A stretch of 64,000 nt of DNA from Pantoea sp. Nvir (GTDB lineage Bacteria; Pseudomonadota; Gammaproteobacteria; Enterobacterales; Enterobacteriaceae): assembly GCF_009829915.1 (NCBI RefSeq), contig NZ_SZZW01000002.1:1-64000 (forward strand), in the 5' to 3' direction. A model generated the notes under the pieces. It did no database searches. It was not told where the DNA came from and saw only the letters and a list, made by a program, of their open reading frames with translations. Both the position numbers and the translations under genes were made by a program. Below are positions 1-64,000 of this stretch, in pieces. The first letter of the stretch is position 1; each line of letters starts with the position of its first letter.

Positions 1-1
1 C

Positions 2-151
2 AAAGCCTGGAAACTTCACGTAGGCGCTGGGGAAAACTGGCATATGCTAGTTGAATGGACATTGAAGAAAGGAATTAACGGTCTTGAAAACCTTGCACTG
101 ATCCCTGGCATGACAGGCAGTGCGCCTTTGAAGGTAGGTTTTTATCTTTTC
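2..151 (+). pseudogene. murB: murB fragment (UDP-N-acetylenolpyruvoylglucosamine reductase), truncated
   Basis: Reading frame 2 from the left edge gives a stretch very close to the FAD-binding part of E. coli MurB, including HVGAGENWH and [10 protein letters not shown]. MurB reduces UDP-GlcNAc-enolpyruvate in peptidoglycan precursor synthesis. The similarity stops after about base 150, where the family continues with an NIGAYG-type motif. The open frame then runs into unrelated residues and into the pssA 3' end. The C-terminal half of the protein is therefore missing. The part left of the window cannot be seen. In E. coli murB lies far away, near 90 min, so this edge is also a rearrangement breakpoint. 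Identification is firm; pseudogene status rests on the visible loss of homology. Confidence 0.8.
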
Positions 152-220
152 CCATTCTTCTGTTGTGTTAATTTGATGCACCTACTACTGCTCAGTATGC
201 TAGTGTATAGTAATAAAGTA

Positions 221-1576
221 TCAGACAATTCGACTAATAAGACGGTCAACACGAATACGGCGCATTCGGCGGATTAATTTACGCACCTTAACTGGATAAT
301 CGGCGATACTTTCCAGTTCACCAAAATTTTTCATCACTTGAGTATGGTTACGAATTAACATCAATTCTTTTTCGCGTTGCTCTGCTAGTTGTTGAAGTGG
401 ATCGTGGATTAAAACCGCATTCTCTAGATCAAGATACCAAGCGCGTAAATTAAGATTATTACCCGTAATGAGTGTCCATTCTTTGTCCACCCAGATACCT
501 TTAAGGTGATAACTGTTGTCACCATCCTTCCATATGCGCACTGCCAACTGTTTATTATCTACATAATATTGCAGGCGACTGAGGAAACGGCGTAAATTTA
601 TTTCATACAAATAAGGAAGCGTGCCTATAACCTTAAAAGGTTTGTCTGGTGGAATATAGAAATCATTTGTAGTCTTATCTCCTACAATTATCTCCACTTC
701 TTTGCCTTTACGTAAGAGATGGATAATTCTACGCACCAGGATAGCTGGTAAATTAAAATAAGGAGTACAGATCGTCAGTTTTTTTTCAGTGCACGGCATC
801 AAATGAAAAATAGTTTTATTCAGTAGATTATGCTTGCCTAGGCCAACCAACGGTGTGACCGTAAGTTCTCCATTATGACCGTTGCCAACAAATTGATAAT
901 TAAACCTACGTAGTGTCTGCCGGAATTGACGAGTTACATTTTTAACCTGAGAAGCAGAAGAACGCTCTATCTGATCAAGACGATTCACAGCTTTTGACTG
1001 TTTGAAATTTATATTAATCCACTCATACATGGTATCAACTAGCTGTAAATTACGAATAAGCTGGTAGCGATCATAACGATATTTATCGTGTTGATGTAAA
1101 TAAACATTATTGATATTAGCTCCGCTATATATAAGTGTATCGTCAATAATAAAACCTTTAAGGTGCAGTACACCGAGTACTTCGCGTGTGTTTACTGGAA
1201 TGCCATAAACTGGAATATTGATATCCGTATGCTGCATTGCAATCTCGCAGTACCAGTCGGCATTAGTAATGCTGTGTGTCGCACCAATTCGTCCTCTTTG
1301 AGCCCTATGCCAGTCCACTAAAATGCTAATATCTAGTGTCGGGCGAATGCGCTTTGCCGTATACAGTGCATCCATTACCAGACGTCCGGCATCATCATTT
1401 TCCATATAAAGAGCGACGATGCATATACGATATCGTGCAGCTGCAATTTTTTTTAGAAGCGTACAACGAAATTCGGCTGGTGAGTACAGCGTGGACATAT
1501 CTGCAACGGACTGTGCCAATTTCGGCAATTGTGCAAGATATTTTTGATGCTTATTGTGTTTAAATTTAGATAACAT
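221..1576 (-). CDS. pssA: CDP-diacylglycerol--serine O-phosphatidyltransferase
   Basis: The product makes phosphatidylserine from CDP-diacylglycerol and serine, the committed step to phosphatidylethanolamine. It belongs to the phospholipase D superfamily form found in enterobacteria and works at the inner face of the membrane. At 451 residues it equals the E. coli length. Two HKD motifs are visible: H138, K140 and D145 in [11 protein letters not shown], and a second near residues 357-364 in YHLKGIWVD. The arginine-rich C terminus is also kept. The start ATG has no strong Shine-Dalgarno sequence but aligns with the family N terminus (MLSKFK). Upstream neighbours known from E. coli (yfiQ, yfiP, trxC) are not recognisable here. 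Confidence 0.97.
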
Positions 1577-2569
1577 TTAGTACAATTTTTCTCTTTTAAT
1601 ATTTCAAGGTATTGGATCATTAAAGAATAAATTATCATAGTTAATGATGACATCAACTTAATTTAGTTGGGTCTTTTTACTTTTCTTTATTACGCTAATA
1701 TTTTGAGAGTAAATTACGAGTAGATGATGTTTTCATCGAACTGAACTTCTACGCAAAATTTAGCTTATGCATTATGTGTACTACACTAGATGAATCACTA
1801 CTCCTCTGATATATGGTGATATAGTTCAGCTGTTTCAGGTAGTCATTGTGTATATAGTAAAAATCATATTCACCAACAGTTACTGTTTTATGCGCCCTTC
1901 TTTGATTAGCCCATACTAGTGAAGCAAATTCGGCATCGGAAATCACATAACTTTATGCAGATGATTTTGCTGTCACTTGACTGACTGTCGTCATTCAATA
2001 AGCACACTAAAGATTTATTTGTTATAGATTTATTTGTTATAGAATTAGTAAAATCATGTAACAGTGGTTTATCTTCCAGTAGAGATAGCGCAGAAAAAGA
2101 ATAATTACTTATCTTTTAACATTAATTAGTATAGAGGGGTTAAAGGTGTCATTGAAGTCAATGATTTCCATGACTACGAGAAGAAGAGTTGCAAGTAGCA
2201 TACAAAATAGATTGTTTTATAAGTTTAATCATTTAATGTAAGTTTAGTCCTATAATGCATTAAGTAATTTTATCTTCGTATTTTCAATGTAGGAGGGAAT
2301 AAATGTAAGATGAATTTAAAATGTAAGGTTATCTCTCTTCTAGATAAAAATAAGAAATGTTCCCGATCCTAATTTTAGGTAAAAATAAAGTATAGTATAA
2401 TCCGTCATGTCAGAAGAAATTCATATTTACCTTTAGTCACCACCACAATTCATCAAGAAAATATCTGCTTTAAAGTAAGCAATAATGATTTTATTTTACC
2501 TTATATCAATATATTAAATACGTCAAGACAGTACGTACAAACTAAGATTACTTTAGTAATCCTTTAGAA
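1577..2569. other. Gene-free decayed stretch
   Basis: This AT-rich stretch between pssA and the yfiF relic has stops in all frames and no recognisable gene. E. coli has yfiQ, yfiP and trxC in the matching position, so these were probably deleted or eroded beyond recognition. The only structure noticed is a short tandem repeat at 2011-2040, listed separately. Confidence 0.6.
2011..2040. repeat. 15-bp tandem duplication, two copies
   Basis: The unit AGATTTATTTGTTAT occurs twice, perfectly and head to tail, at 2011-2025 and 2026-2040. It sits in decayed intergenic DNA and is most simply a slippage product. No function is implied. Confidence 0.85.
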
Positions 2570-2571
2570 AT

Positions 2572-3330
2572 TTATCCGTCGTCAGTATCGGAAAGAGATG
2601 CTTAGTTACGGTAAAAATTATTGTCGTGCGCATTATTTGATTACCAATCAAAAACGATTTTTGAGTCTGGTTTATGCAGTGTGCGTCACGTTATAGTTTC
2701 GTGATACGATGGCTCACAGTGCATTATAAATCTCATCATATAGTAAATGGTACAGAATTAGTAAAATTATTTAACACAGAAAATCACGATGGCGTCTGCT
2801 TTTTTTAATTAAAAAACAATAGTATTGACATCAGCGATTGGTTATATTTTCTCAAATGCGACAGTTCTGTACTGGCACTAGAAAATCTTAGCACCACGTA
2901 AACCTTAAACAGTATTATACGCAGTTTTGTGCATTTCAAAGTAAATAGTCTACTAGTAAATAATATGGTAATATTAGCATCTCATGCAGTGGTAGAGATC
3001 TCTGAAAGAATTGATGATTATGTACAGACTACACTATGGTTATTACCTATAGCCATAAAAGGTATATCTTAAAAGTTAAGATGCCGGCAAAGAGAGTATT
3101 AGTGTTAAGTAGGAGCATGAAGGTCTCTATGACTGCGAACTTCTCTTCTAGAGAAGTTTGAATCAAATAGCAGTATAGGCCTAACCTATCAGCAAAATAG
3201 GTCAGAAGTACGCCAATAACTTATCATTTCATTTAGTTAAAATGAGTTGGGATATACTCTGTATATATTAGCATTGGTAATCTACGTTTGGCAAGTTCGG
3301 CTTAAAAGCCTTTTATTTTATTAACCGAGC
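2572..3330 (+). pseudogene. yfiF: yfiF relic (SPOUT-family RNA methyltransferase)
   Basis: Interrupted plus-strand reading frames match E. coli YfiF in the correct order. The clearest pieces are the region around 2590-2650 (RRQ..KEMLSYGKN), HHIVNGTELVKL and ENHDGVCF near 2730-2800, SSVLALENLSTT near 2860-2900, and IIRSFVHFKVNSLLVNN near 2910-2970. These are broken by stop codons and frame changes. E. coli yfiF lies between ung and trxC and is opposite in strand to ung, which fits the orientation here. The relic shows that the DNA right of pssA was once the ung-side neighbourhood. The ends are approximate. Confidence 0.75.
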
Positions 3331-4410
3331 ACAGTATAAGACTAAAACCTTCGAAGAGTTTTCTTCAATAGGAATTCGACTACCCCCCCCTTGTTATGCT
3401 TATATAACATATATCCAGTTACCACTGTCTAGCAATTTTTGCTATACACCACCTTTATGGTACTTTTCAGATACTTATGATAAAATATCAATAAATATAT
3501 AGTATCATCCCGTCATTATCTTAGTTTTTTTAAACCACGGGGAATACCATACTGATATTATGATCCAGCTAGTAGCTAGCTCCTTTTAATGGCACGTACC
3601 CTAATCATCATTCTTAAGTTCATCCTTAAGAATTAATAAGTTTTGCACGATGTTATATGTTTATAAAAACAAACAAAATCTCGAATATATCTACCTAGAT
3701 CTAATGGAGATAAGTAGATACCTACTGCTTATTAAGCAGCTTACAAGATTTCAAACAAAAAGAAAACTTCATATGCAGCTTGCTGTCTAAATAATATCTA
3801 TAGTACTTATAAATACTTACATCTTTACCAAGATAACTTTAACAGATCTAAAAATAAGATTGGATAACTAGTAAGTAGTTGGTAGTAAATAAATATCACT
3901 TATTTAGCAATGAGCTAAAAATTATTTAGTATCACGGGTAGATATGCCTTTTATTAAATGAAACTGCACTTAATACAACGGGTACGTAAGTAATATTCAT
4001 TTACTTACTTGTAATTTGTCACATCCTCCTCTTAATGTACATACAGCAGTTAAATAGATTTAAATTTATTCCTATTCTGGATCACGTCAATCAGATACAT
4101 CGCTATTTTTTATTGAGCAAAAAATGTAATTACTTATTATTAAATGATAATAAGTTAGATTAATTAATATAATTAGAAGATAGTATATAAATACTATTTA
4201 CTGATATTTACAGTATACAATTAAGTAAAAACCTACTGGGTCCTAGCCTACATAGGATTCTCTATATAGTTTTTTCTTTTAAAAAAAGACATACCATCAC
4301 GATCTAGATAAAATAATAAGATAGAGTCTAGATACAAAAAAAGTCCTGTTCCTCACTATATATATTCTTATTATTAACTAAATATATCCTATCCCCCGTC
4401 GATATATTAA
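3331..4410. other. Gene-free decayed stretch before the tmRNA gene
   Basis: This AT-rich stretch contains no gene I recognise. It includes an eight-base run of C near 3383-3390, unusual in this composition. The DNA next to the 3' end of ssrA is a common integration site for elements in enterobacteria, but no integrase or duplicated ssrA end was seen. Confidence 0.55.
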
Positions 4411-4772
4411 TGGAGCTGGCGGGAATCGAACCCGCGTCCGAAATCACTACATCCTCAGTACTACATGCTTATTCCAGTCTTTATATTTGTTCGCCAACAG
4501 CGGACGGACACGCCACTGACAAACTAGCCTGATTAATTTTAACGCTTCAACCCCAGGCAGGGCATCGGACGCGATCTCTTTTGATTCTGACCTCTCTTAA
4601 TCCCCGTCCTAAGAGCAGAGGCTAGGGAGAGAGGGCTCTAAGCAGTTTATCAAGCTGCTAGTGCGTAGTTTTCTTCGTTTGCAACTATTTTTTACGGTTT
4701 TTTAGCGAGGCCTACCGTACCTCGGCATGCACTTTGGGTTTTGTAAATTTCGTCGAATCCATAATCAGCCCC
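4411..4772 (-). ncRNA. ssrA: transfer-messenger RNA (tmRNA)
   Basis: The reverse strand from 4772 begins GGGGCTGATTATGGATTCGA and ends with the T arm GGTTCGATTCC and acceptor strand AGCTCCA, as in E. coli tmRNA. The tag frame runs from 4682 down to 4647, beginning at the resume codon GCA. It encodes ANEENYALAA followed by TGA and TAA; E. coli uses ANDENYALAA. The pseudoknot regions and the block GAGCCCTCTCTCCCTAGCCT are also kept. Together with SmpB it rescues stalled ribosomes and marks the unfinished protein for degradation. The genomic bases after the discriminator A read TTA, so the CCA end is not encoded and would have to be added by CCA transferase. Confidence 0.97.
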
Positions 4773-4820
4773 CCTACACTCTTGTCTAGAGTAGCAAAAA
4801 TTTTTAAAACAATCTAGCAA

Positions 4821-5303
4821 TTAACGATTACAATTTTTTATGATACGTTCCTTATCAAGTTTCCACTCCCGTTCTTTAATATTAGCGCGTTTATCGTGCT
4901 CTTTCTTACCACGCGCAATGCCGATTTTTAGCTTACACCAAGCATTTTTCCAGTAGAGAGAAAGTGCAACTATGGTGTAACCCTCACGGTTAATGCGGCC
5001 GTAGAGCGAGCTCAGCTCTCTCTGATTAAGCAATAACTTGCGATTACGTGTCGGATCGTAAATGATATGTATGGAGGCCATAGCTAACGGATGAAAAGTA
5101 GATCCAAATAGATATGCTTCTCCATTACGTAAAAGAATATAACTGTCATTAATGTTAGCTTTACCAGCACGAATCGATTTGACTTCCCATCCTTGTAGCA
5201 CTAATCCCGCTTCAAATTCTTCTTCAATGAAATATTCATAACGGGCGCGTTTGTTGAGCGTAGCAGTAAAAGAACTGGGTTTATGTACTCTTTTATTTGT
5301 CAT
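4821..5303 (-). CDS. smpB: SsrA-binding protein SmpB
   Basis: SmpB binds the tRNA-like domain of tmRNA and carries it into the ribosomal A site for trans-translation. The protein is 160 residues, the same as E. coli. It keeps the N-terminal [17 protein letters not shown] block, the [14 protein letters not shown] strand, the [16 protein letters not shown] segment and the basic C-terminal tail with [12 protein letters not shown]. That tail occupies the vacant mRNA channel in the family. The gene lies just upstream of ssrA on the same strand, the arrangement seen in E. coli, and both partners are intact. Confidence in function is high. Confidence 0.97.
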
Positions 5304-5476
5304 AGTAATAAGAATTACACATCATTAAAGTAACTATTGCACCCATTTTCCAGGACGAGTACTAAAAGGTTGTCATCTTAGCACACAGTAATACACATAA
5401 GGTAGAAACGTTTTTTAGTCGTTGAAAATGCTAAAATCATAAATCATAATTGTTCTATGATGGAAAAGGAGCTACT

Positions 5477-5913
5477 ACAGCTTTGATTAGCCGTTATAAT
5501 CTGGTGCGGTTCAGCTCGCAGATACTGTACCAACTAATCAATAATATGGATTACTATTCACAGGGTTTGCCGTATTGTACAAATAGATGTGTACTGCAGT
5601 TAACTAAAAGGTAAATAACTGCATCCGTAGAGATATCTAAAGCAGGCATAAGTATAAAAATTCTAGTATGCGCAACAAACTTACTAATAACCAGCACATC
5701 CACATACAACTAGTCGACGGCTCTTTCCGTAAACTCAATCGTAGATGGCAGTTCATCTTGTCGGACAATAATAACTATAAGTTTTAATGAAGTGTTGAAT
5801 TTGAGTGCATGAATATGCTAGTAAAAATAGCATTTGATGGTATTTTAAAAAAAATTAGCTCTAGTCTGCTTAAAACATTTACTCAACGTGCCAAAGAGGT
5901 TTCAAGTGCCTAA
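5477..5913 (+). pseudogene. ratA: ratA relic (START-like toxin/coenzyme Q-binding protein)
   Basis: Plus-strand frames match E. coli RatA in pieces. FSSQILYQLINNM occurs near 5508-5550, SFRKLNRRWQF near 5720-5755 and [12 protein letters not shown] followed by TQRAKEV near 5822-5900. The frame is interrupted between pieces. Its last codons and TAA stop (5911-5913) are still visible and overlap the ratB start. RatA belongs to the START/polyketide cyclase fold and in E. coli has been reported to block 70S assembly; related proteins bind coenzyme Q. Here only the partner ratB remains. The left end is approximate. Confidence 0.8.
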
Positions 5914-6205
5914 GATTGCAGTTGAAGTGGTTTTTGCGTTGCCGAAAAAGCAGTATCGGGAAGTAGTGATGTTGGAAGCTCATAGCACCGTCGAGCAAGC
6001 TATTCAAGCTTCGAACATACTTGATCTTTGCCGATATATCAATCTCAATTGTAATAAAGTTGGCATCTTCAGCCAACTAGTGAGGCTAGATCATAAGCTG
6101 CAGGAGGGCGATCGAGTGGAAATATATCGTCCGTTGACTGCTGATCCAAACGAGCTACGTCGGCAACGTGCTAAGCGTGCAACAATAAGAAAGGATGGTA
6201 CCTAA
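5906..6205 (+). CDS. ratB: RnfH/UPF0125 family protein RatB
   Basis: This is a small ubiquitin-like (RnfH family) protein of unsettled function, about 99 residues against 96 in E. coli. The match covers [15 protein letters not shown], the NKVGIFSQ strand and the conserved [21 protein letters not shown] tail. Two GTG starts are possible in frame, at 5888 and 5906. I choose 5906 because it begins MPKIAVEV like the family and has AGAGG six bases upstream, inside the dead ratA. The gene overlaps the old ratA stop, so it was translationally coupled to a gene that no longer exists. Function is not established. Confidence 0.9.
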
Positions 6206-6242
6206 AAAGAATATACAGAATATAAAAGACTACCTTACTTCT

Positions 6243-6599
6243 TTAGGTGTTAGGTGATTCATCAATTTTTATATAATCTTGATTGTGAATTTTACTTAAC
6301 AGGCCGTTACTGTCGAAGGTTAGCGTTAGAGTCTGCTGTTTAACACTTTTATGACCTGGTTCTCGACGGAACACATAATACCACACGTTGCCACCAAATG
6401 GGTCGCGCATCATTGGCATCCCGAGCACATAGGCGACCTGCTGCTCTGTCATACCATTATGGATTTTAGCTACCTCATCAGCAATCAAATAGTTACCTTG
6501 GTTAATATCTATATGGTAACCCACTCGTTCAAGGAACGAGCATCCAGTGGTTATCATTAATAACAAAATTGCTGTGGCGTTCAATATGTTACGACGCAT
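6243..6599 (-). CDS. bamE: Outer membrane assembly lipoprotein BamE
   Basis: BamE is a small lipoprotein of the BAM complex that inserts beta-barrel proteins into the outer membrane. The 118-residue product has a signal peptide ending in the lipobox ITTGC, with C20 as the lipidated residue. The SmpA/OmlA domain keeps NQGNYL, the [17 protein letters not shown] motif and the [15 protein letters not shown] segment. E. coli BamE is 113 residues. A good Shine-Dalgarno (AAGGA) precedes the ATG. BamB and the periplasmic protease BepA elsewhere in this window support a working outer membrane. Confidence 0.96.
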
Positions 6600-6659
6600 C
6601 TTTGCATTCCTTTTTTGGAATAAAACGTCCTTTCTTAATTTTTTTTGTAAGATTGAGTT

Positions 6660-8040
6660 TCAAACTCTGCGCCTATACCATTTTTTCAGGATAACAGATC
6701 CAGAAAAAAATTAAAGGCTCATAACCATAGTGGAAAATTCCTTTATGAAGGAGATTGTAAGAAACTTCATTATTACTCTCTAGCAGAACCGCCTACTACC
6801 TCCAAAAACTCGTATACTTTTCTAGCTTCCTTTTATAAGTTTAGCCATCGTATCATAGGGTTTTTTACTAAAAATATAACGGGTACAACTAGCTATTTGC
6901 GGTCACTGTGTTACATAAATTCCCTGCGTCTATTCATCTAGCTAATAAACAAAGGAAGCTAATAACAGCAGCTGTAACTGTTAAGAGCACTAATACCAAG
7001 TTTTATTTTTAATAAGTAAAACTCTAATAGGTAAAGCAATACACGAAAATTTTACCACTTATGACTGAATCCTTTTCTTATCAGGTAATTTACTTACTCA
7101 TTAATGCAACATTAAAACAAGCATGTGACATTGAAAATGAATAATGCATAATGATTGCCCAAGCTCTAAAAGTGCTGTCTGATGGTGCTTTATCACTAGC
7201 GTCTGTAGGCTCTCTTTATTATTTTCCTACTGAAATAATAACTAATTTGTTTTTGCCAAAAATTGCTGATATATATCTGTAAGTCTTTCTATCGCGATAT
7301 GGTCGCTTATGAACTCACTAATTCGATATAGTTTGTTCCAGACTCCGTTCATTAAGGCGAACAAGATTGAGACAGTCAACTTAATGACTCAGTTCATCGT
7401 GTGTTTCACTGAGGTAGATTTTACCCCTTTTTAGCATATGTAGTACGCTGTTTATCATTTAGTCCAGTATTACGATATATAATATTCTTACCATTTGACA
7501 TGTATTTTACAGCATTCTATGCTATTTGATGTTTCGCTGTTACAAACTAATATATCCCCTATTGCTTCTTAAAAAGAGCGTGCTTTTGAATTAGTAGCTA
7601 ATCGAAACACGTATCTACTACAGCGATATTATGGTGATATTGATTAATTAAACCGCATAACTGACCTTTGATGTTAGTAACTTATCGTAGCAAATATGCA
7701 TTTGTATTATTATTGTATAATAAAACCAATTTTCTTCCAGCAGCAGTATTCTAAAAATTTTAGCTTAAAATAAGTATAGCGATCAGTACGGTGAGTGCCA
7801 TGAATGCAGTATCATCTTGACTTCATCGCGATTGCCGAGGCATAGCCTATATGTTAATAGTGTCTATAACAATAGATTCATCGGCACCGATTTTACAGTT
7901 TTTCTCTGACATGCTGCGTTGAACATCACAGTAAATCCAATGAACATTAAAAAAATCACTGATCGCTAGTATAGAGTCACCTACCTAAAAAAAAGTACAT
8001 GTTACTTCATGTAGTATGAATGCATGTTTACCTGATAAAG
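6660..8040 (-). pseudogene. recN: recN relic (DNA repair ATPase)
   Basis: The 1.4-kb gap between bamE and nadK is where E. coli has recN, in the same orientation. On the minus strand about 7215-7130 it still reads ESLQTLVIKHHQTALLELG, matching the E. coli RecN segment ETLALAVTKHHQQALEIA in the coiled-coil region. The rest is broken by many stops and is much more AT-rich. RecN is an SMC-like protein of double-strand break repair. Identification rests on one clear segment plus position. The limits are approximate. Confidence 0.7.
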
Positions 8041-8048
8041 AGGGCATA

Positions 8049-8930
8049 TTAAAATAATTTTTTCGACCACCCTAATTTAGAATTTAGAGTATTAAAATAA
8101 ATGTATTTTTTTGGATGAACTAAGTTAAGGTATTTGTTACTGCGACGAATTAATACATTTTCCTCTTCCTGAATAGGAAGGATAATTTGACTGTCGCAAT
8201 TAACCTCTAAATTACTGCACCCCGAAGAAAACCTTAACAGAATAGTACTGCTGCTATTGATCACTAGCGGACGTGCTGAGAGTGTATGTGGAAACATGGG
8301 AACTATTGCGATGGCGTCAAGTGATGGTGTTAGAATAGGACCACCAGCCGATAAAGAATAAGCTGTGGAGCCAGTTGGAGTAGAGATAATAAGCCCATCA
8401 GAACGTTGCGAAAAAGCAAAAATCTCATCTATGTATACTTCGAATTCAATCATATGTGCTACTTTACCAGGATGTAATACTACCTCGTTGATGGCAAGAC
8501 CAGTGCGAGACTTACATGCTTTTTTATAGACTTGCGCTTCCAGTAAAAAACGGCTTTCAATGAAATAATGTCCTTGCAGAACATCATTGAGTTGCTGCTG
8601 CGCATTGTCTGGATCAAGATCAGTGAGAAAACCTAGATTGCCGCGGTTAATACCGATCACTTTAATATCATAATGTGCTAGTACACGCGCTGCTCCTAGC
8701 ATGTTACCATCGCCACCAACCACTACGGCAAGGTCGGCCTGTTGTCCAATTTCTTCCAGTGTGCCGGTTTGCACATCGTGGAGGTTGAGTTTTTCAGCTA
8801 TCTGTTTTTCAAGAATAACTTGATAACCACTGGATGTTAGCCAGCGCCAGAGTATCTCATGTGTAGTGAGAGTAGTAGTAGAGCCACGCGGATGGCCTAT
8901 AATACCAATACAGTTGAAATGTTTGTTCAT
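8049..8930 (-). CDS. nadK: NAD kinase
   Basis: NadK phosphorylates NAD to NADP and is the only route to NADP in enterobacteria. The protein is 293 residues, one more than E. coli. The GGDGN motif is at residues 72-76, with the catalytic aspartate D74, followed by [13 protein letters not shown]. The second signature [22 protein letters not shown] is complete (SDG, TGSTAYS, GGP). The gene is divergent from grpE, as in E. coli. It works downstream of NadB, also in this window, although other NAD pathway genes are not seen here. Confidence 0.97.
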
Positions 8931-8983
8931 TGTGATGGATGTTTCCTCGTAAGCGAAACCAAAAGGGGAATATTATTAGTTCT

Positions 8984-9011
8984 CTTGAAACCTTTAAACT
9001 GATCCCCATAA
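8984..9011 (+). promoter_or_regulatory. Sigma-32 (heat shock) promoter of grpE
   Basis: CTTGAAA at 8984-8990 and CCCCATAA at 9004-9011 are separated by 13 bases. Both are near-perfect matches to the RpoH consensus boxes (CTTGAAA and CCCCATNT). The ATG of grpE lies 46 bases downstream. Keeping so exact a promoter in a decaying genome suggests that heat-shock control of grpE is still selected and that rpoH persists elsewhere. Confidence 0.88.
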
Positions 9012-9057
9012 TAAGCGGACTAACGAGATGAATGTGCAATAAAACGCGGAGAAATTC

Positions 9058-9639
9058 ATGAGCACTCAAGAACACAATACCCTGAACGAGCGAGTCTCAG
9101 ACGAAATTCAACAGGAACATCATCAATATCAGGAAACGGAGACAACGGCTGAGGTGGACCCGCGTGATGAGCATATTATTCAACTGGAAGCTGAGCTAAA
9201 ACAATCTCAGTCGGATATGCGTGATGCCCAACTACGCGCACAGGCGGAAATCGAAAATATTCGTCGTCGAACTGAAATGGATATTGAAAAGGCGCATAAA
9301 TTTGCTTTAGAAAGGTTCTCTAATGAATTACTGCCAGTGATTGATAGTCTTGAGCGTGCTTTAGAAGTCTCAGATAAAGAAAATTCAGCTTTGGTGTCGA
9401 TGGTTGAAGGGATTGAACTTACCCTTAAATCGTTGCTCGATGCTGTACGTAAATTCGGCGTCGAGGTTGTTGGAGAAACTAACGTACCGTTTAATCCGAA
9501 AATTCATCAGGCAATGTCCGTCATAGAATCGGGTGAAAATGAGCCAAATCATGTGATGATGGTAATGCAACGCGGTTATACTTTGAATGGGCGCTTGCTA
9601 CGCCCGGCTATGGTTGTAGTCTCAAAGGCTAAAAGTTAA
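9058..9639 (+). CDS. grpE: Nucleotide exchange factor GrpE
   Basis: GrpE releases ADP from the chaperone DnaK. The 193-residue protein (197 in E. coli) has an acidic, variable N terminus to about residue 40 and then a long helix (residues 40-110) with [20 protein letters not shown]. The C-terminal beta domain keeps [15 protein letters not shown] and [23 protein letters not shown]. It is transcribed from a heat-shock promoter and followed by a strong hairpin terminator shared with ung. Heat-shock chaperones are typically kept and heavily expressed in insect endosymbionts. Confidence 0.97.
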
Positions 9640-9656
9640 ATTTCTCTTAACAAGAG

Positions 9657-9695
9657 AAAATCAGATAGCAGTGCATGACGCTGCTATCTGATTTT
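9657..9695. terminator. Bidirectional Rho-independent terminator between grpE and ung
   Basis: A perfect 15-bp stem is formed by 9657-9671 (AAAATCAGATAGCAG) and 9681-9695 (CTGCTATCTGATTTT), with a 9-base loop. The A run on one side becomes a U run on the other, so it can end both grpE (plus) and ung (minus), which converge here. Confidence 0.9.
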
Positions 9696-9702
9696 CTGCT
9701 CA

Positions 9703-10383
9703 TTAACTCATTAATTGAGGTATCCAATTAATTGGAATTTGTCCAGACTTAATAAGTAGTGCATTAGCATGCGCGAAATGTCCACAGCCAAAAAAACCAC
9801 GATGTGCTGAGAGAGGCGACGGATGAGTTGCTTTCAATATGTGATGACGCTTAAAATCTATAATACTACCTTTCTTTTGAGCACGAGATCCCCATAGCAA
9901 AAATATAATTCCTTCTCGATGCTTATTGATAGCAGCGAGAACTTCATCGGTGAAATTATCCCAACCAAAGTGTGCATGAGAATTCGCTTTACCTGCTTCA
10001 ACGGTCAGAACTGTATTTAGTAGTAACACACCTTGTCTCGTCCAGCTTTCTAGAAAACCATGCTGCGGTCGTTTAAAATTGGGAAATTCCTGTTCCAGCT
10101 CTTTGTACACATTTTGTAAGGAAGGTGGAATGGGCACTCCTGGCAAAACAGAGAATGCTAAGCCATGTGCTTGATTTGGGCCGTGATAGGGGTCTTGTCC
10201 AAGTATTACGACCTTGATTTCGCCTAATTCAGTCAGGCGAAATGCATTAAAGACATCCTTTTGCTGTGGATACACCACCATGCCAGTAGCTCGTGCATTA
10301 GCCACGAGCTTTAGCAATTTAATGAAGTAGGGTTTTTCTTTTTCTTCAGCCAGCACATCGTGCCAAGTCAGTTTATCCGTCAT
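9703..10383 (-). CDS. ung: Uracil-DNA glycosylase
   Basis: Ung removes uracil from DNA that arises by cytosine deamination, starting base excision repair. The protein is 226 residues against 229 in E. coli. The water-activating motif GQDPYHGP places the catalytic aspartate at D64, and the [13 protein letters not shown] motif with the catalytic histidine is intact near the C terminus. A GGGAGA Shine-Dalgarno precedes the ATG. It is a DNA repair gene still intact in a window where recN and recO have died. Confidence 0.97.
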
Positions 10384-11449
10384 AGTTTTCTCCCTTTAAG
10401 TTAGTCCCGTTAAATTAACGGTTCGCCGCGCTGGATCGAAAACATTATACACCTTAGTATTTGGGATTTTGTGGAGGGTGTTAACAAGTTTTTTACAGAG
10501 TAAAAAATTAATTAGCTTAATAAGACAATTTTATATAAACCTAAATTATTTATTATTAGTTGTCACATCAATCCTTGAATAACTTGCCAATATTTTTAGT
10601 GTTACTGCAAAATTTTTCCGTTAAGATTTTACGTAGATATTATATATTTTGTGTATCTGTAGTGCTCTTTATACGCATTACTAAATTTAGTGCATCAATA
10701 AGTAGCAACTTTATTAATTACGTTTAATTTCACTATTTTCCCTTCCAGAAAGTTGGCACTGATGCCGATTCTATAGCTATGTAACTATTAAATAAGTACA
10801 GATATATGTGCTTAAATACATACATAGGCAGCATGTGATATAAGGAGCTTTATCGACTATGCCAGAAACTTATTTTTAGCTCAACACATGTGAAGTTAGC
10901 TAATATTTCTTCTAGTATTTTATTTTGATAACGGCTGATAAGACTTCCAATACTACTAAATAATTTAGTGGCCGTTCGTAACAATCTTTTATTACTTTAC
11001 TTTATTTTCCAGTTAGCGTAATTGGTAAGAGTGTAAGTTACTTATGAATACTGTTAATTACTAGTTCATGAGTAGTCATCAGAAGCTAAAATACACAGCG
11101 TTTAGATTTTTTATATGTGGCGATGATAATAACAGTAATTCCCGTCATTGAGATTACTCCTAGGCTAACGCAACCTACATTGCTCCTATTGGTATAACGA
11201 GCAGGATGACATAGAGTTCTATTTGATAAAATACGTTCGTAGTATTCTTAGGTTACCCTAAGTTAGGCACTAACTATATCTATATTATAAACACAATATC
11301 TACCCACACTAGTCACTAGTAATGATAGCAATGCGCATGCATATCGATGTAGACGATCACTAATATACTCCCGTCAAGAAAAAAAATTGCTCTCACCACT
11401 AAGTTAGCTCAGTAGATCAAGTACTGTTTGGCGTTTCTTCTAGTATATT
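10384..11449. other. Gene-free decayed stretch between ung and nadB
   Basis: E. coli has grcA, srmB and yfiC (trmN6) here, about 2.5 kb of genes. The gap is now about 1.07 kb of AT-rich sequence in which I recognise none of them. A 15-bp perfect palindrome centred on A10414 (CCGTTAA-A-TTAACGG, 10407-10421) lies just upstream of the ung start and could be part of its leader or an old terminator. Confidence 0.6.
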
Positions 11450-13075
11450 TTACCTCTTTATATAAGATGGTGGTATTAATATCGTTGGCTGTGCCTCAGA
11501 AAGACTACCAGGATAGTCGCGAATAAAATGCAGTCCGCGGCTTTCCTTGCGTGCCTGCGCGCATCGCACCATCAGTCCTGCTACTTGAGTTAAATTTCGC
11601 TGTTCTAGCAGGTTATTTGAGATACGAGATGTGGAGTAGTAATCATCGATCTTCTGCTGTAGCAGATTGATACTGCATAATGCGCGCTCCAGTTGCTGCG
11701 TGGTCCGCACAATACCGACACAGTCCCACATAAGAGGTCGTAATTCGTGCCAATTTTCCTGGATCAATGTGCACTGATCTGCATCCTCAAAGCAGCCTTC
11801 ATTCCATATTGGTAATGCGTTAACTGCTTTTATGTATGGCAATACTTGGATCAGATCTTCGGAAGCTGACCAACCGTAAACTATGCACTCCAACAGCGAA
11901 TTTGATGCCATGCGGTTAGCACCATGTAACCCAGTGTAGCTTACTTCACCGATTGCATAGAGCCCGTCGACGTCTGTACGTCCGTGCGTATCTACCATTA
12001 CCCCACCACAAGTATAGTGTGCTGCCGGCACGATGGGAATGCGATCTCGTGTCAGATCAAAACCAAAAAATAGTAGCTTTTCATAGATGGTTGGGAAGTG
12101 GGTATGCACTAATGCCGGTGGTTGATGGCTGATATCTAGATAAAGGTAATCAATATTAAGTCGCTTCATCTCATGATCAATGACACGTGCCACAATATCC
12201 CGTGGAGCCAGTTCGGCGCGTACATCAAATTCATGCATAAAACGTGTGCCGTCTGGCCGTAATAGCCATGCACCTTCACCACGTAAGGCCTCTGTCAAAA
12301 GAAAGTTGCGTGCGTTAGGATGAAATAGTGAGGTAGGATGAAACTGATTAAACTCTAAATTAGCTACGCGACAGCCGACACGCCAAGCCATGGCAATTCC
12401 ATCACCTGATGCAACGTCTGGGTTAGTAGTGTACTGATATACTTTTGCTGCCCCGCCAGTTGCTAACACTACCGCGCGGGCACTGCAGGTTTCCACCCGT
12501 TTAAGATTTTCGTTCCAGATCCAAGCACCAGTCACACGTCGTGGGCCGCTTAAGCCTAAGCTATCAGACAGAATTAAATCAATCGCATTCACATGCTCAA
12601 TTATATGAATACCCGCATTATTCAAAGCTTGGTTAACCAGAGTAGTCTCGATGGCGCGACCTGTGGCATCAGCGCTGTGTAAAATGCGCCGGTGGCTATG
12701 GCCGCTTTCGCGTGTCAGATGATAGCACAGATTCTCTTTATTTCTTGGGTCTCGGTCAAAAGCGACGCCACGGTCGATAAGCCATTGCACGCAGTGACGT
12801 GCATTACTGGCTACAAAAGAGACTACATCATACTCGCATAACCCTGCACCGACTTTCAGTGTATCGTTCACATGTGATTCAACATTATCAGTTTCATCGA
12901 ATACAGCAGCAATACCTCCTTGTGCATAGAAGGTAGACCCTTCATGAACTTGAGTTTTGCTCAGTACAATAACGTCATGATGCGTTGCTAACCGCAAAGC
13001 CAGTGATAGACCCGCCGCACCGCTGCCAATAATTAAAACATCACACTGATAATCTGGGGAGATAAAAGATGTCAT
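11450..13075 (-). CDS. nadB: L-aspartate oxidase
   Basis: NadB oxidises L-aspartate to iminoaspartate, the first step of de novo NAD synthesis, using FAD. The 541-residue protein (540 in E. coli) has the N-terminal dinucleotide-binding motif [16 protein letters not shown] (about residues 14-29). It also keeps [14 protein letters not shown], the HSHRRILH segment, [15 protein letters not shown] with the active-site arginine, and [10 protein letters not shown]. The C-terminal helical domain with the [14 protein letters not shown] motif is complete. The partner NadA is not in this window, so the pathway cannot be confirmed from here. Confidence 0.97.
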
Positions 13076-13511
13076 AATTTCATTTATTAAATAAAGTATA
13101 GGGTGGAAGGAGAATAAATTTTTAAGGAAGACCTGTGAAGGATTTTAATGATCATCTATTGAGGTTCAGAGAAAGAAAAAGTGGTGAAATGTAAATAAAA
13201 CTGTGAATAATTCTCGATTAGCAAATCTAGTTTTTTTGTATAAAAAATTGGTTTTAAATAATTTTAAAGTTGAATTAACTTCTTTATAGGGTACTGTACC
13301 CGCGATTCTGCGGTAATAACTCCAGCATGGATTACACTGTTATTGAAAATGGAAAACAAACTATAGTTTTGTGATCTGTTCTAATCAGGACGTGAAGTAA
13401 GTTTTTTCTGCACTATCAGACTCCAGGTGCGTTGTTCGCTCAAAATCATAAAGACGTGCTGGCAGCTCCTTTACTAATTTTTTAAAAAATTTAGGGAGAC
13501 ATTTACCTCGG
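13076..13511. other. Divergent control region of nadB and rpoE
   Basis: This 436-base AT-rich region separates two divergent genes and must hold both promoters. A 13-bp perfect palindrome GGGTAC-T-GTACCC lies at 13289-13301. I looked for a sigma-E promoter (GAACTT, about 16 bases, TCTGA) upstream of rpoE and did not find a convincing one. Confidence 0.5.
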
Positions 13512-14090
13512 ATGGGTGAGCAGTTAACGGATCAGATTCTCGTAGAACGAGTGCAGAAAGGAAATAAGAATTCATTTAATTTACTGGTAATTCGTTACCA
13601 GAATAAAGTAGCAAATTTGGTTGCTCGTTATGTCCCTTCGAGAGATGTCCCTGATGTTGTTCAAGAATCCTTTCTTAAAGCATATCGAGCGCTGGAATTT
13701 TTCCGAGGCGACAGCTCATTCTACACTTGGCTTTACCGTATAGTAGTAAATACTGCAAAAAATTATTTAGTCGCTCAAGGACGTCGTCCACCACCTAGTG
13801 ATGTAGATACGATTGATGCGGAAAAGTTAGATGGTGCAAATGCGCTAAAAGAAATTTCGAACCCTGAGAACTTAATATTGTCAGATGAGTTGAAGCAAAT
13901 TGTCTTTCATAGCATTGAGACACTTCCTGAAGATTTACGCATAGCGGTTATACTCAGGGAGTTGGACGGACTAAGTTACGAAGAGATTGCTGCTATTATG
14001 GGTTGCCCGGTCGGTACAGTGCGTTCGCGTATATTCCGTGCACGGGAAGCTATTGATCATAAAGTTCAATCTTTTATACAACTTCAATAA
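13512..14090 (+). CDS. rpoE: RNA polymerase sigma-E factor
   Basis: RpoE is the extracytoplasmic-function sigma factor that answers outer-membrane protein misfolding. The 192-residue protein (191 in E. coli) starts MGEQLTDQILVERVQKG. It keeps region 2 (RYVPSRDVPDVVQESFLKAYRAL and the SSFYTWLYRI segment) and region 4 (LPEDLRIAVILRELDGLSYE followed by the helix-turn-helix PVGTVRSRIFRAREAID). All look intact. The next gene, anti-sigma rseA, is destroyed and rseB is missing, so the sigma factor appears to lack its normal brake. In E. coli rpoE is essential. Confidence 0.97.
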   Translation: MGEQLTDQILVERVQKGNKNSFNLLVIRYQNKVANLVARYVPSRDVPDVVQESFLKAYRALEFFRGDSSFYTWLYRIVVNTAKNYLVAQGRRPPPSDVDTIDAEKLDGANALKEISNPENLILSDELKQIVFHSIETLPEDLRIAVILRELDGLSYEEIAAIMGCPVGTVRSRIFRAREAIDHKVQSFIQLQ

Positions 14091-14140
14091 TAGTAGAGGC
14101 TACTAAGTGATAAAGGCGACTATTCGAAGGGTACTAAGGA

Positions 14141-14736
14141 ATGCAGAAAGAAAAATTATCCGCTTAATGGATGCTGAAGTGTTCGACGATACCCTTTTGT
14201 TAGCTATCTTTCATGATACGGAACTCTTACAACGCTGGAGGATCTATCATCTTACTCGCGACACTATTAACACCATTAGTGGTGATGTATAGTCAAGTTG
14301 CTTGATTTGATATCTCTACACGCATCGCAGCAGCACTCGATTAGCAATCAGAGATTAGTAGTATTACCATGTTTGCTCCCAATGTTCAGTACGAACACGA
14401 CAGTATTGAAAAATGCCTTTTTAGTGTCAACCTCATTGGTTAACTCCACTGGCTCTGCTTGGCATTACTGAATGTATGTTCCTAATAATAATTTTTCGCG
14501 TGCATTACAACCGCCCGAGTGGCGGTTCCGCTAAGCGATCTGATTCGGTGGTGTTTAATAATGCGTTAACAATGATGAATAAAGTCTCACAGGCTAGTTT
14601 AGATGCATTATCCGATTTATCGGAAGCCAATAGTGAGCTTCAGCAGCAGATACATAAAGCTATTGCTGTACCGCAATACTGCAGACTTATGAACTGTAGC
14701 GTCTCTGTATTCCAGTCCCCTACAATTCGAAAATAA
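14141..14736 (+). pseudogene. rseA: rseA relic (anti-sigma-E factor)
   Basis: An ATG at 14141 reads MQKEKLSA and then meets TAA (14165-14167). Shifting frame by one restores LMDAEVFDD and QRWRIYHLTRDTI, matching E. coli RseA LMDGE and YHLIRDSM, until a stop at 14290. Later fragments FDISTRIAAALD (about 14308-14340) and VVFNNALTMMNKVSQASL (about 14549-14602) match the rest of the anti-sigma domain and the periplasmic domain. One base appears deleted at codon 8-9. RseA normally binds and holds RpoE at the inner membrane. Here it cannot be made intact. Confidence 0.88.
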
Positions 14737-15053
14737 TTCAACGCATCCAACAAAAACAGACATTCTCAAAATTAATCATTAGATATTAAATAGCAATTAT
14801 GAAGCACTTTTGATAAACTGATAAATCGCTGCTAATTGAATAGGTGTAATGATTAAGCCTGTTAATATCAATAGTTTATCATCGGTCACTTCATATAATC
14901 CCCTTATAATTCTAGTATACAAAAACTATGTATTTATGCTTTTGCATGATAAAATTTTTAAACTAACATAGTGAAAAAATACTGTGAAGTGAATTTTTCT
15001 TGCCATATTAACTAGTTACATTGTGGGTATGTGTTTATTTAAGGTCACAACTG
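14737..15053. other. Former rseB position, now deleted
   Basis: E. coli has rseB (about 950 bp) between rseA and rseC. Only about 315 AT-rich bases remain here and no RseB-like segment is readable. The stretch also has to contain whatever promoter or leader serves rseC. Confidence 0.55.
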
Positions 15054-15518
15054 ATGATAAAAGAGTGGGCCACAGTAGTGGCATGGCATAATGGCATTGC
15101 TACAGTACATATGGGAGCGAAAACTGCTTGTAACGGTTGCTCGGCGTACCACGCTTGTGGTGGCTATACTCTTAACAATCTGGGGTCTAAAGACACGCAC
15201 GCCGTGACAATCGTTAGTTCAATGCCTCTGAAACCTGGTCAGCGTATTGAGCTAGGAACTAAAGAGAACAGTTTGATAGGAGCAACGCTGTTGGTCTATG
15301 TTATGCCGCTGTTAGGGCTGCTCCTACTAGCCGGTCTTTCACAGTCGCTGTTTCACAGCGATATGGCAGCGGTATACGGTGCATTGCTCGGTGGCAGTGG
15401 TGGCTTTATAATTGCTAAAAGTATATCCCTGAAAGTAGGTAATCTCGCAGCTTTCCAACCGATTATTCTGAGGGTTGTTTTTCCATCTGATGTTCTACGA
15501 GTGGAAAAGGAAAACTAA
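15054..15518 (+). CDS. rseC: SoxR-reducing/sigma-E regulatory protein RseC
   Basis: RseC is a small inner-membrane protein of the rpoE operon, linked to sigma-E control and to reduction of the SoxR iron-sulfur cluster together with the Rsx complex. I start it at ATG 15054, which gives MIKEWATVV as in E. coli and has AAGG about nine bases upstream. This gives 154 residues (159 in E. coli). The N-terminal cysteine cluster is at C26, C29 and C35. Two membrane segments follow at about residues 72-92 and 100-122, then a short cytoplasmic tail ending PIILRVVFPSD. It survives although rseA and rseB are gone. Confidence 0.93.
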   Translation: MIKEWATVVAWHNGIATVHMGAKTACNGCSAYHACGGYTLNNLGSKDTHAVTIVSSMPLKPGQRIELGTKENSLIGATLLVYVMPLLGLLLLAGLSQSLFHSDMAAVYGALLGGSGGFIIAKSISLKVGNLAAFQPIILRVVFPSDVLRVEKEN

Positions 15519-15746
15519 TCTTTTGCCAGCGCACGACACAAGTGGCCTTTTACAGTTTGTAACTTATCAAAATTATTGTGGTTCTGCAACTTTCCGTTCT
15601 TTATATACGTTATATACGTGACTTTAAGAGTGTACAATGAGCTATTGATAATAATCTTTATAGGATCGCAGTTTAAAAAACGATCTTGAAAAATTTTCTT
15701 GTGCTCAGGTTTTTAATTATTTTCTAAGTGAAGATTATTCATATAA

Positions 15747-17546
15747 ATGAACCATATAAGAAATTTCTCTATCATTGCCCATATAGATCATGGCAAATCG
15801 ACGCTCTCAGATCGTTTGATCCAAATTTGTGGAGGCGTGCCCGATCGCGAGATGTCGGCACAGATGCTCGATTCTATGGACCTAGAACGCGAACGCGGGA
15901 TTACCATTAAGGCACAGAGCGTTACGTTGGCTTACAAAGCGCAAGATGGCAAAACTTACCAGCTTAATTTTATTGACACTCCAGGGCACGTCGACTTCTC
16001 ATATGAAGTATCCCGTTCTCTAGCAGCTTGCGAAGGCGCCCTGCTTGTGATAGATGCGGGACAAGGTGTAGAAGCGCAGACCTTAGCAACCTGCTATACC
16101 GCGATTGAGATGGATCTAGAAGTTGTACCAATACTCAATAAAATTGATCTACCAGCCGCAGATCCTGAGCGTGTGGCTCGGGAGATTGAAGATATCATAG
16201 GCATTAGCGCTACTGATGCAGTGCGTTGCTCAGCGAAAACTGGCATAGGTGTACACGACGTGCTGGAACGTTTAGTACGTGATATTCCGCATCCGAAGGG
16301 AAAACCAGACGCACCGCTGCAGGCACTGATAATTGATTCCTGGTTTGATAACTACGTGGGAGTAGTATTGCTGATTCGTGTAAAAAATGGTACCTTGCAA
16401 AAAGGAGATAAAATCAAAGTAATGAGCACTGGTCAGGTCTACCATGTTGATCGTTTAGGTATTTTTGCTCTGATGCAGGTTGACTGCGCTAAACTATACT
16501 GCGGCGAGGTAGGCTGGTTGGTATGTGCTATTAAAGATATTCTCGGAGCACCGGTGGGAGATACTTTGACCTTAGTGCGCAATCCGGCTAAGAAAGCTCT
16601 ACCAGGCTTCAAAAAAGTAAAGCCGCAAGTTTATGCCGGACTCTTCCCAGTCAGCTCTGATGATTATGAAGCCTTCCGTGACGCACTTGCTAAGCTAAGT
16701 CTCAATGACGCTTCGCTTTTTTACGAGCCTGAAAGCTCTACTGTACTCGGCTTTGGCTTCCGCTGTGGTTTCCTTGGCTTACTACATATGGAAATTATAC
16801 AGGAACGTCTGGAACGTGAATATGATCTCGAGCTGATCAAAACGGCACCGAACGTGGTGTATGAAGTGGCGACTACTGGTGGCGAAATTATTTATGTCGA
16901 CAGCCCATCAAAACTGCCGGTAACACATAATATTAAAGCGTTACGTGAACCCATCGCCGAATGTCATATACTTGTGCCACAGGAGTACCTCGGCAATGTT
17001 ATTACGCTTTGTGTCGAGAAACGTGGTGTTCAGACTGGTATAGTCTACCACGGTAAACAGGTGACTCTGACTTATAATATTCCAATGGCGGAAGTGGTCC
17101 TTGATTTTTTTGATCGACTGAAATCAACATCACACGGCTATGCCTCTCTTGATTACAATTTCAAATGTTTTCAAAGTGCTGATATGGTGCGTATTGACGT
17201 GCTAATCAATTCAGAACGCGTCGACGCACTTGCTTTGGTCACTCATCGCGACCATTCTCAGTATCGTAGCCGCTGCCTAGTAGAAAAAATGAAAGATTTG
17301 ATCCCACGTCAACAGTTCGATATTGCAATTCAAGCGGTTATTGGCAACCACGTTATTGCTCGATCAACCGTCAAACAACTGCGTAAAAATGTACTCGCTA
17401 AATGTTACGGTGGTGACGTCAGCCGTAAGAAAAAATTATTAAAGAAGCAGAAGGCAGGAAAGAAGCGCATGAAGCAAGTAGGTAGCGTTGAACTGCCGCA
17501 GGAGGCCTTCCTTGCCATTCTGCATGTCGGTAAGGACAGCAAATAA
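15747..17546 (+). CDS. lepA: Elongation factor 4 (LepA)
   Basis: LepA is a ribosomal GTPase related to EF-G that affects initiation and back-translocation under stress. The 599 residues equal E. coli exactly. GTP-binding motifs are complete: AHIDHGKST (residues 11-19), DTPGHVDF and [11 protein letters not shown]. The C-terminal domain specific to LepA ([34 protein letters not shown]) is intact. A few positions differ from E. coli, for example [11 protein letters not shown] in domain 2, but none in the G motifs. lepB follows nine bases downstream, as in E. coli. Confidence 0.98.
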
Positions 17547-17555
17547 GGAGTACCA

Positions 17556-18473
17556 ATGGTTAATATGTTTGCCCTCTTTTTAGGGATAACCACACTGGCT
17601 ACTGGCGTTATCTGGTGTGTCGATCGCTTTAATATCTTTAATAGTAAAAAAGGTTCAAGTAAAGCCAGTGGTCAGATAGGTTGGTGGTTAGAGACCGTTG
17701 CATCGTTTTTCCCAGTGCTATCCATAGTGTTTATCGTGCGCTCATTTCTCTATGAGCCTTTTCAGATACCGTCAGGATCTATGATGCCGACTTTGCTCAT
17801 TGGCGACTTTATTTTAGTGGATAAATTCTCTTACGGGATTAAAAATCCTATTACACAAACAAAGTTAATCTCAACTGGTTATCCTCAGCGCGGGGATGTT
17901 GCTGTTTTCAAATATCCCAAGGATCCGAGCCTCGATTATATTAAGCGGATTATTGGTCTGCCTGGCGATAAAATAGTCTACAATCCTTATAACAAGATGC
18001 TAACCGTTACTCCAAATGGCGCTACAGTTCAAGGAGGCGCCGGTGTAGCACTGCCAATTATCTATACTCACATTGAGCCAAGCAGCTTTATTCAGATATT
18101 CAGTAGCTCTGATAAAAATAGTTTTTATAAAGTAACACAAGGCGAAAATAAGCAAGGTGGACTGCGTCTTGACATCCGTAGAGAGACAATAGGTAATGTA
18201 ACACACGAAATTTTATTGGTGGACAAAGCACAGAGCCAGGCCAGCGCGTATTATCAGCAGCCTGGACAGCAGCAGGCTAGTTGGATCGTACCACAGGGGC
18301 AATATTTTATGATGGGCGATAACCGTGATAACAGTTATGACAGCCGATATTGGGGTTTTGTATCAGAGCGTAATTTAGTCGGCAAGGCGGTCGCTATTTG
18401 GATGAGCCTTGACAAGCAGGAAGATCAGTGGCTGGCAAGGATTCGCCTTGGTCGTATCGGCGCTATTCACTGA
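17556..18473 (+). CDS. lepB: Signal peptidase I
   Basis: LepB cleaves signal peptides from exported proteins at the outer face of the inner membrane. Two N-terminal membrane segments (about residues 4-22 and 46-64) precede the catalytic domain. The nucleophile is S76 in IPSGSMMPTL and the general base K130 in DYIKRIIGLPGD. The GDNRDNSYDSRYWGFV box is complete. At 305 residues it is about 20 shorter than E. coli, mainly through loss of the variable cytoplasmic loop between the two membrane segments. It is co-directional with lepA. Processing of BamB, BamE and BepA precursors implies active export. Confidence 0.97.
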   Translation: MVNMFALFLGITTLATGVIWCVDRFNIFNSKKGSSKASGQIGWWLETVASFFPVLSIVFIVRSFLYEPFQIPSGSMMPTLLIGDFILVDKFSYGIKNPITQTKLISTGYPQRGDVAVFKYPKDPSLDYIKRIIGLPGDKIVYNPYNKMLTVTPNGATVQGGAGVALPIIYTHIEPSSFIQIFSSSDKNSFYKVTQGENKQGGLRLDIRRETIGNVTHEILLVDKAQSQASAYYQQPGQQQASWIVPQGQYFMMGDNRDNSYDSRYWGFVSERNLVGKAVAIWMSLDKQEDQWLARIRLGRIGAIH

Positions 18474-18603
18474 TGCATCAAATTCAAATTAAACAGCTGG
18501 CTCTCCGTATAGGAAAGGGCCACTGCATACGAAGCAGAGTACCTCAAAGGCTATATCTTTATTTTGTATGAAGAATTACAAGGGTACAAAAAATTGGAAT
18601 CGC

Positions 18604-19284
18604 ATGAATACCACCCTGATCAATAAACTTCAGTATAAACTACGTTATACTTTCATTCATCCAGAACTCTTACAACAAGTATTAACGCATCGTAGTTCTA
18701 GTAGTAATCACAATGAGCGCCTTGAATTTCTAGGAGATTCTATCCTTAGTTATGTAATTGCCAATTCGCTTTATCATCGGTTTCCTTGCGTAGATGAAGG
18801 AGATATGAGCCGCATGCGAGCAACTTTAGTACGCGGCGATACACTGGCAGAAATGGCGCGCGAGTTTGATCTAGGGAAATGTCTACGTTTAGGTCCGGGT
18901 GAATTGAAAAACGGAGGATTTCGCCGAGAATCTATTCTAGCCGACACAATAGAAGCATTGATTGGCGGCATCTTCCTTGACAGCAATATTCAGACGGTAG
19001 AAAAATTGATACTTAATTGGTATCAGACTCGCCTCGATCAAATTAGACCGGGTGACAAACAAAAAGATCCAAAAACCCGCTTACAGGAGTATTTACAGGG
19101 GCGTCATCTTCCTCTACCCTCCTATCTGGTAGTACAAGTACGCGGTGAAGCTCATGATCAAGAATTCACCATTCACTGTCAAGTGAGTGGCATGGTTGAT
19201 CCGGTAGTAGGCATAGGTTCCAGCCGCCGCAAAGCAGAACAAGCTGCCGCAGAGCAGGCATTAATTCATTTAAGTCCTGAATAG
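18604..19284 (+). CDS. rnc: Ribonuclease III
   Basis: RNase III cuts double-stranded RNA, including the rRNA precursor and structured mRNAs. I start it at ATG 18604, giving 226 residues as in E. coli. An upstream in-frame ATG (18568) would add twelve residues without family support. The signature NERLEFLGD is at residues 37-45 with E41 and D45, and the second acidic site lies in DTIEALIGG. The dsRNA-binding domain ([14 protein letters not shown] to [15 protein letters not shown]) is complete. It lies in the lepA-lepB-rnc-era order typical of enterobacteria. Confidence 0.97.
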
Positions 19285-19333
19285 ATAGTAACATTACGGC
19301 TCTTGGACAGGCACTAAATAAATTAGGATTCAA

Positions 19334-20242
19334 ATGAGCAAGCAGAGTCTTTACTGCGGTTTTGTCGCAATTGTTGGCCGACCCAACGTCGGAAAGTCTA
19401 CCTTACTGAACCGGCTGCTAGGACAGAAGGTATCTATAACTTCGCATAAGCCGCAAACTACTCGTCACTGTATTCTTGGTATCCATACCGAAAACAAGTA
19501 TCAGGTAGTCTATATTGATACACCAGGTATGCATATGAAAGAGAAGAGAGCCATTAATCGCCTGATGAACCGTGCTGCCAATAGCTCTATAGGCAATGTC
19601 GATTTAGTGCTCTTAATTGTGGAAGGTACAGTCTGGACTCCGAATGAAGATATGGTTATTCACAAGCTGCGTGAGAACAAAGAAGTACCTGTTCTACTAG
19701 TTATCAATAAGGTTGATAATATTCCAGATAAAAGCATCCTGCTGCCGCACTTGTATTTTCTAAGCCAGCGGATGGATTTTTTAGATATTGTACCGATTTC
19801 TGCAGAAAATGGGAGAAACGTCGATACAATTGCAGGAATTGTGCGTAAACATTTACCGAAGGCGGATCATCACTTTACTGAAGATTACGTTAGCGACCGC
19901 TCGAAGCGTTTTATGGCGTCAGAGATCATACGCGAGAAACTAATACGTTTCCTTGGTGCTGAACTGCCATATTCTGTAACGGTTGAAATCGAACAATTTG
20001 TGACTGATAAGCTTGGTCGCTACAATATTAACGGTGTTATATTTGTGGAGAGTGAAGGTCAAAAGAAAATTGTAATTGGCAGTAAAGGTAATAAAATTAA
20101 GACGATGGGTATAGAAGCGCGCAAAAACATGGAAGAAATATTTAAATCTAAGGTGCATCTTGAGCTATGGGTCAAAGTGAAATACAGCCAGGCTAATAAT
20201 GAACATGCGTTGCGTAGTTTTAGTTATATAGAGAATGTGTGA
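19334..20242 (+). CDS. era: GTPase Era
   Basis: Era is an essential GTPase that binds the 3' end of 16S rRNA and helps assemble the 30S subunit. The 302-residue protein (301 in E. coli) has G1 GRPNVGKST (residues 15-23), a switch region KPQTTRH, G3 DTPGMH and G4 NKVD. The C-terminal KH domain follows, with [20 protein letters not shown], the RNA-binding GxxG loop. It follows rnc by about 50 bases. The next gene in the E. coli operon, recO, is dead here. Confidence 0.98.
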
Positions 20243-20299
20243 TCAATGTATAGAGGGATGGTAACTATCTTTCTATTGCGTAGCCGATTCTTTTTTGGA

Positions 20300-20660
20300 C
20301 TTGTGTGACTTCTGATATCCTAAACCATGGTAGTAAAGTTAGAACTTTTAGTGCAGTTAGAACAACAATCTGCTTTTCTGCGTTCATTTTGTCAATGACC
20401 TGCTGTAGCTCATGCTAAAGGAATAGAAATGTCTTTTTTTCAAAACTCTTTTTAATTATTTCAACTACCTGCAAATGTTAGGTTCGGCTAATAATTCTTC
20501 TGAATGGGTGCGGCACTGTTTAGAGCTAGTGTTATGGGAAAATTTAATCTATGATGCTGAATTTATTAAGTTCATTGATAGTAGTGTGCATATCATCGAC
20601 AACATGACTTACCAGATATCGCGAATAAAATATCATTAGCTGGGTAGCTTGAATCAGCAC
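20300..20660 (+). pseudogene. recO: recO relic (recombination mediator)
   Basis: Between era and pdxJ, where E. coli has recO on the same strand, the frame around 20450-20640 reads LFFNYFNYLQMLGSANNSS and then HCLELVLWENLIYDAEF and DNMTYQISRIK. This parallels E. coli RecO ELFFDYLHCIQSLAGATG, FELALLGHLGYGVNF and DDTMTYRYREEK. Flanking parts are unreadable and the start is lost. RecO loads RecA on single-strand gaps. The boundaries are approximate. Confidence 0.8.
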
Positions 20661-20928
20661 CTTTTAAGTAGCCGTTAATATTGCATTTTCTGTGCGAACG
20701 TAGTGTACTTGGTGCTGATACTCCGTATGCGGTAAAGCGCTTTACCTGTATTCATCTTGAATCCCTATTTAGATGTTAAAGTGTTAAACAAATATTTATC
20801 TTTTTCCTAGTTTGCGATGAATAGTAAACTAAGTGCGCCTGGTAAATAGCGCTGTGCCTGGTGTATAGATATAAAGTACATTCTGATTTTAAGATAAGAT
20901 ATTATCTAATTTTAACTTGAGGAGATTC

Positions 20929-21660
20929 ATGGCGGAATTATTGTTAGGGGTTAATATTGATCATATCGCCACGGTACGTAATGCGCGCGGTACTCAATAT
21001 CCCGATCCGGTACAGGCGGCCTTTATAGCAGAGCAGGCGGGTGCTGATACTATCACTGTACATCTGCGCGAGGATCGCCGTCATATTACTGCTCGTGACA
21101 TACGTATTATGCATGAGACTCTTCAAACACGGATGAACTTGGAGATGGCAGTTACTGAAGAAATGGTTGGTATTGCCTGCGATATTAAGCCTGACTTTGT
21201 CTGTCTAGTACCTGAAAAGCGCGAGGAAGTAACGACTGAAGGTGGTCTAGATGTAGCGGGTCAGCAAGATAAAATAAAAGCTGTAGTTAAGGAGCTGAGC
21301 GACGTGGGTATTCAGGTATCGTTGTTTATTGACCCTGATTATTATCAGATTGAGGCAGCATTCGCCAGTGGCGCACCATACATTGAAATTCATACCGGCG
21401 CTTATGCCAATGTACAAAAAGGGTTTGCACGCAATACCGAGTTAGCACGTATTAGTAAAGCGGTGGCCTTTGCCGTTAGCTTAAAACTCAAGGTTAACGC
21501 TGGACATGGTCTTACTTATCATAATGTAAAACCTATTGCCATGCTGCCGGAGATACACGAGTTGAATATTGGCCATAGTATTATCAGTCGTGCACTCTTT
21601 AGCGGTCTTGCTAATGCGATCAAAGATATGAAGTTGCTCATTCGGGAAGTGCGTTGTTAA
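20929..21660 (+). CDS. pdxJ: Pyridoxine 5'-phosphate synthase
   Basis: PdxJ condenses 1-deoxyxylulose 5-phosphate with 3-amino-1-hydroxyacetone phosphate to make pyridoxine phosphate (vitamin B6). The chosen ATG at 20929 gives [20 protein letters not shown], 243 residues as in E. coli, with TTGAGGAG just upstream. A TTG at 20917 is part of that ribosome site and not a start. Active-site segments are present: [51 protein letters not shown] and [13 protein letters not shown]. Its stop overlaps the acpS start by one base. It supplies cofactor for GlyA and IscS, both in this window. Confidence 0.97.
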
Positions 21661-22040
21661 TGGCTATTCTAGGGCTAGGTACTGACCTCGTTGAAATCAA
21701 GCGTATCACAGGTATAATAGAGCGTTCTGGCGATTGTTTGGCGCGTCGCGTGCTGAGTGAAACCGAATGGCAGCAATATCAGTGTCATCAATGGCCTGTA
21801 CGTTTTTTGGCTAAACGTTTTGCTGTTAAGGAAGCAGCGGCGAAGGCCTTTGGTACTGGGATTCGCGGCGGGCTAGCGTTTAATCAATTTGAAGTATATG
21901 GAAAAGCGTTGGGCAAACCTGAGCTGCGCTTTTTCCAGCATGCCCGAGAAGTAGCAGAAAAACTAGGTGTTAGGCAAGCACATGTCACCATGGCAGATGA
22001 ACGTTACTATGCCTATGCAACGGTCCTTCTTGAAAGCTAA
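21660..22040 (+). CDS. acpS: Holo-[acyl-carrier-protein] synthase
   Basis: AcpS transfers the 4'-phosphopantetheine arm of coenzyme A onto acyl carrier protein, needed for fatty acid synthesis. The ATG at 21660 overlaps the pdxJ TAA by one base and yields [13 protein letters not shown], 126 residues as in E. coli. The metal ligands D9 (GTD) and E58 ([17 protein letters not shown]) are in place. Coupling to pdxJ is the usual enterobacterial arrangement. The remaining sequence to [15 protein letters not shown] is complete. Confidence 0.97.
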
Positions 22041-22651
22041 TATTTTTTAGTAAATGAAATTGTTGCTATTGCAACACGTAATCTAGTGAGATATTAGATT
22101 AATAATAATGTGGCTCTTTGTAGATTAAAAAATTATCGTAGTGGTGAACGTATTGAATACAGCGGCTTATTTAATCTTATAAATTGTCATGACAAGTGTT
22201 GTCGATTAAGTGCCTACAATCTCGGTTAATACACTCACTACAATCAATAGTACTACGCGAATGGTTGTCCCTGAAGTATATAGATGATAAATAGAGGGAG
22301 GCGCTATGCGTGTATTTTGTTTTCTCTTATTACAATGATGCTAAATAAAGCTCTTAGTAGCAGTGGACCTATTAGGTGTGTGAGGTCGGTGCACCACAGT
22401 ACTTCGCACTAATAATGAAGTATTAGGACGCTCTTTATTCGCTTCCATAAAAGATTTTTTTGATAGCTAAAGCTTACGGATTTACAGCGATGAGAACGTG
22501 AATGTGCTCTTACTAAAACAATGTTACTGTAATATGTAAAGATAGAAATTAAATACAATATTCAAATCACCTTGATTATGACCGCCCTTTAAAATAGCAG
22601 TTATTAAATAATAAAGCGGTGTCTGATCACTACTAATTAGTAGGAGTAAGT
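22041..22651. other. Gene-free decayed stretch between acpS and pgpC
   Basis: E. coli carries yfhL (ferredoxin) and yfhH (regulator) here. I find no readable remnant of either. The sequence is AT-rich with frequent stops in all frames. The last few bases contain the pgpC ribosome-binding site. Confidence 0.55.
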
Positions 22652-23326
22652 GTGGCGAATACAATGAATCCAGAAATTGGATTAACGAACGGAAATCAGG
22701 AGCGCGTGGTTTTTTTTGACTTAGATGGTACATTACACCAGCAGAACATGTTTGGAATGTTCATTCGTTATTTGCTATGGCGCCAACCTATTAATTTATT
22801 TCTTGTAACACCTTTGCTACCGATAGTCTGTCTAGGTTTGTTAATTAAAGGTCGCGCGGCATGTTGGCCAATGAGCCTACTGCTTTGGTCCATTACCTTT
22901 GGTCATTCGGAGAACACACTCTTACGACGTGAAATAGCGTTTGTACAATGGTTTCGTAAGCGTATTGTTGTGTTTCCGGCGGTACATCAGCGTCTGATAA
23001 AGTACCTGAGCAGTAATGATACCGCCGTATGGCTGATTACCGGTTCACCGCAATCGCTAGTGGAGCAAGTATATTACGATTCAAATTTCTTGCCTTGTGT
23101 CAATCTAATCGCTAGTCAGATGCGGCGTGGTTTTGGCGGACGTGTTTTAACCATGCGCTGTCTCGGTTATGAAAAGGTGGCACAACTGAAAAAGAAGATA
23201 GGTACGCCACTGCAACTTTACAGCGGATACAGCGACAGCAAGCAGGATAACCCGATGCTTTTGCACTGTCAGTATCGCTGGCGTATTACGCCGCGTGGTG
23301 AGTTCCAGCTACTGGATAAAGTTTAA
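22652..23326 (+). CDS. pgpC: Phosphatidylglycerophosphatase C
   Basis: PgpC (formerly YfhB) is a HAD-superfamily membrane phosphatase that turns phosphatidylglycerophosphate into phosphatidylglycerol. Motif I FFDLDGTLHQQ sits near residue 20, a membrane segment spans about 43-63, motif II is LITGSPQ, and motif III/IV is YSGYSDSKQDNPML. The rest follows E. coli closely (RGRAACWPMSLLLW-like and TMRCLGYEKVAQL). The start is taken as GTG 22652 with GGAG five bases upstream; ATG 22664 is an alternative. At 224 residues it is slightly longer than E. coli (211). Together with PssA it covers both phospholipid branches. Confidence 0.95.
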   Translation: MANTMNPEIGLTNGNQERVVFFDLDGTLHQQNMFGMFIRYLLWRQPINLFLVTPLLPIVCLGLLIKGRAACWPMSLLLWSITFGHSENTLLRREIAFVQWFRKRIVVFPAVHQRLIKYLSSNDTAVWLITGSPQSLVEQVYYDSNFLPCVNLIASQMRRGFGGRVLTMRCLGYEKVAQLKKKIGTPLQLYSGYSDSKQDNPMLLHCQYRWRITPRGEFQLLDKV

Positions 23327-23396
23327 ATTTTGTAAATCACAGCTCACCGGGATAGCTGTAAATTTTCTTTCGCTGTTGTCGGAAGTATGAATCTGC

Positions 23397-23915
23397 ATGA
23401 ATCAATATCAAGACGAATACTGGATACGCTATGCACTACGGCTAGCGCATCGCGCATGGAAACAAGGTGAAGTGCCAGTCGGGGCAGTGCTTGTGCAGGG
23501 TATTCAAGTAATCGGTGAAGGTTGGAACCAGTCTATTAGTCAGCATGACCCAACCGCACATGCTGAAATTATAGCACTGCGTCAAGGAGGGAGGTTTCTA
23601 GAAAATTACCGTCTGCTTGATACCACTCTTTACGTTACTCTAGAGCCTTGCTTTATGTGTGCTGGCGCTATGGTACATGGCCGTATTACACGACTAGTTT
23701 ATGGTGCCAGTGATGAGAAAACTACTGCATCAAGGTCGCTGATTGATGTACTTAGCCATTTCGGTACGAATCATCAGGTAGTAGTAGCATCTGGTGTACT
23801 AGAGGAAGCATGTGCGATGATGCTGAGAGACTTTTTCCGCATACGTCGCAAGCAAAAAAAAACGCTGTGGCAAGCACGTCACGGTAGTAATTTGTGTGGT
23901 TACCCACGCTGCTAA
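23397..23915 (+). CDS. tadA: tRNA-specific adenosine deaminase
   Basis: TadA converts A34 to inosine in the anticodon of tRNA-Arg(ACG), needed to read CGN codons. The 172-residue protein (167 in E. coli) has the deaminase motif HAE at residues 55-57 (PTAHAEIIALRQGG) and the second zinc site PCFMC at 84-88. The segment PVGAVLV and the TLYVTLEP strand are also kept. It lies downstream of pgpC in the same direction. The gene is essential in E. coli and its presence implies that the ACG tRNA is retained. Confidence 0.97.
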   Translation: MNQYQDEYWIRYALRLAHRAWKQGEVPVGAVLVQGIQVIGEGWNQSISQHDPTAHAEIIALRQGGRFLENYRLLDTTLYVTLEPCFMCAGAMVHGRITRLVYGASDEKTTASRSLIDVLSHFGTNHQVVVASGVLEEACAMMLRDFFRIRRKQKKTLWQARHGSNLCGYPRC

Positions 23916-24764
23916 CACTTCACGCTCATATATGGACTTAATTACATTCTCCATCTATATCCACAGGATACCTACTATATATAGATAATATATATAGATA
24001 ATATATATAGATAATAGGAATTACTATATTTATAGATTAGTCGTTCTATGCCAATGAACGAGCAGGAGACGATTATCATAGGGACTATATCCTTCCATGT
24101 CACTTGCTCCTATTTATGTTACGTCGATGGTGTACTGTGGTAACCGTACTAAACTAGCACGAAAGTAAGTGTTAAATAAGCTTATTGCTAATGTTATTGG
24201 AACCTGAGTCTACCGTCGACTTTCATAGGCTAAGGGGCAAAGTTAACTCAGATAAATTGGGATATTATTATATTTATATTAAGCCCCCTTTAATAAGGAA
24301 AGAAAAGATAGTCTAATCAATTAGACTGCAACTGATTTTTGTAGATCACTCTAATCCTTCGGAAGGTCTTTTTAATCAGTTCATATATAGCTGTTCAGCC
24401 AATGGGTAAAAAGTTTTACTATTGCTTAATTCATAACTATGGTATTTGATGGTACAATAATTTAAAAGGGGGCTGATTGGTACGAATATACAGCACTATT
24501 AGGGATTTTATATTATATAAAATATTTTCCTTAGAGGTAGAATAGATATTGTTTTGAACGGTAACCAGAAGGAACTTCTCGCATCTTAGTTACTAAGATC
24601 AACTTATATATACATCAAAATTCAGCATTTAGCTCAATCACGAGATGAAAAGATATACGCTAATAATTTTATCAGGCGTAGTATGTCTTTATAATATTAT
24701 TATTTTTTCTTATGGTTATCCCTCTTTTAGAGGATGGATCAGCGTTCTAATAAGAGATTAGATA
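23916..24764. other. Gene-free decayed stretch between tadA and purL
   Basis: E. coli has mltF here. No remnant was recognised. Visible structure is limited to a perfect three-copy tandem repeat (23976-24014), an inverted repeat AGTCTAA-TCAA-TTAGACT near 24312-24329, and a small CCTT-CGG-AAGG hairpin followed by TCTTTTT near 24357-24374. The last could be a weak terminator. The promoter for purL must also lie in this stretch. Confidence 0.5.
23976..24014. repeat. 13-bp tandem repeat, three perfect copies
   Basis: The unit TATATATAGATAA occurs three times without change, at 23976-23988, 23989-24001 and 24002-24014. It lies in decayed DNA and is probably recent slippage. Confidence 0.9.
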
Positions 24765-27700
24765 ATGGAAATTATGCGTGGTTCGCCTGCACTATCGGCA
24801 TTTCGTATGAACAAACTGATGAACCGCTTTAAGGATGCTAAGCTACCAGTACGTAAGATTTACGCTGAATATGTCCATTTTGCCGATATTAGGGCACCGC
24901 TGAACTCTGATGAAGAAGCTCGCTTACAGCGCCTACTGAAATACGGTCCTGCTCTCACCAAACATATTCCACGAGGCTTTCTTTTACTCGTTACGCCACG
25001 TCCCGGCACTATTTCTCCCTGGTCCTCTAAGGCAACTAATATTGCACACAACTGTGATTTGCAGAAGGTGTATCGTTTGGAGCGTGGTTTGGCGTTCTAT
25101 GTGCAGATGCCGCAACTGAATGAAACACAGTGGCAGATGCTGGCGTCGCTGTTGCATGATCGCATGATAGAAGTAGTTTTTAGCGATCTTATGCACGCTG
25201 AAGTGCTGTTTTCCACACATCATGCACCGCAGCCTATGAGAAGCATTAATCTACTTAGCGGTGGAATTCACGCACTTAAGGAAGCTAGCTGTACGATGTC
25301 CTTAGCTTTGACAGAGGATGAAATAAACTATCTATTGGATTTTTTTCAAAATCTGGGACGTAATCCGAACGATATTGAACTATACATGTTTGCGCAGGCT
25401 AACTCCGAACACTGCCGTCATAAAATTTTTAACGCCGATTGGATTATCAATGGAAAAAAGCAGCCAAAGTCGCTGTTTAAAATGATCAAGAATACTTTCG
25501 AGTGTACGTTAGATTATGTGATGTCAGCGTATAAAGATAATACTGCAGTCATGGAAGGTTCAGCGGTAGGTCGCTTCTTCGCTAATGCGCAAAAAGGCGA
25601 ATATGAATATTATCAGGAAGCGACGCATATTTTAATGAAAGTTGAAACTCATAACCATCCAACCGCTATTTCTCCTTGGCCGGGCGCAGCGACTGGATGT
25701 GGTGGAGAAATTCGTGATGAAGGAGCAACAGGGCGCGGTGCACAGCCAAAAGCTGGTTTGGTCGGCTTTTCGGTATCGAATCTACGTATTCCAGGGTTTG
25801 AACAGCCTTGGGAAGAGGACTTCGGTAGACCGGAACACCTCTTTAGTGCGCTGGATATAATGATTGAAGGACCACTAGGCAGCGCGTCATTTAATAACGA
25901 GTTTGGTAGACCATTGTTGAATGGGTATTTCCGTACCTATGAAGAGCATGTCAATAGTCATAACGGCTTTGAGTTACGAGGCTACCATAAACCAATTATG
26001 CTTGCAGGCGGCATCGGTAGTATCCGTACCAATCATGTGCAGAAAGGAGAAATTAGCATCGGAGCTAAGTTAATTGTATTAGGTGGTCCGGCGATGAGTA
26101 TCGGTTTAGGCGGTAGTACAGCCTCTTCCGTGGTATCAGGCCAGTCAGATACTGATATCGACTTCGCTTCTGTACAGCGCGATAATCCGGAAATGGAACG
26201 TCGCTGTCAGGAAGTGATCAACCGCTGTTGGCAAATGGGAGAAGAAAACCCAATTTTGTTTATCCATGATGTAGGTGCTGGTGGTCTTTCTAACGCTATA
26301 CCTGAGTTAGTAAGGGACGGTGGCAGGGGTGGTCGGTTTAACCTACGCGATATTCTCATTGATGATCCAGGCATGAGCCCGCTAGCAATATGGTGTAACG
26401 AGTCTCAGGAACGCTATGTACTGGCAATTGCACCAGAGAAACTAGCGCAGTTTGACAGTTTCTGTCAGCGTGAGCGTGCGCCTTATTCAATTGTCGGCGA
26501 AGCTATTGCAGAGCAGCATCTGAGCCTATACGACAGCTACTTTAATAATAATCCTATCGATATACCGCTAGACATGTTGCTAGATAAAACGCCGAAGATG
26601 ACGCGTAATGTAATGATGCAACATGCAAAAGGTAAGGCGCTGTTGTGTGACGACATTACTCTCATAGATGCAGTCAACCGCGTGCTGCATCTTCCAAGTG
26701 TGGCGGAAAAAACTTTTCTAATAACTATCGGCGACCGTACCGTAACCGGTATGGTAGCGCGTGACCAGATGGTTGGTCCGTGGCAAATTCCGGTTGCGAA
26801 CTGTGCAGTGACTACTGCCAGTTTCGATAGCTATTATGGTGAAGCTTTTGCGATAGGAGAACGTGCACCTGTTGCACTGCTCGATTTTGCTGCCTCTAGT
26901 CGCTTGGCTGTAGGTGAAGCGCTAACTAACTTGGCAGCAACGCAAATCGGAGATCTCAAGCGCGTCAAACTCTCAGCTAATTGGATGGCTGCTGCAGGTC
27001 ATCCAGGCGAAGACTCTGGTCTTTACGAGGCGGTAAAAGCTGTAGGTGAGGAACTTTGTCCTGCTCTAGGAATCACTATACCCGTAGGTAAGGATTCTAT
27101 GTCTATGAAAACGCAATGGAAGCATGGAGTTAAGCAGAGAGAAATGATAGCGCCTCTATCACTGGTTATCACTGCTTTCACGCGTGTAGAAGACGTACGC
27201 CGTACGGTAACACCTCAGCTGAAGCCCAATAACAAGAATTTGTTGTTGCTAATCGATCTTGGAGAAGGAGCCAATGCATTAGGAGCGACGGCATTCTCGC
27301 AAATCTATCGACAGCTAGGCGATAAGCCAGCTGATGTTCGTGATACACAGCAGTTAGCGAGTTTCTTCAAAGCTATTCAGACACTGGTCTTACAGAGAAA
27401 ACTACTGGCTTATCACGATCGTTCTGATGGTGGACTGTTAGTAACGTTGGCAGAAATGGCGTTTGCCGGCCACTGCGGCATTGACGTAGATATTGCTAAG
27501 CTGGGCAACGATGTGTTGGCCATACTTTTTACCGAAGAGCTGGGCGCTGTAATCCAGATTAAAATAGAAGATCTATACATCGTTGAGAACATCCTAGCAG
27601 ATTATGGTTTGGCAAGTTGCTGTCATGTGCTAGGTCGCGCACAGATTGGAAACTGTTTCGTGATCCGCACTGGAGATAACACGATCTACAGTGAAAGCTG

Positions 27701-28655
27701 TACGATACTACGTACTTGGTGGGGGGAAACAAGTTGGCAGATGCAGCGCTTACGCGATAACCCTATTTACGCTGATCAGGAGCATGAATTTCGTAAAGAT
27801 TATAATGATCCAGGATTAAACGTGCACTTGACTTTTAATCCTACAGAAGATGTGGCTGCACCGATGATCGCTACTGGTGTACGTCCGCGTGTGGCGGTAT
27901 TACGAGAGCAGGGTGTCAACTCACATGTTGAAATGGCAGCAGCATTTCATCGCGCTGGATTCACATCTGTCGATGTTCATATGAGTGATCTTCTAGTGGG
28001 ACGCCATAGCTTGAGTGAGTTCCAGGTACTAGTGGCGTGCGGTGGTTTCTCTTATGGTGACGTCCTGGGAGCGGGTGAGGGCTGGGCAAAATCTATTCTG
28101 TTCAATAATAGAATACGCCACGAATTTGAAAGTTTCTTTCATAATTCACAAACGTTAGCGCTTGGTGTTTGTAATGGTTGTCAGATGATGTCAAATTTAA
28201 ACGAGTTAATCCCTGGTAGTGATCTCTGGCCACGGTTTGTGCGCAACCAATCTGAACGCTTTGAAGCACGTTTTAGCTTGGTCGAGGTAGCATCTAGCCC
28301 ATCTCTATTATTGGATGGAATGAGCGGTTCGCATATACCGATCGCAGTTTCGCACGGCGAAGGTTTTGTCGAGGTACGTAATAGCGAGCACCTGAGTGCA
28401 TTAGAGGTCACAAATCTAGTGGCACTACGCTTTATTGATAACTACGGCAAAGTTACGGAAACTTACCCTGCTAATCCAAACGGTTCACCTAACGGGATTA
28501 CTGCAGTCACGAACGAAAGCGGATGTGTCACTATCATGATGCCACATCCGGAACGTGTTTTCCGCACTGTAAGCAACTCTTGGCATCCGTCGGATTGGGG
28601 CGAGGATAGTCCATGGATGCGTATTTTTCGTAACGCGCGCAAACAACTAGGATAG
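24765..28655 (+). CDS. purL: Phosphoribosylformylglycinamidine synthase
   Basis: PurL converts FGAR to FGAM with glutamine and ATP, step 4 of purine synthesis. This is the large single-chain form, 1296 residues (1295 in E. coli). The FGAM synthase core is complete, with [35 protein letters not shown] and [16 protein letters not shown]-type motifs. A second half-domain ([41 protein letters not shown]) follows. The C-terminal glutaminase has the nucleophile cysteine in [10 protein letters not shown] and the HGEG and PHPERV motifs. With PurM and PurN in this window it supports de novo purine synthesis. Confidence 0.98.
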
Positions 28656-29421
28656 TGACACATCTCTTTTAATATCAAAAAAAAGACAGAAAGGTTTTTT
28701 TCTGATTGTTGAGTAACGTACCCATTATCATAGTTTATCTTTTTTATAAAGAAAGATACTTGGCTGACTCATAATTGAGTACTTGACTCAATATGAGTCC
28801 ACTGAATGGGTGGTATACTTTCTTTTATTTTCTAGTGAGGAACATGCACCAGAATGTAGTGGTGGTATAGTTAGTATTGTGTACTAGGCGATGATGAAAT
28901 AATCAATTTCACTCTGCCAAAATTGGAATAGGGTTACCGTTATTCATTCATAATGAATACTGTTTTTTTACGCTTAGGTTATATCTTATCTTCTTGTATT
29001 ACAGGTACAGGTCGTAGTGTCCAAAATGAGGACATTCCATGGCTGGTAAGTGTTAATATATTTATCTTAATTCTAAAATTAATAAGAATTACCTCTCGAT
29101 CAGCTTATTTTTAAATAAGCTTTGCTTGGTAGTAGCTATACTACTAGTAAGATATGGATCAACAAAGTCGCTATAAGCGTAATTCAGTGAATGAAATATA
29201 CGGTATTTAAAATCTAGTTTTGCTTAAAATGATCTATTAATGATCTAATTATGCAGTGTTAAAAAACAATATGTACTTAAGTACTCAGGAAGATGAATAG
29301 ATGCTTTTTGTAAGCAGACGGATTTTGTCAAATGATTAAAGGTAACGCATTTGTAGATAGGAAGTAGATACTTAAAGTATTAAATCCAATGTTATATAAA
29401 ACAGATTAATGCAATCTCCTT

Positions 29422-29456
29422 ATGCCTTCTGCTTTAAAGAAGGCATGAGTTGTTTT
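29422..29456 (+). terminator. Hairpin resembling a Rho-independent terminator
   Basis: ATGCCTTCT (29422-29430) pairs perfectly with AGAAGGCAT (29438-29446) across a 7-base loop, and a run of five T begins six bases later. No gene now ends nearby, so it may be a fossil terminator of a lost gene. Confidence 0.45.
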
Positions 29457-30117
29457 TAAATACCATTTTATCAGATGGCAAATTTATTAGGCTAGGCGTA
29501 TAAAACATATACCAAAAATGGGGCGTATTAATATGGTAGATAGATTGTATCTTGATGTGAACTATGATGTGCTATTCATCAATTACTGAAGATTTTTTTT
29601 GATGACAGCTTTGAGGGATTGGCATATTCTCAGTCAAATCTTTACCGCGGGTTGAATAGTGTAATATTTAAAAAATCGTAATGTACACATTAAATGAATA
29701 TATTAGTAAGCATTCATCTTTCAAGTTATGTAGTTCTCTTCTTGTCTTCAACAGATTTCCACTAATAATGGTGTGTTAACTTTACCTACAATAGAATTGT
29801 AGGCTGTTACTGTTACATCGCTAAAACTAGCCAAAATAGTATGTTCTAGGAACAGAGCTGTATATTAGTGACAGTTGTTTTTTTAATTTTAAAACATTTG
29901 TATTTCATGGTGCTGTAATAAGCAGCATCTCCCACAGCGTAGACTTTTATGATGATTTCTAAGCTTATTCTAGTGATAAAGAGCATTATGAATGTCATAT
30001 GGTAACAATGAATTATGCAATCAACACAAGAATTTCCTATCAGGAATAGAGTATCTTTTAACTACATTCCGCTCACTATTGAACATCGCTGCTTGTAAAT
30101 AACTAGAAAATTTCTCT

Positions 30118-30140
30118 GGCCAATTAAATTTTGGCCTTTT
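30118..30140 (+). terminator. Hairpin resembling a Rho-independent terminator
   Basis: GGCCAA (30118-30123) pairs with TTGGCC (30131-30136), with a 7-base loop and TTTT directly after. It lies about 225 bases before glyA and may be what remains of the end of a lost upstream gene. Confidence 0.4.
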
Positions 30141-30364
30141 AAAAAGGTACTTTACAAACTGTATAGTACCATAAAGAAATCGTGGTGACACTGCAATCTA
30201 AAAAAATATAACAATCCTTTACCAGTGCCTTATCATTTGCGTGTAGTTTAGAACTGGTGCTACCGGCACTTAGCAAAACGGTTTAAACTATGATTTTTTT
30301 TATTCTAGTAAGCAGCATAGTTCACACTACTGTCCATAAAGTGAGCTAAATTAGGAGATGCCAA

Positions 30365-31618
30365 ATGTTGAAGAGTGCAATGAATATTGCAGACTATGAT
30401 GCCGAGTTGTGGCAAGCAATGCAGCAAGAAAAAGTCCGTCAGGAAGAACATATTGAACTCATCGCTTCAGAAAACTACACTAGTCCACGTGTAATGCAGG
30501 CTCAAGGCTCGCAGTTCACCAACAAATATGCAGAAGGATATCCAGGAAAACGCTACTACGGCGGTTGTGAATATGTTGATGTTATTGAACAACTTGCGAT
30601 TGATCGAGCTAAAAAGTTGTTCGGTGCAGATTACGCTAATGTACAGCCACACTCTGGTTCTCAAGCCAACTTTGCTGTCTATATGGCACTGTTACAGCCA
30701 GGAGAAACCATCCTAGGAATGAATTTATCTCATGGTGGTCATCTAACTCATGGGTCACCGGTAAACCTCTCTGGTAAACTCTATAACGTTGTGCCTTATG
30801 GCATCGATAAGAGCGGTAAAATTAATTATAATGAATTAGAGAAATTGGCGAAAAAGTATCAGCCTAAAATGATTGTAGGCGGCTTTTCAGCTTATTCTGG
30901 CATTTGTGATTGGCAAAAAATGCGTAAAATAGCCGACAGTGTCGGTTCTTATTTATTTGTCGACATGGCGCATATAGCTGGGCTAGTAGCTGCTGACGTT
31001 TACCCAAGCCCAGTGCCACATGCACACATCGTTACTTCAACAACACATAAAACTCTGGCCGGTCCTCGTGGAGGATTGATTTTGGCGAAAGGAGGTAACG
31101 AAGATTTTTACAAGAAAATAAATGCTGCTGTCTTCCCCGGCGGACAGGGCGGTCCGTTGATGCATGTGATAGCAGGCAAAGCTGTGGCATTCAAAGAGGC
31201 CATGGAACCGGAGTTCACGGTATACCAGCAGCAGGTTGCTAAAAACTCTAAAGCGATGGTTAAAGTGTTAATTGAACGAGGTTATAGTATTGTGTCAGGC
31301 AGCACTAATAATCACTTATTTCTAATTGATTTGATCAATAAAAAACTGACTGGTAAGGAAGCAGATGCCGCGCTAGGTCGCGCTAATATCACCGTTAACA
31401 AAAACAGCGTTCCGAATGATCCAAAAAGTCCTTTTGTGACTTCCGGTATCCGTATTGGCACACCCGCGGTTACCCGTCGTGGCTTTAAAGAGGCGGAAGT
31501 ATGCGAGCTAGCTAGCTGGATTGCAGATGTACTGGATAATGTCAATGACACAGTAACCATCGAGCGTACTAAGCAGAAAGTGTTAAAAATTTGTGCTCGT
31601 CTGCCAGTTTACGCATAA
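30365..31618 (+). CDS. glyA: Serine hydroxymethyltransferase
   Basis: GlyA interconverts serine and glycine and loads one-carbon units onto tetrahydrofolate, needed by PurN and for other biosynthesis. The 417 residues equal E. coli. The PLP lysine lies in [14 protein letters not shown] (about K229). Other conserved blocks are [27 protein letters not shown] and [14 protein letters not shown]. The ATG follows AGGAG, with the [16 protein letters not shown] start matching E. coli MLKREMNIADYD. The gene stands alone between two decayed gaps. Confidence 0.98.
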
Positions 31619-31733
31619 GCGGTAATTTTTTTCTAAATTATAATAGAATGATTTAATTGTTCTTTTTTATTGCCGTATTTCCAAGTACATTGGCACGCAA
31701 TAACGTTAAGGGACGTATATTGCTGGAGGGGAA

Positions 31734-32876
31734 ATGGCAATTAGCTCAGCGAAGTGGCTCGGTATCAGCTATTTTACTTACTTTTTTTGTTACGGTATCT
31801 ACTTACCTTTTTGGGGTTTTTGGTTAAAAAGTACCGGCCTTGATGCTGAAAAAATCGGCCTACTTCTCGGTTGCGGCATGGTAGCACGTTTTGCAGGCAG
31901 TTTGTTGATTGCGTCTCGGATGCAACACCCAACACAATTGATAATTGTTTTGCGGTGGTTGGCATTGATGACTTGTTTATTTGCCGGAGGTTATTGGATT
32001 GGGCAACAGTGGCTATGGCTGCTATTAGTAATGGTAGGCTTTAACCTCTTCTTCTCACCATTAGTTCCGCTCAGCGATGCGTTAGCTGCTATCTGGAATC
32101 AGCAAATTGGTCTAAAATATGGTCCAGTACGGCTATGGGGATCTTTGGCATTCGTGATCAGTTCGGTGTTGACCGGGCTATTGGTGAATTATTGGTCATC
32201 ACAAGCGATTCTGACTCTACTATCTGTAGGCGTAATAGTCATGCTGGTTGGTATGTTATTATCGCCACTTATTAAACCACAGGATGAGGTAAAACAAGTC
32301 ACAACGACGTACGGTGCTTGGCAGGTTTGGCCTAGGCTTTTGCGCGAAAAGAACGTATGGCACTTTATGCTGTGTATCATGATGATGCAAGGTGCTCACG
32401 CTGCTTATTACGGATTTAGCGCTATTTGGTGGCAGCAGAGCGGTTACTCTGCTTCAGTGGTGGGCTATCTATGGTCTCTTGGGGTAGTGGCGGAGGTATT
32501 AATTTTTGCTTCAAGTGATCGTTTATTCCAATATTGGAGCGCCCGAGATCTATTATTACTCTCTGGGATTTGCGCTCTAGCGCGCTGGGTAGTTCTAGGA
32601 GCTACAACTGTACTGCCTTGGCTGATTGTCGCACAGATTTTACATTGCGGCAGTTTCACGGTCTGCCATTTAGCGGCAATGCGCTTTATTTCCGCTCACA
32701 GCAGTACGGATGTGATCCAACTACAGTCGCTGTATTCAGCGCTAGGCATGGGTGGTGGACTAGCGCTAATGACCATAGTCTGCGGAGTCCTTTATACGTA
32801 TTTGCAGGGACACCTTTTCTGGGCTATGGCCTTAGTGGTATTACCCGCACTTTTTTTACGCCCGCGCACCTTTTAG
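31734..32876 (+). CDS. hcaT: HcaT-like major facilitator transporter
   Basis: This is a 380-residue, very hydrophobic MFS protein closely similar to E. coli HcaT (379 residues), a predicted 3-phenylpropionate permease. The family has twelve membrane helices. Conserved segments include FTYFFCYGIYLPFW, GLLLGCGMVARFAGSLL, GFNLFFSPLVPLSDALA and QGAHAAYYGFSAIWW. A strong GGAGGGG site precedes the ATG. None of the aromatic degradation genes that accompany HcaT are present here. Its real substrate in this organism is unknown, so the name is by orthology only. The position beside suhB agrees with E. coli. Confidence 0.88.
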   Translation: MAISSAKWLGISYFTYFFCYGIYLPFWGFWLKSTGLDAEKIGLLLGCGMVARFAGSLLIASRMQHPTQLIIVLRWLALMTCLFAGGYWIGQQWLWLLLVMVGFNLFFSPLVPLSDALAAIWNQQIGLKYGPVRLWGSLAFVISSVLTGLLVNYWSSQAILTLLSVGVIVMLVGMLLSPLIKPQDEVKQVTTTYGAWQVWPRLLREKNVWHFMLCIMMMQGAHAAYYGFSAIWWQQSGYSASVVGYLWSLGVVAEVLIFASSDRLFQYWSARDLLLLSGICALARWVVLGATTVLPWLIVAQILHCGSFTVCHLAAMRFISAHSSTDVIQLQSLYSALGMGGGLALMTIVCGVLYTYLQGHLFWAMALVVLPALFLRPRTF

Positions 32877-33307
32877 CCTTAACAGCGTCAAAATTCACAA
32901 TGCTGCTAATACTAGTAATTTTCATACTTATTCGTTTTTGTCACCATTCAATCAATGAATGGTAACGATTAATGAATAAAGCAGTACGGGGGGTGGATTG
33001 ACAGATTATTAGTATTATTTAGTCGCCTCGTTAAGAGTCACCATAGATATTTAAGATATCTGTCGGTAGCAGAGAGATATTGTGTCTTAATACAGATATT
33101 TTTTAATTATAAATAATTTTTTTTAAAAACAGTCAGTGAATATTTCCTGATCTTATTATCTTTGCATGTATTTTAACAGTTAAAATAGATTAGTGATCTT
33201 TGTGGTGAAATGCAACTTTCTCGTCTAGGCTGAATAACAATATTCAGATGTTATTTTTTCTGAAAAATATTGGTTATTCAAGGTTGTCTATTGTGAGGAG
33301 AACCATT
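32877..33307. other. Intergenic stretch before the unknown membrane protein gene
   Basis: About 430 AT-rich bases with no recognisable gene. It ends in a clear Shine-Dalgarno sequence (GAGGAG, 33295-33300) for the next gene and probably holds its promoter. Confidence 0.55.
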
Positions 33308-34303
33308 ATGCATCAAACTCGGGTTGATAATAGTACAACAGAAACCATAGCGGAAACGTACGCTGGATTAGCGGTGAGACGTATTTCTTGGAGTGCGATC
33401 TTTGCAGGCGTAATTAGTGTGCTCATTGTACATATTTTACTTACCTTGCTTGGTACCGCGATTGGGGCGGCCACAGTTGATCCGCAGCAAGAACAAAATC
33501 CACTACAACATCTTGGCACCGGAGCTCTGATCTGGACCGGACTAAGTATGTTAATTTCTATGGCAGTGGGTAGCTATTTAGCGGGATGTTTAGCACAGCG
33601 GCAAGGTGCTCTACATGGTTTACTCATGTTCGGAGTCAGCACTTTGTTAACTATCTGGTTGACAGTTTCTTTGGCGAGTAATTTAATCGGAGGCGCATTT
33701 AATATTATTGGTACAGGTTTCCAAGCAATCGGTAGTAGTATTTCTACAGCTGTACCAATGGTGACTAATTATGCAAAACAAAAGTTGTACGACAATAATA
33801 TAAATCTTGATAACCTGCAACATGAATTGACTACCATGCTACATCAAACAGGTACATCGGAATTACAGCAAGAAAATGTACAGCAGAGTATAGGTAATGA
33901 AAAAAATAATAAGGAAAATAACTCAAAAAACGCTGATAACGATATTACGAGTTGGGTGCGTGGAGTACTGAATCTTCATTCCGATACTTTGCAGGTAGTG
34001 AATCGCGATGCACTAAAAAACATTATTAAAGCGCATACTAGTAAAAGCGATCAGGAAGTAGAAAAGATCGTCAATCAAACTGAACAGAGCTATCAGCAAG
34101 CGGTACAGCAGTATCGACAGCTGAAACAGCAGGCAGAGCAAAAAGCGCGTGAAGCAGCACAACAGGCAGCGGAGGTAACTGCAAAGGCAAGTTGGTATAT
34201 CTTCTTTATGCTGTTGATTGAAGCAGTGTTAGCGGCGGTCATGGGACGTATTGGTCTTCGTACTCAATATTGTGTTAGTTTCTTGAGTCACGAACGACGC
34301 TAA
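33308..34303 (+). CDS. Conserved membrane protein of unknown function
   Basis: I do not recognise a named gene. The 331-residue product starts at ATG 33308, seven bases after GAGGAG. Residues 28-54, 72-95 and about 100-124 look like three membrane helices rich in Gly and Ala. A soluble part at 125-290 is Gln-, Asn- and Glu-rich. Its end (about 242-292) is a likely coiled coil of Q, E, K and A with a repeated QQAEQKAREAAQQAAE pattern. A fourth helix is at 296-313. The pattern RRISWSAIFAGV and the GTAIGA/GALHG segments resemble uncharacterised proteobacterial membrane proteins. E. coli K-12 has nothing similar between hcaT and suhB. Coding composition looks like its neighbours, so it is probably under selection. 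Confidence 0.8.
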   Translation: MHQTRVDNSTTETIAETYAGLAVRRISWSAIFAGVISVLIVHILLTLLGTAIGAATVDPQQEQNPLQHLGTGALIWTGLSMLISMAVGSYLAGCLAQRQGALHGLLMFGVSTLLTIWLTVSLASNLIGGAFNIIGTGFQAIGSSISTAVPMVTNYAKQKLYDNNINLDNLQHELTTMLHQTGTSELQQENVQQSIGNEKNNKENNSKNADNDITSWVRGVLNLHSDTLQVVNRDALKNIIKAHTSKSDQEVEKIVNQTEQSYQQAVQQYRQLKQQAEQKAREAAQQAAEVTAKASWYIFFMLLIEAVLAAVMGRIGLRTQYCVSFLSHERR

Positions 34304-34521
34304 AAAATGAGAAAGTCGATACAAGATATCTAAAATGATGAAAAAGCTAAGATGCGCGTGAGAGGTGAATATAAAACAAAGGTATTTTTATACCATGGAA
34401 GGAAGCTCGGATCAAATGATAAGGAGTGATTTGAGCGGTTTTATGCTTGATTCTTTTCTGCGGCATCTTAGCATTTATTTATTTAAGTACGTATCCTTGT
34501 CCTTCTGTCCTTTTCTCATAA

Positions 34522-35313
34522 TTAGAGTTTAAGTCTCTCACTTAGCTCATCGCGTATGCTGAAAAGCATCGATTTGACTACACGCGGGTTGCCTGCTACG
34601 ATGTTACCGGAACTTATAAAATCATGACCACCGGTAAAATCTGTCACAAGACCACCTGCTTCACGTACTAGTAGTTCACCAGCAGTAAAATTCCATGGCT
34701 TTAAGGCAATTTCAAAATAACCATCTGTGCGACCTGCGGCAACATATGCTAGATCTAGCGCGGCTGATCCACTATATCGAAAATCCGCATATTGCATAAA
34801 TAATTTAGCTAACGCATTTATATAAGCCGGAGCGTGCTGCTTAGATTTACATGGAAACCCCGTTGACAGGATGGCGCCTACTAAATTACGTGTAGTACTT
34901 CCGCGCAGACGGTAACCGTTAAGTTGTGTGCCTTGGCCTCTAACCGCGGTAAAAAGTTCATTACGCATCGGATCGTAAACGACTGCTACTGTAGTGTGTC
35001 CTTTAGTGCGAACTGCAATAGAAACGGAGAAATGCGGGAGACGTTTGATAAAATTAATAGTCCCATCCAGTGGGTCTATTATCCATTGAATGTCCTTATC
35101 CTCTCCTGCTATTTTGCCACTTTCTTTAGAAAAGATAGAGTGTTGTGGGTAAGATTTTTGAATTACTTCAATAATCAGCCGCTCTGAATCTCGGTCAATA
35201 TTGTTAATGCTTTTTTGGCTGGTTTCAACCGAGCCTGGAATTTCATAATTTCTGGCAATGAAGTTTCCTGCCTTGCGTGCAGCGCGCACGGCAATGTTGA
35301 GCATGGGATGCAT
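34522..35313 (-). CDS. suhB: SuhB, inositol monophosphatase-family protein with altered active site
   Basis: SuhB of E. coli is an inositol monophosphatase and also a Nus factor in the rRNA antitermination complex. The 263-residue protein follows E. coli (267) closely, including MHPMLNIAVRAARKAGN and RTDGYFEIALKPW. A four-residue deletion occurs before D40. DPLDGT (D80, D83) is kept, but the metal ligand matching E. coli Glu67 is K63 (codon 35125-35127) and the ligand matching Asp212 is N208 (codon 34690-34692, PWNFTAGE). Arg184 is replaced by Y180. Phosphatase activity is therefore doubtful, while the fold is intact. I infer that the RNA polymerase or ribosome-assembly role is what is kept. 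Confidence 0.93.
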   Translation of the reverse strand: MHPMLNIAVRAARKAGNFIARNYEIPGSVETSQKSINNIDRDSERLIIEVIQKSYPQHSIFSKESGKIAGEDKDIQWIIDPLDGTINFIKRLPHFSVSIAVRTKGHTTVAVVYDPMRNELFTAVRGQGTQLNGYRLRGSTTRNLVGAILSTGFPCKSKQHAPAYINALAKLFMQYADFRYSGSAALDLAYVAAGRTDGYFEIALKPWNFTAGELLVREAGGLVTDFTGGHDFISSGNIVAGNPRVVKSMLFSIRDELSERLKL

Positions 35314-35434
35314 GGTCTATCTCTTACAAATATTAAAGAACGCTAAAAAACGGCGCGCAGTGTAGCAGTGCATGCTTTAAATGTCTCGACTTATGTTAGC
35401 ATAAGACCCATCTTTCTCTCACTAATGCTAATGT

Positions 35435-36163
35435 ATGCTACAGAACATTCGGATCGTGCTAGTGGAAACCTCTCATACCGGTAACATAGGTGCGGTAGCT
35501 CGTGCTATGAAAACTATGGGTTTAAGTAAATTTTATCTAGTTAATCCATTGGTAAAACCTGATTCAAGGGCAATGTCGCTAGCGGCAGGGGCTAGTGACA
35601 TACTCAATGATGTAAACATCGTTCAGTCTTTTAACGATGCTATTGAGGACTGTAGTCTAGTAATCGGTACTAGCAACCGTTCACGTTCGCTACCTTGGCC
35701 AAGTTTAGACGCACGCGAATGTGGTGTGAAAAGTGTAGAAGAATGTCAAAACGGGCGAATTGCTCTGGTATTTGGCCGTGAACGGATAGGTCTGACCAAT
35801 AAAGAGTTACAACAGTGTCACTATCAAGTCGCAATTCAAGCTAATTCAGAGTACAGCTCGCTTAATCTGGCAATGGCTGTACAAATCATTGCCTACGAAG
35901 TTCGTATGGCGTGGTTAAAAGAGCAGAAAAAAGCACAGTGCTCTGTGCCGGTTCATGTCAAATCGTCTTACCCATCGGTAAAAGATTTGGAACTCTTCTA
36001 TCAGCACCTGGAGCAAATCCTTCTTCATAGCGGTTTTATTCGTAAAGGTAATCCAGGAAAAGTGATGAGCAAGCTGCGCCGCCTCTATGCACGAGCTCGT
36101 CCGGAACGTGATGAGCTGAATATTCTGCGTGGGATGCTTGCCTCATTTGAGGATACTAAATAA
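35435..36163 (+). CDS. trmJ: tRNA (cytidine/uridine-2'-O-)-methyltransferase TrmJ
   Basis: TrmJ is a SPOUT-family enzyme that methylates the ribose of nucleotide 32 in several tRNAs. The 242-residue protein (246 in E. coli) begins [20 protein letters not shown] as in E. coli. The trefoil-knot SAM site is seen in [18 protein letters not shown] and the [18 protein letters not shown] block. The C-terminal [21 protein letters not shown] is also kept. It is divergent from suhB and precedes the iscR remnant, the same order as in E. coli. Confidence 0.96.
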
Positions 36164-36292
36164 GTAATTGAGTAGAATACTCAACTAATAGTTGAATAAC
36201 ATATTCAGCAATAGAGGATTTCAGTTATCTGTTATTTTGTTATTAACTCTTTGATAATAGGACTCTATTAAATTAAGAGAAGTATCATGTTA

Positions 36293-36720
36293 TGAGACTG
36301 ACATTAAACGGATGTTACGCCGTTACTGCTATGTTGCACATTGCCTTGTATTCTCATGAAGGACCTGTTTCGCTGGCTGCTATTTCCGAGCATCAACATC
36401 TCTTTCGCTTTCCTGTGTAGATCAGTTAGTTAAGCAGTTACGTAAGCATGGATTGGTGATTAAAGTACGTAGCCATGGTGGGGTCTACCTGTTAAGCGAA
36501 AAGTCTGGTTCCGTTGCGGTGAATGAAGTTATTACCACAGTCAATGAATCAGTTGATGATACTAAATGCCGGGGTGAAAAAGGATGCCAATCTGGGACAC
36601 TTTTCCTAACACATGTTTTGTGGTGTGATTTCACCGTGTGTATTAGCGAGGTTTTAAACAACATTACAGTCGCTGAATTAGTGAATAATCAGCAGATCCT
36701 GTATGTAGCCTACCGTTAAA
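36293..36720 (+). pseudogene. iscR: iscR relic (iron-sulfur cluster regulator)
   Basis: From ATG 36293 the frame reads [19 protein letters not shown], matching IscR MRLTSKGRYAVTAMLDVAL, up to about 36390. A frameshift there is followed by [16 protein letters not shown], matching LSYLEQLFSRLRKNGL in the winged helix. The second frame then continues to a normal-looking TAA at 36718-36720. Of the cluster cysteines, TKCRGEKGC keeps the equivalents of C92 and C98, but C104 is lost (LFLTH for CLTH). IscR represses the isc operon when it carries a 2Fe-2S cluster. Both frameshift and lost ligand indicate a dead gene, though decay is recent. Confidence 0.87.
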
Positions 36721-36872
36721 AATCCCAGAAAAATGATCATTTTTAAAACAAGCACTTTCAGAAAATTCACGTTAACATTAGTGCTTACTAATCCTAGACT
36801 CGGCTCTGATATTAACACATTCAGGATCGAATCTATATGACTTATATTTTTATTTCATAGAGCTTTAGCATA

Positions 36873-38039
36873 ATGAAACTACCTATTTACCTTGATTATG
36901 CAGCAACAACGCCAGTCGATTCGCGTGTAGCTAATAAAATGATGCAGTTCCTGACATTAGACGGTACCTTTGGTAATCCTGCTTCACGTTCGCACCGTTT
37001 TGGCTGGCAAGCAGAAGAAGCGGTCGATATCGCACGCAATCAAGTGGCTCAATTGGTTAATGCCGATCCACGTGAAATTATCTTCACTTCCGGCACTACT
37101 GAATCTGATAACCTCGCTCTAAAAGGAACTGCGTACGCAAAGCGAAAATACGGCAACCATATTATCACTAGCCAGACTGAACATAAAGCAGTACTTGATA
37201 GCTGTAAACAACTAGAAAAAGAAGGTTTTATAGTTACTTATCTAGCACCATCGGCTAATGGTGTTATTACGCTGGATACCGTCCATGACGCGTTGTGTAA
37301 CGACACAATACTTGTATCTCTAATGCATGTTAATAATGAAATTGGTGTGATTCAGGATATATCTGGTATCGGTGAACTTTGTCGCGTGCGTGATATTTTA
37401 TTCCACGTCGATGCTGCACAAAGCATCGGTAAATTGTCAATCGATCTAAGCAAACTAAAGATCGATCTGATGTCTTTTTCCGCTCATAAGATCTACGGCC
37501 CGAAAGGGATCGGCGCGCTTTATGTACGCCGTAATCCAAAAGTACAAATTGATGCTCAGATACATGGCGGCGGTCACGAGAGATGCATGCGAGCCGGTAC
37601 TTTACCAGTGCATCAAATTGTCGGTATGGGTGAAGCTTTCCGTATTGCTAAAGAAGTGAGCAAAAAAGAGGCAGCATGGTTAGCAATGCTACGTGCAAAG
37701 CTATGGCACGGGCTAAGTGCGCTGGATGGAGTACAGATTAACGGTGACCTTACCCGAAGTGTGCCCAATATTCTCAATGTTAGTTTTGCTGGAACTGACG
37801 GAGAAGAGCTTCTAATGGCATTAAAAGATCTGGCACTCTCCTCTGGTTCGGCGTGCACTTCTGCGAGTGTGGAACCCTCTTACGTATTGCGTGCTATTGG
37901 GTTAGATGACACAGTGGCGCATAGTTCACTACGTTTTTCATTGGGCCGTTTTACCACTGAAGAAGAGATTGAATACGCTATTGCGCTAGTAAGAAAGATG
38001 GTGACCAAGCTTCGTATGTCTGTGTCTGATTCATGTTAA
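36873..38039 (+). CDS. iscS: Cysteine desulfurase IscS, C-terminally shortened
   Basis: IscS takes sulfur from cysteine, with PLP, and hands it to partners for iron-sulfur clusters, thiolated tRNA and thiamine. Catalytic parts are intact: the PLP lysine in [12 protein letters not shown], the histidine in TEHKAVLD, and the persulfide cysteine in [11 protein letters not shown]. The protein is 388 residues against 404 in E. coli. The last part diverges after about KMVTKLR and lacks the conserved tail ending in WAHH. That tail belongs to the IscU-binding region. iscU, iscA, hscB, hscA and fdx are not recognisable downstream. I infer that it now mainly feeds tRNA thiolation or another scaffold system. 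Confidence 0.94.
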
Positions 38040-39938
38040 TCCCTACACTATATTAAATAGGTAAAAAAATAAAAAAAAGATGCACATCACTCATCTAATA
38101 AAAAACAACCTTTTTAAAACTATTATCTTAACTAGTAATTAATATGCTGCACACGTCCATCTGGAGCGCGGTGTTACACTTTTATGCGTTTTATCATGGT
38201 GATGCGCAACTGTGCATTCATAGCAATAAGCATCTGATGATTTACAACGATGGCATTCATTGTCTTCTCTGTACCGCGTGCTTGGTATGTGCTGCGCGCG
38301 TTTATGGTGGAACAAGTGAAGTGTCCATCCTAGTCTGCGGTTTTTAGGGCTAGAAAATTGTCTGCATACTGCTATCAACTTTGCTATTCACCCTGCTAAA
38401 AGATAAGTTTGGAAGATATTCGATAATATATATGTGAAGTATCTATAATCAATATGACATTTATCAGTCATAAGGATGGTACTCCAAGTCATTGATGTAC
38501 AGGTGGTGAAACGTTTTAAAGCTGGAGTATATGAACCGTCTCTAAGACTACATCGTGGTCATATTCTATGTGGCTGCCACGGACCATGGTAAGGTTTAGT
38601 GGTTAATAGAAACAAAATCACATGGTACATTATATGTCATCTTTGCAAAAGTTGGCGTGAATCTGAAAGAGACGGTAGTAAAGTGTGCTGCAGATTAAGC
38701 GTAAACGTAATAGCCACAGCAATGATTATAGAGTTGAAAGGATCCGGAGTCGTGAACATCACACTTTATGACAGTTCATGAAGAGAATATAGAGTAGAAT
38801 TATCTACTTCTCAAGAAGCAAAAGGTGCGGTGAGTGACTCTATCAAATCCAGATAATATGCACATTGCTTGTAAAACCGAAGGGAACAATACACCTGACC
38901 TACAAAGGTTTTTACCTAAAAATTTATAAACAGCCACTCTTCTCTTAGTCGTGAAGATAGGAACGGATATCCCAAGATAATGCAATTATGCTATTGCTCA
39001 GAAGTTGGTAGCATTTCTATATTAATATATGATTTATACATATTATACAAACAAGTATAATGAGTCAATTATACAGTTGAGGAACATCATGTAACAAAAA
39101 CAGCGAGGGTATGCTATCTGTCATACACTTGAGGTAATGCTATAAAAGTATAGATTTTTACTTTATTTTTTAGACGTGCAGTCTTGAGTAATATGGTATA
39201 GTGCTTTACCATGCCAGACTAAATCTAGCTTGACAAGCCTGAATTGTAGTGGACTATAGCTAAGACTGTGACTACAGTCAGCGCGCTAAAGTAAATCATA
39301 AACTGCAACAAGTCATTTAGTGGATTATCCGTTTAACAGTGAATACCGCGCGGTCTGAGTGTCGTACTATTAGTGTACTTGGAACATTTGCTAATAGCTA
39401 AGAGGGGGGGCTAGTCAATGGCTACTAGCGATAAAAACTATACCAACATCGCTAAAATTAGGCGACGAATTTATCACCATATCGCTTATAGTGTTAGCGA
39501 TGTACATTAAGATAATGTATTAAGTTTTATGGTGATGTTGCTATATGGCATGAATAGATCATGTTTAATCTGAATGCGTTTCCAAGAGTATTTTTTATTG
39601 GTTTTTAAATTGTACTTCAATTGTACTTTATTAGTAAAGTACACGGTGACAAGAGCAGTATATAGCTCGGGATTTATAGATAACGATACCCGTCATTTCT
39701 ATAGTAATGGATAAAACAGGTAAGTTGATTATACCTCCTTGTATTCGTAAATGTTAATAATAAACATATTTACCGTATTTGCTTAGTTGCAACACCCTGA
39801 CAAATATTAATAATTTATAATTATCCATATAATGGGGCAATAGAACATAAGCAAATACTTGTCTATATCCACATAACTGGCGCGTTTTTACCAGAAGCAT
39901 GTTCCCAGTTTTTTTGAATACTAGAAACAGAGGTCAAG
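38040..39938. other. Gene-free decayed stretch, former isc-hsc region
   Basis: In E. coli iscU, iscA, hscB, hscA, fdx, iscX, pepB, sseB and sseA lie between iscS and ndk, with others. About 1.9 kb remains here and none is readable. A patch of higher GC at about 38145-38345 has short open frames on both strands, including a minus-strand Cys/His-rich one, and may be an unidentified relic. The rest is AT-rich. The promoter of ndk must lie near the right end. Confidence 0.5.
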
Positions 39939-40370
39939 ATGGCAATCGAATATACCTTTTCCATCATTAAACCAAACGCTGTTGCTAAAAATTTAATTGG
40001 TGCCATCTATGGCCGTTTTGAGAGCGCAGGTTTTCAAATCATTGGTACTAAAATGCTTCAAATGAACAAGACTCAGGCTGAAGGTTTCTACGCTGAGCAC
40101 CAAGGTAAGCCATTCTTCAATGTCTTAATTGAGTTCATGACATCCGGTCCCGTTGTCGCATCTGTGTTAGCAGGGAAAAACTGCGTTCAGCGTTATCGTG
40201 ACTTGATGGGCGCAACTAATCCAGCAAATGCACTAGCTGGTACTTTGCGCGCTGATTACTCTGACAGCTACACCGAAAATGCTACTCACGGCTCTGATTC
40301 TGCTGAGTCTGCCTCTCGTGAAATTGCCTATTTCTTCAGTAAAAATGAGATATGCCCACGTACACGCTGA
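39939..40370 (+). CDS. ndk: Nucleoside diphosphate kinase
   Basis: Ndk transfers phosphate from ATP to other (deoxy)nucleoside diphosphates. The 143 residues match E. coli in length. The active-site histidine H117 lies in [11 protein letters not shown]. The N-terminal [13 protein letters not shown] with K12 and the [19 protein letters not shown] segment are complete. A GAGG site precedes the ATG. E. coli has pbpC downstream; here only about 175 bases separate ndk from rlmN, so pbpC was lost without trace. Confidence 0.98.
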
Positions 40371-40545
40371 CGACTGCTACAGGGTGTCCTTTATAAATTT
40401 TCGTAAAATATTGTTTTCTAACATTTCATTACAGCTATTAGACAATGTCGCATCTTCGGTAGTCTTAGCTCAAAGCTTAGAAAATGTTTTCTTCTCCGTC
40501 CTTAAATTAGCGGTCTAAGGTGTAATAACAAAACCAGAGAAAATT

Positions 40546-41685
40546 ATGTTCGAACAGATGGTGAGACCATTGTCCACTTTTCCCGTGTTAGATACCCAAA
40601 TAAGTAAAAAAATTAATCTACTGGATCTTACCCGTCAGCAGATGCGTAAATTCTTTATCTCCATGGGAGAAAAACAGTTTCGTGCAGATCAGGTGATGAA
40701 GTGGATATACCGTCACTTCTGCCGTGATTTCAAGAAGATGACCAATCTTAATAAAGTATTACGCGATAAATTGTGCCAATATTCTGAAATTAGTGTACCG
40801 GAAATAGTGGAAGAGATGCATTCTAGAGACGGCACCATCAAGTGGATGATCCGTGTCGGCGATCAGTCAGTAGAGACGGTTTATATTCCTGAGGACGATC
40901 GTGCTACGATTTGCGTCTCGTCACAAGTCGGTTGTGCTTTGGAGTGTAAATTTTGCTCAACGGGACAGCAAGGCTTTAATCGTAATTTACGCGTCTCTGA
41001 GATCATTGGACAAGTATGGTGTGCAGCAAAAATTATTCGTGACACTAAAGTATTGGATCAGCGTCCCATCACTAATGTGGTAATGATGGGTATGGGAGAA
41101 CCGTTGCTTAATCTAAACAACGTTGTAGCAGCTATGGAAATCATGTTAGATGAGTTTGGTTTCGGGTTCTCAAAACGCCGCGTCACGCTTTCCACATCAG
41201 GAGTTGTACCAGCTCTAGATAAGCTGGGCGATATGATCGACGTTGTGCTAGCGATTTCGCTACATGCACCGAATGATAAACTACGCACTGATATCATGCC
41301 GATTAATAAGAAATACAATATCCAAACGTGCCTTGTTGCAGTGAAACGCTATTTGGCTAAATCAAATGCCAATAAAGGTCGGGTCACAATTGAATATGTG
41401 ATGCTGGATAACGTTAACGACAGCACCGAGGATGCCCATGAGCTAGCAGCTCTACTGAAGAATACTCCAAGCAAAATTAATTTGATTCCATGGAATCCTT
41501 TCCCGGGAGCACCTTATGGACGTAGCTCCAATAGTCGTGTAGACCGCTTTGCTAAGATATTGATAGAATATGGTTTTACCACTATTGTACGTAAAACTCG
41601 TGGTGATGATATTGATGCGGCCTGCGGTCAGCTCATTGGCGATGTTGTTAATATTACCAAACGTAATATGCGTAAAAAATGGTGA
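40546..41685 (+). CDS. rlmN: Dual-specificity RNA methyltransferase RlmN
   Basis: RlmN is a radical-SAM enzyme that methylates C2 of A2503 in 23S rRNA and A37 in some tRNAs. The 379-residue protein has the cluster cysteines C130, C134 and C137 in GCALECKFC. The second catalytic cysteine lies in [11 protein letters not shown]. Conserved blocks [17 protein letters not shown] and [17 protein letters not shown] are intact. The C-terminal tail is slightly shorter than E. coli (384). The start aligns roughly with the family but the first 20 residues are variable. It needs an iron-sulfur cluster although isc assembly genes are missing here. Confidence 0.97.
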
Positions 41686-42226
41686 GCGAACTCATGTCGC
41701 ATACAGATTGTGCATCTTCATCTCTCAAGAGAGAAATAATGTTAAAAGATGATCAGACAACTCACTGAGTTAGAGTGTCGTAATCAAGTGTGTCCATTAT
41801 TCCCTACATTTAGGTATGAATAAATGCACGAAGAGTATCAACCGTTGAAGAACGTGATGGATATATCGTGGGCGAGACTCTCAAATCTTATGTTTAGTGG
41901 GGAATTATCTAGATCATTGTTATATTCAGGTAGATGACACACTAGACGAGTCAGTGAAACTGAGTCGAGTGCTTAATTACGAATCCCGTGAAGAAAGTGC
42001 ATAGCTTGATACAGCGCAAAAAATCACATTTGTACAATTCGGAGCATAATTTTGGTTTTTAATAGAGCTTTATATTTATAGAAAATTTCTATCTGCTAAG
42101 GCTCGTCGTTTAAAGTTAAAATATGTTTTGTGCGGGAAAGGAAAATCTGCTGATGCCATATGTTATGACTACTGATAGTTGGTGCGAAATTTCCATAATC
42201 GATACAATACTAGCGTTATTTAGCTA
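41686..42226. other. Gene-free stretch, former pilW position
   Basis: E. coli has pilW (a TPR lipoprotein, yfgL-side neighbour) between rlmN and rodZ. The 540 bases here have stops in all frames and show no readable PilW. The promoter for rodZ-ispG presumably lies at the right end. Confidence 0.5.
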
Positions 42227-43171
42227 ATGAATATTGAAATTACTCAAGACAATTCTGTAGTAAATTCCACAGGCGAGCGTCTGCGTTTGGCTCGTGAGAA
42301 AATGGGACTGACGCAGCAAAATGTAGCTGAGCGCCTGTGTTTGAAAATTTCGACCATACGAGATATAGAAGAAAACAAATCACCTGCTGATCTAGCTGCA
42401 ACTTTTTTGCGTGGATATATTCGTTCTTATGCGCGTCTTGTTCACATTTCTGAAGAGGAACTGCTACCTATGATGGCGAAACAACCAGCACGCACCGTGA
42501 AAATCGAGCCTATGCAGAATCTCTCATTTGGGAAGTGTAATAAAAAACGTGAAGGCTGGCTGATGATTTTCACTTGGCTGTTGCTATTAATGGTAGTTAG
42601 CCTAACTTGCGTGTGGTGGTGGCAAAATCACAAAGCTTCCCAAGCCGATCTGGTATCCATGGTCGATCAAAGCAGCAGTAGTAGAAAAAACAGTCAGTCA
42701 ATCCCGCTTACTCTCGATGGTAGTGGCAATAGTACTAGAGATAACATAGCAAAGTCTTTAAAGCAGAATAAAATAAAAGATGTAGTGGTGCCAACTGCAA
42801 CATCAGCGACTAACATTATCGCCCCGTCTATCAATCAAGCTCTAGTTGACAATGCGGCAAATACGCCATTAACCGGTCACCAACTGCTCACTAATGCTCA
42901 CACTATCATTGATACAGATATCGATTATAATCACGTTGTGATGGGTTTTAAAGCCGATTGCTGGGTAGAGGTTATTGATGCCACCAGTAAGAAACTATTT
43001 AGCGGAATGCAACGTAATGGTGATAGACTCAATCTTTCTGGAATTGCACCTTATCGCCTGATAATTGGTGTACCCTCAGCAGTACAGATTCAATATCAGA
43101 AAAAAATGGTTAATTTAAGTCGTTTTGTTCAGAAAAAACAGGTTGCTCGCCTGACACTAGGTGTGCAATGA
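42227..43171 (+). CDS. rodZ: Cytoskeleton protein RodZ
   Basis: RodZ is a bitopic inner-membrane protein that links MreB filaments to the cell-wall elongation machinery. The 314-residue product (337 in E. coli) has an N-terminal helix-turn-helix domain (residues 16-72, GERLRLAREKMGLTQQNVAERL). A membrane segment at about 111-132 and a low-complexity Ser/Thr/Asn linker follow. A C-terminal beta domain (CWVEVIDATSKKLFSG, then GIAPYRLIIG) completes it. The linker is shorter than in E. coli. ispG follows closely on the same strand. Whether MreB is still present cannot be judged here. Confidence 0.95.
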   Translation: MNIEITQDNSVVNSTGERLRLAREKMGLTQQNVAERLCLKISTIRDIEENKSPADLAATFLRGYIRSYARLVHISEEELLPMMAKQPARTVKIEPMQNLSFGKCNKKREGWLMIFTWLLLLMVVSLTCVWWWQNHKASQADLVSMVDQSSSSRKNSQSIPLTLDGSGNSTRDNIAKSLKQNKIKDVVVPTATSATNIIAPSINQALVDNAANTPLTGHQLLTNAHTIIDTDIDYNHVVMGFKADCWVEVIDATSKKLFSGMQRNGDRLNLSGIAPYRLIIGVPSAVQIQYQKKMVNLSRFVQKKQVARLTLGVQ

Positions 43172-43208
43172 GCTGTGTAGTGACTCAGAGTAATTGTGGA
43201 GAAAGAAA

Positions 43209-44330
43209 ATGTATAATAAAGCACCTATCGTCCGTCGTAAATCATCCCGAATTTATGTCGGTAAGGTGCCTATCGGTGACGGAGCACCTATCTCCGTTCA
43301 GTCCATGACCAATACCCGTACAACAGATGTAGACGCTACTGTTAATCAAATCAAAGAGCTTGACCGCGTCGGCGTCGATATTGTTCGTGTCTCTGTACCA
43401 ACGTTGGATGCAGCTGAAGCTTTGAAGCTAATTAAGCAGCGCGTGAATGTGCCACTAGTCGCGGACATTCACTTTGATTATCGTATCGCGCTGAAGGTTG
43501 CCGAGTATGGTGTGGATTGCTTACGTATTAATCCAGGCAATATTGGCAAAAACGAACGTATTCGCCAGGTAGTAGATTGTGCGCGTGATAAAAATATTCC
43601 AATACGTATTGGCATTAATGCCGGTTCGCTAGAAAGAGATCTTCAGAAAAAATATGGCGAGCCGACGCCACAAGCTCTGCTAGAATCAGCGATGCGCCAT
43701 ATCGATCATCTTGATCGCCTTAATTTTAACTCATTCAAGGTGAGTGTGAAAGCTTCAGATATTTTTCTTGCTATCGAATCTTACCGCCTAATGGCTAAGC
43801 AGATTGATCAGCCACTGCATGTTGGTATTACTGAAGCGGGAAGCATGCGTGCCGGTGCGGTCAAATCGGCAATTGGTATTGGCCTGCTACTTTCAGAAGG
43901 CATCGGCGATACGTTACGTATTTCACTGGCGGCTCATCCCATAGAAGAGGTAAAGGTTGGATTTGATATTCTGAGGTCCATGCGTATCCGTTCACGAGGC
44001 ATTAATTTTATCGCTTGTCCAACTTGCTCACGTCAGGAATTTGATGTGATTGATACAGTGAACATACTTGAGCAGCGTCTTGAAGATATCAAGACGTCGA
44101 TGGACGTATCCATTATAGGTTGTGTTGTTAACGGCCCAGGTGAAGCCATGATGGCGACGCTGGGAGTAACTGGTGGCAATAAGAAAAGTGGTTTTTATGA
44201 AGACGGTATGCGTCAGCATATTCGTCTCGATAACAAGGATATGATCAACCAGCTAGAGGCACTCATTCGGGCTAAAGTAGCTATGCTAGATAAGAGCCGT
44301 TGTATAGAAATTCAGAAACTAGGAAAATAA
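43209..44330 (+). CDS. ispG: 4-hydroxy-3-methylbut-2-en-1-yl diphosphate synthase (IspG)
   Basis: IspG makes HMBDP from MEcPP in the non-mevalonate isoprenoid pathway and carries a 4Fe-4S cluster. I start at ATG 43209, giving [18 protein letters not shown], 373 residues (372 in E. coli), with GGAG just upstream. Cluster ligands are in [11 protein letters not shown] and GCVVNGPGE. The TIM-barrel half ([37 protein letters not shown]) is complete. It follows rodZ by 37 bases. Isoprenoids are needed for undecaprenyl phosphate and quinones. It depends on iron-sulfur assembly from elsewhere. Confidence 0.97.
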
Positions 44331-44437
44331 TTTCCGTTTTACATCGAGCAGATTTTTTAATGAACCGGTGCGGTTTTATCATAAAAACTTTATAATTTAA
44401 AAAGAAAATTTATTTATAATAAGAAAGAGATTGTAAT

Positions 44438-45712
44438 TTGGCGACGCATATTCAAGCGGTACGCGGTATGAACGACTACCTACCAACGGATACATCTGTT
44501 TGGCAACAGATTGAAGACACTCTCAAGCAGGTATTAGCCAGCTATGGTTACAGAGAAATCCGCATACCGATCGTGGAGAAGACTTCATTGTTTAAACGCG
44601 CCATCGGCGAGGTGACCGATGTGGTTGAAAAGGAGATGTACACCTTTGATAGCCGCAAAGGTGAAAGCTTAACACTGCGTCCGGAAGGCACATCAGGATG
44701 TGTGAGAGCCGGTATACAACATGGACTCCTCTATAATCAAGAACAGCGTCTGTGGTATACTGGACCGATGTTTCGATATGAACGTCCGCAGAAGGGACGT
44801 TATCGCCAGTTCCATCAGATAGGTGCTGAAGTTTTTGGCCTGAAGGGCCCTGACGTTGATGCTGAGCTCATTATGCTGACTGCGAGATGGTGGAAAGCAT
44901 TAGGTATCGCTGATTTCGTTCGGCTGGAACTCAACTCCATCGGTTCTCTGAAAGCGCGAGCAAATTACCGGGAAGCCTTGGTAGCGTTTCTTGAGCAGCA
45001 CAAAGAGATGCTCGACAAAGATTGCAAGCGCCGTATGTACAGTAACCCAATGCGAGTGCTGGACAGTAAAAATCCTGACGTGCAGGTGCTTCTTAACTAC
45101 ATACCGCAGTTAATAGATCATCTTGATGATGAATCACGTGAACATTTCCAGGGACTATGTTCCCTATTGGATGATGCTGGAATCACTTATACTGTGAACC
45201 AGCGTTTAGTACGCGGCTTAGACTACTATAATCGCACTGTCTTTGAATGGGTCACTGAAAGCCTTGGTGCGCATGCTACAGTGTGCGGCGGTGGCCGTTA
45301 TGATGGTCTGGTCGAGCAGTTAGGAGGTTGCGCTACGCCAGCTGTAGGATTTGCCGTAGGCATGGAGCGTCTGATATTGTTAGTTCAGGCAGTGAATCCT
45401 GCATTTAAAGCTATGCAAATTATTGATGCGTATGTCATTGCTTCAGGGCAAGACGTTCAATCAGCAGCCATGCAGTTGGCAGAAAAACTGCGTAATGAAA
45501 TGCCAGAAATAAAATTAATGACTAATTTTGGCGGTGGGCACTTTAAGAAACAGTTCATTCGTGCTAACAAGTGGGGGGCTCGTGCCGTGCTGGTTGTTGG
45601 TGAAGACGAAGTTAAATCAGGTCATGTAGTTATTAAAGATCTACATAGTGGTGACCAGCAAACGCTGGTGCAAACGGAGGCTGTTGCCGCGTTGCGCACA
45701 CTATTACAATAA
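44438..45712 (+). CDS. hisS: Histidyl-tRNA synthetase
   Basis: HisS charges tRNA-His; it is a class II synthetase. The start is TTG at 44438, which gives the family N terminus (M)[15 protein letters not shown] and exactly 424 residues as in E. coli. AAGAAAGAGA upstream can serve as ribosome site. Motif 2 is seen in [21 protein letters not shown]. The HisA and HisB segments [16 protein letters not shown] and [17 protein letters not shown] are intact. The C-terminal anticodon domain ([18 protein letters not shown]) is complete. The ispG-hisS-yfgM-bamB-der order matches E. coli. Confidence 0.98.
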
Positions 45713-45781
45713 GAAATGGGGACGGCATTAACTAGAAAAAAAGGAGAGAGAGTATGGGGGACTTTATAATAATGAAAAACA

Positions 45782-46372
45782 ATGTATAAGGTACATTACT
45801 TTTTTACCAATAACAGTAAAATTCTAGCAGTAAGTGTGATTATTGGCATTGCTACGGCATTTGGTTCGTGCCACTATTGGCATAGCCATAAAGAAGGGTT
45901 GTTAAAAATAGTTTCATCACAGTATCAGAAATTAACTGCTGATATGAAAGCTAACCCGCTTACAACGCTAAATGCCGCAGTAAAATTTGCCAGTGAAAAT
46001 AGCAATACCTATGGTATGCTAGCAGCGCTAGAAGCAGCGAAACAATATGTAGAAGCTAATCAACTTGAAAAAGCAACTTCCTTGCTGGGGAATAGCCTGA
46101 AAAATACCACAGATCCTAATTTGCAGGCGATTATTAGTGTGCGTTTGGCGCGTATTCAACAACAACAAAAGCAGTCAGACACAGTTCTTAGAACACTGGA
46201 TACTATCAAGGGTGATGGTTGGGAAGCCATTGTGGAAGATATTCGTGGCGAAGCGCTATTAAGTAAAGGCGATACGCAAGGGGCTCGCGATGCATGGAGT
46301 AAAGGAATCAAGTCAGATGACTATCCAATGCTGAGACGAACAATGCAAATGAAAATAAATAACTTAAGATAA
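45782..46372 (+). CDS. yfgM: YfgM, PpiD/YfgM periplasmic chaperone complex subunit, with displaced start
   Basis: YfgM is an inner-membrane TPR protein that works with the periplasmic chaperone PpiD near the Sec translocon. The frame from ATG 45782 gives 196 residues (206 in E. coli), with a membrane helix at about 14-30 and the family C terminus TLDTIKGDGWEAIVEDIRGEALLSKGD. The best ribosome site (AAGGAG, 45741-45746) belongs to ATG 45754. That ATG is in another frame and reads only MGDFIIMKNNV before TAA at 45787. Joined by one frame change, the two pieces equal the E. coli N terminus in length. So a frameshift lies at codons 10-12, and translation probably re-starts at 45782. Confidence 0.88.
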   Translation: MYKVHYFFTNNSKILAVSVIIGIATAFGSCHYWHSHKEGLLKIVSSQYQKLTADMKANPLTTLNAAVKFASENSNTYGMLAALEAAKQYVEANQLEKATSLLGNSLKNTTDPNLQAIISVRLARIQQQQKQSDTVLRTLDTIKGDGWEAIVEDIRGEALLSKGDTQGARDAWSKGIKSDDYPMLRRTMQMKINNLR

Positions 46373-46390
46373 GTTAACAAGGGATAGTGT

Positions 46391-47581
46391 ATGGAGTTAC
46401 GCAACTATTTAGTGCTACCACTAATTTTGACCACATTACTCAGCGGTTGTTCGCTATTTAATTATGAAGAAGATGTAATAAAAATGTCCCCCTTACCAAA
46501 GGTGGAAAACCAGGTTCATCTTCAAAAGGTGTGGAAGTCTTCAGTCGGTAAAGGTGTTGGAGATTTTTATTCTAAATTACATCCGGCATGGCTAGGCAAT
46601 TCCGTATTTGCGGCTGATCGGTTCGGCATAGTGAAATCACTGGATACGTTCAGCGGGAAAGAAAAATGGAGAATCGATCTTTCTGAGAAAACCGGTTTTT
46701 TCTCAAAAAATATTTCCGCTCTACTCTCTGGTGGCATTACGGTCGCAGGTGATCATATTTATATTAGCAGTGAGCGCGGTCGGGTTTTCTCTCTAAATAG
46801 TAGTGATGGTAGCATTGTATGGCAAACACAGTTAAATAGTGAGGCGCTGTCGTGTCCAGTAGTTAGCGACGGTTTTGTACTAATTCATACCAGTAATGGC
46901 GCACTACATGGGTTAGATCAGAACACTGGCAAAGAAAAGTGGGATTTGAATCTTGATGTTCCTTTAACTCTATCTCTACGTGGTGAATCCACGCCAGCAA
47001 CAGCTTTTGGTGGTGCGATTGTTGGTGGTGATAATGGCCGAGTCACCGCAGTGATGATAAAGCGGGGGCAAATAATCTGGCAGCAGTTAGTTTCCTTACC
47101 CGGTGGAACCACTGAAATTGATCGTCTAAACGATATCGACTCAACACCGGTGATTGTCGGTAATGTTGTCTATGCATTAGGTTACAAGAATGTCATGACA
47201 GCTCTAGATCTACGTTCTGGAGAAATTCTGTGGAAGCGTAAAATTGGCGGTGTAAGAGATATAGTCGTTGATCATGGTAACATTTATCTAGTAGATAAAG
47301 AGGATCGCGTTATAGCTCTTACTGCTGACGGGGGTGCTACTATCTGGTCTCAGAACGCTCTAATGTATCGTGCTTTGACGTCGCCAATATTGTTCAACGG
47401 TTGGTTGATTGTTGGTGACAGTGAAGGCTATTTACATGGGATCAATACTATAGACGGTCACTTTATAACGCAGAAAAAATTGGGTAGTAAAGGCTTTCAG
47501 AGTGACTTTGTTGTTGCCGACGATAAGCTAATAATTCAATCTAAAGACGGAGATATTTACGCGCTTAAAAAGCATTTATAA
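46391..47581 (+). CDS. bamB: Outer membrane assembly lipoprotein BamB
   Basis: BamB is the beta-propeller lipoprotein of the BAM complex. The 396-residue protein (392 in E. coli) has a signal peptide ending in the lipobox LLSGC with the lipidated C20. PQQ-like propeller blades follow, each with a GK.KW or G..IW type repeat, for example GKEKWRIDL, GSIVWQTQL, GKEKWDLNL, GQIIWQQL and GEILWKRKI. It starts 18 bases after the yfgM stop, as in E. coli. BamE in the same window is a second BAM lipoprotein, so the machine appears conserved. Confidence 0.97.
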   Translation: MELRNYLVLPLILTTLLSGCSLFNYEEDVIKMSPLPKVENQVHLQKVWKSSVGKGVGDFYSKLHPAWLGNSVFAADRFGIVKSLDTFSGKEKWRIDLSEKTGFFSKNISALLSGGITVAGDHIYISSERGRVFSLNSSDGSIVWQTQLNSEALSCPVVSDGFVLIHTSNGALHGLDQNTGKEKWDLNLDVPLTLSLRGESTPATAFGGAIVGGDNGRVTAVMIKRGQIIWQQLVSLPGGTTEIDRLNDIDSTPVIVGNVVYALGYKNVMTALDLRSGEILWKRKIGGVRDIVVDHGNIYLVDKEDRVIALTADGGATIWSQNALMYRALTSPILFNGWLIVGDSEGYLHGINTIDGHFITQKKLGSKGFQSDFVVADDKLIIQSKDGDIYALKKHL

Positions 47582-47747
47582 TTTGGTATTTACGGTCAAT
47601 CTTTTGACTTAAAGTTTCTTTAAAAGTCATGCAAAATTCAGTTTTGGTTAGTAGGATATTTTTGTGGTTTCCCCACCCGAATTCAATGGTTAAAATTGTT
47701 ATGATAAGGCTATTAGGGAGGTTATTTTTTATTGAGGTACTGCTAAT

Positions 47748-49241
47748 ATGATACCTGTGGTCGTGCTAGTTGGGCGTCCTAATGTGGGAAAATCCACGCT
47801 GTTTAACTGTTTAACTCGTACCCGTGATGCGCTGGTAGCTAACTCTCCTGGATTGACTCGTGATCGTAAATATGGTTACGCTAAAGTAGAAGGGCATGAA
47901 TTTATTGTTATTGATACCGGCGGTATCAGTAACGCTAAAGAGGAGAGTGTCGAATCAAGGACTATTAAACAATCGCTGTTGGCTATTGATGAAGCCGATG
48001 TAGTGCTTTTTATATTAGACGCGCGCGTGGGCCTGATGCCAGAGGATCAGCAGATTGCCTGCCATATCCGTTCACGTCAGAAACCGACCTTCCTGGTAGC
48101 AAATAAAACCGATATACTCGATTCTCATTCCATGATCACTGATTTTTATTCACTAGGCCTTGGTGATATATATTCTATCGCTGCTTCTCACGGTCGCGGT
48201 ATTACCAGCTTCCTGGAGACCGTTTTGTTACCGTGGATGAATAAATTAAATCCGCACAAACTGATTAAAAAGGGTACAAAGCAATCTTATCGGATGGTTC
48301 TTGAGGTAGATAAAAATGGTGAACTCCCGGAAGATGAAGCAGAATTTGACGCTACTATTTTACCAATCAAACTGGCTATCGTCGGACGTCCTAATGTGGG
48401 AAAATCTACGCTAATCAACCGTATTCTTGGCGAAGATCGCGTGGTAGTTTACGAGATGCCAGGTACTACACGTGACAGCATTTACATTCCAATGGAATGT
48501 GACGGCCGCGAATATATTGTTATTGACACCGCTGGTGTACGTAGACGTGGTAAAATTACCGATACAATTGAGAAATTTTCGGTTATTAAAACTTTACAAG
48601 CAATTAAAGACGCTAATGTTGTCATGCTAGTCATTGATGCACGGCAAGGAATTTCCGATCAGGATCTGTCGTTACTTAGTTTTATACTTAACAGTGGTCG
48701 TTCGCTAGTTATTGTGGTGAACAAATGTGATGGCCTGACACAAGCGATTAAGGAGAAGGTCAAGAAAACGCTGGACTATCGTTTGGGATTCATGAATTTT
48801 GCATATATCCATTTTATCTCTGCTTTGTATGGTAACGGTGTTAGCGGTCTTTTTAAATCTGCAAATGTAGCTTATGATTGTTCAATTAAACGGGTTAATA
48901 CCTCGATGCTTACGCGCATTATGCATATGGCGACTGAAAATTACCAGCCGCCGATCATTCGCGGTCGCCGCGTGAAGATGAAATATGCCCATGCTGGCGG
49001 TTATAATCCCCCTGTCGTAGTTATTCATGGTAATCAGGTGCAGGATCTGCCGGATTCCTACAAGCGTTATCTAATAAACTATTATCGTCGTTCTCTTAAC
49101 TTGATGGGTACGCCAATCCGGATTTTTTTTAAAGAGAGCGATAACCCGTTTGCTGATAGGCGTAATCTGTTAACGCCAACACAGAAGCGTAAGCGTAAGC
49201 GCTTTATCTTGCATTTGAAGAAAAATAAACGTTGTTATTAA
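47748..49241 (+). CDS. der: GTPase Der (EngA)
   Basis: Der is an essential GTPase with two tandem G domains and a KH-like domain; it acts in 50S ribosome assembly. The first G1 is [12 protein letters not shown] (from residue 8), with DTGG and NKTD. The second is [12 protein letters not shown] near residue 210, with [11 protein letters not shown] and NKCDG. The C-terminal KH-like domain with [18 protein letters not shown] is complete. Length is 497 residues (490 in E. coli), ending in a basic tail [16 protein letters not shown]. It follows bamB as in E. coli. Confidence 0.98.
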
Positions 49242-50225
49242 TATCTCAAGGGATAAGAAGATTTCTTTTTATGTGGTCCTGTACCAGAGTAGACTACTCT
49301 AGAGTTTTTATGAATTCGGAATGTTTCTCCTGACTGAACTCTTTAATCGTGCCCAACACGGTCTTCTTAGTGGGCGGTGTTGGGCACGATTAATCGCCTA
49401 ATATTTTTTAAAAGGGTGATGCTAGGACGTGGGATTGGTATATCTCGTTTGGTGATGTGCCATGCTTGGCAATTGCTAACGCAGAAGATGTTTTGTAGTA
49501 GCGATAATAACTTTCAGCATTTTACTGTATGGAGAGAGGGTGAATGGAATCAAATATTTCACAATTTATTATTGATACTACTTCGCTCCATGATAAATAT
49601 CACACCATCTTTGGGTGAATTAATCATTCCAACATTATGCACAATAGAGGATAATACTTTTGTGTATTTAACTTTCTTAAAATATTTAAGACCTCGCAAC
49701 GAGGGATTCTGATAGCGTAGCATGTCAGCGCCATTTGAGCAAGTGATGATATCTACTTGGCTAGGCAAATGGAATAGACATGGTTTCGTTAATAAGTTAA
49801 TAGTCGCTGCTTAGCTCATAAGGTGTAATAATGATAGATACTGACCGCTTCTTAGTCGTATGGAGCCCGAAGGGTAACCATACGGTTCTTATTAAAGAAG
49901 CAGAACACGTTACAGCATATAATAAAGGTTATTAAGGGAATTCACGTCTCCTCCACTTAATTATATATAATTATATATATCACATCTTCTATAAGCTACC
50001 GCCACGTGGTGTTCACACGTCAGTCTATAAAATATAATTATAGATCTAGAGAAGTATAACCTAGATAAAATGTCAAATTAGACAATAAATTCATCGAAGT
50101 AACATATTCTATAGAGTAGAATTAACATTCTTTTAAAATTAATTGTGGAGGTTACCGATTATAGCATGTACAATACTACAGCAATATTTTATCTGCTCTT
50201 ACTTACCCCAGCTTGAGATATTGCC
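49242..50225. other. Gene-free decayed stretch between der and guaB
   Basis: E. coli has yfgJ and xseA nearby. Neither is readable here. Short open frames at 49377-49712 (plus) and 49559-49768 (minus) are overlapping and match nothing I know. The stretch holds a perfect 17-bp inverted repeat (listed separately) and an AT-rich region before guaB that must include its promoter. Confidence 0.5.
49343..49393. repeat. Perfect 17-bp inverted repeat (long hairpin) downstream of der
   Basis: TTAATCGTGCCCAACAC at 49343-49359 and its exact complement GTGTTGGGCACGATTAA at 49377-49393 flank a 17-base loop. The stem is strong and GC-rich for this composition. There is no T run directly after it on the plus strand. 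It lies about 100 bases after the der stop and could end der transcription, stabilise the mRNA, or be a relic. Confidence 0.85.
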
Positions 50226-51692
50226 ATGCTAAAAATCACTAAAGAAGCCCTTACTTTTGACGATGTTTTGCTTGTTCCTGCGTATTCTATTGTTCTACCT
50301 AACACGGCAGAACTCAGCACTCAGCTGACAAAAAACATTCGTCTAAATATTCCTATTCTCTCAGCCGCAATGGATACTGTGACGGAAGCAAGTCTAGCCA
50401 TTGCACTTGCGCAGGAAGGCGGTTTGGGTTTTATTCATAAGAATATGTCTATTGAACGTCAAGCCGAAGAAGTATGCAGAGTGAAAAAGCATGAAAGCGG
50501 TGTAGTAATTGGACCGCAAACCGTATTGCCCACCACGACACTAACGGAAGTCAAAGTGCTAACTGAGCGTAACGGATTTGCTGGTTATCCTGTAGTTAAT
50601 GAAAAGAATAAATTGATCGGCATAATTACTGGTCGAGATGTGCGCTTTGTCACTGACCTTACACAGCCGGTAACAGCAGTTATGACACCTAAAGAGCGTC
50701 TAGTAACGGTAAAAGAGGGTGAATCACGTGACGTTGTACTGCAAAAAATGCATGAAAAACGCGTTGAGAAAGCACTAGTAGTAGACGACAGTTTCCATTT
50801 ACTAGGTATGATCACTGTTAAGGATTTCCAGAAAGCCGAACGTAAACCCAATGCTTGCAAAGATACACAGGGTCGTCTACGCGTCGGCGCTGCAGTTGGT
50901 ATAGGTACAGGATACAAAGCGCGTATTAAAGTACTGATAGCTGCAGGTGTAGACGTTCTACTGATTGACTCCTCGCATGGACATTCAGAAAGGGTACTAC
51001 AGTGTATTCGCGAAATCCGCGAAAAGTATCCTGATCTTGATATCATCGGAGGTAACGTTGCAACCGGCGCGGGCGCACAGGCTTTAGTAAAAGCGGGCGT
51101 GAGCGCTGTGAAAGTCGGTATTGGCCCTGGGTCTATCTGCACTACCCGTATCGTGACAGGCGTAGGTATTCCACAGCTTACTGCTATATCCGATTCTGTT
51201 GAAGTGCTAGAAGGAACTGGAATTTCAGTTATCGCCGATGGTGGCATCCGTTTCTCCGGAGATATTGCTAAAGCTCTTGCTGCTGGTGCGTCAGCTGTGA
51301 TGGTTGGTTCTATGCTAGCTGGTACGGAAGAGTCTCCTGGCGAAATCGAACTTTATCAGGGTCGCGCTTTTAAAGCGTATCGCGGTATGGGCTCGTTGGG
51401 CGCAATGTCTAAAGGTTCTTCTGATCGTTATTTTCAAAACAATAACACTACTGAAAAACTGGTACCGGAAGGTATTGAAGGGCGTGTGGCTTATAAAGGC
51501 CGTCTGAAAGAGATCATTTATCAACAAATGGGCGGATTGCGCTCATGTATGGGTTTAACCGGTTGCGCGACTATTGACGACTTGCGCACTAAAACAGAGT
51601 TTATACGTATCAGTGGTGCGAGTATTAATGAAAGTCATGTACATGATGTGATTATTACTAAAGAGCCCCCAAACTACCGGATGGGATCCTAA
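50226..51692 (+). CDS. guaB: Inosine-5'-monophosphate dehydrogenase
   Basis: GuaB oxidises IMP to XMP with NAD, the first step to GMP. The 488 residues equal E. coli. The catalytic cysteine is about C305 in [11 protein letters not shown]. The two CBS domains (about residues 95-205) are retained, with [18 protein letters not shown] and [19 protein letters not shown]. The flap region [18 protein letters not shown] is complete. guaA follows 83 bases downstream on the same strand, forming the guaBA operon as in E. coli. No PurR operator was found upstream. Confidence 0.98.
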
Positions 51693-51775
51693 ATTTTGTA
51701 ATATTTATCTTCCTGTTTAATCTAAGGCGCTATTAGTGTTAGCATTGAGTTGTTGCTTGTCTTGGGAAAACCTCA

Positions 51776-53365
51776 ATGAAAACGGAAAATGTCCATAAGC
51801 ATAGAATTCTGATTCTCGATTTTGGTTCTCAATATACGCAATTAGTTGCGAGACGTATACGTGAGTTCGGTGTGTACTGCGAACTATGGGTATGGAATGT
51901 TACTGAAGAACAGATCCGCCATTTTAATCCGAAAGGCATCATTCTTTCCGGTGGACCTCAAAGCACCACTGAACTCAATAGCCCACGCGCGCCAGAATAT
52001 GTTTTTAATGCAGGCGTGCCAGTACTTGGCATATGCTACGGTATGCAGACCATGGCAATACAGCTAGGTGGTAAAGTAGAATACTCTAATGAACGTGAGT
52101 TCGGCTATGCGCAGGTAGAAGTAAAAATACAGAGCGCATTAATTCGTGATATCGAAGACTCTATCAGCGCTATGGGTAACCCATTGCTCGATGTGTGGAT
52201 GAGCCACAGTGATAAAGTGATTTCTATGCCTTCCAATTTTATCACCGTTGCTAGTACCAAAAATTGTCCTTTTGCTATTTTCTCTAATGAAGAGAAACGT
52301 TTTTACGGTGTTCAATTCCATCCGGAAGTGACACACACAAAGCAGGGGCTACGAATGTTAGAGCGTTTTGTGCTCGATATCTGTGAATGTAAAACGCTAT
52401 GGAAGCCAGTAAGAATTATTGAGGACGTAGTTGCTCGTATTGCTGAGCACGTAGGAAACGATAGAGTAATTCTTGGCCTCTCTGGTGGAGTCGATTCTTC
52501 TGTTACTGCAATGTTACTGCATCGTGCGATTGGCGACCGACTGACCTGCGTGTTTATCGATAACGGTTTATTACGCTTAAACGAAGCTGAGCAGGTAATA
52601 GGGATGTTTGGTGATGACTTCGGTCTTAACGTTGTTCATGTTACTGCTGAGACGCGTTTTTTCGACGCGCTATTAGGTGAACATGATCCCGAAGCTAAGC
52701 GCAAAATCATTGGTCGTGTCTTTGTTGAAGTCTTTGAAGAAGAAGCCAGCAAGCTTACCAATGTAAAATGGTTGGCACAGGGTACTATCTATCCAGACGT
52801 GATCGAATCCGCTGCATCTGCTACTGTTACCCACAACAAAACACATGTCATTAAATCGCACCACAATGTAGGGGGATTACCGAAAGATATGAAGCTAGGT
52901 GTGGTTGAGCCACTGAGGGAACTGTTCAAGGATGAAGTACGTAAGATTGGTTTAGAACTTGACCTGCCATACGATATGCTCTACCGTCATCCATTTCCAG
53001 GCCCTGGTCTTGGTGTACGAGTGTTGGGCGAAGTGAAGAAAGAGTACTGTGACCTATTGCGCCGAGCCGATGCAATTTTTATTGAAGAGCTACTTAGAGC
53101 GGATCTCTATGACAAAGTAAGCCAGGCATTCACCATTTTTTTACCGGTACGTTCAGTCGGTATAATGGGCGACACTCGTAAATATGAGTGGGTTGTTTCA
53201 TTGCGTGCGGTAGAAACTGTTGATTTTATGACTGCGCATTGGGCCTATCTACCATATGATTTCCTCGGACATGTATCTAATCGCATTATCAATGAAGTTA
53301 ACGGAATCTCCCGCGTAGTATATGATATTAGCGGCAAACCACCAGCAACAATTGAGTGGGAATAA
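51776..53365 (+). CDS. guaA: GMP synthase (glutamine-hydrolysing)
   Basis: GuaA aminates XMP to GMP using glutamine and ATP. The N-terminal class I glutaminase has C87 in GICYGMQTM and the HPE site in VQFHPEVTH. The ATP-pyrophosphatase P-loop is [11 protein letters not shown]. The C-terminal dimerisation domain ends [10 protein letters not shown] as in E. coli. At 529 residues it is four longer than E. coli, with three extra residues in the [14 protein letters not shown]-like loop near residue 350. With PurL, PurM, PurN and GuaB it points to self-made guanine nucleotides. Confidence 0.98.
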
Positions 53366-54027
53366 TAATTTTTTTTTTGCACTCTGGTGATGAGCGGATG
53401 GACATCTATTGACAATTTAATTGTAGGAGTGTCTAACAATAGCCCTTCTTTATATCAGATAGCAGACTTTAAAAAATAACAGAGCAAGATTGTTCTAGAT
53501 ATAGCCTATCAGGAAAAGCCTAACGTATTACATTCCAGTAGTAATCAGCAGCACTGATTAGATTTTGGTGTATTATCTTTATTAATAAGATTTAAAACTA
53601 AGATAGGGTAAAGATCTATGCAATTAAATAAAACAATAAACCTAATCAGTAAGCATTCTGGTCAACAAATGAATTTTGTACACTTTCTATCAGCGCAACT
53701 AATCATTGCTAAATGCTAAACGAGTAGATTATATTAGCTTTCTATCATTTTTACCATAAAATTAAGGAATAATATTCCCACTAATCCTTGTGAAGCATGA
53801 TTAGTGTGTTGTGAAGGGCCAAAAAGCATAAATACTAGAAAAACTGCAGATTCAAATTATCGGGCTCAGCTTGAATATGAGTTATGCGCGCACAGGGAGG
53901 TCGTCTTCTCGAAGTATACGATTCTACAGAAGTTAGAATAGTAAGCGGTCACGTTAAACCCTTAGTTGAGCTCGAAAAATCTTTCATCATCAGTTCACGT
54001 TAACTGCGGAAGTAGAACTCTGACTTG
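53366..54027. other. Gene-free decayed stretch between guaA and ppx
   Basis: E. coli has yfgG and yfgF here. No trace is readable in these 660 AT-rich bases. guaA and ppx converge on the region, but I see no convincing shared terminator hairpin. A run of ten T follows guaA closely (from about 53370) without a clear stem before it. Confidence 0.5.
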
Positions 54028-55551
54028 TCAAGCTTCTTCTAGCATCAGCTTCCAGCCAGTGACTTCTCTCCAGTATACTTGCTCATTTTCAAGGTCACTC
54101 TGTACTAGATTATTCTTATTGAAATATCCAGCTGGGAAAGTCAATGTCCAGTGTCCGTTATCAGTAGTCAGCTTCAGTGAATCAGGGCGTGTAGTGGCTT
54201 GACGTTGGTTATTGAGCAGAGTACCTAGACGTAGTAGGAACAGAAGAGGCAAGATCTGTTTTTTCTTGTATAGGGTAAAGTGTGGCAGCTCATCGAGCTT
54301 GATAGTTTTACGATGGAAGCGCACTAATGCCGCTAGCAACATTTGCTGCTCTTGATTAAAGCCTGGCATGCTGGTGTTTTGTAAAATATAAGCGGAATGA
54401 CGCTGTATTCCACTATGGTTAATAGTTAGTCCTACTTCATGTAGTATTGTTGCCCACTTCAGAAGAGATGACAACTGCAGGCTTGACAATTTAGGATTCT
54501 GATGGCGCCACTGTAGATAAAGTTTCTCCGTGGTTTCTAGCACGCGGCGTGCCTGATCAATATCGATTGCATAATGGGTTGCTAGGCTTTGAGCCGTGCG
54601 ATTGCGAATATCCTGATGCTGGAATCGGCCCCCTATCTCGTATAGCACTCCTTCACGTAACGCACTATCCGACAGGCGCAGCTCATGGATTACTAGTGCG
54701 TCGAATACACCGCATATAATTGCCAGACCTGGTACAAACACAGATTTACGTTCTTCGGATAAGCCAGGTAAGCTCAGCGAGCTAAAGGATTTATATTTTA
54801 TCACCTTGCTATAGAGCAGCTCTAACCTCTCAGGAGTAATCCTTTTCTCTTTCTCGCCCATCGACACTAGCACTTCGCATACCGTTTTTATGGTGGCTGA
54901 AGCACCAAGCGCATATCGCCAACCGTGCAGACGATACTGCCATGCAAGTTTTTCCAGATTTTGTGTTGCTGCTAGGCGTGCGCGCCGGAAATTGTTACAG
55001 CTGATCTCTCCATTGGGAAAATAGAGCTGTGAGAAACTGAAACATCCCATGCAAAAGCTTGCAACCAGCTGTGGTTCGAAATTTTCACCAATTACTAATT
55101 CTGTTGAACCACCGCCGATGTCTATTACCAGCTTGCGGCCCTTTTCTGATTGCGTATGCTCTACTCCCATAAAAATTAGTCGTGCCTCTTCACAGCCGGA
55201 AATAACCTTAATAGAGTAGGGGATGATTTCTGCCGCGCGTTGCAAAAATTCTTCTACATTGATAGCTTGACGTAACGTATGGGTGCCAACGATTGTCACA
55301 TTACTACTGCTAATACCCTGCAAACGTTCAGCAAATAGCGCCAAGCATTTCAGACCACGTTCCATTGCTTCTTTACTGAGAAAATTTTTGTTATCTAGAC
55401 CATCCGCTAGATGTACTCGCTGTTTCAGACGGCTAAGCACCTGCATAGAGCCGTTAACAACACGAGCGATGACCATATGAAAGCTATTTGAACCGAGATC
55501 TATTACTGCAAATTCTTGCGGTTTCGGTCTATTTTTATGAAAAATTAGCAT
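54028..55551 (-). CDS. ppx: Exopolyphosphatase
   Basis: Ppx removes terminal phosphate from inorganic polyphosphate and is related to GppA. The 507-residue protein (513 in E. coli) keeps the ASKHA nucleotide-fold motifs [18 protein letters not shown] and [15 protein letters not shown]. The active-site glutamate lies in [12 protein letters not shown]. The C-terminal HD-like domain has [21 protein letters not shown]. It starts three bases after the ppk stop, so the two form an operon transcribed leftwards, as in E. coli. Confidence 0.96.
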
Positions 55552-55554
55552 AGC

Positions 55555-57615
55555 CTACTCAGGCTGTTCCAGTTTCTGGATATAATCGTAAATTGCCAAT
55601 TGAGAACGAACCTTATGACTATTGCCGCGTACGACATAGCGATTCCCCAACTCTTTATCAACAATACGTGCCTTCACAGTATCTCTAAAGAGAATTGTGA
55701 TAATGTTCATAATACGTTGTTTTATGCGCTCATCGAGAATTAACACGGCCACCTCTATACGATAATCAATATTACGTGTCATCCAATCAGCAGATGAAAG
55801 AAAGACTTTTCTATCACCGCTATTTTCAAAAATATAGACGCGATCGTGCTCAAGATAGCGATCAACAATACTGATCACACGTATATTTTCACTAATTCCT
55901 GGTACCTCAGGAATTAGTGAACACATACTGCGCACTAGAAGATTAACTTTTACACCAGCGCTAGATGCGATGTAGAGTCTGTCAACCAAATCTTTATCCA
56001 CTAGGTTATTCATTTTCAGTATAATACCAGACGGCAGACCCTGTTGTGCATTGGAAATTTCGGCATCGACTAGCTGATAAAGCAGCTGGCGCGAATTTTG
56101 CGGTGACACCATCAAATATTTAAAGTTTACCGGCCGATAAGGATTTTCAATAAAGTTAAATACCCTACGGACTTCGTCAGTAATGCGCGAGTCAGCGGTT
56201 AGTAAAGAATAATCAGTATAGAGGCATGCGGTTTTTTCGTTAAAATTGCCAGTACCAATATGAGCATAACGGACTACTTCATCTCCTTCTAGGCGCGAAA
56301 TAAGGAACAACTTAGCATGAATTTTTAAGCCTGGTGCAGAGAAAATAACGTGTACACCTGCTTCTATCAATCGTTTAGCCCAAAGAATATTAGCTTCTTC
56401 GTCAAAACGTGCCTGAAGTTCCACCACCACGGTGACTTTTTTGCCATTATATGCAGCGTGCATCATCGCATCCATAATGCACGAATCTTTTGCCACGCGG
56501 TAGATATTGATTTTAATCGCTAGCACACTAGGGTCGAACGAGGCCTGATGCAGTATCTCAAGCACATGCTTAAAGGTGTGATAAGGGTAATATAGAAGGA
56601 TATCGCGATCGCGAATGGCTTCGAATCCGTTGCGAAAGCTATCAAAGCCAATGTGGGGAATTTGTGGCAGGGAATGGTCAATGAGATTGCTTTTACTGAC
56701 ATATGGAAAGTTGATAAAATCTTTAAAATTATGGTAGCGACCGCCCGGTACAATTGAGTCGTAGTTTGAGATGGTAAGCTTATTGCACAGCAATGCCACC
56801 ATGGTGTCTGGCATATCTCGCTGATAGACGAAACGTACCGGCTCAGAGGTCAGGCGCTGTTTCAAGCTAGAGGACATCAGCTCTAAAAGACTCGATTCTA
56901 TCTCTGTTACCAGATCGTACTCTGCATCGCGTGTCATCTTCATTGAATAGGCGTTTAATACATCGTAATCAAAGAATCCTTTAAAAACATCATTAAGACA
57001 ATAACGTAATATGTTATCTAGTATAATCATAGTATTTCGCCTTCTAGGCGATTCAGAAGGCAAATTCACGAAACGTGGAACTTTATCAATTGGGATTTCC
57101 AGCAGAGCATAGCGTGTATCGTCGGCCTGAATGATTTCTACCACAAGATACGTATAATCATCTTTTAGAAATTCAGCAAGATCCGTATCATGATTGATAA
57201 GAATCGGTGTGATGTGGTGGCGTAGATCGCGCTTGAAATAATGGCGTAGCCACACTTGTTGATTAGGTGAAAGCTGACATTCATTGATCAAAAATATCTG
57301 GTTACGCGCCAGCTCTAACAGCAACTCGTTATAGAGTCCATTAAACTCCTGCTCGGATTTTACCACGCGCTGCTGTATCTTTGTGAGCAGATAGTTTGAT
57401 TCGCTAAGTGAACCCTTCTTTTCACTAATTAGTATGCGTCGCTTCAGATCAGCAAAACTAACTTTATAGAATTCGTCAAGATTATTGGAGTAAATACCTA
57501 AAAACCGCATCCGCTCAATTAGCGGATTACTTTTATCCGCTGCCTCTTGCAAAACACGCTCGTTAAAAGATAACCAGCTTAATTCTTTTTCTATATACGG
57601 CTTTTTCCTTGACAC
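55555..57615 (-). CDS. ppk: Polyphosphate kinase
   Basis: Ppk reversibly builds inorganic polyphosphate from ATP. I choose the GTG at 57615, which gives [20 protein letters not shown], aligns with E. coli MGQEKLYIEKEL, and has GGAG seven bases upstream. The result is 686 residues (688 in E. coli). An upstream ATG at 57693 would add 26 residues with no family support. Phosphorylated-histidine regions [12 protein letters not shown] and [15 protein letters not shown] are intact. The C-terminal [16 protein letters not shown] and [13 protein letters not shown] blocks are also present. Retention of ppk with ppx in a reduced genome is noteworthy. Confidence 0.96.
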
Positions 57616-57693
57616 ATTCTGACTCCATATCGTGATCCTGTTTACAGAAACTAGAGAACTAGTTGCCGACATAATTAGGTAAGGATATGGCAA

Positions 57694-58212
57694 GCGTGTT
57701 CCACTTTAATATTTAAATAGTTATCCGATCATTATCTGTAGTTAACAGCCAAGTTTAAAATCGTTATTCTTAAGAAGCACTAGGCCTAAATTATATTACC
57801 GTTAACTTGAATAATGTTCTGCTATTTATTGCCTGTTTTATTTAGCATGATCTAATCTAGTCCAACTGAGCAGCAATGGCGGGTTTAGGTTGACATTATT
57901 ATCATTGCCATACCAATTACTTTTTACTATCTCTCCCAGGATATTCACTCTACTTTAGTGTACCCTAATCATAAGATAATGTGCGTTATTTTTATTCATC
58001 AGGAAGTATATAAGTACGCTGATTTTCCCACAAGATTTCCTCTACCTTGCCTTACTAAGGAGTACTAGTAGAATTGAATGAAACATACCACCTGTTTCTT
58101 CATCTAGAAACAGGTGCACTGAATATTATATAACTATCCATGTGTAGGTAACATGAACTAATCGTAAAGTCACTTCAGGCAAGTCCTATACTTTCTTTGG
58201 GGTTCGCCTGAC
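57694..58212. other. Intergenic stretch between ppk and purN
   Basis: About 520 AT-rich bases without a gene. They contain an 11-bp perfect hairpin, CACCTGTTTCT (58089-58099) with AGAAACAGGTG (58106-58116) and a six-base loop, lacking a T run on either side. The ppk promoter must lie at the left end of this region. Confidence 0.55.
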
Positions 58213-58231
58213 AAAAAAAAGTCCTAGACCT
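58213..58231 (-). terminator. Possible weak terminator of purMN
   Basis: On the minus strand, just after the purN stop, AGGTC-TAG-GACTT can form a five-base stem and is followed by a run of U (58213-58220 reads as A on plus). The stem is short, so this is tentative. Confidence 0.35.
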
Positions 58232-58232
58232 G

Positions 58233-58871
58233 TTACTTACGCGCGTAACCCTGTGGTGGCAGTAGCTTATTATCCAACCAGGCTTTACCTTCACGCATTG
58301 TTAAACGTCCTTCGATGAACCAGCTGAGTACTAACGGATATATCGCATGCTCCTGATGTTTTACGCGTACAGCGATTGCTTTTTCGTCATCACTAGGAAA
58401 TATAGGGACTTTGGCTTGGAATACGATAGGACCTTCATCCAATTTATTTGTTACGAAATGCACGGAAGTACCGTGTTCAGTATCACCGTTTTTCAGTGCT
58501 TGACGATGAGTATGTAGACCGGGATATTTTGGTAAAAGAGAAGGATGAATATTTAATAAACGATCCTGATAGTGAGAGACGAAGGCGCTGCTTAGAATGA
58601 GCATATAGCCAGCCAACACTACTAAATCCGGAGTGTACGCTTCAATCATCTTAATTAATTGTAGATCAAAAGATTCCCGATCAGAAAAATCGCTGACCGA
58701 TAGCACATGCGTTGGTACACCAGCCGCGCGTGCGCGTGACAACCCGTAAGCATTGGCTTTGTTACTAAAAACCGCAGAGACACTGCCTTTAATCCGTCTA
58801 CTTTCACAAGCTTCTAAAATAGATTGTAGGTTACTTCCGTTACCAGAAATCAGTATAACCATCTTCTTCAT
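58233..58871 (-). CDS. purN: Phosphoribosylglycinamide formyltransferase
   Basis: PurN formylates GAR to FGAR with 10-formyltetrahydrofolate, step 3 of purine synthesis. The 212 residues equal E. coli. The N-terminal [12 protein letters not shown] binds the phosphate. The catalytic asparagine and histidine are in [18 protein letters not shown], and the catalytic aspartate in DEGPIV. Its start overlaps the purM stop by four bases, so the two are translationally coupled. GlyA in this window supplies one-carbon units for the folate cofactor. Confidence 0.98.
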
Positions 58872-59908
58872 TTTTCAATGACCACGCATTCTTCCGTATA
58901 TGAAGTTTTAATCACGCCAATTTTCCAAGCTTTCTCGCCTGCAGCTTGCATTAGATCGATTGCTTTATTAACTTCGGTAGCTTTCAACGCGATTATCATA
59001 CCTACACCACAGTTAAACGTACGGTACATTTCATGACGGCTAATGTTACCTATTTTTTGCAACCAGCTAAATACAGCAGGCCATTCCCAACTTTGCTCGT
59101 TAATTATCGCTTGTGTGTTATCTGGTAGCACTCGCGGAATGTTCTCCCAGAATCCACCACCTGTTAGATGTACGATCGCATGTACTTCGACGTGCTCAAT
59201 CAGGTTAAGAATATTTTTCACGTAGATGCGAGTTGGTTCCAGTAGATGATCCACTAGAGTCTTTCCATCTAGCAGATTGATCATTGGATTAGTCTGGCTT
59301 TTTTGAAGGATTTTGCGAACTAGTGAATAACCGTTAGAGTGTGGCCCACTAGAACCTAGTGCAATCAGTGCGTCTCCGTCCTGCACTTTAGAACCGTCAA
59401 TAATTTTGGATTTCTCAACTACTCCTACACAGAAACCGGCTATGTCGTAATCATGACCATGATATATTCCTGGCATTTCGGCAGTTTCACCGCCTACCAA
59501 CGCACAGTTAGATTGCAAACAACCTGCAGCAATACCAGTAATGACAGACGATGCAGTCTCAACGTCCAGCTTACCAGTAGCATAATAGTCAAGGAAAAAT
59601 AGTGGCTGCGCACCTTGAACTACTAAATCGTTGACACACATGGCGACCAAATCGACACCAATAGAGTTATGGCTTTTGAGATCCATTGCCAAACGCAGCT
59701 TAGTTCCTACACCATCAGTGACTAAGACTAGCACCGGCTCACGATATTTTGTCGGCAGTTCACACATGGCGCCGAAATCACCCAATTTACCCATCACTTC
59801 CGGGAGTCGTGTCTTTTGTGCTATTTCTTTAATACGGTTAACCAGAGCATTACTAGCATCAATATCTACACCGGCATCTTTATAGCTGAGAAAATTCTTG
59901 TCGGTCAC
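58868..59908 (-). CDS. purM: Phosphoribosylformylglycinamidine cyclo-ligase
   Basis: PurM closes the imidazole ring of FGAM to AIR, step 5 of purine synthesis. The 346-residue protein starts with GTG (59908), as E. coli purM does, preceded by GTGAGGA. Conserved segments are [78 protein letters not shown]-type and [11 protein letters not shown]. It forms a purMN operon divergent from upp, the same layout as in E. coli. Confidence 0.98.
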
Positions 59909-59969
59909 TGCCGAATCCTCACTTGATTGCAGTTAATGGTTAATAACAAGTGCAGCAATTTAACAGCTT

Positions 59970-59985
59970 AGTCAAGCGGTTGCGC
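59970..59985 (-). promoter_or_regulatory. Degenerate PurR-box-like sequence upstream of purM
   Basis: The minus strand reads GCGCAACCGCTTGACT, agreeing with the PurR operator ACGCAAACGTTTGCGT at 11 of 16 positions by eye, including the central CG. It lies about 60 bases upstream of the purM start, where E. coli purMN has its operator. It may be a functional site, a decayed one, or chance. Confidence 0.3.
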
Positions 59986-60138
59986 GTCCTATTACAAATG
60001 ACAAATTACAATTTAAAAATCTTTATTAATCCAGGGACCGGGATTTTATCTTTTACTTTAAGCAAAAAATATAGCATGTTTGTAAAAAGGTGTATAATTC
60101 CGCGATTTTTTAGATAAACTTTTTCTTGGATAACACCA

Positions 60139-60765
60139 ATGAAGATCGTGGAAGTCAAACACCCGCTAGTTAGACATAAAATAGGTTTGATGCGTAAGCA
60201 TAATATTAGTGCACAATGTTTCCGTGAGTTGGCCTCAGAAGTCGGTAGCCTACTCACTTATGAAGCTACCGCTGACCTGAAAACAGAACGCATAACCATC
60301 GAAGGCTGGAGCGGCTCGGTGGAAATTGATAAAATTAAAGGTAAAAAAATCACTGTAGTGCCAATTTTACGCGCTGGTTTATGCATGATGGAGGGAGTAC
60401 TCGAACATGTGCCAAATGCGCGTATCAGTGTAGTGGGAGTTTACCGAGCCGAGAATACTTTAAAGCCGGTACCGTACTTCCAGAAACTAGTTTCAAACAT
60501 CAAAGAAAGCTTAGCTCTTGTAGTAGACCCGATGTTGGCAACGGGAGGATCCATGGTTACCACTATTGATTTACTGAAAAAAGCGGGCTGCACTAGAATT
60601 AAGGTATTAGTTTTGGTTGCCGCCCCTGAGGGAATTGCTGTACTGGAAAAGGCTCATTCGGATGTAGAGCTCTACACTGCATCAGTCGATCGTGGAATCA
60701 ATGAAAAAGGTTATATTATTCCAGGTTTTGGAGATGCTGGAGACAAAATGTTTGGTACTAAATAA
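60139..60765 (+). CDS. upp: Uracil phosphoribosyltransferase
   Basis: Upp salvages uracil to UMP with PRPP. The 208 residues equal E. coli. The PRPP-binding loop is [16 protein letters not shown]. The N-terminal [19 protein letters not shown] and the uracil-binding C terminus [17 protein letters not shown] are complete. In E. coli the uracil permease gene uraA follows; here it is not readable. Salvage may therefore use uracil made inside the cell by RNA turnover. Confidence 0.98.
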
Positions 60766-61617
60766 TCGAAGAAGCTGGCTGAAGATTCATATTGTTTAGA
60801 GAACAACACTCTATTTTTCAAAGAGTAAAAACACTATTTTTCTGTAAAAGTCAATTACTCTGTGCTTCTTTCAATTCCAAATTTATCTTTATCTCACCTG
60901 GTAGGACAGTTGTTAACATCGTATTATAAGCTAAAGATAGCTTTATCCTTTTCAATATATTTTTGAACTATGCTTTGATAAAAATGACAATTAATGAATT
61001 AAAGTGATGTTATTAAAGGCGATGATAGTTATGAAAGGTTATCGAACTAGCAATAGCTGGCGTAGTCGCAAAAAAATAGTTGGTTCTTTTTTCCATTAGT
61101 ATGTAATAACATTACTATTACCAGACTAATAGTGGCATTAGTAATAAGTTGGTCGCAAAAGTTTTTCAGTACAGTTCTGTTTTGTAAACTCTCCTTTCCT
61201 CCTCTTAATACCAATTAAAGAAAAAACAGACAGTATAGCATATGCGTTATTGTGCTTACTATATCAAGTATTCAAAAAAAGCAAAAAATCGGTTGGTGGT
61301 GTTTAAGGACATCTTAGTCCAAGGTATGAGCCACTTTATGATGCTATCCACATATCCAATATCAACTTGTCACTCAAATCAAAATAAAGGTTTTGTATAA
61401 TAAAATGATCATTATCATATTTACTTAGTTGCCTAGTTTTTTTATACTGGAGTAGCTGGGAACTCCATATTGGTATCTTAATAGTAAGTTTTGATAAGAT
61501 AAGGGCCGTAGCTCCTAAATCTTATATAAGCAAGGACTCCGTATAATCGTCGTAAGGTACAAATTATAGTAGATGGCTATTGTTTCATCTGTTCTCTTTG
61601 AGGTTCTTCTGAATATA
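60766..61617. other. Gene-free decayed stretch, former uraA position
   Basis: E. coli has uraA (about 1.3 kb) between upp and hda. Only about 850 bases remain and no UraA-like membrane segment is readable. The sequence is AT-rich with stops in all frames. Confidence 0.5.
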
Positions 61618-62331
61618 TTGGCGCAATTGTAATTGTCACTTTACCCTACCAGGTGATAAAACTTTTGCCAGCTTCTGGCCGGGGGAAAGAACATCACTTA
61701 TTTCTGCTATCAAAGACTCCCTTAGTCAGGAACGTAGTAGCTATCTCTATTTCTTGTCACGAGAAGAAGGTCGTGGTCGAGGTTATCTGTTACGCGCGGC
61801 CTGCACTGAGTATCGGCACACGGTGAAGCGTCAGGCTATGTGACCTTTGATAAAGGTACTTTGATAAACGTAAAGTAGTTTGTGCCTGGTGTACTTGATG
61901 GTATGGAAAATCTTGCATTAGTTTTTATCGATAATATTGAATGCATCTCCGGAGAAACAGCATGGGAGATGATGATTTTCGACCTCTACAATCTAATGTT
62001 GGAAGCGGGTAAAACACGATTATTAATCACCAGTAATCGCCACCGCAACAACTTAATCTTAATTTGCCAGATTTAGCGTCGCGTCTTGATTGGGGTCAAA
62101 TCTATCATATCTGCAGCCACTAACAGACGAAGATAAGCTACGGGTATTACAGTTGTTGCGGGCGTGTATGAGGTGAGTTTAATGACCTGAGGATGTAGGG
62201 CGTTTTCTGCTGAATCGTCTTGATCGAGAAATGCGCACTCTGTTTGAGACCTTGCCTCTCCTTAATAAGGCCTCTATTAGCGCGCAGTGCAAATTAACTA
62301 TTCCCTTTGTTAAGAATATTCTCGGTCTTTA
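61618..62331 (+). pseudogene. hda: hda relic (regulator of DnaA)
   Basis: Pieces of Hda are readable in order in different frames. One is a piece near the N terminus (about 61650-61690). Another is [21 protein letters not shown] followed by [19 protein letters not shown] (61897-62034), matching E. coli [22 protein letters not shown] and [19 protein letters not shown]. Others are [14 protein letters not shown] (about 62060-62100) and [11 protein letters not shown] (about 62221-62255). The final part is [19 protein letters not shown] (about 62270-62322) before TAG. At least three frameshifts separate them. Hda promotes ATP hydrolysis on DnaA after initiation. High residual identity means the loss is recent. 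Confidence 0.92.
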
Positions 62332-62460
62332 GAATTTTTCTAGTTCTTAAGCTTAACGCCGTACTGTATGTTTTTAATATCGCATAATTTTACAGTACTT
62401 AATGAAGTACGAATTATGATAACTACTGTCCCCATATAGGAAGTATTTATCTTTTAGTAC

Positions 62461-63978
62461 TTAGTAATATTGAAAATTTTTCAACATTTTTCGTAGATGT
62501 AGATGGGCAATACTCTCGTTATACTTTTGAAAAATTTTCTGCATCTTTCGTAGTTGGTCGATGCGTTCGTCATAACGAAATTGCTTTAAGCTGTCAACGT
62601 TTACCATTGTGCTAGCGTTGCTCAATAAAGCAATTGCCTCCTCTAAATTGCCTTTCAGTGCCAATATTTCAGCGTGCGCCGAAAGTTGTTCATCATTTAA
62701 CTCCTCCATACCCAATGCTTGCGATAGCATATCCCAGCCCTTTAAATCATTTGGATACAACCAAGTGTAGTGGTTAAGGATACGGCAGGCCTTAGCAGGT
62801 TGCTTAGCTGCAAGATAAGCACGAGTTAAATTAAGTTGTAGAGTAGGACTATTTTTCGATGCACCCAAATCTTTTATCATCTTAATCGCCTTCTCCGGCT
62901 GTTTCAAGCCGAGATATATATCAGTCATGCTATCGAGAAGCCAAACGCTGTCTGGTTTCTTCATCAGTAAAGGCTCAATAACCTTCTTCGCGTTTGCGAA
63001 ATCATTCTTCTGTAAAAGTTGTATGGCCCTGCCGTATTGTGCAGCCTGTTGTTCACGGCTATTGCCATGTTCATATTTCTCCAGAACCTCTTCGATTAAT
63101 TGATGGGAGTTGGTGTTAGGAGCAATAATTAGTATACGTACTTTTGCCATATAGTAATCCTGCGAGGACTGCACTACTACTGCACGCATCTGATTAGCGC
63201 GGTTGCGCATGTCCGCTAAGCGATTATCTGGTAGAGGATGAGTAAGTAGAATTTCTAATGGTTTCGAAGAGAAAAGACTTTTATCAACTAACTTCTGTAA
63301 AAAATCTGGCATGGCCTGAGGATCAAAACCGGCACGTTGCAATACTTGAATGCCGATGCGGTCAGCCTCTTTTTCATTACTCTGCGTAAAACTGAGCGTT
63401 TCTTGCTGCGTGCTTGCTAACGCTCCAGTCAACGCCGCCATACCCATTTGCGGATTAGCCATTGCGAGTAAAATCGAACCTAGTGTGCTGGCCCAAGTGA
63501 GAGGAGCTTTGTGCTTTTGCTCCTCAATTGCGCGCGCTAGATGACGTTGGGTGACATGAGAAATTTCGTGTGCCATTACCGATGCCAGCTGGCTTTCATT
63601 ATCAGTAAAACGGAATAGTGAGCTATGTAGTATTACGTTGCCACCGAATAAGGTGAATGCGTTAAGATCATCGCTCATGACTAAAAAGAAATGGAAGGGT
63701 GTTTTTACTGAGTATGCATGCGTCACCAATCGCTGACCAAGAGAATTAATATACTGAACCAGCAAGGGATCATGGATAAGTGGTGCACTAAAACGCATTT
63801 TTCTAACGTAATAATCTCCCATCTGTATTTCCTCTTTGATAGAGAGAGTTGCACCCGCTGTAGTGCCTATGTCAGGCAAGGAGTCGCTGATGTCGTCAGC
63901 CCATGAGGCAGAATGAGGTATTAGCAAAAGTGTGGGAATTAATGTAGCAAGTAGCGTTTTTTTCAACTTGTTTAACAT
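62461..63978 (-). CDS. bepA: Beta-barrel assembly-enhancing protease BepA
   Basis: BepA (formerly YfgC) is a periplasmic zinc metalloprotease and chaperone that helps LptD and other barrel proteins mature and degrades failed ones. The 505-residue protein (487 in E. coli) has a signal peptide (residues 1-27). The M48 motif HEISH is at 137-141, and a third ligand lies in NEKEADRIG. A C-terminal TPR domain follows. The C terminus is extended by about ten residues (HLRKMLKNFQYY). It works with BamB and BamE. Its ATG lies 22 bases from the window's right edge, so upstream control is not visible. Confidence 0.96.
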   Translation of the reverse strand: MLNKLKKTLLATLIPTLLLIPHSASWADDISDSLPDIGTTAGATLSIKEEIQMGDYYVRKMRFSAPLIHDPLLVQYINSLGQRLVTHAYSVKTPFHFFLVMSDDLNAFTLFGGNVILHSSLFRFTDNESQLASVMAHEISHVTQRHLARAIEEQKHKAPLTWASTLGSILLAMANPQMGMAALTGALASTQQETLSFTQSNEKEADRIGIQVLQRAGFDPQAMPDFLQKLVDKSLFSSKPLEILLTHPLPDNRLADMRNRANQMRAVVVQSSQDYYMAKVRILIIAPNTNSHQLIEEVLEKYEHGNSREQQAAQYGRAIQLLQKNDFANAKKVIEPLLMKKPDSVWLLDSMTDIYLGLKQPEKAIKMIKDLGASKNSPTLQLNLTRAYLAAKQPAKACRILNHYTWLYPNDLKGWDMLSQALGMEELNDEQLSAHAEILALKGNLEEAIALLSNASTMVNVDSLKQFRYDERIDQLRKMQKIFQKYNESIAHLHLRKMLKNFQYY

Positions 63979-64000
63979 GCCTAGATCCTGTAGAAAAACC

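Follow-up and report, generated by a model that had tools for sequence, protein, structure and literature searches.

The suhB locus and the lesions in its catalytic site

In the window, by which we mean the whole stretch of 64,000 nucleotides analysed here, suhB lies on the minus strand (Table 1), and its translation runs through 263 residues without an inner stop. The product scores 469.7 bits against the inositol-1-monophosphatase model NF008027 of NCBIfam (cut-off 332) and 221.1 bits against Pfam PF00459 (cut-off 27), shares 71-73% of its residues with E. coli SuhB, and is encoded next to a divergent trmJ, an arrangement shared with E. coli. Its best named matches come from Erwinia, Tatumella and Pantoea. 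The genome comprises 1,425,354 bases in 11 contigs, and the five nearest relatives by SuhB have genomes of 2.4 to 5.0 Mb. From the small genome and its broken genes we infer that the organism is a host-bound symbiont, and likewise for the other reduced genomes considered below.

Table 1. Features of suhB and its leader in the window (E. coli SuhB numbering in brackets).
Feature	Positions	Strand	Codon	Basis
suhB coding sequence, 263 codons + stop	34522-35313	-		open frame, profile-matched
K63 (E67K), lost Mg ligand	35125-35127	-	AAA	alignment with 109 relatives
N208 (D212N), lost Mg ligand	34690-34692	-	AAT	alignment with 109 relatives
Y180 (R184Y)	34774-34776	-	TAT	alignment with 109 relatives
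Junction of in-frame 12-base deletion, D38-T41 (DFVT) removed	35202-35203	-		alignment
D80 and D83 (D84, D87), both remaining metal ligands	35065-35076	-		alignment
K247 and L250 (K251, L254, NusA AR2 contact), kept	34564-34575	-		alignment
boxA of the suhB leader, GTTCTTTAATA	35331-35341	-		perfect consensus match, 28 to 18 bases upstream of start codon

The window protein was aligned with SuhB from 109 relatives (29 + 80 loci), which are best hits and hence selected by similarity, and residues are numbered as in E. coli SuhB, verified against the MG1655 record. We take E67, D84, D87 and D212 to be the magnesium ligands of SuhB, as in human IMPase and the IMPase family. The original prediction, made from this DNA alone, held that Glu67 is replaced by Lys, Asp212 by Asn and Arg184 by Tyr, and that Asp84 and Asp87 are retained. 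The alignment bears this out, as all 109 relatives share E67, D212 and R184, and D84, D87, T89 and E205 are all present in the window SuhB. Both ligand losses can be explained by single G-to-A changes, since the DNA of three near relatives has GAA and GAT at these codons. The protein had further been described as otherwise conserved, which is roughly correct, with changes at 15 of the 136 near-invariant sites (the same residue in at least 108 of the 109 relatives), but this description overlooked the loss of DFVT, of which D38 and F39 are present in 108/109 relatives and V40 and T41 in 109/109.

An active inositol monophosphatase has four acidic ligands, and E67K and D212N leave the window SuhB with two of them. 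As two of the four magnesium ligands and the DFVT motif are missing, catalysis is very probably gone, judging from the sequence, although residual weak activity is possible because two ligands stay. The earlier remark on Arg184 and the dimer state has to be softened: wild-type E. coli SuhB is likewise described as a dimer (Huang et al., 2019, PMC6614801), so R184Y need not alter the oligomeric state.

Constraint on suhB and predicted structure of its product

Compared with its counterpart in genome G027, the window SuhB is 80% identical; of the 13 further ORFs in the window that have a match in G027, seven lie above this value and six below, for example 89% for the ORF at 30365-31618, 82% for iscS (36873-38039) and 79% for trmJ (35435-36163). 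The changes in the window SuhB fall less often on near-invariant sites (15/136, four of them within the deletion) than on variable sites (39/131; Fisher p = 2e-4). In the window protein alone, changes at near-invariant sites are not significantly concentrated in the active site (4/17 active-site versus 11/119 other sites, p = 0.096). The open frame by itself is weak evidence for constraint, because in a neutral simulation with about 50 amino-acid changes the frame also stays free of stops in 14% of the runs. Twelve of 14 pairwise dN/dS values were set aside for high or saturated dS, and the two remaining pairs, both composed of ligand-lacking sequences from reduced genomes, gave 0.21-0.24 (G096/G232) and 0.22-0.33 (G092/G230). 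A neutrally evolving gene, which the original prediction had named as an observation that would speak against it, is not what the data suggest: dN/dS is low in the two unsaturated pairs, and the window suhB, with a mid-range identity to its counterpart and fewer changes at conserved sites, does not look neutral or decaying.

The fold seems to survive the deletion, since the predicted model matches known SuhB structures closely. AlphaFold, supplied with 103 sequences, gave a model of the window SuhB with a pLDDT of 91 and a pTM of 0.91, the top structural match of which is E. coli SuhB (2qfl; Z 42.1, rmsd 1.3 A, 258 residues), while SuhB from the rrn antitermination complex (6tqn) matches with Z 41.4 and an rmsd of 1.3 over 261 residues. 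Confidence is lower around the deletion, at 74-75 in the blocks of residues 21-40. An earlier model built from 23 close sequences reached a pLDDT of 53 and was discarded.

Recurrent ligand loss in reduced genomes

SuhB was searched (E 1e-15) in 80 of 392 genomes, for the most part small and from the same family, and was present in 73 and missing in seven. The sequences of 72 were read (the 73 minus that of G014), four from other families, all with intact ligands, and 68 from the same family, with genomes of 0.3-2.7 Mb. At least one acidic residue at positions 67, 84, 87 and 212 is missing in 64 of these 68, the ligand-intact SuhB being those of G170 (2.7 Mb), G110 (2.2 Mb), G067 (2.0 Mb) and G095 (1.4 Mb). 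Binned by rounded genome size, intact SuhB was counted in 0/28 same-family genomes below 0.7 Mb, 0/21 at 0.7-1.0 Mb, 1/10 at 1.0-1.5 Mb, 0/3 at 1.5-2.0 Mb and 3/6 above; that is, ligand loss affects 49/49 under 1 Mb, 12/13 at 1.0-2.0 Mb and 3/6 above. The alignment of SuhB from relatives that had been proposed as a check sets sites invariant in 109/109 sequences against reduced genomes with ligand loss in 64/68. Without recourse to an alignment, the motif DPxDGT is found in all 109 large-genome SuhB and in only 9 of the 72 of the reduced set. None of the four ligand residues is left in 10 of the 72, and the lost combinations vary between lineages. Even the smallest genomes, of 0.3 Mb, have an open suhB frame; one stop inside the SuhB match was listed for seven search rows, and the first 225 residues are stop-free in 72/72.

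Two further sets were read, one of them of large genomes. E/D/D/D is kept in 17 of 18 separately chosen large genomes. The exception is G163 (locus L398, 4.3 Mb), where E67K stands alone in a large genome and may be a first step of the same loss. Among 21 additional rows, ligand loss is seen in G128 (3.3 Mb), G205 (3.1 Mb) and G239 (already counted above), as well as in G056 (other family, 1.7 Mb) and in G038, which has E67K together with D212E, still acidic; the remaining 16 keep all four. Within one genus code (g72), SuhB is intact in G384 (3.6 Mb) and altered in G106, G239 and G440 (0.7-0.9 Mb). Outside the order, 23 of 30 small genomes (0.9-2.0 Mb) have E/D/D/D at the aligned positions and seven do not (G619, G706, G728, G698, G796, G588 and G470), although several of the seven are poor matches and may belong to other IMPase subfamilies.

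A separate observation concerns G619 (L280, 1.0 Mb, other order), which carries D212N and E205A, SuhB of G474 and G726 from the same genus code being fully intact; this is a separate loss outside the order.

The number of independent losses was estimated on a NusA tree of 101 rows (100 once G071 was dropped), for which the SuhB states of the other large genomes were read from their sequences. A loss clade was defined as a lineage with no intact site in which one or more SuhB are altered. There are 11 such clades, seven of which are single tips or have support of at least 80. When G163 is counted as intact the number is 10, and Fitch parsimony gives 9 changes with four absences scored as lost. 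The exact number stays loose, since the two largest clades have support of 73 and 27, and 11 may be an undercount because AT-rich rows tend to join falsely and ligand sets differ inside clades. A SuhB gene tree with seven loss clades was set aside, as its 45-tip clade swallows G056, likely an AT-rich artefact.

CysQ as a control, and retention of acidic sites

CysQ belongs to the IMPase superfamily and shares the SuhB fold, and the four metal ligands of SuhB also line up in the CysQ alignment. CysQ was found in 28 of 77 genomes searched, with all four ligands kept in 27/27 full-length copies; the remaining one is fragmentary but has every ligand that falls within it. SuhB and CysQ thus share the fold family and the ligand set and differ in the fate of the latter: in the 23 genomes with full CysQ and SuhB (the window genome and G014 excluded), the ligands are intact in 23/23 CysQ and in 2/23 SuhB. 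The ligand motifs are likewise retained in CysQ and in a third IMPase-fold gene of the window genome. A general, AT-driven loss of acidic residues therefore fails to explain SuhB, because CysQ is intact in the same genomes.

General erosion of acidic residues does not account for the pattern inside SuhB either, because active-site Asp and Glu are kept less often than the others. Of 18 near-invariant Asp/Glu sites in the 72 SuhB, the eight in the active site, assigned by homology from a wider residue list, are kept in 25-62% of the sequences and the other ten in 56-100%. Median retention is about 0.31 for the eight and 0.81 for the ten (one-sided Mann-Whitney p = 0.0006), where D38, D44 and E68 had joined the eight-site list after their retention had been seen; with the four ligands alone against the other Asp/Glu sites, p = 0.0097. 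The contrast between active-site and other sites is weaker when all residue types are taken (one-sided p = 0.026), because the pocket residues G186 and S187 are well kept. D87 is the best retained of the four ligands (62%). Chance is excluded as the cause of the lesions, because the same lesion class is found in 64/68 reduced family genomes and is absent from CysQ.

NusA contact and the boxA element

The SuhB of E. coli is reported to bind the AR2 domain of NusA, and a K251/L254 double mutant to have a more than 1000-fold lower affinity (PMC6614801), while relief of the defects of E. coli suhB mutants is described as independent of IMPase activity (PMC6614801, PMC4807359). Both contact residues are kept in the window SuhB. 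The window genome also has a full-length NusA (G000:C2:388651-390135), which spans E. coli residues 1-495 and the AR2 of which is 68% identical to that of E. coli. In addition, Nus factors are reported to repress E. coli suhB via a leader boxA with the consensus GYTCTTTAANA (PMC5725501). The E. coli element is GTTCTTTAACA, and the leader of the window suhB contains an intact boxA too, a feature outside the protein which ties this gene to the Nus complex. Taken together, the window SuhB is like E. coli SuhB (2qfl, 6ib7, 6ib8, 6tqn) in sequence, trmJ neighbourhood, predicted fold, K251/L254 and leader boxA, and unlike it in E67K, D212N, R184Y and the loss of D38-T41. It also differs from the IMPase-defective E. 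coli SuhB variants of the laboratory, which are engineered, as it is the product of a natural gene with several lesions.

Of the 108 large-genome relatives whose upstream sequence is long enough, 107 have a perfect boxA within the last 50 bases before suhB. The single relative without one is G014 (L003, 2.4 Mb, same genus), whose SuhB ligands are intact. In the reduced, ligand-lacking set the leader element is usually lost, a perfect copy being found for only 5 of 64 (0.017 expected). Nor do K251 and L254 get special conservation across reduced genomes on the alignment: K251 is K in 50/72, near the 0.71 median of other near-invariant sites, and K or R at 251 with a hydrophobic residue at 254 is found in 52 of the 68 same-family SuhB.

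AR2 of NusA is nearer to E. coli than AR1 is in 43/67 reduced rows (the window, G014 and G128 included) versus 9/29 large ones. The idea that AR2 is retained owing to SuhB was not borne out, as AR2 outlasts AR1 also in 3/4 genomes without SuhB. Among the 75 genomes that have NusA, the protein lacks AR2 in 6, and SuhB is absent in 2/6 of these versus 3/69 of the others (Fisher p = 0.048). The AR2-less genomes in which SuhB is nevertheless present are G182, G151, G111 and G190; in match quality among the 73 SuhB, G182 is the poorest and G151 and G111 rank low, but G190 does not. The NusA matches that end before AR2 are L367, L374 and L375 (G190, G111 and G118), together with those of G151, G182 and G161.

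A 16S gene search of the window assembly found none, and a genome scan for boxA with at most one mismatch gave 13 matches versus 6 in the reversed control; six of the 13 loci were checked and showed neither Rfam RNA nor rRNA. A second perfect boxA at window positions 4871-4881 was rejected, as it falls within an ORF of the opposite strand and two matches occurred in 13/100 shuffles.

Interpretation

We conclude, with a probability of roughly 0.8, that the window SuhB is catalytically dead as read from its sequence and is kept as a structural Nus factor, being one case of a repeated pattern. The main result goes beyond this one gene and is the repeated outcome across reduced genomes, obtained with a clean control. 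The separation of function proposed in the original prediction, an enzyme without catalysis whose transcription role is kept, is supported: the gene does not look to be decaying, the catalytic lesions recur, CysQ is intact and so is the boxA of the window. In the scheme we propose, selection would keep SuhB as a protein of the IMPase fold which, bound to AR2 of NusA and to the leader of nascent rRNA, helps RNA polymerase to make and fold rRNA. In the shrunken genomes of the family the need for the phosphatase would vanish, the catalytic site would then be eroded by AT-biased mutation, and the non-catalytic role would hold the gene in the genome. From the sequences we infer that the activity is lost and the Nus function retained, and also why the loss took place.

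More generally, and with somewhat less assurance, we favour the reading that, as genomes of this family shrink, SuhB normally ends up without catalysis while its gene is kept, and that a metal-free Nus scaffold would have arisen many times independently. The conservation of the active site in large genomes would then reflect a need for the phosphatase that host restriction ends, and the rRNA role would stay until AR2 of NusA goes.

Among other explanations, the one we take most seriously, though still consider unlikely, is that the gene owes its retention not to rRNA antitermination but to a different non-catalytic role of its product, for instance as an RNA chaperone or in secretion. It would fit the finding that neither boxA nor the residue pair contacting NusA enjoys special conservation in reduced genomes; yet the non-catalytic function described for E. 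coli SuhB is the Nus complex (PMC4807359, PMC6614801), and AR2-less NusA goes with SuhB absence in the comparison given above. That suhB is an early pseudogene, merely still open and on its way out here and in the other lineages, seems to us improbable. SuhB is open in genomes as small as 0.3 Mb, dN/dS is 0.2-0.3 in both unsaturated pairs, and the window SuhB has an identity in the middle of the range of its neighbours, with changes that avoid conserved sites. What speaks for decay is the reduced genome (1.43 Mb) with its broken neighbour iscR, the 14% of neutral simulations that keep the frame open, the lack of SuhB in 7/80 genomes at E 1e-15, and a Buchnera comparison in which suhB stands in a Calaphidinae and Phyllaphidinae row, apparently of lost genes (PMC11188193).

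The residues that remain could also belong to a re-tooled enzyme, which holds a metal or another ligand via D84/D87 and acts on a new substrate, as D84, D87, T89 and E205 are retained in the window and D87 is the most retained ligand of the reduced set. A new activity would, however, call for a shared new residue set, and the ligand losses differ by lineage, with none of the four left in 10/72, so that we hold this for very improbable. To sequencing or assembly errors as the source of the lesions we give next to no credence: the window assembly consists of 11 contigs and comes without read-support information, but the frame is intact, the lesions are three unique substitutions and a clean 12-base deletion among open neighbours, and the same lesion class recurs in 64/68 other reduced genomes.

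Under the preferred reading, a SuhB that is catalysis-dead and kept for its Nus role, reduced genomes would offer natural separation-of-function alleles of a protein with two known activities, the phosphatase and the part in rRNA transcription. Such alleles, evolved many times, tell the indispensable activity from the lost one, and the pattern suggests that cells with shrunken genomes need SuhB for making rRNA and not for its chemistry. The reduced-genome SuhB are besides a ready set of proteins with which to ask whether the Nus role needs metal, dimer or substrate pocket. Membership of the SuhB gene family should not by itself be used to assign inositol metabolism to symbionts. In a study of Blochmannia, a gene of the IMPase family was put into an inositol pathway (PMC1360075), and a Buchnera model is reported to have omitted suhB as unconnected to biomass (PMC2649895). 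In the accessible text of the literature, which comprised neither subscription papers nor preprints, we found no report of catalytic-residue loss in SuhB of reduced genomes, and a prior report may exist.

The neighbouring isc genes

Next to trmJ, iscR is broken (window 36163-36873), as E. coli IscR matches 36292-36402 and 36402-36716 in different frames. For iscU, iscA, hscB, hscA, fdx and iscX there was no match in the window at E 0.01 (region 36873-39938). The iscS gene (36873-38039) is an open ORF, but its alignment with E. coli IscS leaves out the C-terminal 23 residues of the latter, and IscS may be retained for roles outside the ISC scaffold.
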